In this document: piece after piece, positions 1 to 64,000 of the stretch
Layout of the letters: each line of letters opens with the position of its first letter
How positions within the stretch are numbered: the first letter of the stretch is position 1
Translations under genes and position numbers: made by a program
Source: Lota lota
Lineage: Eukaryota; Chordata; Actinopteri; Gadiformes; Lotidae
Direction: 5' to 3'
DNA length: 64,000 nucleotides
Assembly: GCA_026745465.1 (NCBI GenBank)
Contig: JACYXH010000479.1
Coordinates: forward strand, 5,898,011 to 5,962,010
Notes under the pieces: generated by a model
Told to the model about the DNA's origin: nothing
Database searches by the model: none
Seen by the model: the letters and a program-made list of their open reading frames with translations, nothing else

Positions 1-7
1 ACAGGAG
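1..7 (+). CDS. ipo11: possible last bases of the preceding ipo11 exon
   Basis: The window opens with ACAGGAG followed at once by GTGAGA, a good 5' splice site. The next exon (3086) begins with one base that completes a codon, so the exon before it must end two bases into a codon. Reading these bases as (n)AC AGG AG fits that phase and would give an Arg just before the Tyr-Lys of the next exon. No other candidate for the preceding exon (human segment near VYNAVGLAAYELF, recalled from memory) was seen in 8-3085. Seven bases are too few for certainty. Confidence 0.35.
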
Positions 8-895
8 GTGAGAGGTTAGCATTACCTGTCAGTGAACCAGCAGCTCTTCATAGCTCATGATTAGCTCTCTGTGGAGGGACTTTTTGTAGCTGGACCGGTA
101 GACATCTGGCTTTCCTGGGTTTCATCCTAGATCCTTGTGGAAGGGAATGCATAGCGTGATATGGCAGTCTGGCTCCTGATCCTTTCGGATATCATCAGTA
201 GAACCAAGACAGGAGCTGCAGTGTTAGAGTGGCGTTCCAAGCTTATGTTTAATTCCGAGTGTATCCATCTCGTATGAGGTTATCGTTAGGAGGGCCATAG
301 GTATGTCTGCCCCTGAAAAAACATTTGTTTTGTTCATTTCTACTTGAGCCCTCTGAATGATTGCCTGTCTTTATTGTTGTGCATTGCAGCCAATGTTTAA
401 ATATTAATGCCCACATCTTTCCCCATTATGTAAGCCTGGCATGTATTTATGAGCCACATATTCTGAAGAATTGCCTTCTCTGTGGATATATGTCACTTTC
501 ATGTGCTCTCTTGAGTGTTCCAATGACATTTTCTGGGCCCGTGTGAGGAGAAATGCACAGCGCCACTTAACACTAGCATCCATTCCAACACACTCCCATC
601 GGTTTTTCACACTTCTACTTCTTCCATGCCCATTGCCAAACAGACTCTTCCACCTTGAGTCAAAACACTAGGGCATTAAACTAGATAGAGACGGAGACGA
701 ATAACCTTTTACATGTTGTATTATCCTACAGATTGATTCTTGCAGGAGGTACTTGATGACGCCTGGGAACAGTCTCTATATGTACTGTCTTATGGCGCAT
801 GTTTTGCCATGGTAATTCACTAGAATTACCACTGAACAAAAACGTACTCTAGCTAGCCTTTCCTCATATTTATTTGAATGCGTATGTATGTATAC

Positions 896-959
<64 letters not shown>

Positions 960-3085
960 TTTAAATTAATTTTTTACTGTGAAATGTAATATTGATGGTC
1001 TATTTTCACCTAGCTTGAGGTTTAATGAAGCAACACATGTGATTGTTACTTTAATTCATTCATAATTTTTCGAATCACATTTACACAGTGCTTTTTCAAT
1101 GAAAAGTTCCTGAATAATTCTGCCACAGTAACCAACTTTGTAAGGCTTATGCTGTTCCTGTATCTACATAACTTTTGTTTGTTGTGTGCTTGTGTATCAA
1201 GTAGAAAACTGATTAACTGTGAAATTGAACAAATATCAACTGGTGCATATAATTTATACACGCTCTACATGTTTAGCATTCTGGGGGAGGTATTATACAA
1301 CTCCTACCCACAAGCAGGGCCCTAGTGTAGTGGCCCCTGCCCTCAAGAGGAACAATAGTCTTTGGTCGTTGACAGAGATACGCTACATTACGTTATGTAC
1401 TATTCAGCTTTTGTGGTAGTTTGGTTGCCGGAAATTTAGGACAGAAAAAAGAGACAGATAATGATTATACCGCAACAGTCTCTATAGATGTCTGAGTCCT
1501 TGCACATGACTTACAACAAAATAAAAGTGCATGTAGAATACGCTATTAACAATCCATTTACAAATAAGATTTGATTTCTATTTAATTTGGATGTCATTGA
1601 GACATTCCATGCCTTTCCCCATACCGTTCTTTCGAAATGGAAGTGCGATCGTATCTAGGCCTGCATCATGTATCCAGACAAAAGAAAAGCAGTGCTATAA
1701 ACCCCGGCATGTCTAGGGCTATACAGCTTGTCCTGATAAGCATATTTGTCCACTAAGGTAGAAAATGGTGATAACCTGTCATGGGCAACAGCTGTGCTTT
1801 GTTTATAAGCCAAAAATCATGAAAGGTTCCTGCTTAGTAGAGTGCTTTGGAAGTTTGCCTACAACCATTGCCCACTGGCACTAAAAAGCTCATTGGCACT
1901 ACTGTGCCCATATTTCAGACCTGGAACCATAGGCCAGTCTATTGCACCCATTAAGACTTTGCAGTACGCCATATTGGTTTGTCCACCTTCATTTGCTTTT
2001 GAAAGTTATGTGGCTCTGGCTTGTTCACTGCTAATCTGTGTTTGAGTACATGAGTTCATTAGTACCAACGTGTTTTTAAGGAAATTAGGTTCTTTGTCCA
2101 AGAGGCATTTCACATGAAATGGCAAAGAGTGATTGCCATTCTGGATATGTCGGTGCTTGGCTTTTTTTGATGTAGGTTAATGTACAATCTTGTTGGCACT
2201 CTCACGTATAAACTGCTGGGAAGACTTTCACAAGCGTAAAGGGTAACCGTTTAATCTATAGAGTGTCCGACAACATCACAGTACAACCCATGCTTTTACG
2301 TTTTATTAAATTCGGACAGTAACACATGCACGAACGCACGCACACAGTTGTTTTCCTGTTACTAACATCAGAATATTGGCGCGTAAACATGCTGAGTGAT
2401 GTTTCCTCTATTTTTGCTTGAATTTATCAAGTCCCTCATCCACCACCCACTTACCCATTCCCACTCTTCAAAGTCAATTATTGCACATTTAAATGTGAAT
2501 CTCTGCTTCTTTGGGGGACTCTAATCGCTGGCGAACACAGAGTTTAAGATTGGTTTTAATGTTGTGGAGTGGCGTCCGTATGCAAGTGGGATACATCAAT
2601 GCGGTTTGCTCTCTTTTAGATTCTAAATTGTGCTGCAATCTCCAGCCGACACCCGTTGTGATGAATGGGAAGATGGAGTGCAGCAAGGAATGAATGCGCA
2701 TATTTCCATGTGTTAAAGTAAAATACTAATCCAAACTCTGTCATTTTTGCTGGTTACTTTCTGTAGACGTGATTGGAGCATCAGCTGTCTCATTTGTCTA
2801 CATTTAGATAAGGGTGTAGACTAGGAGGATATGTCTTTGTAATGTCTTCTCTGCCACCAGAACTAACTGATGACCTTCACTGTGTTCTCACCTTGCTCTT
2901 TTCTCACTTATCTACATTTACCACTCATTCTCCTCTGTTCATGTTCTCTCCTTCCTGTAAATTCTTTCTTGTGTTCTCGTCCGTTGCTCTTCATCCATTA
3001 CTCTTTTTTTTCTTTTCTATTCTTTTTTGTCACATTTATTACGCTCTTATTCACACGTCTACTTCCTTCCACCTGTCTTCCACAG
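8..3085 (+). other. ipo11: ipo11 intron (at least 3.08 kb), no gene seen
   Basis: This AT-rich intronic sequence ends in a pyrimidine-rich tract (about 2935-3080) and the acceptor TTCCACAG at 3085. It contains a (TA)n microsatellite at 896-958. No exon, transposon coding region or RNA gene was recognised in it. Confidence 0.7.
896..958. repeat. (TA)n microsatellite
   Basis: About 31 near-perfect TA units, flanked by the related string GTATGTATGTATAC. Length polymorphism is likely. Confidence 0.95.
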
Positions 3086-3212
3086 GTACAAGCTGATCCG
3101 GAGAAGGGTCATCTGGCTCATAGGCCAGTGGATATCTGTGAAATTTAAATCCGACCTTCGACCTCTACTCTACGAGGTCATACTAAGCCTCATGCAAGAC
3201 CCCGACCTGGTG
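3086..3212 (+). CDS. ipo11: importin-11 exon 1 of window (about residues 490-531)
   Basis: This exon encodes part of importin-11, a HEAT-repeat karyopherin-beta that binds RanGTP and carries cargo through the nuclear pore (known cargoes of the family member include UBE2E3 and RPL12). After the one base that completes a split codon, it gives 42 residues starting YKLIRRRVIWLIGQWISVKF and ending in DPDLV. This closely matches the human protein as I recall it. The acceptor is TTCCACAG and the donor GTAAGT, ending on a complete codon (phase 0). The following exon opens with the matching Val-Arg-Ile-Glu. Shorter ATG-initiated frames here are only internal methionines or shadows. Confidence 0.96.
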
Positions 3213-6200
3213 GTAAGTTAGACACATATACTGTATTCACACAACTAAACGACATCCTCCGCGCTTAATCCCTCATTTATGTTTTTAGTCATTTATGGCA
3301 TATGGTCTATTGCAAAACATCTAAATTGTAACTCCCCCCACCCAAACAAACACATTATGACTTCAGACATCCAACACTTGATGGTCGCTTAGGTTGACCA
3401 TTAAACAAAAAATAAATACCATTAATGATTCATGCATGTTTAGCTAGCAGTGTTTGAATCAGACGACCCAATTAAATCTTAACCAGAACATCAATCATTT
3501 ACTGCTCCCAGGTATTCTGCGTGAGCTATGACCGAATAGGTGTACTATATAGATACTTCTTGGACTTTTGATGATTAAACGGAGATGGCTTATCGGTCTT
3601 GCCTGATCACTTATCATGTAGGCCATTTCCCTATAGAAGATGTATCTTCTGTACTTCAGTAAAAGTGGTAAATGGGAAAGTCAGGATGATTGATTATTCC
3701 CTCTACATTACTTTTATGTCATGCAAATCATGTACACTTCTTCAATGGAATATAGCTTTTGGCAAATGTTTAAAAAAAGAGAGGGGTATACGTATGTCCA
3801 TTTCGCAAAACTTTTCTTTTAATGGCATAACCTGGGTATTAATAGGAGAAAATACACACTGCCCGAGACCATAACTTCCATTACCTGGAGTCACAGATCA
3901 AAGATGTCACTCACCTAGTAAAACATGTCGCTGTACTAGGTCCCCATACGGTCCATGTTTATCACAGCACGTCTTCCTTTCCAGCACTTTTTGTTGTTGC
4001 ATTTTTTTCCCTTTTTGACAGAATCTTTTTTTCAGCTCTCCTGTTGAATAACATGTTTGCCTCTTTTTTTTTCTTTCTTTGGGGTGGGTTTTGACATCCT
4101 CAGTGGGAGGAGAGGCTGTCTACTTGAAAGTTGTGTTAACTCGTCCCTCCCAGTATCACGCTGTGATTCCACCCAGCCAGCTTTGCCCCACTTTACCCTC
4201 TTCCCCTCATCTTCAGTCACCTTCTGTTTCCACAACACGCTCCGCTGGAGTGAGAACTGTGCTCGGAGGCTTTTAAGGCAGATTTATTTATTTCCGGCGA
4301 AAAACGTTGGAATGGCTATAGAGGACATAACTAGGGCTGCAATCAACCCAAAACAATCTTGGTAGGCTGAAATTTGACCAACTCTATGACCAATTGATGG
4401 GTCGATGGGGGATAAAAATAAATACAAATCTTCAAGTTATCTCTAGGTTACCTTAACCGGCCACAATGCCCTCTACTCTACCTGGTGGCCTAAATATCAC
4501 GTGAGTGCTGTTTGTAGGAAGTCAGTGGGTTTCAGATCCACTCCGACTCGGTTACGGCAGAGCTTCAGTGTATAGCGGGTCACACCAGACGAGCCACGGA
4601 GCACCGCACCGTGTTTAATATAATGGGTCCCAATGGGTGACGCTGCGATGCGTGTCATGGTGCCAAGTCTGATACGTTCATCTTCCAAGCCTATTGGGCG
4701 TTAAACACGAAAGATGACGGAGAATCGCAAACAACATGAAAAAATAAAAAAGTGTAGACTGGCCACTGTAGAAATACTTATTGAAATCCCCTTCTGAATG
4801 CTTTATCCACTAGCTCGAAAGTTTTCTTCAGTAAAATATTTCCGTAACGAAACACGAAAGAAAGCGAAACTCCGCCGCTTGCAGTTTCTGGTTTCCGGTT
4901 TGCTAGCCGATGTAATACAACTTTTACAAATATTTTCAATGTTAAATCAAAAGCCGTCTACCCTCTATAAAAGTGATTTTAATGGATCAGTTGAGGAGAA
5001 AGTAAACATATCAAAATTATGTTTAAAATGAGTGGAATGCTGATGAGCAGAATTAATTTATGATTTCTAACGAACTACGTCATGTTTATCCAGAGGTGAA
5101 GCACGCAGCGTGACTATTTAATGTCAGTTTGAACTTTGTCATCATCGGACAGCGGGTGAAAAAACTAAATGGCCTGCACTTAATGCAAAGTGTATGCACT
5201 CTCATCAGCATAGAAAACAACTCTCTCATTATTCCACATCAGCTCGGCCCAAGGAAACTGGTGCTCAGCCCTCGACTACATCAAAGCACTTTCCTTTCCA
5301 CGTTTGTCCAGAGGCGGTCGTGAACAAAGCCCTTTACAGCTTGAGGGATGGAGGTGTGAGGGAAAGGCTCTGGTTAATGGAGAGAAACCGAGGGACTACT
5401 ATTGGCTTGATATAGAAACAGTAGCACAAGGCTTGGGTTTATACATTTGAGAGAAATAAATCGTTCCATATATATTATTATATTATTTATTTTTTACAGT
5501 GCTACACATTAGTTGTTTACTTTTAACAGTTCACCAGAAGATGAACATGACTTTGGAAAATAGTTTATTGTGCTGTTATTCATTGTTTGTGTTTGATCAT
5601 GGTGTTTTTTAAAATACTTAAAGCCACCGCACTCTTGCCCCTATGTTGCAACATGTCATGCAGCATACGACCGTACACTGTATAATTGATGATGGATTTG
5701 ATACAAAGTGTTTATGTTGCTGTTGTTTACTGTTTCCATTTGTTTCAATACACATGGACATAAACCCTGTTATTACACACACACACGGACACACAAACCA
5801 ACACACACAGGGGTTTTGACAAATTACATTAAATCAATTATTATTTTTGTGATTCTATAAGACTAGATTGCAAGTTCTGTTTACTCTTTTCCAATAACTT
5901 TCCCCCTTACATTGTGACCCTAATTATTTTGGATAAAGGGCAATTTTTATTGTTTCATTGTTAAATATCATGTGTAAAAGCATACTGTCTTAACCTATAA
6001 ACCCCAATTCCCTCTATGGGGAATGTTTTAGCTGCTAAGGAAAACAATCCGCGTCAATGTAAATAATACATGAAGGTAAATAAAATGTGTAATCGGTGCA
6101 GATTTAAAACAAAATGTGTTGCCCCCCAGCAAGAGCAAGCCAAAACAAGTTTGGCCTGGTCGTGTTTTGAATGAGAAATGCTTCTTGTAACACACCGGGG

Positions 6201-6528
6201 CTCGTTCGTAGAGTTACCCTTGTTAATCCCAATAGCTAGAATATAATAAAGAAAACTTTCCAAACCCATTCATTTACTTCATTTGCATTTAAGCCTTTTT
6301 ATAAATGTAACCCTGGATAACACTAGTAGCGTGGCATTAGGCATGCATATGCAATTATACTACTGGTATATACTTTGAACCTTTTAGTATGTGGTGCTCA
6401 AAAAATATTTTCCAAGGTATTATAATTATAAATATGATTGTTGTTGTTTTTGTTTGCTGTATTCTATGTATGAAGGTTGTACATTTATTATACATTTAAT
6501 ATTCCTCCTTTTTGTTATGCTTTCACAG
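3213..6528 (+). other. ipo11: ipo11 intron 1 of window (3.3 kb)
   Basis: A GT-AG intron from GTAAGT to TTTCACAG. It is AT-rich. Around 4332 the string TAGGGCTGCAATCAACC resembles a hAT terminal repeat, but no partner was found. No coding sequence was recognised. Confidence 0.8.
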
Positions 6529-6562
6529 GTGCGGATCGAGACTGCCACTACTTTGAAGCTTA
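6529..6562 (+). CDS. ipo11: importin-11 exon 2 of window (34 nt, before an AT-AC intron)
   Basis: A very short exon giving VRIETATTLKL plus the first base of a Thr codon. The acceptor TTTCACAG precedes it. No GT donor follows. Instead the exon is followed directly by ATATCCTTT, the minor-spliceosome 5' splice site. With the next exon it makes exactly 25 codons, matching the human stretch from VRIETATT to the residue before YLE. The split codon A|CA restores the conserved Thr of TVDDFEF. Confidence 0.95.
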
Positions 6563-6732
6563 ATATCCTTTGCAAATATAATACATCAATTACCCATTAA
6601 CAGTTTTTTTCTGATGTAAAAATCGTAATTCCCTTCACCAAACGCATAGGGATAAACATTTCACTTTAAATATCTTGCCGAGCTCTCTAAATGGAATTCA
6701 AATCCACTTTCTTTCCCTTAACACTTCATCAC
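6563..6732 (+). other. ipo11: U12-type AT-AC intron of ipo11 (170 nt)
   Basis: The intron starts ATATCCTTT, the U12-dependent AT-AC 5' splice-site consensus. It ends in CATCAC. The sequence TCCCTTAAC at 6714-6722 differs by one base from the U12 branch-site consensus TTCCTTAAC, and its branch adenosine lies about 11-12 nt from the 3' splice site, inside the expected range. There is no usable GT donor at the exon boundary. Only this AT-AC removal gives the conserved TVDDFEFRT reading. Removal is therefore expected to need the minor spliceosome (U11, U12, U4atac, U6atac). Its usual inefficiency could make this a slow step in ipo11 mRNA maturation, which is inference. Confidence 0.95.
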
Positions 6733-6773
6733 CAGTCGATGATTTTGAATTCAGGACTGAGCAATTTCTTCCA
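6733..6773 (+). CDS. ipo11: importin-11 exon 3 of window (41 nt, after an AT-AC intron)
   Basis: This exon gives the last two bases of a Thr codon and then VDDFEFRTEQFLP, continuing the HEAT-repeat region. Its 3' splice site is AC rather than AG. The exon ends at CCA before the donor GTGAGT, on a complete codon. Its short length and lack of a Met hide it from simple open-frame searches. Confidence 0.95.
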
Positions 6774-6907
6774 GTGAGTATATTCACACAGTTCAATAGA
6801 GAGTAAACTAATAGAAAAAAGGATGAGGAGTGTGTCTGTCCAACGAGCCCCAAACATGAAATGTGTTCCCTCACCTGCTCCCCCTGTCTTCCCCCATCTC
6901 TCCGCAG
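6774..6907 (+). other. ipo11: short ipo11 intron (134 nt, GT-AG)
   Basis: Runs from GTGAGT to CTCCGCAG with a pyrimidine-rich 3' half. It is one of the shortest introns in the window and lies next to the AT-AC intron. Confidence 0.93.
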
Positions 6908-7024
6908 TACTTGGAGTCAATCTTTGGGCTGCTCTTCCAGTTGCTGCAGCAGGTGACGGAGTGCGACACAAAGATGCAGGTGTTGCATGTCATCTCCTGC
7001 GTCATTGAGAGGGTCCACATCCAG
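6908..7024 (+). CDS. ipo11: importin-11 exon 4 of window (about residues 557-595)
   Basis: Thirty-nine complete codons, from YLESIFGLLFQLLQQVTECD to VIERVHIQ. The sequence is nearly collinear with human YLETMFTLLFQLLQQVTECD as recalled. It forms amphipathic helices of the HEAT solenoid. The acceptor is CTCCGCAG and the donor GTAGGT, phase 0 at both ends. Confidence 0.96.
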
Positions 7025-8240
7025 GTAGGTTTTAAAAATGGAACGAATCCAAATGGGGATTGTCACCGAGGGGGGTGGGTCATAGGGAACTTGGAACTCA
7101 GCTTGCTTATTATCAGTTTACGGACCTCATACTGCTTAAGACCAGAGCTAAGCTACATATTCTTCGAGGACACATATTGACGTTGGGAAATATTTATTAC
7201 TTTGTGATTACGAAATAAATATAATTAGTTAAGAAATTGCGTGAATAAGTCGTTCATCTCCCTGAGGGTGGGGGTGGGGAGGGGGGGGGGGCGGTGTGTC
7301 CAACCACTCAATGGTGTCCAACCACTACGTCAGGCACAATTCCACCAACATAAAACAAGTAATTATACAGACACTGAACTGGCACAGTTTTTATTTATTT
7401 TGTGCTCCTTCAGAAAACATCAAGGGTTGGGAAAAAGCCATCCCACTTTTTGCATGAATTCTTTTGTCAGCCTCTACAATAGTTTTGTCCGCCTGCCTGG
7501 GCTTTGTTTTATTTATTTTGGCTTCTGCCCAGTAACTTGCTCTGATCACCTTAACTGCCATCCCTTAAATTTGACCTTCTTCTTGACCCCCTCTGGCTCT
7601 TTTACGTTGTTTTTATAGGTTTCTCAAATTATCCCCAGACTTAAATCTGTCACAGAAAATGGCTTTCATCCTCAAAAACTGTCAGTTTAGTTAGCTATCC
7701 TCTTGTCACTAGCAACCGGCTAAACTTCCAGAAGTCAAATTAATATTTCATCTGTCAAGAGATTTTTGCCCTCCCTGCAACACGCACACTAGAGATAAAA
7801 AGACAGCAGCAGTAGAGAAAGCTCAAGTGATAAAGCCATGGTAGGAACATGAGAGCAAAACAAACATGACTGCACACAACAGGGTTTTAGCCCTTCTTGA
7901 TGGGGTTGTTGCGCTCTGTTAGATATTGTGAAGAACTGTTTTTCACTATGCACCATCACATTTGGGTATAGCCTTGTTATTTGGTTTTCCGCTATGTCAT
8001 TGTAATTAAACAAGCTGTGCAAAATGTTGTGGCTTGAATACGGCTTTGACAGTACTAGTTAGAAATTACTGTAGCAGACGACCCTTTAAATGTTATTTCT
8101 GAATAGTTGTGTTGGTTGATAATAGGTCATAATGGCCTGATTAATCTACATTCATGCTACTACATAAGTGGGATAGTTTTGTGTTGTAAAACGGTGCTCT
8201 GCAACAAAAAGATTACTTTATTACTCATATTTATTATTCG

Positions 8241-8303
<63 letters not shown>

Positions 8304-8967
8304 GTGTGTGTAACTGATTTCCAATAAATCCATATGGTTATTTTTGTTAATTGTCTCTAATTTGGGATGTTAACAACTATGACAATAAATGATTTACAAA
8401 TGTAATTTAACTGAGCTGAATTATGATAAATGAATTGCTATCATGGTGATTACACAGTATATTCCAATAATATATGTCCTCTGGTAAGTTTGAACGTCTT
8501 TTGAGAAGAACTGAGCTAATTAAATATTAACAGTAGTCGTTTTGCTGCATATTAACATATTTTGAATGGGCAATAGCAGCTGCTGTAATCAATCAAAAGA
8601 GGGCTTAAGTAATAAATATGCTCACAGCGCATCAGGGAAAATATTTTCTTACATATTTACAGGCCCCCTAATTTACCACCATGTGTGATGATGATTAGCC
8701 ATTACTGGCCATTAAAAAAATCGACCCTCTAGTGACATCACAGTTGAGAATGACCACCATGATTAATGATGGATAGATCAGCAACAACATCAACATCACA
8801 CCTGCTGTTAAAATATGGGCTCTTTAACATTCCCTCAGCCTTGTGTGGATGCTGCAAATATTCGGACATATGCACACTGGTCCTTGGCTGCAATAAGTAG
8901 TTTGCTTGGTGAGACGCTTTTGTGTGAATGTGTGTGAATTCTATGTGTGATATTTTCTCTGGATTAG
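7025..8967 (+). other. ipo11: ipo11 intron (1.9 kb)
   Basis: A GT-AG intron holding a G-rich run near 7267-7291 and a (TA)n microsatellite at 8240-8312. No gene or transposon coding region was seen. Confidence 0.85.
8240..8312. repeat. (TA)n microsatellite with TATG interruptions
   Basis: Alternating TA/TG dinucleotides, mostly TA, inside an ipo11 intron. Confidence 0.93.
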
Positions 8968-9081
8968 ATCCGGCCGTATGTAGGCTGTCTGGTGCAATAC
9001 CTGCCTCTGCTTTGGAAGCAGTCTGAGGATCATAACATGCTGCGCTGTGCCATTCTTACCACTCTCATCCACCTTGTCCAG
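8968..9081 (+). CDS. ipo11: importin-11 exon 5 of window (about residues 596-633)
   Basis: Thirty-eight complete codons, from IRPYVGCLVQYLPLLWKQSE to TTLIHLVQ. They are almost identical to the human segment as recalled. The acceptor is GGATTAG and the donor GTAGGG, phase 0. A (CA)n microsatellite starts within six bases of the donor. Confidence 0.96.
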
Positions 9082-9087
9082 GTAGGG

Positions 9088-9103
9088 ACACACACACATA
9101 CAT

Positions 9104-9155
<52 letters not shown>
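9088..9155. repeat. (CA)n microsatellite abutting a splice donor
   Basis: CA-rich repeat with CATA interruptions, starting about six bases after the exon 5 donor. Confidence 0.93.
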
Positions 9156-9157
<2 letters not shown>

Positions 9158-9730
9158 AGTCAACTCAGGTACATCGTCAGAATGTAATATGTGTGTGTGA
9201 TGACATGGTTGTTTCTCTATAGTTGGAACATGGTGGTCAAAGAAGTGTTTTCTGATGTTGCCCTTTTATAACCAGAAAATGCATCTGTTTCTGTGGTTCT
9301 GTGGGGATGGTGGGTTTGGGAATTGTTTTTGGGTGAGTGGGAAGGAAGATACAGAGAGTGTATAAACACAAGCCCCATAAACACATTGCCAGTGCCTTAT
9401 TCACAGTGCCCTGCATGTAAATGAATATGCGTTCAGGCAAGTGATGGAAATATTTTTCTGAAAGTGCAACACAATTGATGTGATATGTACGAAGTCGAAG
9501 GATTCTTTGTACGTTTTTTGTATTTTAAGACTTCAAAATGGAAAGTGATGAAAATAGTCTGGCGAGCATGTAACAAAGGGCTAAAATAAAAAAATTAAAC
9601 CGAATACAATTTCACTTAATGTACACAATTTGGGTATTTCTCGCCAATACACCCGAGTAGATGGCGTTGGCTCTGGGCATGGAGGACAAATGGAGTAATT
9701 GAAGAGACAATTGTTCATGTTTGGTTGTAT

Positions 9731-10242
9731 TTAAAGGTACACTATGTAACATTGACACAAAGTGTTAAAAATGGGTACTGTACTGAGAGAGATGTCTCCG
9801 CCCACCCCCTCCTCCCCAAAGTTAAAGCTCACATGGGTTGCCAGGTTGATGATGGCGAAAGAACACGAGCACAAAATTATATTTTAAGACAATCGCAAAT
9901 AATATTTTGACAATGACTAGTGCTACACTAAGTTGATCAGCTAATGTATACGTTTGCAATTCATTTATTGTTTGCAAATTATAAACCAGCTTATGTAGCA
10001 TCCATCCTGATTTACCCATGTTTTAACACGGCCAGGTCATGGAGTTTTTTTCAAAATTCAGGACCAGGCTTTTAGGTCGGGTAACATCTAGTACATTCTC
10101 AGTTGAAGGAGAACATACTGGATGTAGCATGGTTGCCGGAGCAGCAAGTATTTTGACTTGGGATGTAGCCTTTATCTCTGATGACTTATCACTGCCATTT
10201 TATGATTAAGTACAGTACATTAGTTACATACAGCTCTTTTAA
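9731..10242. mobile_element. candidate non-autonomous DNA transposon (MITE), about 510 bp
   Basis: The left end TTAAAGGTACACTATGTAAC is matched in inverted orientation by GTTACATACAGCTCTTTTAA at the right end, about 15 of 20 positions. The TTAAAGGTACACTATGTAAC string is of a type I associate with abundant short repeats in teleost genomes. No transposase is encoded. Superfamily is uncertain because the target duplication is short or decayed. Confidence 0.45.
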
Positions 10243-12436
10243 TTTCCTGTGAGGTTGAACACTACTCTATTTTCCAAATAGAGTGGACAAATCATCTATT
10301 GTATAAACTCTGTGATAACTGTTATCTCCAGGCACACTTAATTTAAGTAGCAGGTGGCCACTCTATTTTTTTCTGGCGTGAATTGTGTTTTTATAGGCAT
10401 AGTGTGTTGCTGCCAAGAACAGGCTCCAAATTGTCTCCCAGAATTAACTTGTATCCAAATTGGCCAGGGTTCTGTGCCATCAAATGACCCTTCTCCCCTC
10501 ACACCGTAACCCATCACAATTGGGTACCGTTGCGGTCATGAAAACTTGAAGCCATTCCCTGGCTTTCTGTCTGCCTTTTCTGTTCTTACTTACTAGCTTG
10601 TTAACCAAAAGATGATTAAATAAATCAAAATAAATCATCATGTCTACCATTTTTTCTCTTTGGTTGGATTGCCGCAACCACCAGAATAGTTATAATTGAC
10701 TATAATTTAAGAGGAAAACAAAACAAATAGCATGCCACTCATTGCAGCATTATTGCTGCTCCTAGGATAAAGCAATTTATAATTTAGTTTCAGTAGATGC
10801 TCACCTGTCAGAATTACTAACAGGCTATTTTAAAACCAACACAATAGTCCTGGTTGAGTTCAGATGTGGCAGCAGCATCACAAACTGTTGCTAGTCAGTC
10901 AGTAAATGCAATTAAGACATATCAGGCTAGGAAAACTCAGCAACTACATAAAACGACTGCATCAAGGTATAACTGACAAATAGAAAGGCAAGGGTAGCAT
11001 CTCTTTGGCAAATAACAAAACAATGAAAATAGAATTAGCAAAGCCCAGTTATTTGCATAATTATCACTCAGATGTTCCACTGAACAAAAACAAGACCGAA
11101 ATACCCCCAGGCAGGAGCTCCACTCCTCTCGACAGCACTGAGCCGATCCCCATCCTCAGTGCCCGCATGTGGGCAGCTGCTGCTGGTTCACTCCACAGCC
11201 AGCAAACGCAGAACCCAGCAGTGCCAACTCCTGAGACCCAAGTCACAAGCCATTTGTCTGAACTGAATGCATGTCAATGCAATGTCTTTAGTGCCAAGTC
11301 TCAAGACAGTTTAAAGTGTAGTAATAAAAAGGTGTTCAAATATTTGAAGTATAGGTAGGTGGGGGAAATATCCCTTCCCAAACAACCCCTGTTTTTTTCC
11401 TACTTGATGGACACTGGTCACTATGCCATATAACTACATTCTACTGTAGGATACTTGCACAATATAAATACAATTGCACAGGATAATTTGTTTATGTATA
11501 AGAATGAATAAATAGCCTATACAACCTGAGAAACTGTTCAGAGCAGCTTGGATGTTGTAAGTGGTGGGTTACGGTGACAAAGACAACAGTGTTGCGTTAT
11601 GCTAATGTTGAAATAGTCTAACTGCCGTTGGAACGAAGAACCATCGGAAGCTCTCCTTGTTACCCTGTGGGTTTAGAAGTCTGTTGCTGAAAGAGCTGCT
11701 TAACGCCCCCGCAGTCTCAAGTAGGGGTTGAGAGGGGTTGTCCACGATTGACGTCAGCCTGGCTAACATCCTCCTCTCACCCACCTTCTCAATGGAATCT
11801 AGAGGGCAGTTCATGACAGAGCTAGCCCTCTAACCAGTTCATGTGTATATTTATTGTCTCTTTTTGATGAGAAACAATGTGTTAAGCAGTATTTCATTTG
11901 TATAATTAAGGAAAGTTAATTGCTTATTACCTTATTTCATTGCATGTATTTAGAATATATTTAAACAATGTCCGCAAACCTTTTGGCAAAGTTACCAAAA
12001 TGAGTTAGTTATTTATTGTAATTGGAAAGTATCTACTGAAAAATATTATTGACCGGATAACAGCTTTCGCAATTACATGCAGATTTGTTTTAACAAATTG
12101 CAGCCTATACATAATTGCGGTCATTAATCTTGCAGGTTTAGTAGAAATGTGATTTATTGTTAATCGAATTTGCTTAAAGCAGTTTATTTTCCAAAATGAT
12201 TTGTTAAAGCAGGTAAGAAATAAGTTGGCACACTTTCGTGCTAGATATTCCTCTGAGAAAATGTATCTGCCATTTTTTATTTATACACGTTTCTATTTTT
12301 TTTGGAAGATAATGTGACTTTGTATTGCTACTGTGTAGTGTTACAATTATTTTTGCATTAATGTATAAACCTTGTGCCTGCCTCTTTCCAATGAACTACT
12401 TTTTAAATATGTCTACTATTTATTTCTTTTCCTCTA

Positions 12437-12438
<2 letters not shown>

Positions 12439-12474
<36 letters not shown>
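12439..12474. repeat. (CA)n microsatellite
   Basis: Perfect CA repeat of about 18 units. Confidence 0.95.
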
Positions 12475-12478
<4 letters not shown>

Positions 12479-12746
12479 TCTCTATAGTTTTCCTGAGAAT
12501 TGATAGTAGCAGAGAATGACTCTGATGAGGGATTCTAAAGGGCATTGAGTCAGGAAATGTCGTGTTTCAAATAGAACCGGAGGGAATCTATGGAAAAATA
12601 AATTCCGAGGGGGAAGAGCAGTTCATGTGACAGAATGAAAAGGGTCCACAGAAGGTGACTGGCTAAATGTGTATGTGCAGTGCTTTTTTAAGTGTTTGTG
12701 TTGCATTTTCATGCTGTGATTGTGTGTTTTTCATGGTTATTTGCAG

Positions 12747-12862
12747 GGCCTTGGGGCAGAGAGCAAGAACCTGTATCCCTTTCTTCTTCCTGTCATCCAG
12801 CTGAGCACTGACGTGTCACAGCCTCCACATGTATACCTCTTGGAGGATGGACTGGAGCTGTG
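12747..12862 (+). CDS. ipo11: importin-11 exon 6 of window (about residues 634-672)
   Basis: Thirty-eight codons, GLGAESKNLYPFLLPVIQLS through HVYLLEDGLEL, plus the first two bases (TG) of a Trp codon. The acceptor is TATTTGCAG and the donor GTAGGA. The Trp is completed by the single G that opens the next exon. The last 27 bases of this exon plus the donor recur twice more in the intron (see the repeat at 12836-13051). Confidence 0.96.
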
Positions 12863-12869
12863 GTAGGAA

Positions 12870-12949
<80 letters not shown>

Positions 12950-13051
12950 CCTCCTGAAGGATGGGATGGCGCTGTGGTAGGGGCAGACACGCACGCACGC
13001 ACGCACACACACACACACACCTTCTGGAGGATGGGTTAGAGCGGTGGTAGG
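12836..13051 (+). repeat. three 32-bp copies of an exon end and its splice donor, separated by (CA)n
   Basis: Copy 1 (12836-12867) is the real end of ipo11 exon 6 with its donor. Copy 2 (12950-12981) and copy 3 (13020-13051) are the same length without gaps and differ from copy 1 at about 5 and 6 positions. All three keep GTGGTAGG, the donor core. They are separated by CA-rich tracts (12872-12946 and 12984-13019). The simplest reading is tandem duplication of the exon end together with the adjoining microsatellite. Confidence 0.85.
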
Positions 13052-16000
13052 GAGACACACACACAAGCACACACACACACACCGATCCACCCCAACCGTG
13101 CAAAAAACAACTCGCAGGAAAAAGGAGATAAAAAGACGCTATTCCCCACCCACGCAAGATAAAAATGATGTGAGATGAAATGTCTACTAAGGCGATGGTG
13201 AAGCCTGCAATATACTGTAGGCCTAACACTAAATACATTAACTACATTCTTGTGTCTGAGCCATGCACGCAGAGGCTACAGTTTTCAACAGCTTTATTCA
13301 ATATTATTTATTTGTTCCTATAACTATATACGCCTCATTTAAAAAGTTAATGAAGGTTGAATCACTGCGCACCACAGTGATTTTAGTTTGACGATATTCA
13401 CTTGCAGAACAAAATAGCTTGTGGAAAAATAACAGATTTATTTCAGATTAGTCTTGTTTAAAAGACTGGACATCAATATTTCACACTATTATATCTCTGA
13501 AATTTATATTCAACGTGGCATTACCATAGTATCAAGGGCAAGGCGTGGCACTTGGGGAAACGTTTGAAGCATTGTCCTGTGTGTAAACAAGACTAATCTG
13601 AAATAAATCTGCTCTCAATGAGCTACTGAGACGAAGAAGCAAAAAAAAAGAAGGGAATATTGAATCTCTAACTGAATTCATCATTGGCATATAATTGCAT
13701 GTGTTCCATCTGTCTGAAACAGACCTCATTTATAAAATGTCTCTTAAACAAATCAGTCACATTTTACATTAGGCTATAATATATACTGAATACAATAAGT
13801 GTGTGTGTGGCGTTGTTTCTTTCACACACCGCCATCACTGCTTGATTCATTATTATTCTTTCGTTCATACAATTATGGTACCAGTGTGGACTTGTCCATC
13901 AAACAAATATGTCCCAAATTTGACAATATAGCCAATAAAACTAACTGTGTTCCAGGGACAATATTCCGGGACATATTCTACCCCCCAAAAGGTCCCTGCT
14001 CGGGGTGTAGTACTTTCCAAAAGTACAGGAACTTTGGGGGTAGGGCTTACAGCGCGAAACATCTGATTGGTTGAGTACTCGAAGTACACTTCGACATGCA
14101 GTAAATCACACACAGTCCTCTTATTGCATCCATAGTGGTAAACTACATTCATATAATTATAGCTTTCTGTTATATGTATTGATCATTCATCTCTATAGCA
14201 GTCAGCGCTACAAGCCAATGTTTACTTGCACTGTCGTACGTGAATTTAGGTTGCTTTTGATAACATGACGGTGTGCAGTTGTATCACAAGAATTTTGTTT
14301 TGGATACCAACTTGCTCCAAAAGAGTTATAGTCTACTTTGAGTTATTGAGCAGGGAAACAACCTCAATAAATAATGTCTCCAAAAAATGGATGCATTAAA
14401 GAATGTACACCCACTTATCATGATCCCTTCATCCGCAAACTGCCATTCGATTCCCTATTTTACACTTGGATTAAAACTCAAACTCCATAATAATTGAACC
14501 CTCTAAACACATAGGATATTTTGATGAAAGTACGGAGCATACACTCTGAATCACTGGCTATATGAGGTTCAGGGTTGAATCCATCTGTCTATTTCACTGC
14601 CGCGATTCTTATTGGAAAATGCCACATGTTTGCGTCGGAACTGATGCAAATAGTTGACACTGTTTTGTTGGTCCAATTTTTCTCTTAGTATTTCTCGCTT
14701 TGTCATGTTCTTTATTCGTTATATGCCTGATGTAAAAGGACCTTAATTTGCTTAACCTTCGTGGGCCTTTAGACTGGAGGAAACGCAGGCAACAAGGGGC
14801 TGAAGGAACCTTTTAGTCCCTTGAAATATACATCCTGGGACTAGACGTTTCGGTTAATTTGGGTGGATACACGGCTTTTCTTGGCTCAAGCTAAACTAAA
14901 CATGAGAGTGAGTAAGTTTAAAGGGAGGGGCAAAGAAACACATTACATTTTTACATTTCGACTAGTCGAAACAGATTTACAGATATCTTTATTTTAATTA
15001 TAGATATCAGTAATTCCTATTTCACTAGTAACAATTACGATTACAGATATCTACAATTGAATTTCCACATGGTGAAAAAGGATTGTAACTAGTGGAAATA
15101 TAATTACCCATTTCAGATATCAACAATTGCATTTCCGATATGTCTGACATATGTGGGCGTCATATTATTTAAATACCACAAAGCCATTGGTCGACGTTTA
15201 ATTACCATATTAGTTTCAGATATGTCGCCCTATTTACCATATTCATTTTGGCTATGTATGTACGTCATTGAAGATATTTACAATTACATTTGACTAGTCA
15301 AAATTCCTTTTTTGATATGTAAAATTCAATTCTGACTAGTTATATAAGGAGAGAAGGAGTTGTAGATATCTTAAATTTAATTGGTACTAGTACGAATATA
15401 GTTTTCACTAGTTACAATTGTATTTCAGATATCTGCAATGGAATTCTAGATATCTGAAATGCAATTTTAGATATCTGAAATCACATTCTTACTAGTTACA
15501 ATTCCAAGCCGACATATCAATAATTTAATTTTGACTAGTCAGAATTGAATTTTTAATATCTGTTATGTAAGAACAATTGTAGATATCTACAATTAACATT
15601 TCCACTAGTAAGAATTGAATTGTAGATATCTACAATTGACATTTCCACTAGTGAGAATTGAATTGTTGATATCAAGAATGAATGTTTTGACTAGTGAGAA
15701 ATTTATTGTAGATATCTTTAATTAGAATTGCTACTAGTCAAAATTGCATTATGGATATGTTGGTTTGGAATTATAACTAGTCAAAAAGGAATTGTTGATA
15801 TCTACAATTGCTAGTACCGCTACTGATTAAATGTTAAAATGGCTTGCCATAGCATAATTGCGAAACGGAATGCGGCACAGTAATCGTTTAATCTTGATTA
15901 TCTTGTTTTCATGATCGTTGGAAGCCATTATCATAATTTAAATTTAAATTAGATTAATCGCACAGCCTTACATCTTCATACTCGCAGAGTAGAGTTCACA

Positions 16001-17072
16001 ACTGCGTGATTCGTTATTAATCATTCTTTAATACAATTATTTAACTAAAAAGTTAGGGTAATTGTTTGGATAGGCTATAATAAGTGTGTTTGTTGTTGTG
16101 TTGGACACACATAGCCATATGCGCAGAGGAGAGTTCTCAACTGGTCATTATTCGTCCTTTCATAGGTTTGTCACTTAATAACTACATATGTACATCTTCC
16201 AAATACAAGATGCAGCATGAGATTAAATAATGTCTAATGTCAGTCTAATGTCTAAGTAAACCGTGTGTTCTCAAAACGAAATAAATGAGCCACACAAATA
16301 AAGAGCAAAAACAATACTTTTATTCAAATATATTTCTGCACACCACTCGCAAATAAAATAAAAGAAGTAAAAATAATAAGCGTGTCCTCGCGGGGTTGGC
16401 CCTCGAGTGTTTTGAACCGTCGAAACACTAGTAGTTGCACGGTGGATGCACTCTCGCACATTTCAGCCCTCGCACGGATGCCTACACACACACAGCCTTT
16501 TTTGTGTAACGTAGGTTTGTGTCTGTGTGCATGAATAATTATGTATATAGTGCATGATTATACATATTTATATGTATGTGCCGTGCATGCTGTCAGCAAA
16601 CCAGGTTTTCTTTTGCGTGTACTGCAAACTGTGAAGCATGAACTTGCATTTCAACAATTTTATAAAGTCATCTGCCACGGATGCACATATTTTTACCATG
16701 ATAACAGTAAGGAGACAAAGGCTGGCCTTGGCCTATGTTAATGAATACAGGCACATATAATGTAATTGCTTTAGGCATACTTGTGATGAAGGTTTCTTGT
16801 TGAAACCTTGAGGGAAATGCAATTTGACATTGAGCTAAATGTTGTACGCGCCTGTCCTTCAAACCGTTGGCATAAATGTTAAAACATCTTCATTCTCTGA
16901 CATGTTTTCAAATCCTTTCCATTCACCTACCTGTTATCTTTCTCCACCTCCTGCTTGCGTTTCCTGGTCCTTCCTTCATATCGCCTTTGTCTCTATTGTC
17001 TCATGCGTTGCCTTTGCTCTTATGTGTCTCATTGCCCCTCCACACTTCTTTCATCTCTTTCTCTCTATGCAG
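12863..17072 (+). other. ipo11: ipo11 intron (4.2 kb) rich in unusual repeats
   Basis: A GT-AG intron from GTAGGA to CTATGCAG. It holds the duplicated donor units and (CA)n (12872-13081), related repeat segments at 13770-13875 and 15960-16170, and the palindrome lattice at 14961-15802. A likely hAT terminal string, GATTAATCGCACAGCCTTA, lies near 15953-15971. No gene was seen. Confidence 0.85.
14961..15802. repeat. degenerate tandem array with ACTAGT and GATATC on a 21-22 bp lattice
   Basis: Fourteen perfect ACTAGT and thirteen perfect GATATC hexamers occur in about 840 bp. Starts include 15365, 15386, 15407, 15428, 15449, 15470 and 15491, each 21 apart. Another run, 15582, 15604, 15625, 15647, 15668, 15690, 15711 and 15733, alternates the two palindromes at 21-22 bp. 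Where a hexamer is missing, a near miss (AATATC, GATATG, CATATC) often sits at the expected lattice point. The basic unit is about 43 bp, two half-units joined by CAATTGAATT-like spacers. No coding capacity was found. I do not recognise the family. Confidence 0.88.
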
Positions 17073-17149
17073 GTTGGTCACGTTGGAGAACAGCCCTGCC
17101 ATCACCCCCGAGCTACTCAGGATTTTCCCCAACATGTCAGCCTTACTTG
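17073..17149 (+). CDS. ipo11: importin-11 exon 7 of window (about residues 673-698)
   Basis: The first base completes the split Trp codon. Twenty-five codons follow (LVTLENSPAITPELLRIFPN then MSALL), and the last G begins a Glu codon. The acceptor is CTATGCAG and the donor GTGAGC. The matching AG opens the next exon 16.9 kb away. Confidence 0.95.
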
Positions 17150-19616
17150 GTGAGCTTGCAGACTGTGTGTGTTTGTTTGTCTTCATGTCTGAAATGTTTC
17201 TTGTGTATATACATACACATGTGTGCTGCTGTGAGTTTGACATATTATGTAATATGTAACATCTTCTGTGTGTTGCCAGATGTAAGCTTTAGGAAGCACC
17301 TAACAGAGTTCCAGTGACTACAAATACCAGAGAATCTTCACCTTATTTAGCACCATTCTCTATTTAGTAAACCATGAGGTCCACAAAGTTTATGGTTATT
17401 TGACCTAACTCCCCTTTCTCTGATGTCAATGTTGCAGATAGTGCAGCACCATTACTGACATACTGAACCAGGGCCAGGGATTTTAAACAGATCAGTCGCT
17501 GCCATTAACTTTAATGTGCCTCCCAGTGACCTTATCAAGCAGACTACTTCTGATTTCATTTTCCTGCTTAGTATGCAAATAAGTATGTACAACACTTCCG
17601 TAACAGCTCTTGTAGCGCCCATGTTCAAAGTCAATTTAGGCAAGTCAAGGTAAGCTCAATATGTTGACAGTATTCTAGTTGTGCTGCTGTGTCCTTCAGA
17701 GAAGCAGGATGCCAAAATGCAGGATTAAGATATTTTATGTGACCTACTAACATAGGTATCGTCCTTTGAATTGGTTTAGTGGTTTCAGAAAGGGAAGTTA
17801 AAAAAGTTGGCACTATAACTAATGAAATCCTGTATTGTCATGTTAAATGTACGCGGTTTATGGAATGGGGTTTGAAAATGCAACCGGAAAAACTTGGGCT
17901 TACATAAATCACAGAAGTTGCTCTAACGTCACTTTAGGGCTGAATAGCTATTTGTCTGTGGATGGTAGCTACCAGTTGCAGGTTAAACGGAAGTTGATGG
18001 ATTATATAAGCGCCTCATCAGTTAAAGACACGCCTTCAAAAGGATATCCCCCAAATCCAAGCCATGCTGAGCTGCCGTACCGAGTCAGACAAAGTCCAGC
18101 CAGGCGAGTATAGTATAATTGAAAAAGCCAATGGTGTATTATGCAAAAGACTGAGCAGTATTATCAAATGATGAAAATGGCGGTACGAATAGAAGGAAGG
18201 ATGAATGAAAATGACAGACAAATGGATGAATTAATCGGAAGGTGCTTCTGTTTAAAGGATGAGGGATGATGGATCTGTGAAAAGACAATCATTGGTCAAA
18301 TGTGTGTCAAGGGACTATCTGTTCATTTTAAAATGCTATTGGCTCTGGATATTTAAAATGTTACAAGCTGCATAAAGTTTATATAGAAATGAATCGATGA
18401 TTTACCGACAGAACTCGAGCGAATGCCTTCACATAACACAACTGGTTCAGATAGTTATTTTTGTAGGTCTTGACCTTCAACCTTGTACCTTCTGTGATGT
18501 CAAACTCTGAAACCCTATACTCTCCTGTTTAGTCCAAAAATACAGCTTGCGTATTTTTTAAATCCCAGGATGTAAATAACCGTTCTCTCCTGTCAAACCT
18601 GTCAACATAACAAGGGTTTGGTCGACGGCTAACCTATTCCATCAGTCTGTCTTGGCCTGCAGAACTTGATGGAAGTGGGCTCATTATATATATTATATAT
18701 TTTCAGACCCAGTATTGTTTTTCCTTGTATAATTAGTTCCTCTTTTTAAGGTCAGCTTGGCATCCAAATATTGTTCAAAATCAATCAGAAATTGTCACGT
18801 CATTTAAAAAAGGAAAGGCTACTGAAGGATTGAAGATATTTGTCTACAACCTATCAGGAGTGTGCACAGGCATCAGTTGGTAAAGAATCAAGTGCTGCTG
18901 CTCTGTATGTTTACTGTATTGCATACAATACGTACGATTTATCTTTAATGCTAGCTGCCAAACATGCAAAGATGCACACGGGCACGTATCTGCGTACATC
19001 CCTAATTAACAAGTGCAGGTGAATCACCCCTTCAGTGCTGTAGAATATTCTGCCTTCTGGAAAATGTGGTCGTTATTTGCAGGTTTTCATGGAATTCCTG
19101 TTGGGTCGATAGTTTAATCTACAGGTAATTGTAGTGAGTGTGGACCATCATGTTCATGTCTCCCTTGGTATTCTGTCATTTGCGAGGTGTTGGGTCTGCC
19201 CCCGCAGATAAAGCGCTCTTCTCCATTACTGCTGAACTGCAGCAATATGTTGTCTAATTGGAATGTCAGAAAGTGATCCTGCTGCTTTGTTCCATGTTAT
19301 AAACATTACATCATAACTCACACTGGTCTTCAGAATCAGAGTTGCTTTTATTACATCTTAACGTACAAGTACGCAAGAGTAAAATTATTAGGCTTGGTTC
19401 CTCAACAGTCACATAGCAACATCAATACAAGATCACAATAACAAAGTAAGTAATAATAAATAATAATAAGTAGCAACATTAATACAAGTGTTCAAGTGGT
19501 AGTGGTAGCAGCCACGGTGGTAGTGCAAAAAAGAAAATGCTGTGCAAAATACAGAACAATATAATGCAGATAATCAAATACTTGGTTGTTGTAGTGTGCG
19601 TGGGGTTGGTTTGGGG

Positions 19617-20170
19617 CTAATGGATTTCTCCAGGAGCCTGGCTGCATGGGGGGAAAAGACTGTTCGTCATCCTCTGGGTTTTGGCCCCGAGGCTTCGGTA
19701 CCGCTTCCCCGACAGCAGCAGTTCAAACTGTTTCCGATTGGGGTGGCTGGGGTCCCTAATGATTCTGAGGGCCTTCTTGACACACCGGGCTTCGTAGGTG
19801 TCCTGGATGGAGGGAATCTTAGAACCCATCTTCACCACCTATTCTCGATCCGACAGGAAGCTAAAGATCCAGTTGCATAGGCCAGGGTCGATCGATGCCT
19901 AGGTCCCTGAGCTTGCTGTCAAGTATGGAGGGGACTATGGTGTTGAATGCTGAACTATAGTCCACGAACAGCATCCTCACATAGGAGTTCCTCTTGTCAA
20001 GGTGGGTGAGGGCTGTGGCAATGGCGTCGTCTGTCGATCTGTTATTCCTGTAGGCAAATTGGTGAGGGTCCAGGGTGGGTGGCAGCATTCTGCAGATCAG
20101 CACCTTGATAAGCTTCTCAAAGCATTAGCTCGCGATGGAGGTGAGAGCAACAGGGCGCCAGTCGTTTGGG
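19617..20170 (-). pseudogene. LINE reverse-transcriptase fragment and C-terminal tail
   Basis: The frame at 20103-19861 reads [20 protein letters not shown] and then [18 protein letters not shown], the fingers/palm motifs of non-LTR reverse transcriptase with the first catalytic Asp (FVDYSSAF). The following frame (19838-19617) reads KIPSIQDTYEARCVKKALRI and GKRYRSLGAKTQRMTNS, the C-terminal tail typical of these elements. The region between, which should carry the remaining palm motifs, is absent. Upstream, RPVALTSIA is visible in another frame near 20160. Confidence 0.82.
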
Positions 20171-21178
20171 CATGTTACCTTGCTCTTTTTCGGTACTGCG
20201 ATGATGACTGATGACTTGAAGCAGGTGGGCACTATGCCCGTGGAGAGGGCTCTTGATCACTCTTCGAATGGCATAGCGGGCAGTTTTTATTTCTGTAGTA
20301 TCTCCGTTTTTGAATGCTGTTGTTCTTGTAGATAGTACTGTTTTGATGTCGATATTAGTCCATGGTTTCCGGTTTGGATACACACAGACTGTTTTTGTGG
20401 GGACCACTTCCTCTATCACCTTTTCTATGAAGCCCGGGGTTCCTGCCGTAACCTCGCTTATGTCACCAGTGTTCTCTGCGAACTCTGTCACTGAATCAAA
20501 GCAGTCCTGAAGGATCGCGTCTGATTCAACAGACCAGCATCGACTTGTGCGCATGATTGGTGGTGACGTTTCCAGTTTGTGTTTGCAGGCGGGCACAAGG
20601 AGGATGGAAGAGTGGTCTGATTTGCCGAAAGGTGGTCGGAAGACGGGTTTGTATGCGTCACGGAGTTGCGTGTAGGCGAGGTCTAAGCAGCTTCTGCCTC
20701 TTGTGTTTACATTTATGTGTTGATAGAATTTTGGCAAAACCTTCCTTAGTGACGCTCGGTTGAAGTCTCCAACCACTATTAGAGCGGCATCTGGGTGTCT
20801 GTTTTCTGTGTTGCTGATAGTTCCATACAGTTCCTTGAGTGCGATGTTCGTGTCGGCTTGTGGTGGAATATAAACTGCTATGCATATGGTGGCAGAAAAG
20901 TCTCTCGGAAGCCAGTTTGGGCGGCAGAGCAAGACAAGATATTCGATGTCCTGAGAGCAGAAGGACTTTAGTGCATGAACTCTTACTGGTTTATTACACC
21001 AGGCGTTATTAATCATGAAACATACACCTCCGCCCTTGCTTTTTCCCGAACGTTCACTTGACCTGTCTGCGTGATGAACAGAGAAGCCCGTAGGAGAGAT
21101 TGCGTAGTCGGGGAATCGTTCATCCAGCCACGTGTCCGTTAGACAGATGATATGGCAGTCCCTTGTTTCCCGCTGGAA
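20117..21178 (-). pseudogene. LINE endonuclease domain fragment
   Basis: An open frame that begins without a Met (TRDCHIICLTDTWLDERFPD, about 21165-21106) and continues through GGGVCFMINNAWC, AVYIPPQAD, VVGDFNRASL and KSDHSSILL. These are the metal-binding and catalytic motifs of AP-endonuclease (exonuclease-endonuclease-phosphatase) domains, including GDFN and SDH. The frame is about 350 codons. Upstream of 21178 the similarity shifts frame and is then lost. The C-terminal end past VVPTKTVCVYPNRKPW loses similarity where the linker is deleted. Confidence 0.85.
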
Positions 21179-23292
21179 GGAAATCCTTGGTCTTTCCTAT
21201 AAAGGTGTGCGTGCACGTGGGGAGGCGTGTGTATGTTAAACTTTTAAATTGTAAAATCTTTCCAATACTATGCTGTGTAGTAATTTGATTCTTAATATAT
21301 TCAACTCTTTGTTTTGCCTTATCTTTCCCCAGTCTCTCAATTGTACTATTGTCACAGAAATGAAGCATTAAATTATATAACTAATAATGAATACAGTAAA
21401 GCACTTATACTTGCATGTTTGCTGTTTCTGATGGCAATCATTAGATGCTTGGTGTATTGAACGGATTACTATCACTACATGTATTTTATTTGACTTATGT
21501 TCCCTATTCATCCCATCAGCATAGTCAGACATTCACGATGAAGACATGGGAGGTTTTTGCTTTTCAACTTTAATGTCATCTTTGTATGGGAGGGTATTGC
21601 ATCCATTTTTGCCAATTCATTGATTCCCATGCGGAGCCTCAGTGTTTCATCTTCTCTCAAGACATGATTACTCAGCCATGACTTTTCAAAGACCTGTACA
21701 GGGTGTACACCACAGGGAGTTTCTTTATCTCTTCATCTTTCTGGATGGGAGTCCTTCCGGCCATGTTGCTTCCATGTTTTACAAAGACGGAAAGGCCAAG
21801 CAAACATCTCAAGGGGTGCTTTTATAGTACTTATTTAAGAGGGATGAGTTGATTATGGCCCTAATGTAGTTGAACACAGTTGAACTTTGTTAAGGTGTCA
21901 CAAAGCTTTTCCAGTAATGCGCCTTGCATGGAACCTGGCTCTTTGCTTCCCAACTGAAGTTTACGTTTCCTAATGTATATAGTAAATACAGAATTGTATA
22001 AAAGGGCAAAAGTTCACTTTGTCTGTTTTTCAACCTTTTCACTGGAATATGGCCTAGCACATTGTTATTCTGGGTCTTTTCAGTTGCATGGCATTTAATT
22101 TGCATCCAAACTATATTTAAAGTCCATGAAAATAAATCAATGTTTATCTAAGCTGAAAATAAATGCAAATGCCCATTGCATTCCAACACTGGTAGCACAT
22201 CAAAATAATGATTCACATTCATTGGTTTGGCTTTTGTGTGCTAATCTGATTAAATATTTACAATAAGCACTTTTGAAGTACAGATTTTGCCAAACCATTA
22301 ATTTGCCTTTTTTAAATGCAAAACAGATTTTGCACACATTTTCTACCTAAACGCATGTGGCATAGCAGATGTTGCTTTGGGAGATGACCAATAGCTGAGC
22401 AGTGTACACAACAGCCGTCTCCTCAGAGTCTGTAATCAAAGGCTCATTTTTTGCTGTTGAACTCGATCTCACGTTTCAGACTGTGCCAAGGGCAATGCGG
22501 AATAAATTCGTCTTATCAACAGTTCACAGCCGTTTTGTCAATATTTGATCATTAACACTAGTGATGGCCTACTACTAAGTGGGTGATGGTGCCTGAATGT
22601 GCATTCAAAGTTGTTAAATCCACAACTAGAAATATAAACTGAAAATACTTTCTTGTAAATAAACACTGTGCTATGTTAAAGTTCTCCAACAATACCAAGT
22701 TTTACTGTAACGGTTTAATTTATTCCAATTAGTCAAACTGATGCTGATGATGTATTCTTGTCAAACATGGAAACATCTTTCAGTGAATAGAGTGTAATTG
22801 TATCAACAAAAATGTGGGTGTTTTTCCAAGCCGTTGAGTTGTTAGTATTCATTTTTACAATGTTGTGAAGGAAGGATGAAGAAAGCCTTATCGACTTTGT
22901 TTTGTATTACCCAACCTCCCCGGGCTCTAGAATCACAATTTGATACATATTTGCTCCTGTGGATATTTATTTTCCCCACACCGATACCTTGCACATATCT
23001 AGGTTCATACAAGGCTGTTCTCCAGAGGATATTGCAATGTGCACATCTTATCAGGGCTGCAAGTAAGAGCTGTGGTGGCTGTATTGGAAAGGAGGATGAG
23101 GAGTGGGGTGGAGGGCTGGACAGGGGTTGGCAAAAGTATGTATTGAGCTTTCCTTTTTGTCCTAGTAATTAAAGCGAGCAGGTTATAAAAATCAATGTTC
23201 AGGGTTTTTATTCATGCAATCACTGACAGGCTGACTTGTGTAGAGACCCTCTTGGAGGTCATCATTGATTGTCTCATTCTGAGTTTCAACCT

Positions 23293-23445
23293 GTTTTAGT
23301 GGGGAAGCAGCCTGGGTTAGTGGTGTAGCAGCCAGGGTTAGTGGTGTCACAGCCAGGGTTAGTGGTGTAACAGCCTGGGTTAGTGGTGTAGCAGCCTGGG
23401 TTAGTGGTGTAGCAGCCAGGGTTAGTGGTGTAGCATCCACTGGTG
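23293..23445 (-). repeat. 21-bp minisatellite encoding a seven-residue repeat
   Basis: About seven tandem 21-bp units with core GGGTTAGTGGTGTAGCAGCC. Because 21 is a multiple of three, the minus strand stays open and reads TPLTQAA or TPLTLAV heptads. The surrounding minus-strand frame (23192-23494, 100 codons) starts MVAMKIDKQNAAAQQTPPVD and ends KNPEH. Differences between units are substitutions that spare the frame. No protein family was recognised. Confidence 0.9.
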
Positions 23446-24499
23446 GTGTCTGCTGAGCTGCTGCGTTTTGTTTGTCGATCTTCATTGCTACCATGGTTCA
23501 TATAGCCCTATCCTTATCCCTATGTATCTCTCGGTCTGTTCTTCTCCTTTTCCCGGTGTTGTCCAATGGACTAATAAGCCGGTCTTCCTTTATTTATATC
23601 GACATCCACTAACAAAAGGTGGTGGGTTTTTACAGGATAACTCTTTAGGTACCATTAAAACAAGACATCTATTCTTAAGCAAGTGTCTTGCTTAGTTAGC
23701 CGTGGTCCTTTTTCCCCACTGCGATCCATGCATGAGTATGGATCCAAACCCATTTCCCCCTAATAATCGATCAGTAAGATTCTCAGCACTACTGATTGTG
23801 TTCACGTAAATTATGTCTGGTGCCTGAATGAAATGCTTTTTATTGGGCCCCGCTGCCTGTATTGATGTATCTGGATTATGTGTGTGGAAATTGGAGATTG
23901 GTGGCAGAAAACAATGCCCTGGAATTGAACATTTAAGATGTTGCTATTGTGAAATCAGAAGTACAGTCTTACATTGGCCTTGTTTGGTCTGTGCAATAAT
24001 TGTATGTACATATTTTACATATCACATGTTACTCTACAGAGTTTTGTGCTCATTTGTATGAATGATTTATTGCTCATGTCGAATAGCGTGATTCCTGGAA
24101 TGGAATCACATGCATGCTTGGGTCCATTTTGCACTTGATTCTATGATTACATGCACATTCACACAGTGACACTGACACAGCCATCTTGAACTGGTCAGTG
24201 TTATATTGTCAATCATTGCAATCACATTTCTCAGACCACCTATTTCGACGTCTCATTCTCAGAGGGAGACAAATCATTGCATTTAGAAGAAACGTTAACC
24301 ATAAATTGCATATTATCATGAATATTGAATTGAGTTTCATTCGATTACATTTTAATCAGGATCTTCTTTGTGTTTATAGGGTTTTTTATTAAACTCTTAT
24401 CAGGGAACACTTGAAGGTTATGTTAGTTACATTTAGTTTAAGTTTTTTTTAAGTCATGAATGGTAATAGTAGTAGTATAGTCAAATATCTTTGTAAATA

Positions 24500-25756
24500 C
24501 AGTATCTCACAAAAGTGAGTACACCCCTCATATTTTTGTAAATATTTGAGTATATCCTTTCATGTGACAACACTGAAGAAATGACACTTTGCTAAAGTAG
24601 TGAGTGTACAGCTTGTATAACAGTGTAAATTTGCTGTCCCCTCAAAATAACTCAACACACAGCCATTAATGTCTAAACCGCTGGCAACAAAAGTGAGTAC
24701 ACCCCTAAGTGAAAATGTCCAAATTGGGCCCAAAGTGTCAATATTTTGTGTGGCCACCATCATTTTCCAGCACTGCCTTAACCCTCTTGGGCATGGAGTT
24801 CACCAGAGCTTCACAGGTTGCCACTGGAGTCCTCTTCCACTCCTCCATGACGACATCACGGAGCTGGTGGATGTTAGAGACCATGCACTTCTCCACCTTC
24901 CGTTTGAGGATGCCCCACAGATGCTCAATAGGGTTTAGGTCTGGAGACATGCTTGGCCAGTCCATCACCTTTACCCTCAGCTTCTTTAGCAAGGCAGTTG
25001 TCGTCTTGGAGGTGTGTTTGGGATCGTTATCATGTTGGAATACTGCCCTGCGGCCCAGTCTCCGAAGGGAGCGGATCATGCTCTGCTTCAGTATGTCACA
25101 GTACATGTTGGCATTCATGGTTCCCTCAATGAACTGTAGCTCCCCAGTGCCGGCAGCACTCATGCAGCCCCAGACCATGACACTCCCACCACCATGCTTG
25201 ACTGTAGGCAAGACACACTTGTCTTTGTACTCCTCACCTGGTTGCCGCCACACACGCTTGACACCATCTGAATCAAATACGTTTATCTTGGTCTTGATCT
25301 TCTTAAAGCCCAGGCCATCTTTATGTAGAGCAACAATTATTTTTTTCAGATCCTCAGAGAGTTCTTTGTGATGAGGTGCCATGTTGAACTTCCAGTGACC
25401 AGTATGAGGGAGTGTGAGAGCGATGAGACCAAATTTAACACACCTGCTCCCCATTCACACCTGAGACCTTGTAACACTAACGAGTCACATGACACCGGGG
25501 AGGGAAAATGGCAAATTGGGCCCAATTTGGACATTTTCACTTAGGGTTGTACTCACTTTTGTTGCCAGTGATTTAGACATTAATGGCTGTGTGTTGAGTT
25601 ATTTTGAGGGGACATCAAATTTACACTGTTATACAAGCTGTACACTCACTATTTTACATTGTAGCAAAGTGTAATTTCTTCAGTGTTGTCACATGAAAAG
25701 ATATACTCAAATATTTACAAAAATGTGAGAGGTGTACTCACTTTTGTGAGATACTG
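24500..25756 (-). mobile_element. Tc1/mariner element with complete ends and an internally deleted transposase
   Basis: Flanked by TA (24498-24499 and 25757-25758), the duplicated Tc1 target. Ends are inverted and nearly identical: CAGTATCTCACAAAAGTGAG at the left, its complement at the right. Each terminal repeat is about 210-240 bp and has a second, inner copy of the CAAAAGTGAGTACACCCCT motif (about 24690 and, inverted, about 25541-25559). This is the IR/DR architecture of Sleeping-Beauty-type fish elements. The coding region on the minus strand is shortened, so at 1257 bp the element is smaller than the roughly 1.6 kb usual for the group. It is probably mobilisable only in trans. Confidence 0.95.
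24738..25382 (-). pseudogene. Tc1-type transposase with an in-frame internal deletion (214 aa)
   Basis: Tc1 transposases bind the terminal repeats through paired helix-turn-helix motifs and cut DNA with a DD34E triad. This copy starts MAPHHKELSEDLKKIIVALH, the start of the first helix-turn-helix domain. After KDGLGFKKI it jumps to KTKINVFDSDGVKRVWRQPG in the catalytic domain. About 120-130 codons are missing: the rest of the DNA-binding region, the nuclear localisation signal and the first catalytic Asp (WSDE). The second Asp (HDNDPKHTS) and the glutamate block (SPDLNPIEHLW) remain, and the frame is open to GGHTKY. An upstream in-frame Met at 25454 exists, but homology starts at 25382. It cannot be catalytically active. 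Confidence 0.93.
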
Positions 25757-26186
25757 TAAATGTATTAAGGTAGTCATTTATATGTATATGCTGAATATTT
25801 TATAGTTATGAATAAATTCAGTTTTATCAAGAGCCCCTGCTCCCAAAGGGATCTGATTTAAGTTTTTCTGTTACAATGCAGCAATTTTGACGTGCACTAG
25901 CTCTCACAACAAAACTACACTTAGATCTGTGCAAAACTGAACAAAAATAAATGTTCTGCGTACTCAACAGCATTATCTATTGTTTTGGCACACGATGCCA
26001 ACTTCAATGATTTATAAACAAAGGTAAGCACAATTCATTCCAAGAAATAGCCGCAAGTTATTTTCGCTAACGTAAAGTTAACTAGCTTACATTAGATGAG
26101 TCGACTACCCATACGGCTGTAGCTAACATTATGTGGTGAATTCACTCGTGGGGTAGCCCAGCTTTGTTATCCGGTGTCAAGACAAT

Positions 26187-26387
26187 TGTAGCGTCCGAGG
26201 TGTATGGGCTTACTAGATACTTTCATATATTAACAAAAACTCGAGAACTTATACTCTCTGAGCGTCAAGACAACTGCCACCATTTATTAAAACACAACTC
26301 AACCAGAACCGTTCCCCAGACGTCCTAAGTCCACGCCCACTCCCTCCAGGCATCACCAAATGAAAACAGCCCAATCCAGCGCTTACA
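26187..26387 (-). repeat. LTR (3' LTR in element orientation)
   Basis: A 201-bp repeat beginning TGTAGCGTCCGAGGTGTATG on the + strand and ending TTACA. It matches the 30207 copy at about 94%. Confidence 0.95.
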
Positions 26388-27107
26388 TACGTCCCCCTTA
26401 CTGAAAGAAATTTCCCCATTTCCATGCACACAAATAGATTACAACAAAACAGCAAAAGAAAACAACAAATATTGAAAATAAATAAACAAATCAAAATCAA
26501 CAAAGAAATAATAATAATATGGCCAAGTAAACCCAACACACACAGCCCATGCATTAGGCAACTCTGTAACATAACATGTCAGATTCTGTGTGGTACCCCG
26601 AACATACCTTCTTTAAAAATAACAAAGTGTAAGTGCATAACAGCAGTTCACAACATATCCACACGCTACCCTTCATGAACACAGCAGCAGTAACACATGA
26701 GCATGTATACAAGGGCCAGTCAGCCCGTCACATATATAGCGTTCAGGGGGTTGCACTGACCTCCCAGCTCGGGAGAACACAGTTGGAGCTAGTGCATGCT
26801 CAGGGGAATCAACTGAGCCAGCATCCGGTTCCAGATCAAAGTCCATGGCCATGTTACAACATGACGAGCCTGCAGGGCTACCGGGGGAGGCTGAATTGTC
26901 CTGTAATTAGGCAGATGGGGAAAACGTGAAAAGAGTCCATAATGGGCCCTCCAAAGGAAAGGCCACAGGTAGGTTGTAGCACCGCAACCGGTCATAATGA
27001 ACGGTTTGGAGCAGGGCCTCATCCCCAAAAGGGCTCCTAACCTTGTCGTCTCTGTCCAGTCATTGCTGTACCAAGTAAGGCCCCTTCCAGTGGGGAGCCA
27101 GCTTAAG

Positions 27108-27917
27108 TCATCTCTCTGTGGGATCGTTAAGCCACACAAGATCCCCAACCCCATAAGGGTTGTGCCTTAGCCTGGTGTCATAGCAAGTCTTTTGTCTTTC
27201 ACTCGCCGCAAGGCTGTTGTCCCTCGTCCGACCAAATGCTGTATACAAACACTTGAGGAGAAAACTAGCAAAGTCCCCCGGGGTGCCACGCACCGGGTCG
27301 CCCTGCACCAGCGGACCCAGTACGGCGTCCACAGGTGTCCGAGCCTCCCTGCCATGCGTGAGGAAGTAAGGTGTGAACCCTTTATTAGAATGGACACTGG
27401 TGTTGTATGCAAACTCGACCTGCAACAGAAAATAGTCCCACTCCCCCTCACATGACAGGAGGGTCTTTGCCAATTGATCAATAAGTGTCCATTTAAACCA
27501 TTCTACCATACCATCAGACTTCGGATTGTATGGGGTGGTGTGTGTCTTCTTCATGCCCAACATCCTGCACAAATATCTCACCACGTCTGATTTGAATTGC
27601 CTACCCATGTCTGTGTGCAGCGTTTCCATTACCCCATGTTCCAGGATGTAGTCCTTAAAAAGACACTCTGCGACAGAGGTGGCTTTCTGGTCAGGGATGG
27701 CAAACAGATTAACGAATTTAGCGAAATAGTCCTCAACAACCAAAACATAGCGGTTGCCTTTAGACGTAACTGGCAACTCTAGTATGTCGGCTGCGACACG
27801 TTGGAAAGGTCTCTCTGCCAGTGAGGTTCCCAAAGGGGCATGGTGTCTGGGTACTGGGGACTTCCTCCTCTGGCAGGCGTAACACTGATCACACGATGTC
27901 CGAATGTCACTGTGCAT
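27108..27917 (-). pseudogene. fossil Ty3-type integrase piece
   Basis: Minus-strand similarity to a retroelement integrase. It has a CxxC string (CDQCYACQRRKSPVPRH) of the zinc-binding domain, then the RNase H-fold core with AADILELPV, HTDMGRQFKSD and the NPKSDGMVE region. It belongs to the Ty3-type fossil at 26187-30407. Confidence 0.88.
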
Positions 27918-28003
27918 AAAAGGCTAATAACACACACTTCTTGCGCGCGCTAAGACCTGTTCATAGGCCAGGTGAGCTGTCAGCGGGGCACCATGCAGGT
28001 GTC

Positions 28004-29272
28004 TCAAGACCTCCGGGACCAAGGCAGCAGGAACAACAATTTGTGTAGATTGCCCTGCATCTCACAGCAAAACAAAAAAGTTAACCGGGGAAACTCGTGC
28101 CATAGTCTCCTCACACCCTGACTAGCATTCTTCAACCTCCACCTAGGGGGTCTCTGACCACTTTCCAGCCAGGACAGAACTTGCGCAATGTCTGCATCCT
28201 TCTGCTGGAGTTCCCTGACATTGGAGCCATCATGTGACAGGGTGTAGATTAAAGCATGGTCTGTAGGAGCCTGGAGTTCAGGAGAACAGAGGCTGGAACT
28301 GAGGCCTGCAGCAGGGGTTGTGGTAGGAGTGTCAACGGCGCACACAGCACTGGGGTTATCGTCCATAACCGTTTGAGTACCCGTGTTCATCAGAGTGCAG
28401 ATGGCACCAGGGGCATAACAGTCCATCTGCACTGCATAGGGGTCAAGCCTGCGTGAAAGAGCATCCACATTAGTGTGCTGGGCCCCACTGTTGTGCACAA
28501 TCACCCAGTCGTATGGGTCCAGCTCCAGAGCCCAACGGCTACGACGCCTCGTTCTGTCATTGTCAAAAGGGACTCGTCGTAGGCCCAACAATGGCCGGTG
28601 ATCCGTGACAATAGTGAACGGAAGAAGGCCCAAGTAGTGCCTAAAACTACGAACAGCCCACACTATTACCCACAACTCCCTGTCGTACATAGACCGCCGT
28701 CGTTCAGTCGCCGTGAGGGAGTTACTAGCGTAGGACACCACCTTCTCCGGTCCATCCACTTCTTGTGCCAAAACTCCCCCACAGCGGTTTGCGATGTGTC
28801 TGTGTATAACGTGAAACGTTGGGTGAAATCTGGGTGATAGGTTCATCACAAAGGGCGTCTCGTAAGAACTCAAACGCCTCCTGGTAGTCCACTGTCCATC
28901 GAAACGGTCCTTTCCCGTGAGACAATTGAGGGGGACGGCACGCTGGGCAAAACCCCTCACAAATCTCCTGTAATAAGAGCAGAGGCCTAGAAACGCACGG
29001 ACCTCTGTAGCGGATCGTGGGTCGGGCCAGGTTTTCACCTTGTCTGTGTTTTGGGGATCTGGGCGAAGCCCCACAGCTGACCCGACGTGACCAAGGAAGA
29101 CCACGTGATCGCGGGCCAGATGGCACTTCTTGGCATTCAATCGTAACCCAGCTGCTCCAATCCGGGTGAAGACCTCCCCCAGAACAGAGAGGTGGGCCTC
29201 AAACGATCTGCTGTAGATTAGTATATCGTCAAGATACACCATGCAAATGTGCCATGGCAGCCCTCTTAACAC
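28004..29272 (-). pseudogene. fossil Ty3-type reverse transcriptase/RNase H piece
   Basis: Minus-strand similarity to Ty3 polymerase. It shows the active-site string YLDDILIYS, the thumb/connection region around FLGLCSYYRRFVRGFAQRA, and the RNase H region with YDRELWVIVWAVRSFRHYL and VTDHRPL, ending near HTNVDALSRR. It is part of the fossil at 26187-30407. Confidence 0.92.
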
Positions 29273-29494
29273 CAGCTTAAGAATGGCCCCTCAAGCGGTC
29301 GTCCATCTGGAACTCCCTGGGGGTAGACCTGCAGCCAAACCCGCCACAGTCACAACGACAAGCACGCCGTTGATCTCGTTGCACCCCTGAGTCATGCAGA
29401 CGAGCCCCTGGAAAGGGTGAACTCCGTCTACCATTCTCAGTCCCATGGCTACGTGTTCTTAAGTCCCTCACTACAGTCTGCAAATTGTCCACCT

Positions 29495-30095
29495 TTAAAG
29501 TGAGATGATGGATGAGCTTCTCCGTCGCATTGGCATTATAGTCCACGACAGTAGCCGGTGGCAAATCGAGAGTGGCCACCATGGCAGGATGTGGAGGAGA
29601 GTAGGTTGAGCCAGACGTGCAGCGCGGTCATAATCAGGAAACGCTTCAGCTACGAGCCTGGAAATGTCGGCCGCATAAACCTGCAAACACTCGTTCCCAT
29701 GGCGGGGCCACGCAGACACGCATGTCTGGAAAAATAGGAACTGTTTCTGCCCAAATGCCTCATTTATCTCACTTATCCTTCATACGTTCGTAATCACATT
29801 GTACATCCGCAGGAAAACTGTCTCACAGCAAGAAAGCTGCCCCGTCAAGCCTGGTCGGGAGAATTTTCACCATAGTAGCCGCGTAGCTCTCACCTATCGT
29901 CTGAGCGCGCACTGCGGCCTCGAACTGTTTGATCCACGTAGCAAACGGCTTCTGACCGTCGCCCCGAAACGGCAGCGGGAGCTCCACTCTAATACTACTC
30001 ACGGACCCAGTCCTTGAAGCAGTACGCTTGTAACAATCGTCTCCGCGTCGCTCTCCATATTGTGCCACATCAGTCCTGCTAACACGATGCTCCAA
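29495..30095 (-). pseudogene. fossil Ty3-type gag-like region
   Basis: Minus-strand frames upstream of the polymerase piece read LPLPFRGDGQKPFATWIKQF, then VYAADISRLVAEAFPDYD. This composition and placement are typical of the gag region of Ty3-type elements. It is assigned mainly by position within the element. Confidence 0.65.
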
Positions 30096-30206
30096 CGCAA
30101 CCCATGAGTACAGCTAGCCAGTGGAGCCAACTAGAAAGTTCAGTAGTTGTTTAAAGAGAGAATTTATCCAAAAGCAAAGACACACTTCAAAGACCGCCAC
30201 CACCAA

Positions 30207-30407
30207 TGTAGCGTCCGAGGTGTATGGGCTCACTAGATACTCTCATATATTAACAGAAACTCGAGAACTTAGACTCTTAGAGCGTCAGGACAACTGCCTC
30301 CATTTATTAAAACACAACTCAACCAGAACCGTTCCCCAGACGTCCTAAGTCCACACCCACTCCCTCCAGGCATCACCAAACGAAAACAGCCCAATCCAGT
30401 GCCTACA
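30207..30407 (-). repeat. LTR (5' LTR in element orientation)
   Basis: A 201-bp direct repeat of the copy at 26187. Just inside it, on the minus strand, a TGG-initiated string (TGGTGGTGGCGG) sits where a tRNA primer-binding site is expected. The tRNA was not identified. Confidence 0.95.
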
Positions 30408-33400
30408 CAATCATACAATAACAATTTGGTAATACGATGATTGGACTGTGTAGGACTCATGGAGCTTTCTGTATGCAGTAATTTGCAACGTTCTTGCAGG
30501 CAACTTAACGTGAGCGTTTCCACAGGTCCCCGAGGGTCCCGTATAACACTCAATGGAGGGAATCGATTTTCCCATAACCATCAAAATGGAGTATTAATTC
30601 ATGCAATTGTTTCTTTGGATAATTTCCAACTGGCTGTCTGTCTGGAGTCTCGGCAATAGTCCTGTGTTCATGTTTCGCTGTGTTGAGGCTGCATGTCACT
30701 GTATTGACATTTAGGGTGTAATATTCAGGCAGGCTGATGCGCTGACTAAATAGGTTAATTGCATACATTATGTTCCAACGCAGTTTGCAGATGGTAGCAT
30801 ACATTATCTTTATTACTCTACAATTGCCGGCAGATGTGTGCCTACATTAACATTAATACCATCCAACCCATTATGGTCAATAAAGGCCATAGAGATAAAA
30901 CCGGTAACTCCATGAACTCTACACAAACTTAGTTTGACATCAAAGCTGGGACTCAGAACTAGTTCTAATATAAATTTACATATAAACCTATATAGTTGCA
31001 TACGCCCCCATGCATCACAGGTTAGTTATATGGTAGTTCAAGGTTACTGCAACTCTTATCTAATTGTGCAACAGTGTAATTTGGCAGCCCCACAAAAAGG
31101 AGCAAAACAAATGCGTATTTGATCCTGTACGTTGAAAAGAAGCACTCCATCTGCATTCCCTCTGGCTCTTGCTTGTCTTCTTGTAGTTTGTTGTTGTTGG
31201 TTTGCTTTAATCAGACTTGATGTGTCTACTTGTGTGTTTGGTGTGCCTAAGGGAAGTTGGAAAGCAACACTATCTAATAATGGTACTTATTCAGGGGATC
31301 ATGAAATATGAAATGGTTTTACATTAAAATAAAAAGGAACAATGTATTTTGTAGCTCATTCTGGTATTGGTAAATACTATTTTGGTTTACATACATGAAA
31401 TAAAATGGTGCCGATTTTTTTTTTAACCATTTATATTTTGAAATATATTTCATTCATTCGTATCATTCATTTAATTTGTGTTCACAGAAAAATACATATG
31501 TTTGTTTTGGAACACTGCATGGAAGTAAAGAACTATATAGGTGTGAAAAACAGTTTGCTAGCCAATCTGAATGGCTATCAAATCCATGTAGACATGTCTA
31601 CAATGTGTGGGTTTGTGTCTATATTTGGATTAATTTCATGTGTAAATGTGTACAAATATTACTCAATGTTTATTTTCCGTTCATTCAAAACAAACCACCC
31701 ATGTCCCAATATCTTTAATTTATTTGATCTTGTTTTATACTATCATTATTCACGCATACACATGCACCCACACACACAAACACCCACACAAACCTCCTCC
31801 TACATCAGTCAGCCTCTTTCCAGCCATTCTCCTTTTTCTCATATAGTCTCTTTTCTCATCTTCCACTCAGTCTGTAGCTGTTAATAAAAGTTGGGTCCCA
31901 TTCTCAGACTTCTTCCAATCACACTTTTCAACCCGCCACTCACCCATTCTGTCTTCTCTACGTCTCATCTCCTAATCCTCACGTCGCTTTTGCCTTTAAA
32001 AGCTACAGCGGTATCCTACGGTTATCTGGACCCTAAACGGCTCCACCTCTATCTCAGAACACACATGCTGGCACTCACACACATAATTGGTTGTCAGGAG
32101 GTCGAAAACAACTCCACCTCCATACCAAAACACACGCACACCCAGAGACAAACGCACAATTGGACATACAAGTTAGAGCCATTAACAAACTATCTCTGCC
32201 GAAACCAAACTTTTTATTTCTAGTTCTCATGACAAGCGTGATGTGTCCTTTGTATCTCGATGGTAGAATCGAGTCGATTTGCCTTTGGCGGAGTCATTTC
32301 TATTTCACTCAGAGACTTAAATGTTGAACGGCTCTTTTATATATTTAAACATGGGTCAATGCGATCCCTATGGATGTGTCAACACAGCAGACGATCCTCA
32401 CTAAGTGCACAATAACATATAGACGCACTGACTCTTTGCATTCCATCTCTAGTGGGGTGTAGTGTCACTGTTCGGATGAAACAGAACCAACAAACACATA
32501 GTGGTGTGTTTGTTGAGTCAGTCATTAGGGGGAATGTAAACCCACACATCTTGAGGACTGTACCAGAGGTAAAGAATAACAATTAGTTGACATTGCCCCC
32601 CGTATAAGCAGCAGGCTGTCCATCCCTACACCAACATAATCTGGAAAAGCAGTTATAGACATCTGAGCGGGGAAAAATTACACAGGTAATGATGACGCAC
32701 AGACCAGGGCCACGCTGAATAATTCATATGTAGTCTTTTGTTGATGAATCGCACGGCGCTCTTTTCACCTAGTGGTAGTAAAGGATGAATGGATGGACAA
32801 GTGAATCAATGACCACAAAGCAGCCTTGTTCATGCTCCAACTCTTTATTTCTTTATTTTTGCTTTATTGTTAACCGCTAGTATGTTATGATTTTATTTAT
32901 TTTGCCTAACAGAATGCTGGCCATTTGATGTGAGTTGAGGACATTTTGCTCATTAGTTGGAGCAGCGATGAGACTCCCAGCAGTTTTTTAATTGAAATGT
33001 TTTGATTTTCAACTTAGAATAAAACGTGTGTGTATATCGAGTGTGCATCTAGTTCAGTTGAGCGACTCACGACTGCACCCTGTTGGCACAAGCAGCGTTT
33101 TGGGGATAAGCTTCCCTCAGCGGTGCGTCCCTCTCTTGGGCTCACCCTGGTTGAAACGGAAGGTTACACTCGGGGGCGACATACGGAAACGTTCCTGTCA
33201 GATACCGTAAGCTTTTTGTCACAGCCGCGGAGCCCTGCTTATAAATGCCGTATTGCAGCGGTTTCCTGAGTACCTTGGCGGCAGGTTCAACTAAATGTTT
33301 AATTCAACTCGGAATACAATCCACCCTTCGTATCTACCTGCGTCAGGGTTGCAAACAATACATTCAACTCCTTTCAGTCAAATGTCACAGATCATTTTCT

Positions 33401-34023
33401 GTGCTGTTCAAAGCCTTTTTTTGTTGTTGCACCTTTTAGTGCTTTTATTGTTTTGTCTCAAAGACCACAGCAATGTGTTTGTGCCTGCTTTGTAACCCTC
33501 TTAATGTCTAATTTCTACGCTGCCTAATTTCCCTTGCTAGAGTATTATTCCTCACAAGCGTATAATTGGGTACATAGATGCCTAGAAGTGGCACATCCAA
33601 AGGGTCGCTGTGTTTTATCTGAGGTTGATTGTTTTGCTTTTAGTTTAACAAAGCCATCTCGGGTAAAAAAAAAGTACGCTTTTTAACATCAAACCTCATC
33701 ATGTAGCTTTCAATTGTGAAAACCACTGACAAGAGTAAACTTGTCGTGCTGCAGATGTTGTGCTTCAGGAGTACTTATTATAGAAATACATGCAAGGCGG
33801 CCCTTCAAGTAGCTCTTCTAGTGGGGTTATTTTGTATTGTTATTATTATAATTTTTTGAGCCAGAGTGCCCAAAATAAAACGTTTTGCACTGTTGAGCAT
33901 TTCCCAGCTACAAACCATGTCTACATTTGTCTCCCTCCATGCTCCATTTCCCCATCAGGCCTCTGTCTTCCCACCAGATGTTTTAGCCCCCTCTGATAAT
34001 GTGGAACATCTGTTCTGTTTCAG

Positions 34024-34103
34024 AGCTTAGCTCAGAGAACATGCGGACCTGCTTCCAAATCATCAATGCCTACATCTACCTGTCTGCAACAGATTTCCTT
34101 CAG
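34024..34103 (+). CDS. ipo11: importin-11 exon 8 of window (about residues 699-724)
   Basis: Two bases complete a Glu codon. Then 26 codons follow, LSSENMRTCFQIINAYIYLS and ATDFLQ, close to human LSSENLRTCFKIINGYIFLS as recalled. The acceptor is TGTTTCAG and the donor GTGAGG, phase 0 at the 3' end. Confidence 0.95.
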
Positions 34104-34635
34104 GTGAGGCCCTTGCTGACCAACAATAATGCACACACACCCATACAAGTGTATACTAGCTATACAATGATGATATGTTTGTGAGTGTTTTAGACAGTGT
34201 AAGAATCTCTGTTTGAGCACACAAAACAGAACTTTTTTTATAGGAAGTCTAAACATGGTTAACGAGATCCTCTGAAACAGTCTGCCAGAATAACTGAGGG
34301 CATCACAATCTTAGATATTTTTCAACAAAGTGTTAAACATACATTTATTTATCTTTATTCTAATCAAGTTCTGTGTAATTGTGTTAAAAACGTATCCCTC
34401 AAATGTACCCCTCAGGTTATCATTTTTGTTATTTCATTTCTTGTTTTCACATTGTACGTGCTATCAATACAATGTGATCGATTGAGTGACGCAGCCAGCC
34501 AATGACGTTGGCTAGGGAGCGAGCTCCTACGTTGTGCTTTATAATGTACGCATTCCCCCCCCACCCCCGGACAAAATCGACCAGAACTCTGAATAACTCG
34601 GCCACTTCCTGCTGTGCTGCCGTGTGTATTTACAG
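34104..34635 (+). other. ipo11: ipo11 intron (532 nt)
   Basis: A GT-AG intron from GTGAGG to TTTACAG. No embedded element was seen. Confidence 0.9.
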
Positions 34636-34716
34636 AACTATGCGGAGGCCCTGTGTCGATCCTTCTGTACTCTTCTCAAAGACATCACTAATGAAGGACA
34701 AGTTCAAGTGCTCAAG
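34636..34716 (+). CDS. ipo11: importin-11 exon 9 of window (about residues 725-751)
   Basis: Twenty-seven complete codons, NYAEALCRSFCTLLKDITNE then GQVQVLK, matching the human segment ending TEGQVQVLK. The acceptor is TTTACAG and the donor GTATAT, which is weaker than the others. Phase 0 at both ends. Confidence 0.95.
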
Positions 34717-36132
34717 GTATATTCTCTCTCTCTCTTGCTCTTTTACATACGCAAGCACGCATGTGCGCACACACGCCTGCTCCTATTGCTTTTTATTTTT
34801 ATTTTTATTTGTGGGTTAGGGTTTTCTCCATTGTGGCAGCTAATGCACTCTCCCTCAGTTGTCTCTCCCCATACCTTTTATCTGCTCCATCTCGTCTCTC
34901 TCAGGTTTTTCACTATTTATTATTTTGCCCTACTCTTATTCACGGAGCATGTTCGGCTTCCGCAATGGCCTGCATGTATATTTGATGGTGACCAGAATTA
35001 TGGGACTCATGAGGTGGGACTGAGTGGGAACTGTGGGTGGGTACTTTGACAACGTAATAATGGAGAGCTATGGAGACTGTGTGCCAAACTGTCCCCATTC
35101 TTGACTTCTGTTCTAAAAGTTCTTGAGGTAAACAATTGATTTTGCTGTGTGTGTTGGCTGGTTGAGTGTGTGTGTGTGTGTTGTGTCTCTTCATTTCTCA
35201 ACCACATTGATTTCACATCAGCAGAATATGGTATAAATAAATATCAATGTTGCACATTTAACTCTTGTATATTATAAAATGTGTCTGAATGCAAAGTCAG
35301 TGATACTCAAAGGCAACCTTTCCCAGTCTTTTGGCTTTTTGCAATCAACAGGACTCTCTTGATTTGTAATTTCCTTCATTGCTACTTCAGGCAACCTTCT
35401 ATGCAATCACTTATTATTTGCACAGTAACATTTCACCTGCTACTTTGGCCACCAATTGATCACATTACATTACATTACATTGAAAAGGAATGGCAATAAA
35501 GCTGACGAGCTTTTCCGAAGGCTTCAGCAAGTAAAATACCTTAAGTATAGTGCAGTAATGTTTTTCAGTTTTGACCTTCACAAACGCTGTATGTGTATAG
35601 TTTATTAATTAATTAATCTTTTTTTTATATCATCCATCGCTCTGTCATGCCACCTATCTTCAAAGCCTGCTAGGAGTGATAGGGGTCACTTGACTCCATA
35701 AAGGCTCTGATGTTGTTGTACTAATCATTTTTATTTGAGGAATTCCCTTTATATCACCTTTTCCCCTAAATGAACATAAATAGAAATACATGTATGAATA
35801 CAGAAAATCCCATTTATCATGAGTGAAGCAAATTGATTTTGTACAGTAGATGAAATTTCTTCCATGCCAGGAAATCAAGCAGCATAAAATACGTAGTTCA
35901 ATTTGTCAAAGGCTTTTTTAAGTATGGATTTTGCTGTGGTAGGCATTTTGGCATGATCAAATGAAATCTGAACTGCCTCCGAGTTAATGTGCTAAATGCT
36001 GTTTAGTGGATTTTAGGCAGTTAATTTAGCTACAGTTTCATGCACAGGTGATCATTAATTAACCGCCAACACATGTAGTGCAGCTTGTGATTGAGGTTCT
36101 GGGGAGTGCTTCTCAAAGCGTGATGTGTGTAA

Positions 36133-36782
36133 TAGGGGTGAAACTGTTAAAAAAGTCACGGTTCTTTACGAAACGTCGGTGTTATGGTTCGGTAAGGTTC
36201 AGTACGGCTTCGATATATTGACAAAATGCCTGAACATTTTTCATTTGTATTGTGATTTTTCATACAAAAGGGTCAACTTTTAAAACATTAGTTCTACATT
36301 AAATAAAAGTGTTATCTCCAAGTCTGCTGTAATGAGCCGTTACAACAAGGTTGCTCTGTAGTTCTTATAAGCGCAAGAGAAGGCTTTTCTGACAACTGAC
36401 AATTTGTTATTTTGCTTTGTTAAGGCAGGTATAACTGTCTGATCAAAATGTGTGCAGGAAGTAATAGTGTATCGCGGTTCAAGCACTTTGAACCGTGATC
36501 TCTTTGGCCCTACCGGAATCAACCGCATGTTGTTGCCTTTATGCTCGGGGGAGAAGTTATTGCTGTTTGGTTGCAAGACATTTCCCGCGCATGATCTCTC
36601 TAACGAATTCACTTGGGACATGCTTGCCATTTTGGGATTTTTTCAATGAAATAATTTATTGCTACATTTTTTACTAGCTTCAATTTCTTGATTAAACCAT
36701 TGTTCTGTTGGGAGTGCGTACTGACCCGTGCACCATGGACCCTGTACCTAACAGTTAATATACATGAACCGTTTCACCCCTA
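36133..36782. mobile_element. non-autonomous hAT element, 650 bp, with perfect 8-bp target duplication
   Basis: It starts TAGGGGTGAAAC and ends GTTTCACCCCTA, perfect 12-bp inverted ends. It is flanked on both sides by GTGTGTAA (36125-36132 and 36783-36790), the 8-bp duplication typical of hAT insertion. A CGGTTC/GAACCG string lies just inside each end. No transposase is encoded, so it would need a related element in trans. The perfect duplication suggests a fairly recent insertion. Confidence 0.93.
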
Positions 36783-37128
36783 GTGTGTAACCATGTACAC
36801 CTCAAGCAAAATGTTTCTAAGGGTAAATCTGACAATACCTTTTAGCCTTGCATAATTAAAGATTTGCAAACTGTGCCACCATTAAGCCTGACTGTAATTG
36901 ATGACGCCTTATTTACTTCTCAACACTGCTTTAGAGCGTGCCAGATCCTTTTAGCGGTTCAAACAAACATGTGTGTCGTCACATGTCATTGGTATTTCTG
37001 TTTCACCACCGATCAAGGTGGTACTGTATCAACCAGTTTCACTTGGTTAGTCCTGGTCAGCATCAGAGTGTGTTGGAGGTCACACTGTTCTCCTTTTTAC
37101 TTTTCTTCCTCACTCATCACTCATCACT

Positions 37129-37155
37129 CCCCCCCCCCCCCCCCCCCCCCCCCCC
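37129..37155. repeat. poly-C tract (27 C)
   Basis: An uninterrupted run of C on the + strand. The complementary G run could form quadruplex structures. Confidence 0.95.
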
Positions 37156-38930
37156 AAAGTAATAAATCATCTTTGGCTGAACCTCATCACTTTAATAATA
37201 AAGCATAGGCCCCTTTCATTTGCAGTAGGGGATACTGTTCCAGGCAAAGTGCCTGTTATTTCCACCCCACTGGCGAGCCTTAATTTCCCGTGATGTAAAA
37301 TGCCAAGGCCGGTGTGCCCGACAATGCTTCACTAGGTGACAGAACAGGCACAGTATAAACGCCGCTCCCCTCCTGTTTGATTTAGCTTAGCGGTGTCACG
37401 CAGGAGGCCGGAGGTATATAACTAATTTAGCTGCAGGTCTTTGCTGCTCTGAAAAATTCTGCCGTTGTTTATTGATATGGTTATGCTGTGTTGGCATGGA
37501 ACATAATGTAATTATCATTTTCTGAGGTGTAAGAGCATGAAGGATGATAACTTGAAAGGGATGGGTGTGAAATGTTATTAGTACTTTATATTTGGGAGTC
37601 AAAACAGTTTTAAAGTTGATTCATGTCAAAAATATCAAGAGGATCTGGGTTACTAATTGTGTATGCATTACATAATTGCAATTTGCTTAGTTGTAACTCT
37701 GCATTAAATGGCTTCTACATAGTGAAGCAAAAATATTCTACCATAAAGTGAATGGATTGTCGTTGGTATAGTTTTTACATTTGTTTGGTTTTTGCCTGGT
37801 TCTATGAGTTTTTTTAAATATCTCAGTTGTTTTGCACTCGGTTTTCACACAACACTATTATGACTATCATATAATTATCTAGGGAGGGTTGTTTCTTGAG
37901 TTTATCATTCACTCTGTTTAAGGATGTTGTGAGATTCTCACCAAAAGGTGTCCACTCATTGAATGCTGTGTGAAGTCGTGTTGTTTTTGTTATTTTGTGT
38001 GTGTGTTATGTGGATTGTGAGGCGCTAGCACACTAAGTTGGGAAAGCTTAAGATCAGCATTACCACACATCTGGCTCCTTTTTAATCCTTTCTCGTTAAA
38101 CGAGGAGCGCTAGCTTAGCATACCTAGGTTAACATCCATCAAGACGCACGGCAGCTCACCACACATGGGCACCCAAAGGACAAAAGGATGAAAGTAATCA
38201 GTATGTGCCCCTTGCAAGAGTTCTGCACAAAGAAGTTTATGTCACTTCTCTGCAACCTTGGCTTTTTTTCTGTTTTGTCGCATTTTTCCCACTCTCACAG
38301 CTGTGTCATTTAAGTCACTGACCATGACATTAAAGATGGCCTTTGAAGCCATGATGTGTAAAATGCTTCATGTCAAAGGAAGGAAAATGAAAATGTTTGA
38401 GCATTGGAGAAGACAAGAGTTTTTCTCTGCCATACTGCAATGGAATGAAAACATAATTTGCATTCTTTCTGTATTTGGGAACCAACTGGTGTTTTGCCAC
38501 ATTAGCATAAGGTCTCGGTCCTGTCAACACCTAGTTATTATGTTTTTATTATATTTTAAAATACAATTGTATTTTCATGACAATCGAGACAATGTTATAA
38601 TTTGAGGGAAAATAAACCCCGCAGTGTCTCAGGCTGGCTTGTCCTCTTATCACTAATACCGTTTAGCAGTAATACAGGCTAACAATGACCAGCCCGGCAG
38701 CCCACCGCTGTTAATCTGAAAGCAACACACTGTGATGTCTAGCAGTATAAATTGGCTTCTCCTAAGGAATGACCTTTTTAATAAAAACACAAAAACTAAA
38801 AAAAGAACAGTCACTGTCGGGTGTGTAACCGTTTGTGACCTGCTCTTCTCCACCCCCTTTATTATCGGCTGTGTTGAGACGCCTTCGATGTGTTACTTTT
38901 CTTTTTTTCCCTGTTATGCAATCCTTCCAT

Positions 38931-38933
<3 letters not shown>

Positions 38934-38963
<30 letters not shown>
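38934..38963. repeat. poly-C tract (30 C) upstream of a splice acceptor
   Basis: An uninterrupted C run about 59 bases before the exon 10 acceptor, within a longer pyrimidine-rich stretch. Confidence 0.95.
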
Positions 38964-38965
<2 letters not shown>

Positions 38966-39022
38966 ACCACCTTCCTTCCTCGGATTCTCATCTCATCCAT
39001 CATCCTGGCTGTCTTCTTGCAG

Positions 39023-39118
39023 GTGGTGGAGATAGCACTGAAGGTAAGCCCCATACTGGGGGCCCACATGTTCCAGCCTCTGCTGCCAGCTGTCCTCAGA
39101 GGTGTCGTAGATGGAGAG
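39023..39118 (+). CDS. ipo11: importin-11 exon 10 of window (about residues 752-783)
   Basis: Thirty-two complete codons, VVEIALKVSPILGAHMFQPL through RGVVDGE, collinear with human VVENALKVNPILGPQMFQPI as recalled. The acceptor is TCTTGCAG and the donor GTGGGT, phase 0. Confidence 0.96.
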
Positions 39119-39440
39119 GTGGGTCTAGTCTTTAAGCCTTCTGGCTCCTCATTCTGTCGGTCGATACTCCGTAAGCCACATAAACAACAGATTCCCCAAG
39201 GAAATAAAAGTTCAGAGGCATGTCAATATTCATGTTCATGAATATTTAGTTATGTCCTGCTTCTGCAATCACCTCTCCCGCTGTTTAAAGGTTCTGCATT
39301 TTTTTGCCAGTTCATCAAGACTAAGCTTATGGCATGATGATTTTTGGTCATGGTCATTTTTACTGAGCCGTGCTTTTACGTTAGAGATTGTATTTGCCCG
39401 TATGTTCTTATAATGCCGTGTGTATGTCCATGTCAAACAG
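39119..39440 (+). other. ipo11: ipo11 intron (322 nt)
   Basis: A GT-AG intron from GTGGGT to TCAAACAG. Nothing else was seen. Confidence 0.92.
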
Positions 39441-39554
39441 AGGTACCCCGTGGTGATGTCGACCTATCTAGGCATCACAGGCCGTGTCCTGCTCCAGAAC
39501 TCCAGTTTCTTCTCCTCTCTGCTCACACAGATGGCCTCTGAGTGCAACCAGGGG
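39441..39554 (+). CDS. ipo11: importin-11 exon 11 of window (about residues 784-821)
   Basis: Thirty-eight complete codons, RYPVVMSTYLGITGRVLLQN then SSFFSSLLTQMASECNQG. RYPVVMSTYLG and RVLLQN are invariant against human as recalled. The acceptor is TCAAACAG and the donor GTGAGG, phase 0. Confidence 0.96.
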
Positions 39555-40083
39555 GTGAGGCTCTCGGCTCCAAACAAATGATCTGCATCAACAGACTTTT
39601 TATTTATTATGTTAAAGCCACAATAACCCTCAAACATTGTGGTATTGTACGATGAAATTGAGAAATGCAACAAAAAAGGAAATTGCACATTTGAAGGAAT
39701 CTTCTACCCCGTTCTTTTTTGTAATGCGTTGTAATGAGTCATTAACAAAATAATTTAGAAAAATAACTCGAGCTAAGGGCTAGGCTGCTCGTTCAGTGAC
39801 AGCAGAGGTTAAGGCAGTGAGAGAAACAAAACACAACTTGACAAGCATGGGAGTCTATTAGACTGACCCTTGTCACAGTGCCTTGACCCCAATTTGAAAT
39901 GTCAAGTAAAGGCCTCCTTCAGTCATCCATTTATTTTTGTTCTGTTCTCCTCCTGACTCATTCTTCTCCACTTTCTCCGCCTTCTCCCCCATCTTTCTGT
40001 TCCATTCTTTCCTTTATCCACTATGTCCTTCAATGCACCTTGCCACTCTTTCCTCACTCTTCCCCTACCTGCTTCATGGCCAG
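39555..40083 (+). other. ipo11: ipo11 intron (529 nt)
   Basis: A GT-AG intron from GTGAGG to ATGGCCAG, with a strong pyrimidine-rich tract over 39940-40070. Confidence 0.92.
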
Positions 40084-40205
40084 ATTGACCAGTTGCTCGG
40101 CAATGTGATAGAGATGTGGGTCGACCGCATGGATAACATCACCCAGCCTGAAAGGAGGAAGCTTTCGTCCCTGGCCCTGCTCTCCCTTCTCCCGTCTGAA
40201 AACAG
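40084..40205 (+). CDS. ipo11: importin-11 exon 12 of window (about residues 822-862)
   Basis: Forty codons, IDQLLGNVIEMWVDRMDNIT then QPERRKLSSLALLSLLPSEN, plus AG of a split Ser codon. It is nearly identical to human MDQLLGNMIEMWVDRMDNIT as recalled. The acceptor is ATGGCCAG and the donor GTGAGA. The codon is completed by the T opening exon 13, 9.9 kb away. Confidence 0.96.
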
Positions 40206-41513
40206 GTGAGAATATCTTGTCAATCAACGGCATAACGTCTGTCTGCCACTCTGTTCCAAATCTCCCCATGGGCTTTGTGCCAGGGAATTGTGTTGCATCG
40301 AGCAGACTTTGACGGCTGAAAAAAGGAGAAGGTAGATGATGTGTATCCATTGGTGAAAGACTACACATTAACAAGTGTATATACTGGGATATCACAACAA
40401 CGGTAAGATGTATCGAAGCATGATGGCCTTATGCACACGCTTTTAAATGAGCAAATCAACGACGCAGCGTTTACATCACTGTGAGGAAAGCCATGTTTCA
40501 TAAAGACCTACAAAGATGCCAGTAATGGCCCTCATTGACCCACATATTGCTAGTTTATAGCCTGCACCGGCTTTCTCTCCAGTACAGACACACAAGATGC
40601 ATCTATCACCGCACATACAGAACATATCCATTTATAGTGATCCCACGGAGCTTTGCTTTACTTTTAAGGTTCTGAGAACGGCAATGTATTGACCATGATG
40701 GTAAGAGCCATCACTTCTTAGTCTTTATTTCGTTTTCTTTTACTTCGGCCAGAGGCAGCTCAGGAGGTACAAGAGGTCATTTATCAACCAGGCGGGGTTG
40801 CTGGTCTGGGTTGTTGAGCGCCAAGGAGTCCCTGGGCAATTTGGCTAACTCCTTATGCCAAGAGGGTTGTTGCCTTACATCAGTGACACCCGGCGCTGTT
40901 GTGAGTGTGTGGGTGTGAATGGGGGGAGTAATGTGTCGCATCACTTGTTAGAAGCACTTTGCATGGCCACGGTGGTTATAGGTGTTGGCTGATTGTATGT
41001 ATGTCGTTTATTTATGGCTCGGTATTTATTGCTTTTCTTCAAATTCACCTGCCTGAGTTTACATGCCCAAACCTGTGGATCACTTCACATAATGCATGCG
41101 ACACAATCTCTTTCTATCTAGCTCTATCCCTCTTTCTCATTTTATCTTATTTTATGTCTCGTTTTTGCATTGCATTCATGGTCCTCTGTTTGTGCTTTTG
41201 TGTGTACATCTATTTACTTCAGTGCATTTGAATCGGTAATGCATAATTTGTTTTGGGTACCAATTACATCCATATTATTCACATATTTTTGTATGGTGCA
41301 TCTATTGAAAACACGGCTGTATTGAGTACTTTCCTGAAAGTATATTCACAGCATGGCTTGAAATGTGAGTGCACTAAACAAGGCGAGGAACACAACCGTG
41401 TCGGTACAGTTGATTGATTGCGTAGAAAGGATACTCGTCAGAATCTGTAAAGATCAACATGGCTACACTCTGTGCCAGAGAGGACACACAAGGCTGTATA
41501 TGGAAAAACGCAT

Positions 41514-41617
<104 letters not shown>

Positions 41618-43071
41618 TCAGTGAGGCCAGTGCAGAGATCCTCAAGGCTGTAAATTCAGGATGTTGTACACCATATTGCTGTACTTTTTGTTTCTTTGAA
41701 ATTAAAAGTTGCTCCTAAATCTCAATGACTTTACTTATTACTCACACAAGGGGTCAGGCATCATCTGGTTGATGATGCCTATAAATGCAAATCACATCAA
41801 GAAGGCAGTGAAAGGCATTACATTTAACCTGTACTTCAGAGGGCTTTTTTTTCATGGCTATATATTGCATCCAGACTTTAATTTAAAAGAAAGGAATTAC
41901 CAAATATCCTGTCTTGTCAGATGCTCTATTATGGAGCTAGTGAACAGAGGAAATGAGACGACCCTGCAGGTAAAGAATCCCTCTCTTATGTGTCCCACTC
42001 CATGCTTCAGAACTCTCTGTACATCACCTTTCTTTGTCAAGGAGTGTCTGGATTTTTTTTTCCCAGATAACCGGCACTGCTTCACTCACACTTTTACCTG
42101 GGGGAGATTTTATATGTATTATTGTTTTTTTCAAAGTAACTACTTAATGGGTTTAGATGAGGTGAAAAAGTGCTTCGATGTGTCATGAAGATTAATACTT
42201 TTATCAAGATTTTGGGTAGTAATGTTTTATGCTTTCTAGTTTTGGTAATCATAGGCATAGACAAGTGTAAAATCGTTGTCCTTATTTCTTTAGCCGCACA
42301 GCACCAACCTGCGTGATGAAGCTGTCAACTCAATTTTTGCCACACCCAATCACAACACATACTGGAGGAAGATGGAAGATTTTCCAAGGCTTGGAAACAG
42401 TGTATACTGTATGCACATTTAGTTACAGGAAAAAACAAATACTATTCAGGGAAAATTCTGAGACCTTAATCGACTTTTCATTGGATTAGCATTATACAAT
42501 ATATAACAAAACGATGATGCATGTGTTGAAATAAATTATCAATAGTATTGTATGATGATTTAAAAAAAAATCAATGAACTTGATTAATCGCCCTGGACAT
42601 ACATTTCCTCTAGATGCATATCCAATAAGGAGTACATTGTCAGGAAATAAAAAATTATGTACTAGCACAAAATTACTTTTTGGTAGTGCACATAGGATGC
42701 AAAAGAATGTATTTAGTGTGAAATATAGACTAAAAAGATCACCTAACGATGTTGTGAAGTAATGCAGAACTCTTGTATGATCATTTAGATACTTAAAGAG
42801 CCTGCCACTTTGTGTTTGGGAAGATAATTTTGCTCATTATTTGCCATGGTCATTGTTATGTTATCAAAACAAATATATAATAAAACAGTTACAGCTATTT
42901 TATAGCTAAATTGAGCCTTTAGGCATGGAAACAATCCCAAATTTATTTAATAGTGTATTTGTTATTTCTGTAGCAGTTCAAAATATCCATTTGTCTCATT
43001 TGGTATGCCTGGTTGTTTGAGATTTAACTCGATTTGTTCTCCAATCGTTTGTGCTTTCACGGCCAAAAATC

Positions 43072-43310
43072 GCGAGCAAAAATTACTTTGCACGCGTGCA
43101 CAACTAACACATCTGTCCACAAGAAATATCATTGCGAGCACTTTTACTACACTATTGCGCAGTATTTCTCTGCACGCGAAGACAATAATATAGCCTGTGA
43201 GGAGAAAATCAAGCAATGAGCGCACACATAAAGTCAAGCAGCACAAAACTGACTCCCTGGTGCGCACAAATGCTGCCTTTGCTCGTGTGCTCCCAAAGTG
43301 TTTTCCTGCT
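43072..43310 (+). repeat. left arm of a long imperfect inverted repeat
   Basis: It begins GCGAGCAAAAATTACTTTGC and ends GTGTTTTCCTGCT. Its reverse complement matches 46815-47039 over nearly its whole length, with small gaps (shared blocks CACAACTAACACATC, GAGCACTTTTA, ATTTCTCTGC, GTGAGGA, GAAGTGTTTTCCTGCT-like). Identity is roughly three quarters by eye. Confidence 0.85.
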
Positions 43311-43880
43311 AGTGATGGGCAATTCATGAACGATTCGTTATTTTTGAACAAATCTTTTGTGCGATCCCGTACGTACGATTCGTATCTGAGTGGATCGTTC
43401 ATTTGTTTTTAGATTTGCACATGCGCATTACTTCTATGCGCCGGTACGTATGATCCGTATCTGAGAGTGGATCGTTCATTTCGTTCTTGGTTTTGGCATG
43501 CTCATCACTTTATAGTCACCCCTTTTCTATGCATTTTTAAATATGTGTACTAAAGTAGACACACATTTAGACACCTCAGACACATTGTTTCTTCATGTGC
43601 CAAAATAATCCTTATTATGGTGATTGATTATGAAAATGAGAATGTTGGCTATATCGTGTCTACTTTAAACTCCTTTTAACGTATCCCCCCTGTCTTCACT
43701 GTGTTACCGTATATCACCCAGTATATGCGCAAGCGCATTAGACTACCATATATGACACACATTATTTATACGATCTGGTACGTATGATCCATATCTGCGA
43801 GTGGATCGTTCATTTTGTTCTTTCGTTCTTCGATTTAAGCGTGTGTAAATGAACGATCCAACTCGAAAGGATTCAACAAA
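43310..43880. mobile_element. hAT-like repeat fragment with three internal subrepeats
   Basis: It begins TAGTGATGGGCAATTCATGA, a start typical of hAT terminal repeats, right at the inner edge of the left inverted-repeat arm. Inside are three related blocks with TGGATCGTTCATTT preceded by CGTATCTGAG-like sequence (about 43369-43405, 43443-43485 and 43777-43826). An inverted AATGAACGATCC follows near 43849-43860. No matching right terminus was found, so the end is approximate. Confidence 0.55.
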
Positions 43881-44253
43881 ACATATTACTATGCATGTCA
43901 TGAATAAAAGCAGGATCATCAGGCGCAGTGAACCATAGCCAGCCTTAAAGATTAGCAGTACTTGTAGTAGAATGTCAACCTACCAGAAATAAAAACGTTA
44001 CAAATGCTGATCAGGAAATAAATACTGTATTGCCTCGTTGTAGCTAATATAACATAGTTATTTAGTGTAATGATAAGACAGCGATCGTCTAATGAACTCT
44101 TATGAATCAGCACTGTCGCTGTATTTGTATATCTGTATTTATATATAATGGTAAAAACAAAATAGAAAAATGTTAAAGGTCTCTACATGAGGGGTTTCCA
44201 GCGCTATTTCTCAGGAATCAGATACATCAACATCTAAATGTGATAGGTTAGAG

Positions 44254-45378
44254 CAGTGGTGTCAAACTCAATCACAGAAGGGGCCAAAAATAAAAACTGG
44301 GTCCAAGTCGTGGGCCAAACGGAGTCGATATTTATTGAAAATAAGAACATGTTTTTTCAGATGTATTATCACAAATTAACTTCACCAAAAGCACCTTAGA
44401 GAATTCAGAACAAACCAAGCTTACATATTTAACAATGTAATGAGATCAAATTTTAGTGGCATTATTTTTTTGTGTTCCTCTCTGTCAGGAGTTTTCCACT
44501 GAGTCATTTCTAATGAAAATGTTTTTGGTAGTAATAATAAGTTATAATAACTTATTTTATTGAAAATGAGCAAATATTTCAGACATAACTATTAACAGTA
44601 TTCCTTGTGATTACAGTACAGTACATTTTGCTCTGATGCACATTAGTCCAAGCCAGATGGGTATCTTTTCTTAGCTGCAAGTTCATCAATGTTCTGGAGT
44701 CAGGCTCTGAGCTGTGGCAATTCTCAGGATGGAGTGAAGGTGTCCGTCACTGAGACGACTCCTGTGTGATGTTTTGTTCATCTTCATCACAGAGAAAAGT
44801 TGCTCACACAGGTACAGGTATGTGCTACCAAACATGCATAGGATTTGAGCAGCTTTTAGGCGGAGTTGTGGCATCGTTTCAGGGATGAAATGTGGGAACT
44901 GTGCAGCGCCCACAGAGTCATACTTTGCCTTAAGTGTGTCACTACATTGGAGGTCGAGCAGCTCCATTTGGAAGTTCATAGGTGCCTTTTCCACATCAAC
45001 CGCAAACGGATTACTGAGAAGTTCAAACTTAGTTTTCTGAGTTTCAAAGTCGGCAAATCGCCGTGTGAACTCGGTACTAAGTATACCCCGTTTTTCAGCA
45101 AAATGTGCACTTGGAAAAATAGTGGCAGAAACCTTGTGCGTCATCAACAGGCAGCACAGAAAGTGACCCAAGTTTCCTTGCAACATATGCATCTCCCACA
45201 GACGCAGCTTGGCTTTAAAAGCTCACAGTGCAGCATGCATGTCTGTGATCACACGGTCCCGTGCTGTGTGATCCTGAAGCTGGAGGTTTAGCGCATTGAG
45301 ATGGTTCGTTATATCACACAGAAATGCCAGCTCACACAGCCACTTTTCATCATGGAGCTCTGTGGTGTCTTTCCCTTT
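44254..45378 (-). mobile_element. hAT (Charlie-like) transposon fragment
   Basis: The 3' end carries CAGTGGTGTCAAACTCAATC at 44254, a terminal repeat of the hAT-Charlie type. Reading inward on the minus strand gives the C-terminal part of a hAT transposase. The fragment stops at about 45378, where GC-rich DIRS-like sequence begins, so the 5' half and the other terminal repeat are absent. Confidence 0.85.
44655..45378 (-). pseudogene. hAT transposase C-terminal fragment (dimerisation domain)
   Basis: Minus-strand frames read [32 protein letters not shown], a stop codon, AFKAKLRLWEMHMLQGNLGH, then LLSNPFAVDVEKAPMNFQME and CEQLFSVMKMNKTSHRSRLS. LCEQLFSVMK with SHRSRLSDGHLHSILRIA is the hAT dimerisation signature, as in GTF2IRD2-, ZBED5- and SCAND3-like domesticated proteins. 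There is one in-frame stop near 45220, and a frameshift before the final IDELAAKKRYPSGLD. It is a decayed transposon piece, not a host gene. Confidence 0.87.
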
Positions 45379-46680
45379 GCTAACCCTTCCCTTGGGGAAC
45401 AACAGAGACAGCCCCCTTCCCCAAGAGACGGACCACCTCCGCTGCCAGAGCCGTTCTCGCCGCTGGATCCTGCAGCCTTGTCTCCACCACCCCCATAAAG
45501 GGTGGGGGACGGTGCTTGAACTGTATGGGGTGGCCCCACCTCAACGTGTTGTCCAACCACGTGGGTAAAACGCATCGCTCTCGCCAACACGCATGGCACT
45601 CAGAAAGAGAGGGCGAGCATCCAGCTGAGGAACGCTGTCCAGGAATGTGCTGTGTTCCTCGGCCCCTACCGCCTTCACACTGCGTGTGAACCAAGGGGGG
45701 CCTACTTCGAAAGGGAGGGGAGGGACCCCCTGCGAACGCCATCCGGCGCCCGGACAGAGAGGCGCTGCTAAAGGAGGCTCCAGGCGAGGTATCCCCCTCG
45801 CCTGTGTGGCGGACCACCCCTCCACCCTGGTGAAATCGGTGAACGCCTTCACCGGGGCTTTAAGGGAGGACGGGTCCCCAGCCGCCGCGGTAAGATACCG
45901 CTGGACGGGTGGGAACAGAGGGGATAGGGTAGGCCGTCTGGTCGACGAAGGAGGTCTAAAATAGTCCCCCTGCATATCGTCCAGTTCCGGGGAGGGCGGT
46001 GGAGGTGGCATGGCGATGCCCTTGATGGCCGCTGCCTCGCCCATGATTTTGCCGAACAGGTCGGCGAAACGGTGCAGCTTCTGCGGGGCAAAACCCCAGA
46101 AGGCCGTGAAGAAGTCCCCGACGCGGAGTCCACGTCGAGGTCGTAGTCCTCGTCCTCCCCCGGTGCCGCCACGGCATCGAAAATATCGACGGCGTCCGCA
46201 AGCTCCACCGACGGGGAAAAGAACAGGCGCCTCGAGAGGAGCACCTCTTGAGGTAAGGCGGTACAGGCGGCGCAGGAACCGGAGCCCGAAAAGGCTGCCA
46301 TGGCGTGCTCCGCACCGAGGCAACGGAAGCACATAACGTGCCCGTCGTCCGGAGAGAGGATAGCCGGGCAAGAGGAACAGAGAGGCCCTGAAAAGGGCCG
46401 TACCTCCGCTGGCTCCGCCACAACGCTACTGCATGAAGTCATCATGTTAATTCCGATTTTAGTTAGTGCAAATGCTGAAAGAAAAAAGAGAGACGAACAC
46501 AGCTTACGCCGTGTTACATACACCGTGTCGTGGGACGTGTTAGCAGTGCCCACGTTGATTGGTGCATTGCTGAGAAATGTTCAGTGCACACGTGTGCACG
46601 CACGGGACAAGCCCATAAGGCGAAGCCTAGACGGCGTAGCCTACATGAAATAAAACGTTGGCGTTCACAAGAGCCCCTCC
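45379..46680 (-). mobile_element. fossil DIRS/Ngaro-type retroelement fragment
   Basis: Markedly GC-rich against its surroundings. The minus strand has a gag-like frame with a cysteine/histidine-rich motif (SGPLCSSCPAILSPDDGHVM then CFRCLGAEHAMAAF), and further on a string typical of the start of a DIRS reverse transcriptase ([31 protein letters not shown]). It is incomplete and broken, with at least about three breaks. Family is assigned from memory of fish DIRS-like proteins. A 5' untranslated stretch may reach about 46680. Confidence 0.72.
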
Positions 46681-46814
46681 TTCGGTTTCTCGCGCGAGTG
46701 TTTTGAAGTTACAGATTAAAGCTTGTGTACTCGCGCACGCGGGTAGAATATTCGCTTCGCTTTTGGTTTAAACGCACAGGATAACCACCGCGCGTGCAGA
46801 CAAATACCAGAGCG

Positions 46815-47039
46815 AGCAGGAAAACACTTCGCAAGCACGAGAGAAAAGACAGCATTTGTGCACAAGGGGGCATCAGTTGCGTCAGTTGCGTCAGTTTATG
46901 TGCGCGCTCAATAATCATTTTTTCCTCACTGGCTTTGTTATTGCTCTCGCGAGCAGAGAAATGCTGTGCGTGACTGCACTAAAAGTGCTCCCAATTTGTG
47001 TGCACGGATGTGTTAGTTGTGCAAGTAATTTTTGCTTGC
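46815..47039 (-). repeat. right arm of the long imperfect inverted repeat
   Basis: Reverse complement of the 43072 arm. The arms lie about 3.5 kb apart and point towards each other. On this side the sequence related to the element continues inward to about 46690, whereas on the left it is cut at 43310 by a hAT-like end. Confidence 0.85.
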
Positions 47040-49441
47040 AAATTAACCAGCTTCCTTAATGTTCCTAAATGAGTATACAGCAGCTACAATCTAACATAGA
47101 TAATGTCATCTATCTCCCTGGGAAGATGAATGGATTACAGATGTTTTTATTCATTACGATGCGTGCAAAATGAAGGGAACATTTAAGCTGTGTCCACCAC
47201 ATATCCAATTGGCAGTGCACTGGTTGGTAAATTAGTGTTAGTAAATTGATGAGGATTTATAATCTGGTCAGTAATTGTTTAGGATACTAACAAATCCTAT
47301 TACTGCCACTAAATTAAAGTAATTCATATAAAAATAATAATGAATCTTAAAGATAATTTCTTTCAATTAACTAGATTCTAGCTGTTATTTTTGCTTTTCT
47401 TGTTGTACTTCATCCTGAACTAAGCTGTACTTATTTTTTTTCCTTCTATATAATAATAAGATAATAACAATAGAGCTGGCAAGAATGTCCATTGCACATA
47501 GCCACACTTTAATCAACAGTGGATCACAGAGTTTCTCTAAAGGGATAACATCTGATCACTTGAGCACTACCTAATACTCTCAAAGTCACATTAGCCTATA
47601 TTTACTCAGGATTATCCTACCTTTCAATCTCTCAAAACCTTTCTGAAGCGATGATTTAGTCTTTAAACGGTCTGATTTACATTTTACATTTTCATCAGTA
47701 GCTGGTTGTATTTCATCGAGACTTTTTTCCAACTTTCCAAATACTATTTCAAAATTTCAAAAAAGATATCAGTCAAAAAGGATGTCAGTCAAGGCCTCAG
47801 TCCAAGCGGGGGTAGCCATGTGTCTCTGGACAATTTCACATTGCCTGCAACCTAATCTCAGATCCAGCACTCCGACTATGTTACAGCAGAACTTCTGGGT
47901 AGAGATGGCACAGAGCCTGGGCCGAGACGGGCGGAGTTACGCCTTCCTTCCTGTTTCATTAGAGATATTCTACCGAAGAAAACACTATTTGTGTTGTGCA
48001 TGTCTAAATATTTTAATACATGTATTTCTGCAGTGGCCAGACTACACTGTGTTGATTTGAAATCCTTACAGACAATTTTATACAGTTAACTATTGCTTGC
48101 TGAGTTTGTGTTTGCCATCCATGCACACACACCCGCCTCCAGCAACGTGATTGGTTGAAACAAATATGAAGAAAGAAAGTAAAACGCCCTGTTTTAACCC
48201 CGATTTGAGTCTGTATATATTTAAGTCTGATTTGTGAGACTGCTGCAACTAAGCTTCACACCAATCCCCGTTAGAACAACCTGCACTCCTTGGCCTTGTT
48301 TTGATTCATGGTGGACAGTCATTGTAATTTATCCTGATTATAAAACAATTATAATTGCATTTCTGTGGTCCATTTGATGAAGATCCTGTTTGCGTTGTTG
48401 CTTTGCATTATGAGCACAAACACGGAACGCTAAGCAACCATTAGAAAAGTAATTGAACACGATCCAAACGTAATCGAAAAGTACAAATGTGAGGTCAACA
48501 GCATGTAACGATTGCTGGTGTTTTGAGGATAATAGTACTGTCTCGCATGGTGTGACTGGACGCAAATGGATCACCTTTGTAAGTTACTTAACCTTGAACT
48601 ACAACGCTGGTGTTGGTAAACAATCATGTGTGGTTCAACAGTTTCCAAGTAATGCTCTACATAATAGCTTTGTGAATCCAATCCTCTCTCCCCTAAAAGC
48701 TAAAGTCTGTTCTCTATGCTAAGTTGCCGTTCCATTATCAAGGGGTAATGGGACATAACTGGTGATCAAGCGAGCAGGCAGAGTAGATAGGATTTAAAGG
48801 GACACCTATTTTACCAACAGGTATGGTAATAAAGCATCGTTACCATAGCGAAGCAGATGGTGATTAAGAAGATATAGGAATAGGAAACGTCCTTTAAGAA
48901 AATGCTTAATATTCACCTAAAATATATGTTGATGAAAAAGGGTTCGCCATTTGTTCGCATGAGTCTCTTTGCATGCTTGGATTTATTTTATTTCTTATTC
49001 CTATTTTCTCTTTCGTTGTCCACGTGTAAGCAGTAAGCAGCGTAGCCCGAGGTTAACGTCCCCAGCCTGATACTTATGAGGCTGACAGAACCTTTGAAGC
49101 ATCAATTCCCACTCCCACACATATTTCCCTTTTCTCCTTTTTGTTTTGATATCGCTCTACTTTCTCTTTCATTATTATTGTCAGACTCACTTCATGTCTC
49201 GCTTCAAAGTCGGACTAAAATAATGCATCATTTGCGTGCAATTTGCCTACAGGCACCAATTAGCGTTTTAAGGGCATATATGTCCAGAGATAAACCTTTA
49301 AGTCTGAAAATAAAAGTCTTTGCCCAAAAGATTGGAACAACCAGATGTGTTTGTGAATTGCCATAACTCAGAGCGACATCAGCTGACTCAGTGTATGGGG
49401 GCAGCACATTGTGATTGTGGTTGCTGTTGTTGTATCCTAGT

Positions 49442-49536
49442 TTGTGAGACCATCCTGATATTCACGTTGTGTTTTGCAATGGATATCAGTCTTGCTTTGG
49501 CTGAGTCGCAATTGCGAAATATGGCCGCAGCCTTAC
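49442..49536 (+). repeat. dispersed repeat, copy A (unknown family)
   Basis: Shares blocks with 62843-62942 in the same orientation: TTGTGAGACC, TATTCAC, ATATCAGTCT, TTGGCTG, GCAATTG and a terminal GCCTTAC. There is no coding capacity. It could be an old SINE or MITE. Confidence 0.6.
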
Positions 49537-50088
49537 GTCCATGCTCTCTCGGCTCTTGTGGAATCCGGTTGGAAGTAAAGCAAAAACGTATTATCTGGGA
49601 TAAGCCGTCCTAGCAGATTTCTGTTCATCTTTTAACATAGTTATTAAGTCTATTTCGGATACATTTACCAAACTGTTTTGATTGCTACACTTTCCTTAGG
49701 ACCCCCGTTGTTGTTTTTAATCCAGCAGACCTTGTTTGTCATGAACTCAAACTCCCTCTCTCAGAATGTGAACTCGCAATATCAGGATGGTCTCATGAGG
49801 TTTTATTCATCTATCTAGCATGAATATCTGTAGTAATAATACAAAACTAGTAATGATATTGGTACTACAAAGATGACACCTTTTGTGTAATCTGATGATT
49901 GATTTGTTTGTTTTTCCCAAATGGTACATATCTCAATTTGCACATATTTGCACACACATCGAGAATATAACAAACCCTCTGTGTTGAATTGACTATTTCT
50001 CTCTGCTATTAGTACAATCTCACATTAAAAAGCAGGACCAGTGCAGTTTGGTTTATGAAAAACGTCCTGTTTTTTTCTTTTGTTTCAG

Positions 50089-50184
50089 TGTGATCCAGGA
50101 CAAGTTCTGTGGCATCGTCAACATCTGCGTAGAGGCTCTGCACGATGTGATGACCGAGGACTCTGACACGGGCACCTCCAGAGA
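50089..50184 (+). CDS. ipo11: importin-11 exon 13 of window (about residues 862-893)
   Basis: One base completes a Ser codon. Then 31 codons follow, VIQDKFCGIVNICVEALHDV and MTEDSDTGTSR, plus GA of an Asp codon. Human reads VIQDKFCGIINISVEGLHDV as recalled. The acceptor is TGTTTCAG and the donor GTAGGT. Confidence 0.96.
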
Positions 50185-51713
50185 GTAGGTCCACTACTTT
50201 GTCATCTACTATGTCTTCTCTGCCAAGACATACTCCCTGCTGATTTTAATAGGAAAACGCATGAGAAATGACGCACGGAAAAACAAATACGATGACCTTG
50301 ATATTTCACACAGAAACAATAGAATGGTCAATGTTGTTGTTTTTTGGACACGGCATGTTTGCTATGATTGAAGAAGTTGGGAGTGTTTGCTTTGGACAGC
50401 GGGAAATATTTGGGTCATTATGGCACACCTTGGATTGGAAAAAAATCGGACATCCACTAAACCAAGGTTGAAAAATAAATTGATTTACACAAAGGTACAT
50501 AAACTATTTGCCAAGGACGGTTTACAAAAAGGGGAAGATTGGAGTGGGGGACTCTGACAAGAGACAGACACTTTTGGGCTGGCTCTTCCGATCAAGAAGG
50601 GGTAATAACCTGTGAAATAGCCCAGAAAGAATTTGCTCATTCTCTTGCTACACTTTTGCGTCTAGTCTACCCTGATTCTTCGCACTCTGTTTTTGGTGAG
50701 CACAATGTTTCTTAAATGACAAATACAGTGTTATCCTATGCTGTCTTCTGGCTGTGTATTCCCCCAATGCTTTTCTTCCACTTTCCGAATATCATCTGAA
50801 GTCTGTATATTATAGACACTTTACTTTTTCTGCCGTTGATTTCCATTTTCATCATTCATTTCAATACTTTTTTTTTTTTACATGGAAACAGACCACAATG
50901 CCTCAGTTGTGCAGAACCACGGTTTAGACCTTGCAGAGGATGTGACATAACTTTACTAAATAAGTGCTCAATAAGTCGAAGAAGAACATTATCCTTTTCC
51001 ATCAATATGCAAAGAACAATCCTGGCATTAAAGGCTAATGTTTTAAATGCATTTTAACGTTCAAATATTAAAAGGGAACAAATGACTGCTTGGACCATGT
51101 GCGTTAGTCGTGACGTGTCCTGGGCATTAATTTGTGTTTACTGGGCTGTTTCTAAATTAATATTCCTATATTCATACGGAAATGCAGCATTTTGGGTGAG
51201 GCTTGGAAATGGGTATTCTCACAGAGGAACACACTCAAAACAGTTATCATTTTCCTGCTGCATTTCAGAATGGATTTATATTGGAATCTTCTCGGTGCAG
51301 TGTCATCATTTAAGTGTTTGTCAGCGGCCATTAGCACATGCAATAATGGAGCATGACGGTTGGCAAGCCTTTTCATATTGCACTTTAATGTTATTATAGA
51401 AATCCCTTTTGGCCAATATTCTGTTATCATGTAGACATGTTAATTCTGTTCCATTTGTATGCTGCCTGTTCCTACGTGTTGATAAAGTTTTCATAGAGCG
51501 TTTCACACGCATTGCAAAATACTATGGCAGTAGTGTATAGATAATATACATTAATTTCATAGCTATTTTTAAATAAATTATGGTGTTAATTAAGTAATTG
51601 TTTCAAAAACATGTTCGATATTACAAAATAACTCATTAGTTTAAATGTAGATGCCAGTAAGGTTTGTGCTGACGGGGTGAATCATGCAACTACATGTTAA
51701 TGTATGCAATCTT

Positions 51714-51751
<38 letters not shown>

Positions 51752-52134
51752 CTCATGGGAGCCTATTCTCCCTAATTAAAATTTTTACACATGAATTCTC
51801 ATTATTCACTCTTTACCATCCATGGTAAAGAAGGATATGACTAATATAGACCTGATCTAAGCAGCCCCTAGCGTGTTTGTGCATATAGGTATGTTTGTGC
51901 ACATATAGTGCGTCCATTTTATATGCACATTTCTACATTCTCGTCAGATTTCCTGCAGGTTATGGGTCACGTAACGTAGAGGCAGTGTGTCGCCAAGGAC
52001 TAAAGACAGAGGCGAGGTCACGGCACAAAGGTTTAGCTCGGTGGGTTCCCCTGAATGCAGATGAGCCGCTCTGGAAATCTTGCAGATCTACAAAGAATAG
52101 CGTCCGGAATATTAGCAATTTATCATTTGCTTGC

Positions 52135-52167
<33 letters not shown>

Positions 52168-52331
52168 GGAGAGTGACTAATGATGAAAGAGGGAGACAGT
52201 TGAATGTGAATGTCTGTGCGACCGTCTGAATAGTGTGTGTGTGTGTGTGTGTGTCCTGCCTTGACTGAAGCGGTGTCTTACTGTGGCTGCTGGGGATATT
52301 AATATTGAGTGGAATATTTCTGTGTCTGCAG
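50185..52331 (+). other. ipo11: ipo11 intron (2.1 kb)
   Basis: A GT-AG intron from GTAGGT to GTCTGCAG. It carries (CA)n at 51716-51750 and two GT runs at 52134-52157 and 52232-52254. No gene was seen. Confidence 0.9.
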
Positions 52332-52416
52332 CTGCATGCTGATGAGCAATTTTGAGGAGCCCAAACTAAGTGACGATGAGGAGCCACCCATTGAGCAGGA
52401 CAAGAGGAAGAAACTT
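52332..52416 (+). CDS. ipo11: importin-11 exon 14 of window (about residues 894-922)
   Basis: One base completes the Asp codon. Then 28 codons follow, CMLMSNFEEPKLSDDEEPPI and EQDKRKKL, an acidic linker followed by a basic cluster near the C terminus. Human reads CMLMSHLEEPKVTEDEEPPT as recalled. The acceptor is GTCTGCAG and the donor GTGAGT, phase 0. About 50 codons of the protein remain and were not found downstream. Confidence 0.95.
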
Positions 52417-53015
52417 GTGAGTAAAACAAACGCATCCCGTGAAAAACACTAGCGCACACATCCGATTATAGATGTCACCGGTATTTCTTATATATAATTT
52501 TTTTTATAAATACCATTTTATATTTTCTTGTCTTTTATTATAATTGTGTTATTTTCCGACTACTACCCATGGGCATTCATCGTGACTGTCATTACACTAC
52601 AATAAATATTCTTGGCTTTAGCCTGTGTTTAAAGGCTAGTGACTCCAGGACTGAATTACAGGTACAGTGTGAGCTCTTGAAAAGTAGGGTCCACAGCATG
52701 CTAGTTTTGACATAAAACTTCTCTCTTTGTGTCTGTATCACACTGTCTCTATTTACCCATCTCTTGCTCACTCTCCATCTCTCTCTCTTCCTCCCCATTT
52801 CCCTCCATCTTATCTTTATCACTTCTAATGACCCCTTTTTTGTTGCATCTTCGATCTCTGCTCTTCTAACTCTCGTCTTGCGACCTCCCTCACACACTCT
52901 TCCTTTTCATTCATCACATTCATGTATATCTTTTTTTCATCACATAAACCCATTTCCCTCCTTCTTTATAACGACAAATGATTCTCACACACACACTCTT
53001 TCTCTTACTCACTCA

Positions 53016-53025
<10 letters not shown>

Positions 53026-53077
<52 letters not shown>
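53026..53077. repeat. (CA)n microsatellite with a CT-rich lead
   Basis: About 26 CA units preceded by CTCTCT and CACT stretches. Confidence 0.95.
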
Positions 53078-53078
<1 letters not shown>

Positions 53079-53557
53079 TTGTTCTCTGTAAGGCTGTAGG
53101 CCAGAGCTATCAAGAACTAATCTGATGCTGTTGTAGTATTTCCACATGGTAGTCACAGTGCGGGTGCAGAAGGCGCCTCTAATTGAACTGTTAATTGGCT
53201 TCTACTGGAATCGTGATGACACAGCAGATAATCGTATTAAGCCTACTACATTGTATTACTTTGGCACTGTCGTCTATGTTTGGGCATAATTAGATATAGA
53301 AAATGTGCTTCAGTGTCAACGTTGAATCGTAGACTTTGCCCCTTTTTTTTAATGATAGTTATTTTAAGTGGTTTTTTCGCACACACACACACACGCATTC
53401 ACCCATGTACACACACGCTTTTGTTCGTGTGTAAGCTTGGTCGTATCCTCCCCAAAGCACTTATCACCTCAGCCCAGATCCTGGACTGAGCTGACTTTTT
53501 GACCAAGGGAGAGGGTAGAAGGAGAAACTCTGCACTGTGTCATCCACAGCCACCTTG

Positions 53558-53687
<130 letters not shown>

Positions 53688-56600
53688 ATAGTTCATAAGT
53701 ATCCAAGTGCCTTCTTTTTTAGGGTAAACAAGGAAAGGCATCTTTGTCATCTTTGACTACAATGTTGGCATCCGTTTCTCACTTTTATCTGTTATGCGTG
53801 TGTAAGAGGGAACTGTTTGTTTTGCTGTGGTCTCTTGATGAATAGTTACGCATTTTTGCTTTGCATCTACTCTGACACAGAATGTTATTTATCACAGAAA
53901 ATGCAGACACGTTTTTTGAAAAAAGTATTATAATTAATGGCAGATGAAACGTTTTTACAAAGCCTTTTGTACAAATAACTTCATATTTATGACTTGTAGT
54001 CTTTGTTATGCTTCCCTTGTCTTTTTGCCTTGAACTACACCCTTTAGCATATTCTTATATCAGAAGTATTCTAGCTTGCTTAGAAGACACCGTAGGCTAC
54101 TAATGACACCAGCTGTTTGAAGGCATTTCACACCAATAATCAATTTTTTATATAGAAACATTCTTCTAGGGAAAACAGGTGTAAACATGCTTTTTGTCTT
54201 TGGCTTGTAGTGTTGTCAGATCATTTGTGAGTAGCTTATTGTGGAGTTTGTGTGGTGATGGCTGGTTTAACCTGCGTGCATTGATTACTCAATGCACAAC
54301 AGGTGTGCAGCCTCACCCAGTCTAATCAACCACACACACTCCACACTCCACTTTTATGCTCTCATCACCTGCTGTTATTCCATAGAACAGAAAACAGATT
54401 GATGAGGGTACGGATGTAAACAAAAGGACATTAATGTATCATCATAAACATAGCCTGAGCGGCTGTTAGTTTAATTGTGTGCCATATCTAACACAAAAAA
54501 ATGATTTTCCTCGTCTTTAGGATTGATGGAGTTGATATGAACAATGACCAATAAGTGATCTTGTTTTTAGGCAAATTCCACAACCCAAACTTTTAATCCT
54601 TAGCTCAGGATTTACATGAACCGTCGATGCATAGCTATCCCATTAAAACACAAAGTTTCCAGGAGAGCAGTAGGTTAGATGCAAACAACCACACACCTAA
54701 CCACATCTCCCTGGTACCGTCATTGACGCTATGTTCTCATGCCGTCATGAACTATATGGGTCTGTACCTCATCTGGCCCATCATTCAATAATCGGACCCA
54801 GTGTGGGGCAAGTGTTAAAAAAAAAACGCGGAAGGGATTTATTTAGCCAATACATCTTTAACCTTTCCAGAGATGTGGATCATCGTTGTCCTCCAGCTGA
54901 ACCCTGTTAAGTGCAACACTTCATTAAATCCATTTAACTTTGCTCCTTCCTAAATACCCCCAGAACGGCCATGAGTCCCTCTGTCGCAGTAGCATCTAGG
55001 CATTGGTTTTGAATAGATGGGTACTATGTGGCTGTCTGGCTGAGATAAACAATGTAAGTCCAGCCCATTTTCACGCTGGGAGAGAATCATCCTTGCCCTG
55101 GTATTAGCCTGCACAAAGACTTTTATTATTGAAACAGTTTATAAAGATCCTGCCTATAGCTCAGCTGTAGCCATTATAATACTAGATGAATCATCTGTCT
55201 GCACAATGGTGTATAGTTTTGTATTAAGAATAAATCAGGGACATTACTACAAAACTTTTGCAAAGTCTTTGAGGAAGTAATGCAGGGTTTACTGCATTCC
55301 TCGTGGTTAATAGTTATTTGATGGCTGAACATGAACCAGGCCTTAATACGCTTAGTAAGTTTGTGAACGTGGCTCGTAGAAATGGATGTGATAACCACTG
55401 GGACCAGATTATAGACCCGGAGTATAGAAAATGTTGCATGGACGTAGCTGTTTGGCAACTGGGACTGCGGCAAATTGCAAGCATTTGCGCATTGCTCTGT
55501 TGCCTTTTCCCTCAAACGCAACTTTACACCTTCTGTTCCTTTTTTCTTTTTCCTCCAACCTCTATCAGCTCCCTCCTTCCCATCCACTCTAAATCTTCTG
55601 GCGCCTCATGTCGTCTTGCTCCATCCCGTCCCTGTTCTTCATCACTCGTGATGTCTTTCATTGTGCCACGGGCACTGTGTGCTGTCTCTGTAGCCGTAGA
55701 TGACGCCTCTGTAATTGGGCTGTTTTGTCTTGTCGGATGAGGAGATTTGCTGGTTCCTCTGTGGGTGCCTACCATTCTGAATAAAAGATGAACAGAGGGA
55801 TAAATGGAAAATTACCTCACCCTGTCTCTCTCCTGTTATTCTCCTCGTTGGTGCACGATTGTGTGTACTTTGTGTGCGTCCTTTCTCATTCTTCCAGCAC
55901 CTATTTTATTCTTCTAGTTTCTCTTACTAGAGACTTTGTCCAGTAGTGAGACTGAGTAGACTGGAATCATGTTTGAGCTAAATTCTTGGGCATCCTCCTG
56001 AGTGCAGCATTGTCTGCTCTCAACCAGTATGGATAGGGTGGTGTTGGTGACAAATGGATGGATGGAGCAGAAAAGGGATGAAGGCAGGTCACTCGTGGCA
56101 CAGAAGGACGAGTCGGTCCGCAGCCAGGGTTGAAGATGAAATGAAGGGGAGTCTACCCGCAACAGATGATGGAGGATAACAGATTGTATCAAAACATTGA
56201 TGGACTTGGTTTATGGTTTTTAAGAAGCCCATAAATCTGTCTCTTGTAGAGGACGAAATGATGGGGCTCATATTCACAACCAGGCTGTGTTCTCAGTCCA
56301 GAATCCTATTACTTTGCAGTACTGTTTAAAGACGTGTTAACTTTGTCAAGTGTTATATTGGATCCGAGAGTCGTAGATGCAAAGAGAGCAGTTAGTGCTG
56401 TTCTTTTGGCATCCTTTTCAAGTCCTCACCTTGTGCCCATCACAGCAACTTTATGCTTCAGTATAATAGAGTGTAAAGGAGCGTCCTTTTTGTTGCCTGC
56501 AATTTTCTCGACTCAAACTGAGGAGTTTTTACACTTTGGGGATATCTTTGATTAAAGAAATAAGAAGCTAATCTTACACTAGCCTGTATGTTTAACTCCT

Positions 56601-59600
56601 CTCTGGGCCTCAGTGGAGGTAGAAAATGACAAGGGTTTGATCATATGTAGCCTAATTAATCCAGCCCACACACCCTTGAAAGATTAGAATGAAAATCCTG
56701 TAGTATAGTTTCTGCGTGTGTGCGCCCGCCCATGCGTGTAATGAATGTATGTATTCCCCTATGTGGTAACACTTGGTTTCGCCGTAGGGTCAGGGATCTC
56801 TGTCCTCTGTGGTGTAGAACCGCTTGGTTTCTCCCTACTTTTAGATATCTTATATTCCTTTTTTAGATCCTGTGGGTCATCTGAACTGAAATCTCATACC
56901 AATCATAGAAATCTAGATGCAAATATTATCATGAATCTAAAACATATATAAATAATATATAAGGGCACATTTGTCTTTTTAAAGAAGGCTATCATGGCGA
57001 CCAGTTCATTTAAGTTGAGTATGACCTCAACTTAACAATTCTCATACTTGGGTCCATGGCAGTCTACAGTTTCTGTGCAATTGACATTTCACAATTTAAT
57101 GAGTCGTGTGTATGCGTACTGCATATATATATTGTACACAGACGATAGAAGGGTGCAAACACACATTCATATGGAACGATATTCTAAACCTGCCCATGCA
57201 CGCACGCACGCGCACACACTCGTACATCGAGGAGAGGTTATTTTCATTCAAAGTAAGTAAAGTGAACAACATAAAGTGCATTTCTGTAAAACAAAGAGGA
57301 TTCAAATACAACAAACGGGTGACAATCAACCCTCACTCTGAGGCGGATACAGAACACAGGCGAAGGATCCAAGGCGGATGCCTTTCCCCTTGAGGAGCCC
57401 TGAGCAGTTGCTTCACTGCTTCCTTCTCTCTATCCATCATTCCTGTCCGTCACTCTCCATGGGTTCGATATCAAGACTGCCTTTACGGCAGGTGAGTTTA
57501 TGTGGGTGCGCAGGTATCCCCAATGCTTCACGGTGCCCACTGATTGCTTTCTTTCCGCTAGCTCTGTGGCACTCACACACAAACGCCAGCGATTGTTTGA
57601 CAGTTGTCTTGTTTGGGATTTGCCACTCTGTAATCATAAGTTGTTAGGAGAGCTCGCTGAAGGATGGTCGTGCTCAGGTATTCCACAGCTTAATTCTCCT
57701 GCTTTGTTTTCCGAGCAAGCATTGTCCAACAAGGACCATGACATTAATGTATAATTATATTTGCATGTACTGTACCACATGCCGATGACTCAGACTCTTT
57801 GTGTTGTAGACCCTGAAACTGCGCAGCCCACTTGAGATTTGGTTTTGCCTCCCCGCTCAGAACGCAGACAAACTGCCCACTGCACTTCATTGTTGTCATA
57901 GCGCCTACACATCGAAATATGTCCATCAGTCTTGTGTTACATTAGCCAACATTACGTTAAGCCAGTTTACACAATATGTAGTTAAATATTGTGTCAACTG
58001 CAAGTTCTCCCAGCAAACCATTGCCTTGGTAATTGTATTTCATAGCGAACATTGCCATTAAAAGTATAATTTGTAGAGGGTCATTAGTTTGTTATTTTAA
58101 TGAACATGTTGTTTCTCAAGTGAGAAGTAGCCACTTCCTAGACTTTTATTCTGCATGTATATTGCAATCCAATTTAAACAATAATTATCTGTATCAGATG
58201 TCTTTATTCATGGCCTTGTAACATGATTCAGTGTGAAACACTCGTGATCAAGGCATCAGCCAATTCTACTGTCTTTCACTACTCTATGTAGTTCACATAG
58301 AATCACAGCCTTCTTCAGAGTGAGGGAAGGTGATAAAAGTGTGTTACATGTACTATTGCCTCGGGTTAAACACATGGATCAGCCATGCTGTATTACAGAA
58401 GATCCCATAAGTAACTTTGGTGCCAAGAAAAGCTTCATTGAGCATGTCATTATAGAGCCCCATACTGAGGGGGAACTTCTCGGCTCCTTGGTCTCCTCCT
58501 AAGCCTATACAAGTTAATTATTTGAAAGCCTGCCGGGAATACTCACAGGAAATGTTCAAGTACCTGTTGTTTTCTGGTTTGCCTTAAATGCCTTCAAAGT
58601 TAAACATAATAGTCAGTGTATTATGATGGAAATGTCACTTACTACATTAAGGAGCACTTGGGGATGTTTTGTGAGCAGAGACGCTGGACTAAACTTCTCC
58701 ATAAAACAAATGTCAGGATTGAATCCTCTGTTTATTGCATATGTATTGATTGTTTTTATGTTTGCAGTTAAGCTTCTCTGACACCTCTACGTTATTGTAC
58801 TCATTTTTGTGTCTTCCTCTGTACGCCAAGAGTAAATGGTGCAATGATTTTACAGCCACACTGTTTCTCTATGTGAGGCATACTTTCCTTGTAATTGAGC
58901 ACGCCTGCTCATCTTGATCTCAGACACACAGTGATGGCATTTAAGGTTCATACAAAGTTCATAAAAGTTCATATTCTTATTTAGAACACTGCAAATCTAT
59001 GCAGTCAATTTTAGTTGAATGTGAACTCGAACCTCTTTTAAATTGTTTCATTTAGATCGTCAGTGGAAGCCTATTTAGCTATTTAGCTAATTAATTGGAT
59101 CTATAAAATAGCATGTCATACCATGTGTGGTTAAAGTCAACGTAGAATTGCCTGCAGAGCATGTCTTACTTCCACAATATGACATTTCCAAGAAAAACAA
59201 TTTAAAACTGAAACGTCATTTAAGCCTAGTGCAAATTGTAGGATGAAGGTGTTTTGCCCCATAGGGAACATATTGGATCATGACACAACTTTGTAGGTTT
59301 TTTATGTGTTGGAGGGAAAGGTTAACCTGCATGTGACTTATTAAGGTCATCACAAAAACCTTTCAGAGGAAGAAACAAGGTTGATAATATTCTGATATAA
59401 AATGACTTATAAAACAGACTTTTCTTTTTGCATACTTCGTTGAATTGATGAATAATAATTTGCCTATGGAAATGAGTTGCCAAAGTGAAAAACGAAATCA
59501 TGTCCTGGAGGATACCACCGAAATTGTTTACGATTTTATGGCCAATGGGGTGTGGTGGAGTATTTCAGTGCTCAATGCAGAAACCTTTCTCCTTGATTTA

Positions 59601-62600
59601 TTTATTAAGTGCTCAGGCACTTGGAGTATGCAAATAAATTGTTTCTTTTTTCATAGTTTTCTTTTCTCTTTTTCTCCAAAATACCTTTATGCCCATGCTT
59701 TATGCAGCTGTTTCACGTTCTGACTTTGGTGGAATACCTGTGATGGATTTAACACTCAATCAGGGATCATAAGCGTTGGGAACTGTATAGTCTCCTCTTA
59801 TCAGCTTCTATACAGTACTAATGAGAGTGGGACACTCAGTGGAGACATCTTAGCAAAGTCACACACAGACACATGTCTCAACAAGAGTTTAAGAGAGGTT
59901 AATACATTATATGTAATACCACTACAGGGAGTACTAAAACGATAGTTTGCTCCAATTGTTGTGCAATGCGTCATTAACGACGTGTACACATTTCATTTTT
60001 GCCTTTGCTACCGTTTCGTGTTCTTTTTTTGTTTTTTACCATAAGCGATGCCTCAATGCCGGAAATAAACCATGCAAATTATAGTGTTCAGCAAAATAAC
60101 ATTTAATATTTAACAATATTTAATGAGTTGTCGAGTAACTGACCATGATGAACAACATTTGAGAGTGCTGCCCCTGGTGCTAGAGCTGGGGCCGGATAAA
60201 TAAACAGTGCTACGCAAATAAATTTGCCTTAGAAACATACTTATTCGGGTTTCCAGTCAGAACTCCAGATCTATAAAAGGAGGTAATAATATGCATGTAT
60301 CCACGCACCCTAGACACTACCCATTCACAGTGTTGAAGTCAGTGTGATATTGTGACACTGTGAACGAAAGGCAGAGAGACATAGTCCTATTGCATGTAAA
60401 AGACTATGATAAAGGCACTTTTGAGTAGACAGATAATGGGAATAACAGACAGGTCGGGGATATGCCAGTCCACCCTTAATGGTGTGGTGCTCGAGGTTTG
60501 GGATGGCATTCGCCTGACTCTGGGCTATGTTTGTTTGCAGTACATTGCAGTTGAACAGGCCAACATTAATACGCAATTTGCAGTTGCAACCAGTTTTCTA
60601 AATGTTATCGGCTCTATCGAGTTTTTCGCCTTTTATTTTTTTACTTTCCCTTTGAGTTATAAATGAATGGAACAAACACTCATGATTCTGAATGAGCAAT
60701 CATTTCATTGAGAAATCGAGGTAATTATGGGCTTTTCTAGTACCATGTTTGGTGAATTATGGGAGTTGACTCTAAGCTTGTTCAGACACCTACGCTGAGT
60801 TCTGGGCATGTGGCCCCGGCTGGAGTTTGAATGTCTGGAGGGGTACACGACCGTAAACATTTCTCAACCATGGTTCTAAAGCCACTCACCCCTGTATGGG
60901 AGTCTACCCTACTGCGGTTTGGGCTGGGTATGGTTTAAAACCATTTACATGGTTTTGGTTCAATATCAAGTCAATACTTTATTTTCGGTACCTTGCTTTT
61001 ATTTTTCACAACAAACACAAAAAACTGTCTATACCGGTTTGTGTCGCTAACAACTGACCATGGGTACCACCACATCTTGGTCCAGTTTTGACGTGTTTCG
61101 GTTGGTACCTAAAAAGGCTTCATTTTCACTACCAAGCGCCGACTGTGACCTTTGTGGCTCAGCTCAACACAGTGAGGTTAAACCTTGCTGAATCACATGA
61201 CTTATTTGTTACATGCATCAATCTCGTCACCCAGCTGGCCACATTCAAAATGCATCACTGCAGAGATGCAGTGACTGATGGATTGCTCTTTGCTCTAGGC
61301 AGGTTGATTGATGGATCAAAGCGCTTCCTTTGATTGATTGACAGAGCACAAACTGAGATCCAGGTTCCACAGCGGGTTAGAGAAATGTTGTTTACACCAT
61401 GGCATCCACGTAACTGTAGTTTCAGCTGGGAATTGGTTATAAACCGACCCACTATTATCGAGGACCAGGCTGCCAGCGTGTGTCCGTTGGTGCAAGGTCA
61501 GTTGAACTTTCATGTTTGGCCCTTAAAATAACACACATCCGGTATTGCAAATTTGCAATCAATGTGTATCTGTCAGTGAGCCCAAGGAAAAAGGGTATGT
61601 AAGGACAACAAGAAGTTCCCTTTTGATGTTACTTAACATGTACACTCTTATGGTTTTAAGGAACATACAAATATACAGGTATGCATGCATTTTATTGTTC
61701 ATGGAAAAGTCTTTCCTGACAATCCAGGTCCAAGCATGCTGTTCAAAGGCCAATGTTGTCATCACACAGATCTCTTCTGTGGGCCAAACACATCTGATCA
61801 ACACACATTTCTTGAATATAAATATTGATATAGATATCAGATAATAGATCCAACTTTCCTAATTAGAAATATTAAAATGTCTAGCCAACTACTTGATTTC
61901 CTCAACATCAATTCAACAGTCTCATCGGTAGTTTTAATTGTGTGCAGTACCACCCTAACAAACTAAAAACAAATGGGCCCTGAAGCCGGTCTGTTGCAGA
62001 CACGTTCATGTTGGCAGTGGCAGTTTCCCCGCTGGTGCCCTGCTTTACCCGGTGAATCAGGGTGGTTGAACTGGATAGCATAGACTGCATCTCCATTAGG
62101 GACTGAAGACCAGGGACTGAATGCATCAGGTATCCCACATAGCATTCCAAACAGTGGTCAAAGTTTATTTTTATTTTTATTCAGGACTCCCAGAAGAATA
62201 TCTAGCAGTAAAACAATGCTGCAAAGCTGCATTTAACAGTTTATAATGCGAGTATCTGATGCCAAGAGACGTGGTCTTCTTGACCTCCTATTGTACAGAT
62301 AATTGCTCAGTCATTTTATTTTATATTTATTTATTGATTCAAGCAAATTACTCATATATGAGTTCTTCCCTCTCCATCCAGTTTGCTCTCTAAATTCTCC
62401 AGAACGTACTGGACGGAATGTGTGTTTGCAGCATGCCTCAGGTGTGAATGTAGTTCAGAATTATGGATGTGATGCATTGATAGGAAGATTAGCTTTCTAC
62501 CTGTAACCAAGATGACTGCACTCAAACTCGCATGGGTCCAAAAGAAATCAATATCCCAGAATTGGTTGCCTGCTTGGATTCCCAGAAAATCATGTCAATG

Positions 62601-62842
62601 CCCTTATGAACATTCTGGAGGGTCAAAAAGGTTCTCTGCAGAGATCTGTATCTAGATGCAATTTCCATTCCATATGGAAGATTGGCAGATACCTGTTAAA
62701 GCTTGGGGGTTTGGGGTGTTATAAGACAAGCAGACATGGAGAGCACAACTAAGAGAAAGGATCGCCGCTTACCAACTTTAGTACACATTTGCAAACATCT
62801 ACATTTGACACATTGCCATCTACACTAAGGAGAAACTAGCCT

Positions 62843-62942
62843 CTTGAGACCCTCCGTATATTCACATTTGTGTTTAGCAATTAATATCAGTCTGGCATTG
62901 GCTGGGCAGCAATTGATCTCCACATATAGACGTGGCCTTACA
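62843..62942 (+). repeat. dispersed repeat, copy B (unknown family)
   Basis: The partner of 49442-49536, same orientation, about 13.4 kb downstream. Similarity runs from CTTGAGACCCTCC through ATATCAGTCTGGCATTGGCT to GTGGCCTTAC. Confidence 0.6.
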
Positions 62943-64000
62943 GTGTTAAAACAACTACAGCAAAAACAAATCTAAGAAAAGCTGCGTAAAATCTTTTCAT
63001 TTTAATACCGTTATTCAGTATATTTCAAATAGTAACTGTTTTGAATGCTCCGCAAATTGTTTGGCAGACTGTAGCACTCATTGCATTTATATTTTTTGGG
63101 GGGGAAAGGCTTTCAACTGGATCGAGGCCAGACCGTTCTGCAGCAAGAAACAAAATGTGAACATTCGGGATGTTCTCATGAGGATGAGAAACCCACCCAT
63201 CAGTCAAATTTGGTGTTTTGATCAATGTGGAACATTATGGATGGTAACAATTGCAATTGTCAAAAACAATAGCTGTTCTCAGGAGTTCTAGAAAACACAA
63301 CATTTGTCAAAATACATCATTGACGTATAAAAAGATATTGGATCCATTGTCGTGATGACTTGCATCTATCATCATGTATTACAATACTGGTTGTCTTTGA
63401 TTTTTTTTTTCAGTGATCTATTCAACTTAGGAGGGCTAGCTCATTTCTTACATTTTTTATTAATGAATTGTGCTGTTAACTGCCATAGCAATATCATGTG
63501 TTCTTATGTGGAAGGAAACAAAAGCTTGTATTTTCTGTATAATTATAAAACCCTTGCGTAGTAAAAAGGAAATGGTATTAAATCACACATTTGTCTAGGG
63601 CCATTTACTACCAGTCACTATACTAACTGGTAGTAAGGGAGAAGGTTATGACGTTGGACATGATAAAATGAAGTGCTGTCTCCTGAAATGTCATTCAAAC
63701 AGCTCCACATTCTGCATTTTACATTTATTATGTGTCACACTGCGGTGTGGCAAGATTAACAGTGGGGTGTGTTTACACCACACTCTAGCAATCGTCCAAT
63801 GAGGCTCCATTGAGAGATGATGGCAAAATGTGGGTGACCTCACACAAGATGCTCTCAAGATGGCTGAATGGCAAACATTTTCTTCTTCTGAGATTAGGTA
63901 TTCCCAGGGCAGGCAAAAATATTCTGGTTTGTTTGGCTTGGTTAGGCAATTGGATGAGGCCATGAGGGCTACCGCAGGAGACTTAACACTCAAACAATGC

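Follow-up and report, generated by a model that had tools for sequence, protein, structure and literature searches.

The 64,000-nucleotide stretch of DNA analysed here (the window; G000:C479:5898011-5962010 of a 575-Mb genome) contains a damaged, left-truncated copy of an interspersed, non-autonomous DNA transposon with terminal inverted repeats (TIRs), which has hundreds of genomic copies and is filled with regularly spaced six-base palindromes. We consider it probable (roughly 0.6) that this is a decayed MITE-like cut-and-paste element whose palindromes are putative dimer sites aiding transposition, and whose ancestors were longer and carried genes. The window copy has the following features:

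14951-15851, + strand: one copy of the interspersed lattice transposon, truncated on the left; the 39 genomic copies that were fetched lose homology at these limits.
14920-14950, no strand: left breakpoint, where unrelated flank joins the element at ...acattacattt/TTACATTTCG.
14961-15802, no strand: lattice of 27 exact ACTAGT/GATATC palindromes, spaced by 21-22 bp in most cases.
15575-15758, + strand: 43-bp double unit (one GATATC and one ACTAGT palindrome) in 4.3 tandem copies, from Tandem Repeats Finder.
15822-15851, - strand: right TIR of 30 bp, starting TATGGCAAGCCATTTT, its outer 23 bases differing from the consensus at one position.

The initial annotation reported 27 palindromes of just two kinds in about 840 bp, and the exact count agrees: 14 ACTAGT and 13 GATATC hexamers lie in the 842 bp of the lattice, and 18 more lie in the other 63.1 kb of the window, with at most three per 842 bp. 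Eighteen of the 26 gaps are 21 or 22 bp, and 22 are of that size or a multiple of it; the phase concentration exceeded that of all 300 random placements, and the proposed 21-22 bp lattice is thus confirmed. That the two kinds often alternate is more weakly borne out, the kind changing at 19 of 26 steps versus 13.5 in shuffles (p = 0.024).

A genome search with 14940-15830 gave 203 matches from the best 40 of 338 candidates, and the best places outside the window among these were 77-89% identical and mostly near full length. Thirty-nine copies, the best matches to the window copy, were fetched with their flanks; homology across them starts sharply at window position 14951 and stops near 15851. 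Intact copies extend leftwards to a left TIR, and the window copy is therefore missing approximately the first 175 bp of the element, including that TIR; no left TIR was found in 12001-19000 at up to six mismatches in 23 bases. Short similarity (ttacattt) is present at its left junction. Because the left end is lost, the window copy's own target site duplication (TSD) cannot be assessed. Its right TIR is the genome-scan match C479:5913846-5913861.

The terminal inverted repeat is TATGGCAAGCCCTTTTAACATTTAATCAGT, and the two consensus ends are identical over 30 of 30 bp. Both ends are present in the 31 of 39 fetched copies that were used for alignment. Of 32 copies that have both ends, 13 are flanked by an exact 7-bp TSD and 18 by one with no more than one mismatch, the other 14 having none at that threshold; shuffled flank pairs gave a mean of 0.0 exact matches. 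The target sites of the 18 are varied; immediately beyond the duplication, A or T is found on the left in 16 and on the right in all 18. The outer 20-mer of the TIR occurs at 412 places in the genome at no more than one mismatch, versus none for the reversed control, and the search for further arrays suggested at the outset thus found hundreds of TIR ends as well as dispersed lattice copies. In three loci (L039, L043, and L046) extra TIR ends lie inside or touch lattice sequence, a pattern that insertion of one lattice element into another would give.

The 31 copies measure 898-1544 bp (median 1140), and their longest ORFs encode only 28-70 amino acids (67 in the consensus). Coding capacity is thus absent, and the many copies are homogeneous, being 93-97% identical to the consensus. 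The element is a non-autonomous TIR transposon; MITEs are usually shorter than about 800 bp, and because the median length exceeds that bound we call it MITE-like rather than a plain MITE. Its tandem 21/43-bp structure would also suit a satellite, or a single-locus array under selection for some local function, but that reading, highly improbable in our view, is refuted by dispersed copies with TSDs (the best 40 of 338 candidates were scored): the 39 fetched copies share ends, TIRs, and TSDs, and the rate of private mutation in the hexamers, described below, is not lower than in the spacers. Satellite DNA forms long head-to-tail arrays without element ends, whereas here dispersed copies have two defined ends.

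The consensus was derived from an alignment of the 31 copies whose ends lie 800-1700 bp apart, together with the window copy; eight copies (L026, L027, L031, L035, L043, L045, L046, and L047) were left out, and the 31 come from those most similar to the window copy, so that the sample does not include older copies. It is 1110 bp long with 29% GC, and contains 39 palindromes between positions 38 and 1061: 17 ACTAGT, 18 GATATC, and four ACATGT. The last is a third kind at lattice points, and the claim of two kinds only has to be widened accordingly. The lattice occupies nearly the whole element, and thus, of the suggestion that the array is a subterminal set of binding sites in a transposon, the transposon stands on its TIRs, 7-bp TSDs, and hundreds of ends, but the array is not only subterminal. 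Thirty-three of the 38 consensus gaps are 21 or 22 bp, and the rest are 27, 28, 43, 43, and 177 bp; the longest holds decayed lattice points such as GATATG. The proposal that all palindromes share one helix face is true only locally: the regular gaps average 21.2 bp and, with the breaks of 27, 28, and 177 bp, the phase drifts along the lattice.

Conservation extends beyond the hexamer. At ±6.5 and ±7.5 from the hexamer center the bases are complementary in 38 of the 39 consensus units, whereas those at ±3.5 to ±5.5 are complementary in only 15-19 of 39, where composition alone predicts a fraction of about 0.30. The unit is therefore an 18-bp bipartite palindrome, ATTnnn[ACTAGT/GATATC/ACATGT]nnnAAT, in which the symmetric arms are conserved and the trinucleotide between arm and hexamer is variable; this arrangement suggests a dimer motif with two half-sites, of which it would be expected.

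Some of the change in array size is in whole lattice steps: of 43 distinct indels of 12-120 bp, 16 are lattice multiples (10% expected) and 27 are not, and at one place 12 of the 31 copies carry an insertion of 107-237 bp, that in L014 being a repeat of consensus 863-1110. The window copy also folds far better as a single strand than its shuffles do (z = -13). These observations favor the main rival to a binding-site reading, namely that the lattice is a passive by-product in which copies of a 21-bp palindromic unit built up within the transposon through slippage or unequal exchange, hairpin- or exchange-prone units copying each other with no binding protein involved. We regard this as a real possibility, though an unlikely one, as the similarity between units outside the hexamer is 0.56 at one step and 0.51-0.60 over steps 2-19, and is thus flat with distance; the lattice of the consensus is therefore not the trace of recent local duplication. 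Near-fixation of arms and hexamers around a varying trinucleotide also counts against passive multiplication, as do two related loci (described below) that keep the core and the spacing with other arms.

Variants in the 31 aligned copies were divided into those private to a single copy, which are mostly post-insertion, and those shared by at least two, which are mostly inherited from source elements; the comparison used two well-aligned zones and excluded CpG. The initial annotation held that hexamers survive better than spacers and named equal decay as the observation that would count against this. Pooled mismatches to the consensus amount to 3.1% in hexamers and 4.1% in spacers, but the two classes of variant differ. 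Shared variants are about three-fold fewer in hexamers (36, or 0.73%) than in spacers (180, or 2.2%), whereas private variants affect 118 of 4918 bases in hexamers (2.40%) and 152 of 8179 in spacers (1.86%; p = 0.036). Better survival of the hexamers is thus true of shared variants and untrue of private ones, and the latter lend no support to the initial suggestion of selection on this locus or of a protein repeatedly binding here.

Counting columns gave the same result for shared variants, which are found in 13 of 168 hexamer columns versus 56 of 277 spacer columns (p = 4e-4); with decayed lattice points added, the figures are 16 of 192 versus 76 of 449 in zone 30-835 (p = 0.004) and 24 of 252 versus 115 of 592 over the whole element (p = 4e-4), although hexamers were defined on the consensus, which favors conserved ones, and columns were treated as independent, which they are not. 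The private rate was significantly higher in hexamers than in spacers (p = 0.004 to 0.036), which weighs against a binding-site reading. When the hexamer class was slid along the alignment, shared variants were fewest and private ones most frequent at offset 0; shared variants rose gradually on both sides, and the protected zone is thus not cleanly the hexamer.

Shared variants avoid the hexamers and private ones do not; the constraint therefore acted on the transposing lineage and not on resident copies, and the palindromes seem to have been kept while the element moved and not after it had landed. This sparing of hexamers in variants inherited through transposition also makes the transposon the best supported of the options first put forward. 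We infer from the timing that the palindromes are probably cis sites for transposition, bound by a hypothetical protein; alternatively, recombination or conversion among units could have spared palindromes in the source lineage. In repeat arrays generally, setting private variants beside inherited ones can show whether a feature was needed for movement or is of use to the host.

The sparing before insertion would also fit a host factor that is needed during transposition, and subterminal sites can be inhibitory, as in piggyBat (PMC11707139). A host repressor, enhancer, or chromatin protein might thus bind the array in register and be exploited by the element or silence it. We think this quite unlikely: resident copies show no hexamer protection and hence no lasting host use, and a relative with changed arms and a kept core is more easily explained by coevolution with the element's own enzyme.

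Under the preferred reading, in which the palindromes aid transposition, a DNA-binding domain acting as a homodimer, in the simplest case the transposase's own, would dock on each 18-bp unit. A spacing close to two turns of the helix might allow dimers to bind cooperatively along the element, and the array may raise the local concentration of transposase and help the two ends to pair. A single strict site would be expected to show fewer than three kinds of hexamer at lattice points, and 39 palindromes filling the element are excessive, both of which count against binding sites. If binding sites they are, 39 similar dimer sites in a 1.1-kb consensus constitute a natural extreme of subterminal repeats.

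Ends and target sites bear on class membership, and the element is best left out of P, Dada, hAT, Helentron, and Foldback alike. hAT elements make 8-bp TSDs, whereas an 8-bp duplication is exact in 0 of 32 copies here, versus 13 of 32 for 7 bp. Helitrons and Helentrons have neither TIR nor TSD, and the lattice element has both. The piggyBac target is TTAA, and piggyBac thus has no 7-bp TSD; neither does it have a lattice. Foldback elements have very long TIRs, but clear TIR identity ends at 30 bp in the lattice consensus. The 7-bp TSD agrees with the 7 or 8 bp of the P superfamily (P, 1360, and Galileo) and with the 6-7 bp reported for Dada (PMC8869645). The TSD alone fits the P superfamily: its terminal motif is given as 5'-YARNG in PMC2820524, the terminal TATGG of the lattice element has T at the R position, and no P-type transposase was found linked to it. 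Dada-U6 and Dada-U1 are described as having no terminal inverted repeats (PMC3706591), whereas the lattice element has a perfect TIR of 30 bp. Dada elements insert into multicopy small RNA genes; the window itself gave no tRNA or Rfam match.

Galileo of Drosophila (P superfamily) is the closest tested precedent, by analogy: it is a TIR transposon with a 7- or 8-bp TSD (PMC4168063) and many non-autonomous copies, and its THAP domain has an 18-bp footprint and additional binding sites within the tandem repeats of the long TIRs (PMC3688188), the internally repeated ends holding repeated 18-bp transposase sites. Its TIRs are long (~0.76 kb in a nearly complete D. willistoni copy and 1.2 kb in Galileo-G) versus 30 bp here, and it has a P-type transposase, whereas none was found linked to the lattice element, which is filled by 39 palindromes. 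In maize Ac/Ds, of the hAT superfamily, non-autonomous elements also occur and the Ac transposase binds arrays of a hexamer cooperatively (PMC3260210), but the TSD is 8 bp and the hexamer, AAACGG, is non-palindromic and lies within the terminal 200 bp. The STR1-STR2 subterminal repeat of Hermes, also hAT, is quasi-palindromic and is bound cooperatively by two BED domains (PMC10368747), although its sites are concentrated near the tips.

Both ends of piggyBac contain 19-bp palindromic sequences that are bound by the two C-terminal domains of the dimer (PMC11707139). Among fish, zebrafish P and medaka Izanagi (1.3 kb, with a 27-bp TIR) are P-like elements with non-autonomous copies, but they have an 8-bp TSD, and no palindrome lattice is described in the parts of those papers that were available (PMC7776569, PMC2820524). 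Oyster Helentron elements are likewise dispersed and non-autonomous and contain tandem repeats in satellite-like arrays (PMC7492417); they are rolling-circle elements, whereas the lattice element has TIRs and 7-bp TSDs.

A pattern search that excluded known interiors gave 26 places versus one for the control, and some of these are other elements starting TATGGCAAGCC. Two related loci, L052 and L053, have the same TIR start and an ACTAGT lattice. In L052 (C719:1210055) the ACTAGT units have other arms (AATAGTTACTAGTAACTATT), and the lattice takes up approximately 550 bp on one side and 280 bp on the other of a middle part that lacks it; this locus has a degenerate right TIR and no visible TSD. 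Together, 29 of 33 exact gaps in the two loci are near multiples of 21.3, and the ACTAGT core and its spacing have thus outlasted the arms. With one-mismatch hexamers included, phase tests in this family, where a 7-bp sub-repeat adds extra near-matches, did not reach significance (p = 0.06 to 0.66); this counts against the simple picture.

The lattice element probably descends from longer relatives in which a lattice lay beside genes, at least one of them encoding a HECT E3-ligase-like protein. A 3.2-kb relative (C367:2157997-2161220) has the same TIR variant at both ends, one end being 95% identical to the left end of the MITE-like element, and the 1241 bp of its interior that were read contain apparent minus-strand exons beside sequence matching consensus 444-502. 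The first-exon peptide of this gene matches 19 places in 11 loci, and in eight of these loci (two on G000:C24 and the others on C91, C199, C556, C693, C721, and C831) the match starts exactly 669 bp inside the R-end TIR, variant ...GGTAATATCAAT. The eight loci were rejected as young autonomous copies: in every one the match is in two pieces in different frames, no opposite ends are present among the TIR matches listed, and five lie at low contig coordinates (<106 kb). They may reflect recent transposition or, equally possibly, segmental duplication.

Locus L047 (C446) has an R end followed by 33 palindromes, with 25 of 32 gaps of 21 or 22 bp. Beyond these the sequence is as in the C367 relative (97% over 857 bp), and further on there is a HECT match (PF00632, E = 1.2e-9), seen only in L047, that also matches UBE3A in PDB (E = 9e-6). 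A stop interrupts the first exon of L047, and the far end of the locus lies beyond the stretch that was read. First- and second-exon peptides had no Pfam match, and of the L047 gene pieces only the HECT piece scored, a viral-glycoprotein match at E = 0.27 being taken as noise. The unique middle of the lattice element looks like a relic of the region before this HECT-like gene, which may be the transposon's own or captured. The gene may be G2E3-like; the HECT domain is the one domain tested. In a study of the fish Cottus, G2E3, a ubiquitin ligase, is among the blastx matches of unclassified repeats (PMC5638112), and a HECT-like gene beside the lattice might tie such repetitive ubiquitin-ligase-like sequences to a mobile element.

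A bolder proposal, which we put forward tentatively and think rather unlikely, the more so given the broken frames at the eight loci, is that these elements form an undescribed group of fish transposons in which a lattice of dimer-binding palindromes, spaced by two helical turns throughout the element, is the recognition signal on which a transposase or accessory factor spreads cooperatively and long members have the HECT-like gene beside it, perhaps acting on host or transposition proteins. The open-access literature, as far as its indexed text was available, gave no transposon paper for fragments of the TIR or unit sequence and no title or abstract start describing such a lattice; this does not mean that the family is unpublished, and a consensus may already exist in Repbase or Dfam.

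No transposase was found in the parts that were read of the longer relatives, which share an end and a gene, and several other candidates were rejected. The only PF21787 (P-element/THAP9-type) match in the genome, among three candidates, is a degenerate P-type relic (L050; G000:C692:748271-748558) that has stop codons and no TIR within 1.5 kb; the PF21789 profile gave no match in the genome, nor any among 14 controls. The middle 1.4 kb of C479:11646342-11649155 contains no recognized gene and shows what by eye may be a ~150-bp repeat. The 11.4 kb between TIRs at C41:32738-44183 is a huge, near-perfect inverted repeat with retrovirus-like integrase and hAT-like ORFs (by eye). Over L048 and L049 (G000:C41:32600-44400) this 11.7-kb inverted repeat has 2339-bp arms that match at 99.96% and other parts that match at 99%; the arms contain 349-bp tandem repeats and flank the retrovirus-like integrase ORF. 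The structure is either a real palindrome or an assembly artefact.

The 5.75-kb C704:1862343-1868094 was set aside as an autonomous partner, being a lattice element with a nested Ty3/gypsy-like retrotransposon (by eye), the open frame of which has 1349 codons (L051; G000:C704:1862250-1868200). Likewise, the ~1.3-kb insert in L035 is not autonomous content, but a Tc1-like transposon (by eye) nested in a lattice GATATC, with an open frame of 373 codons.

Other repeats are present in the window, and its Tc1-like, gypsy-like, and hAT-like frames, taken with the abundant CA repeats, point to a teleost fish. A 21-bp tandem repeat, TTAGTGGTGTAGCAGCCAGGG, at 23296-23439 (6.9 copies, 91% matches) is by eye unlike the lattice unit. 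On the minus strand there are a 238-amino-acid open frame at 24738-25454 that resembles a Tc1-like transposase and, at 26789-29627, gypsy-like retrotransposon fragments (both by eye), the region being GC-rich (0.54 at 28001-30000). The window also contains a hAT-like frame (by eye) and many CA repeats.
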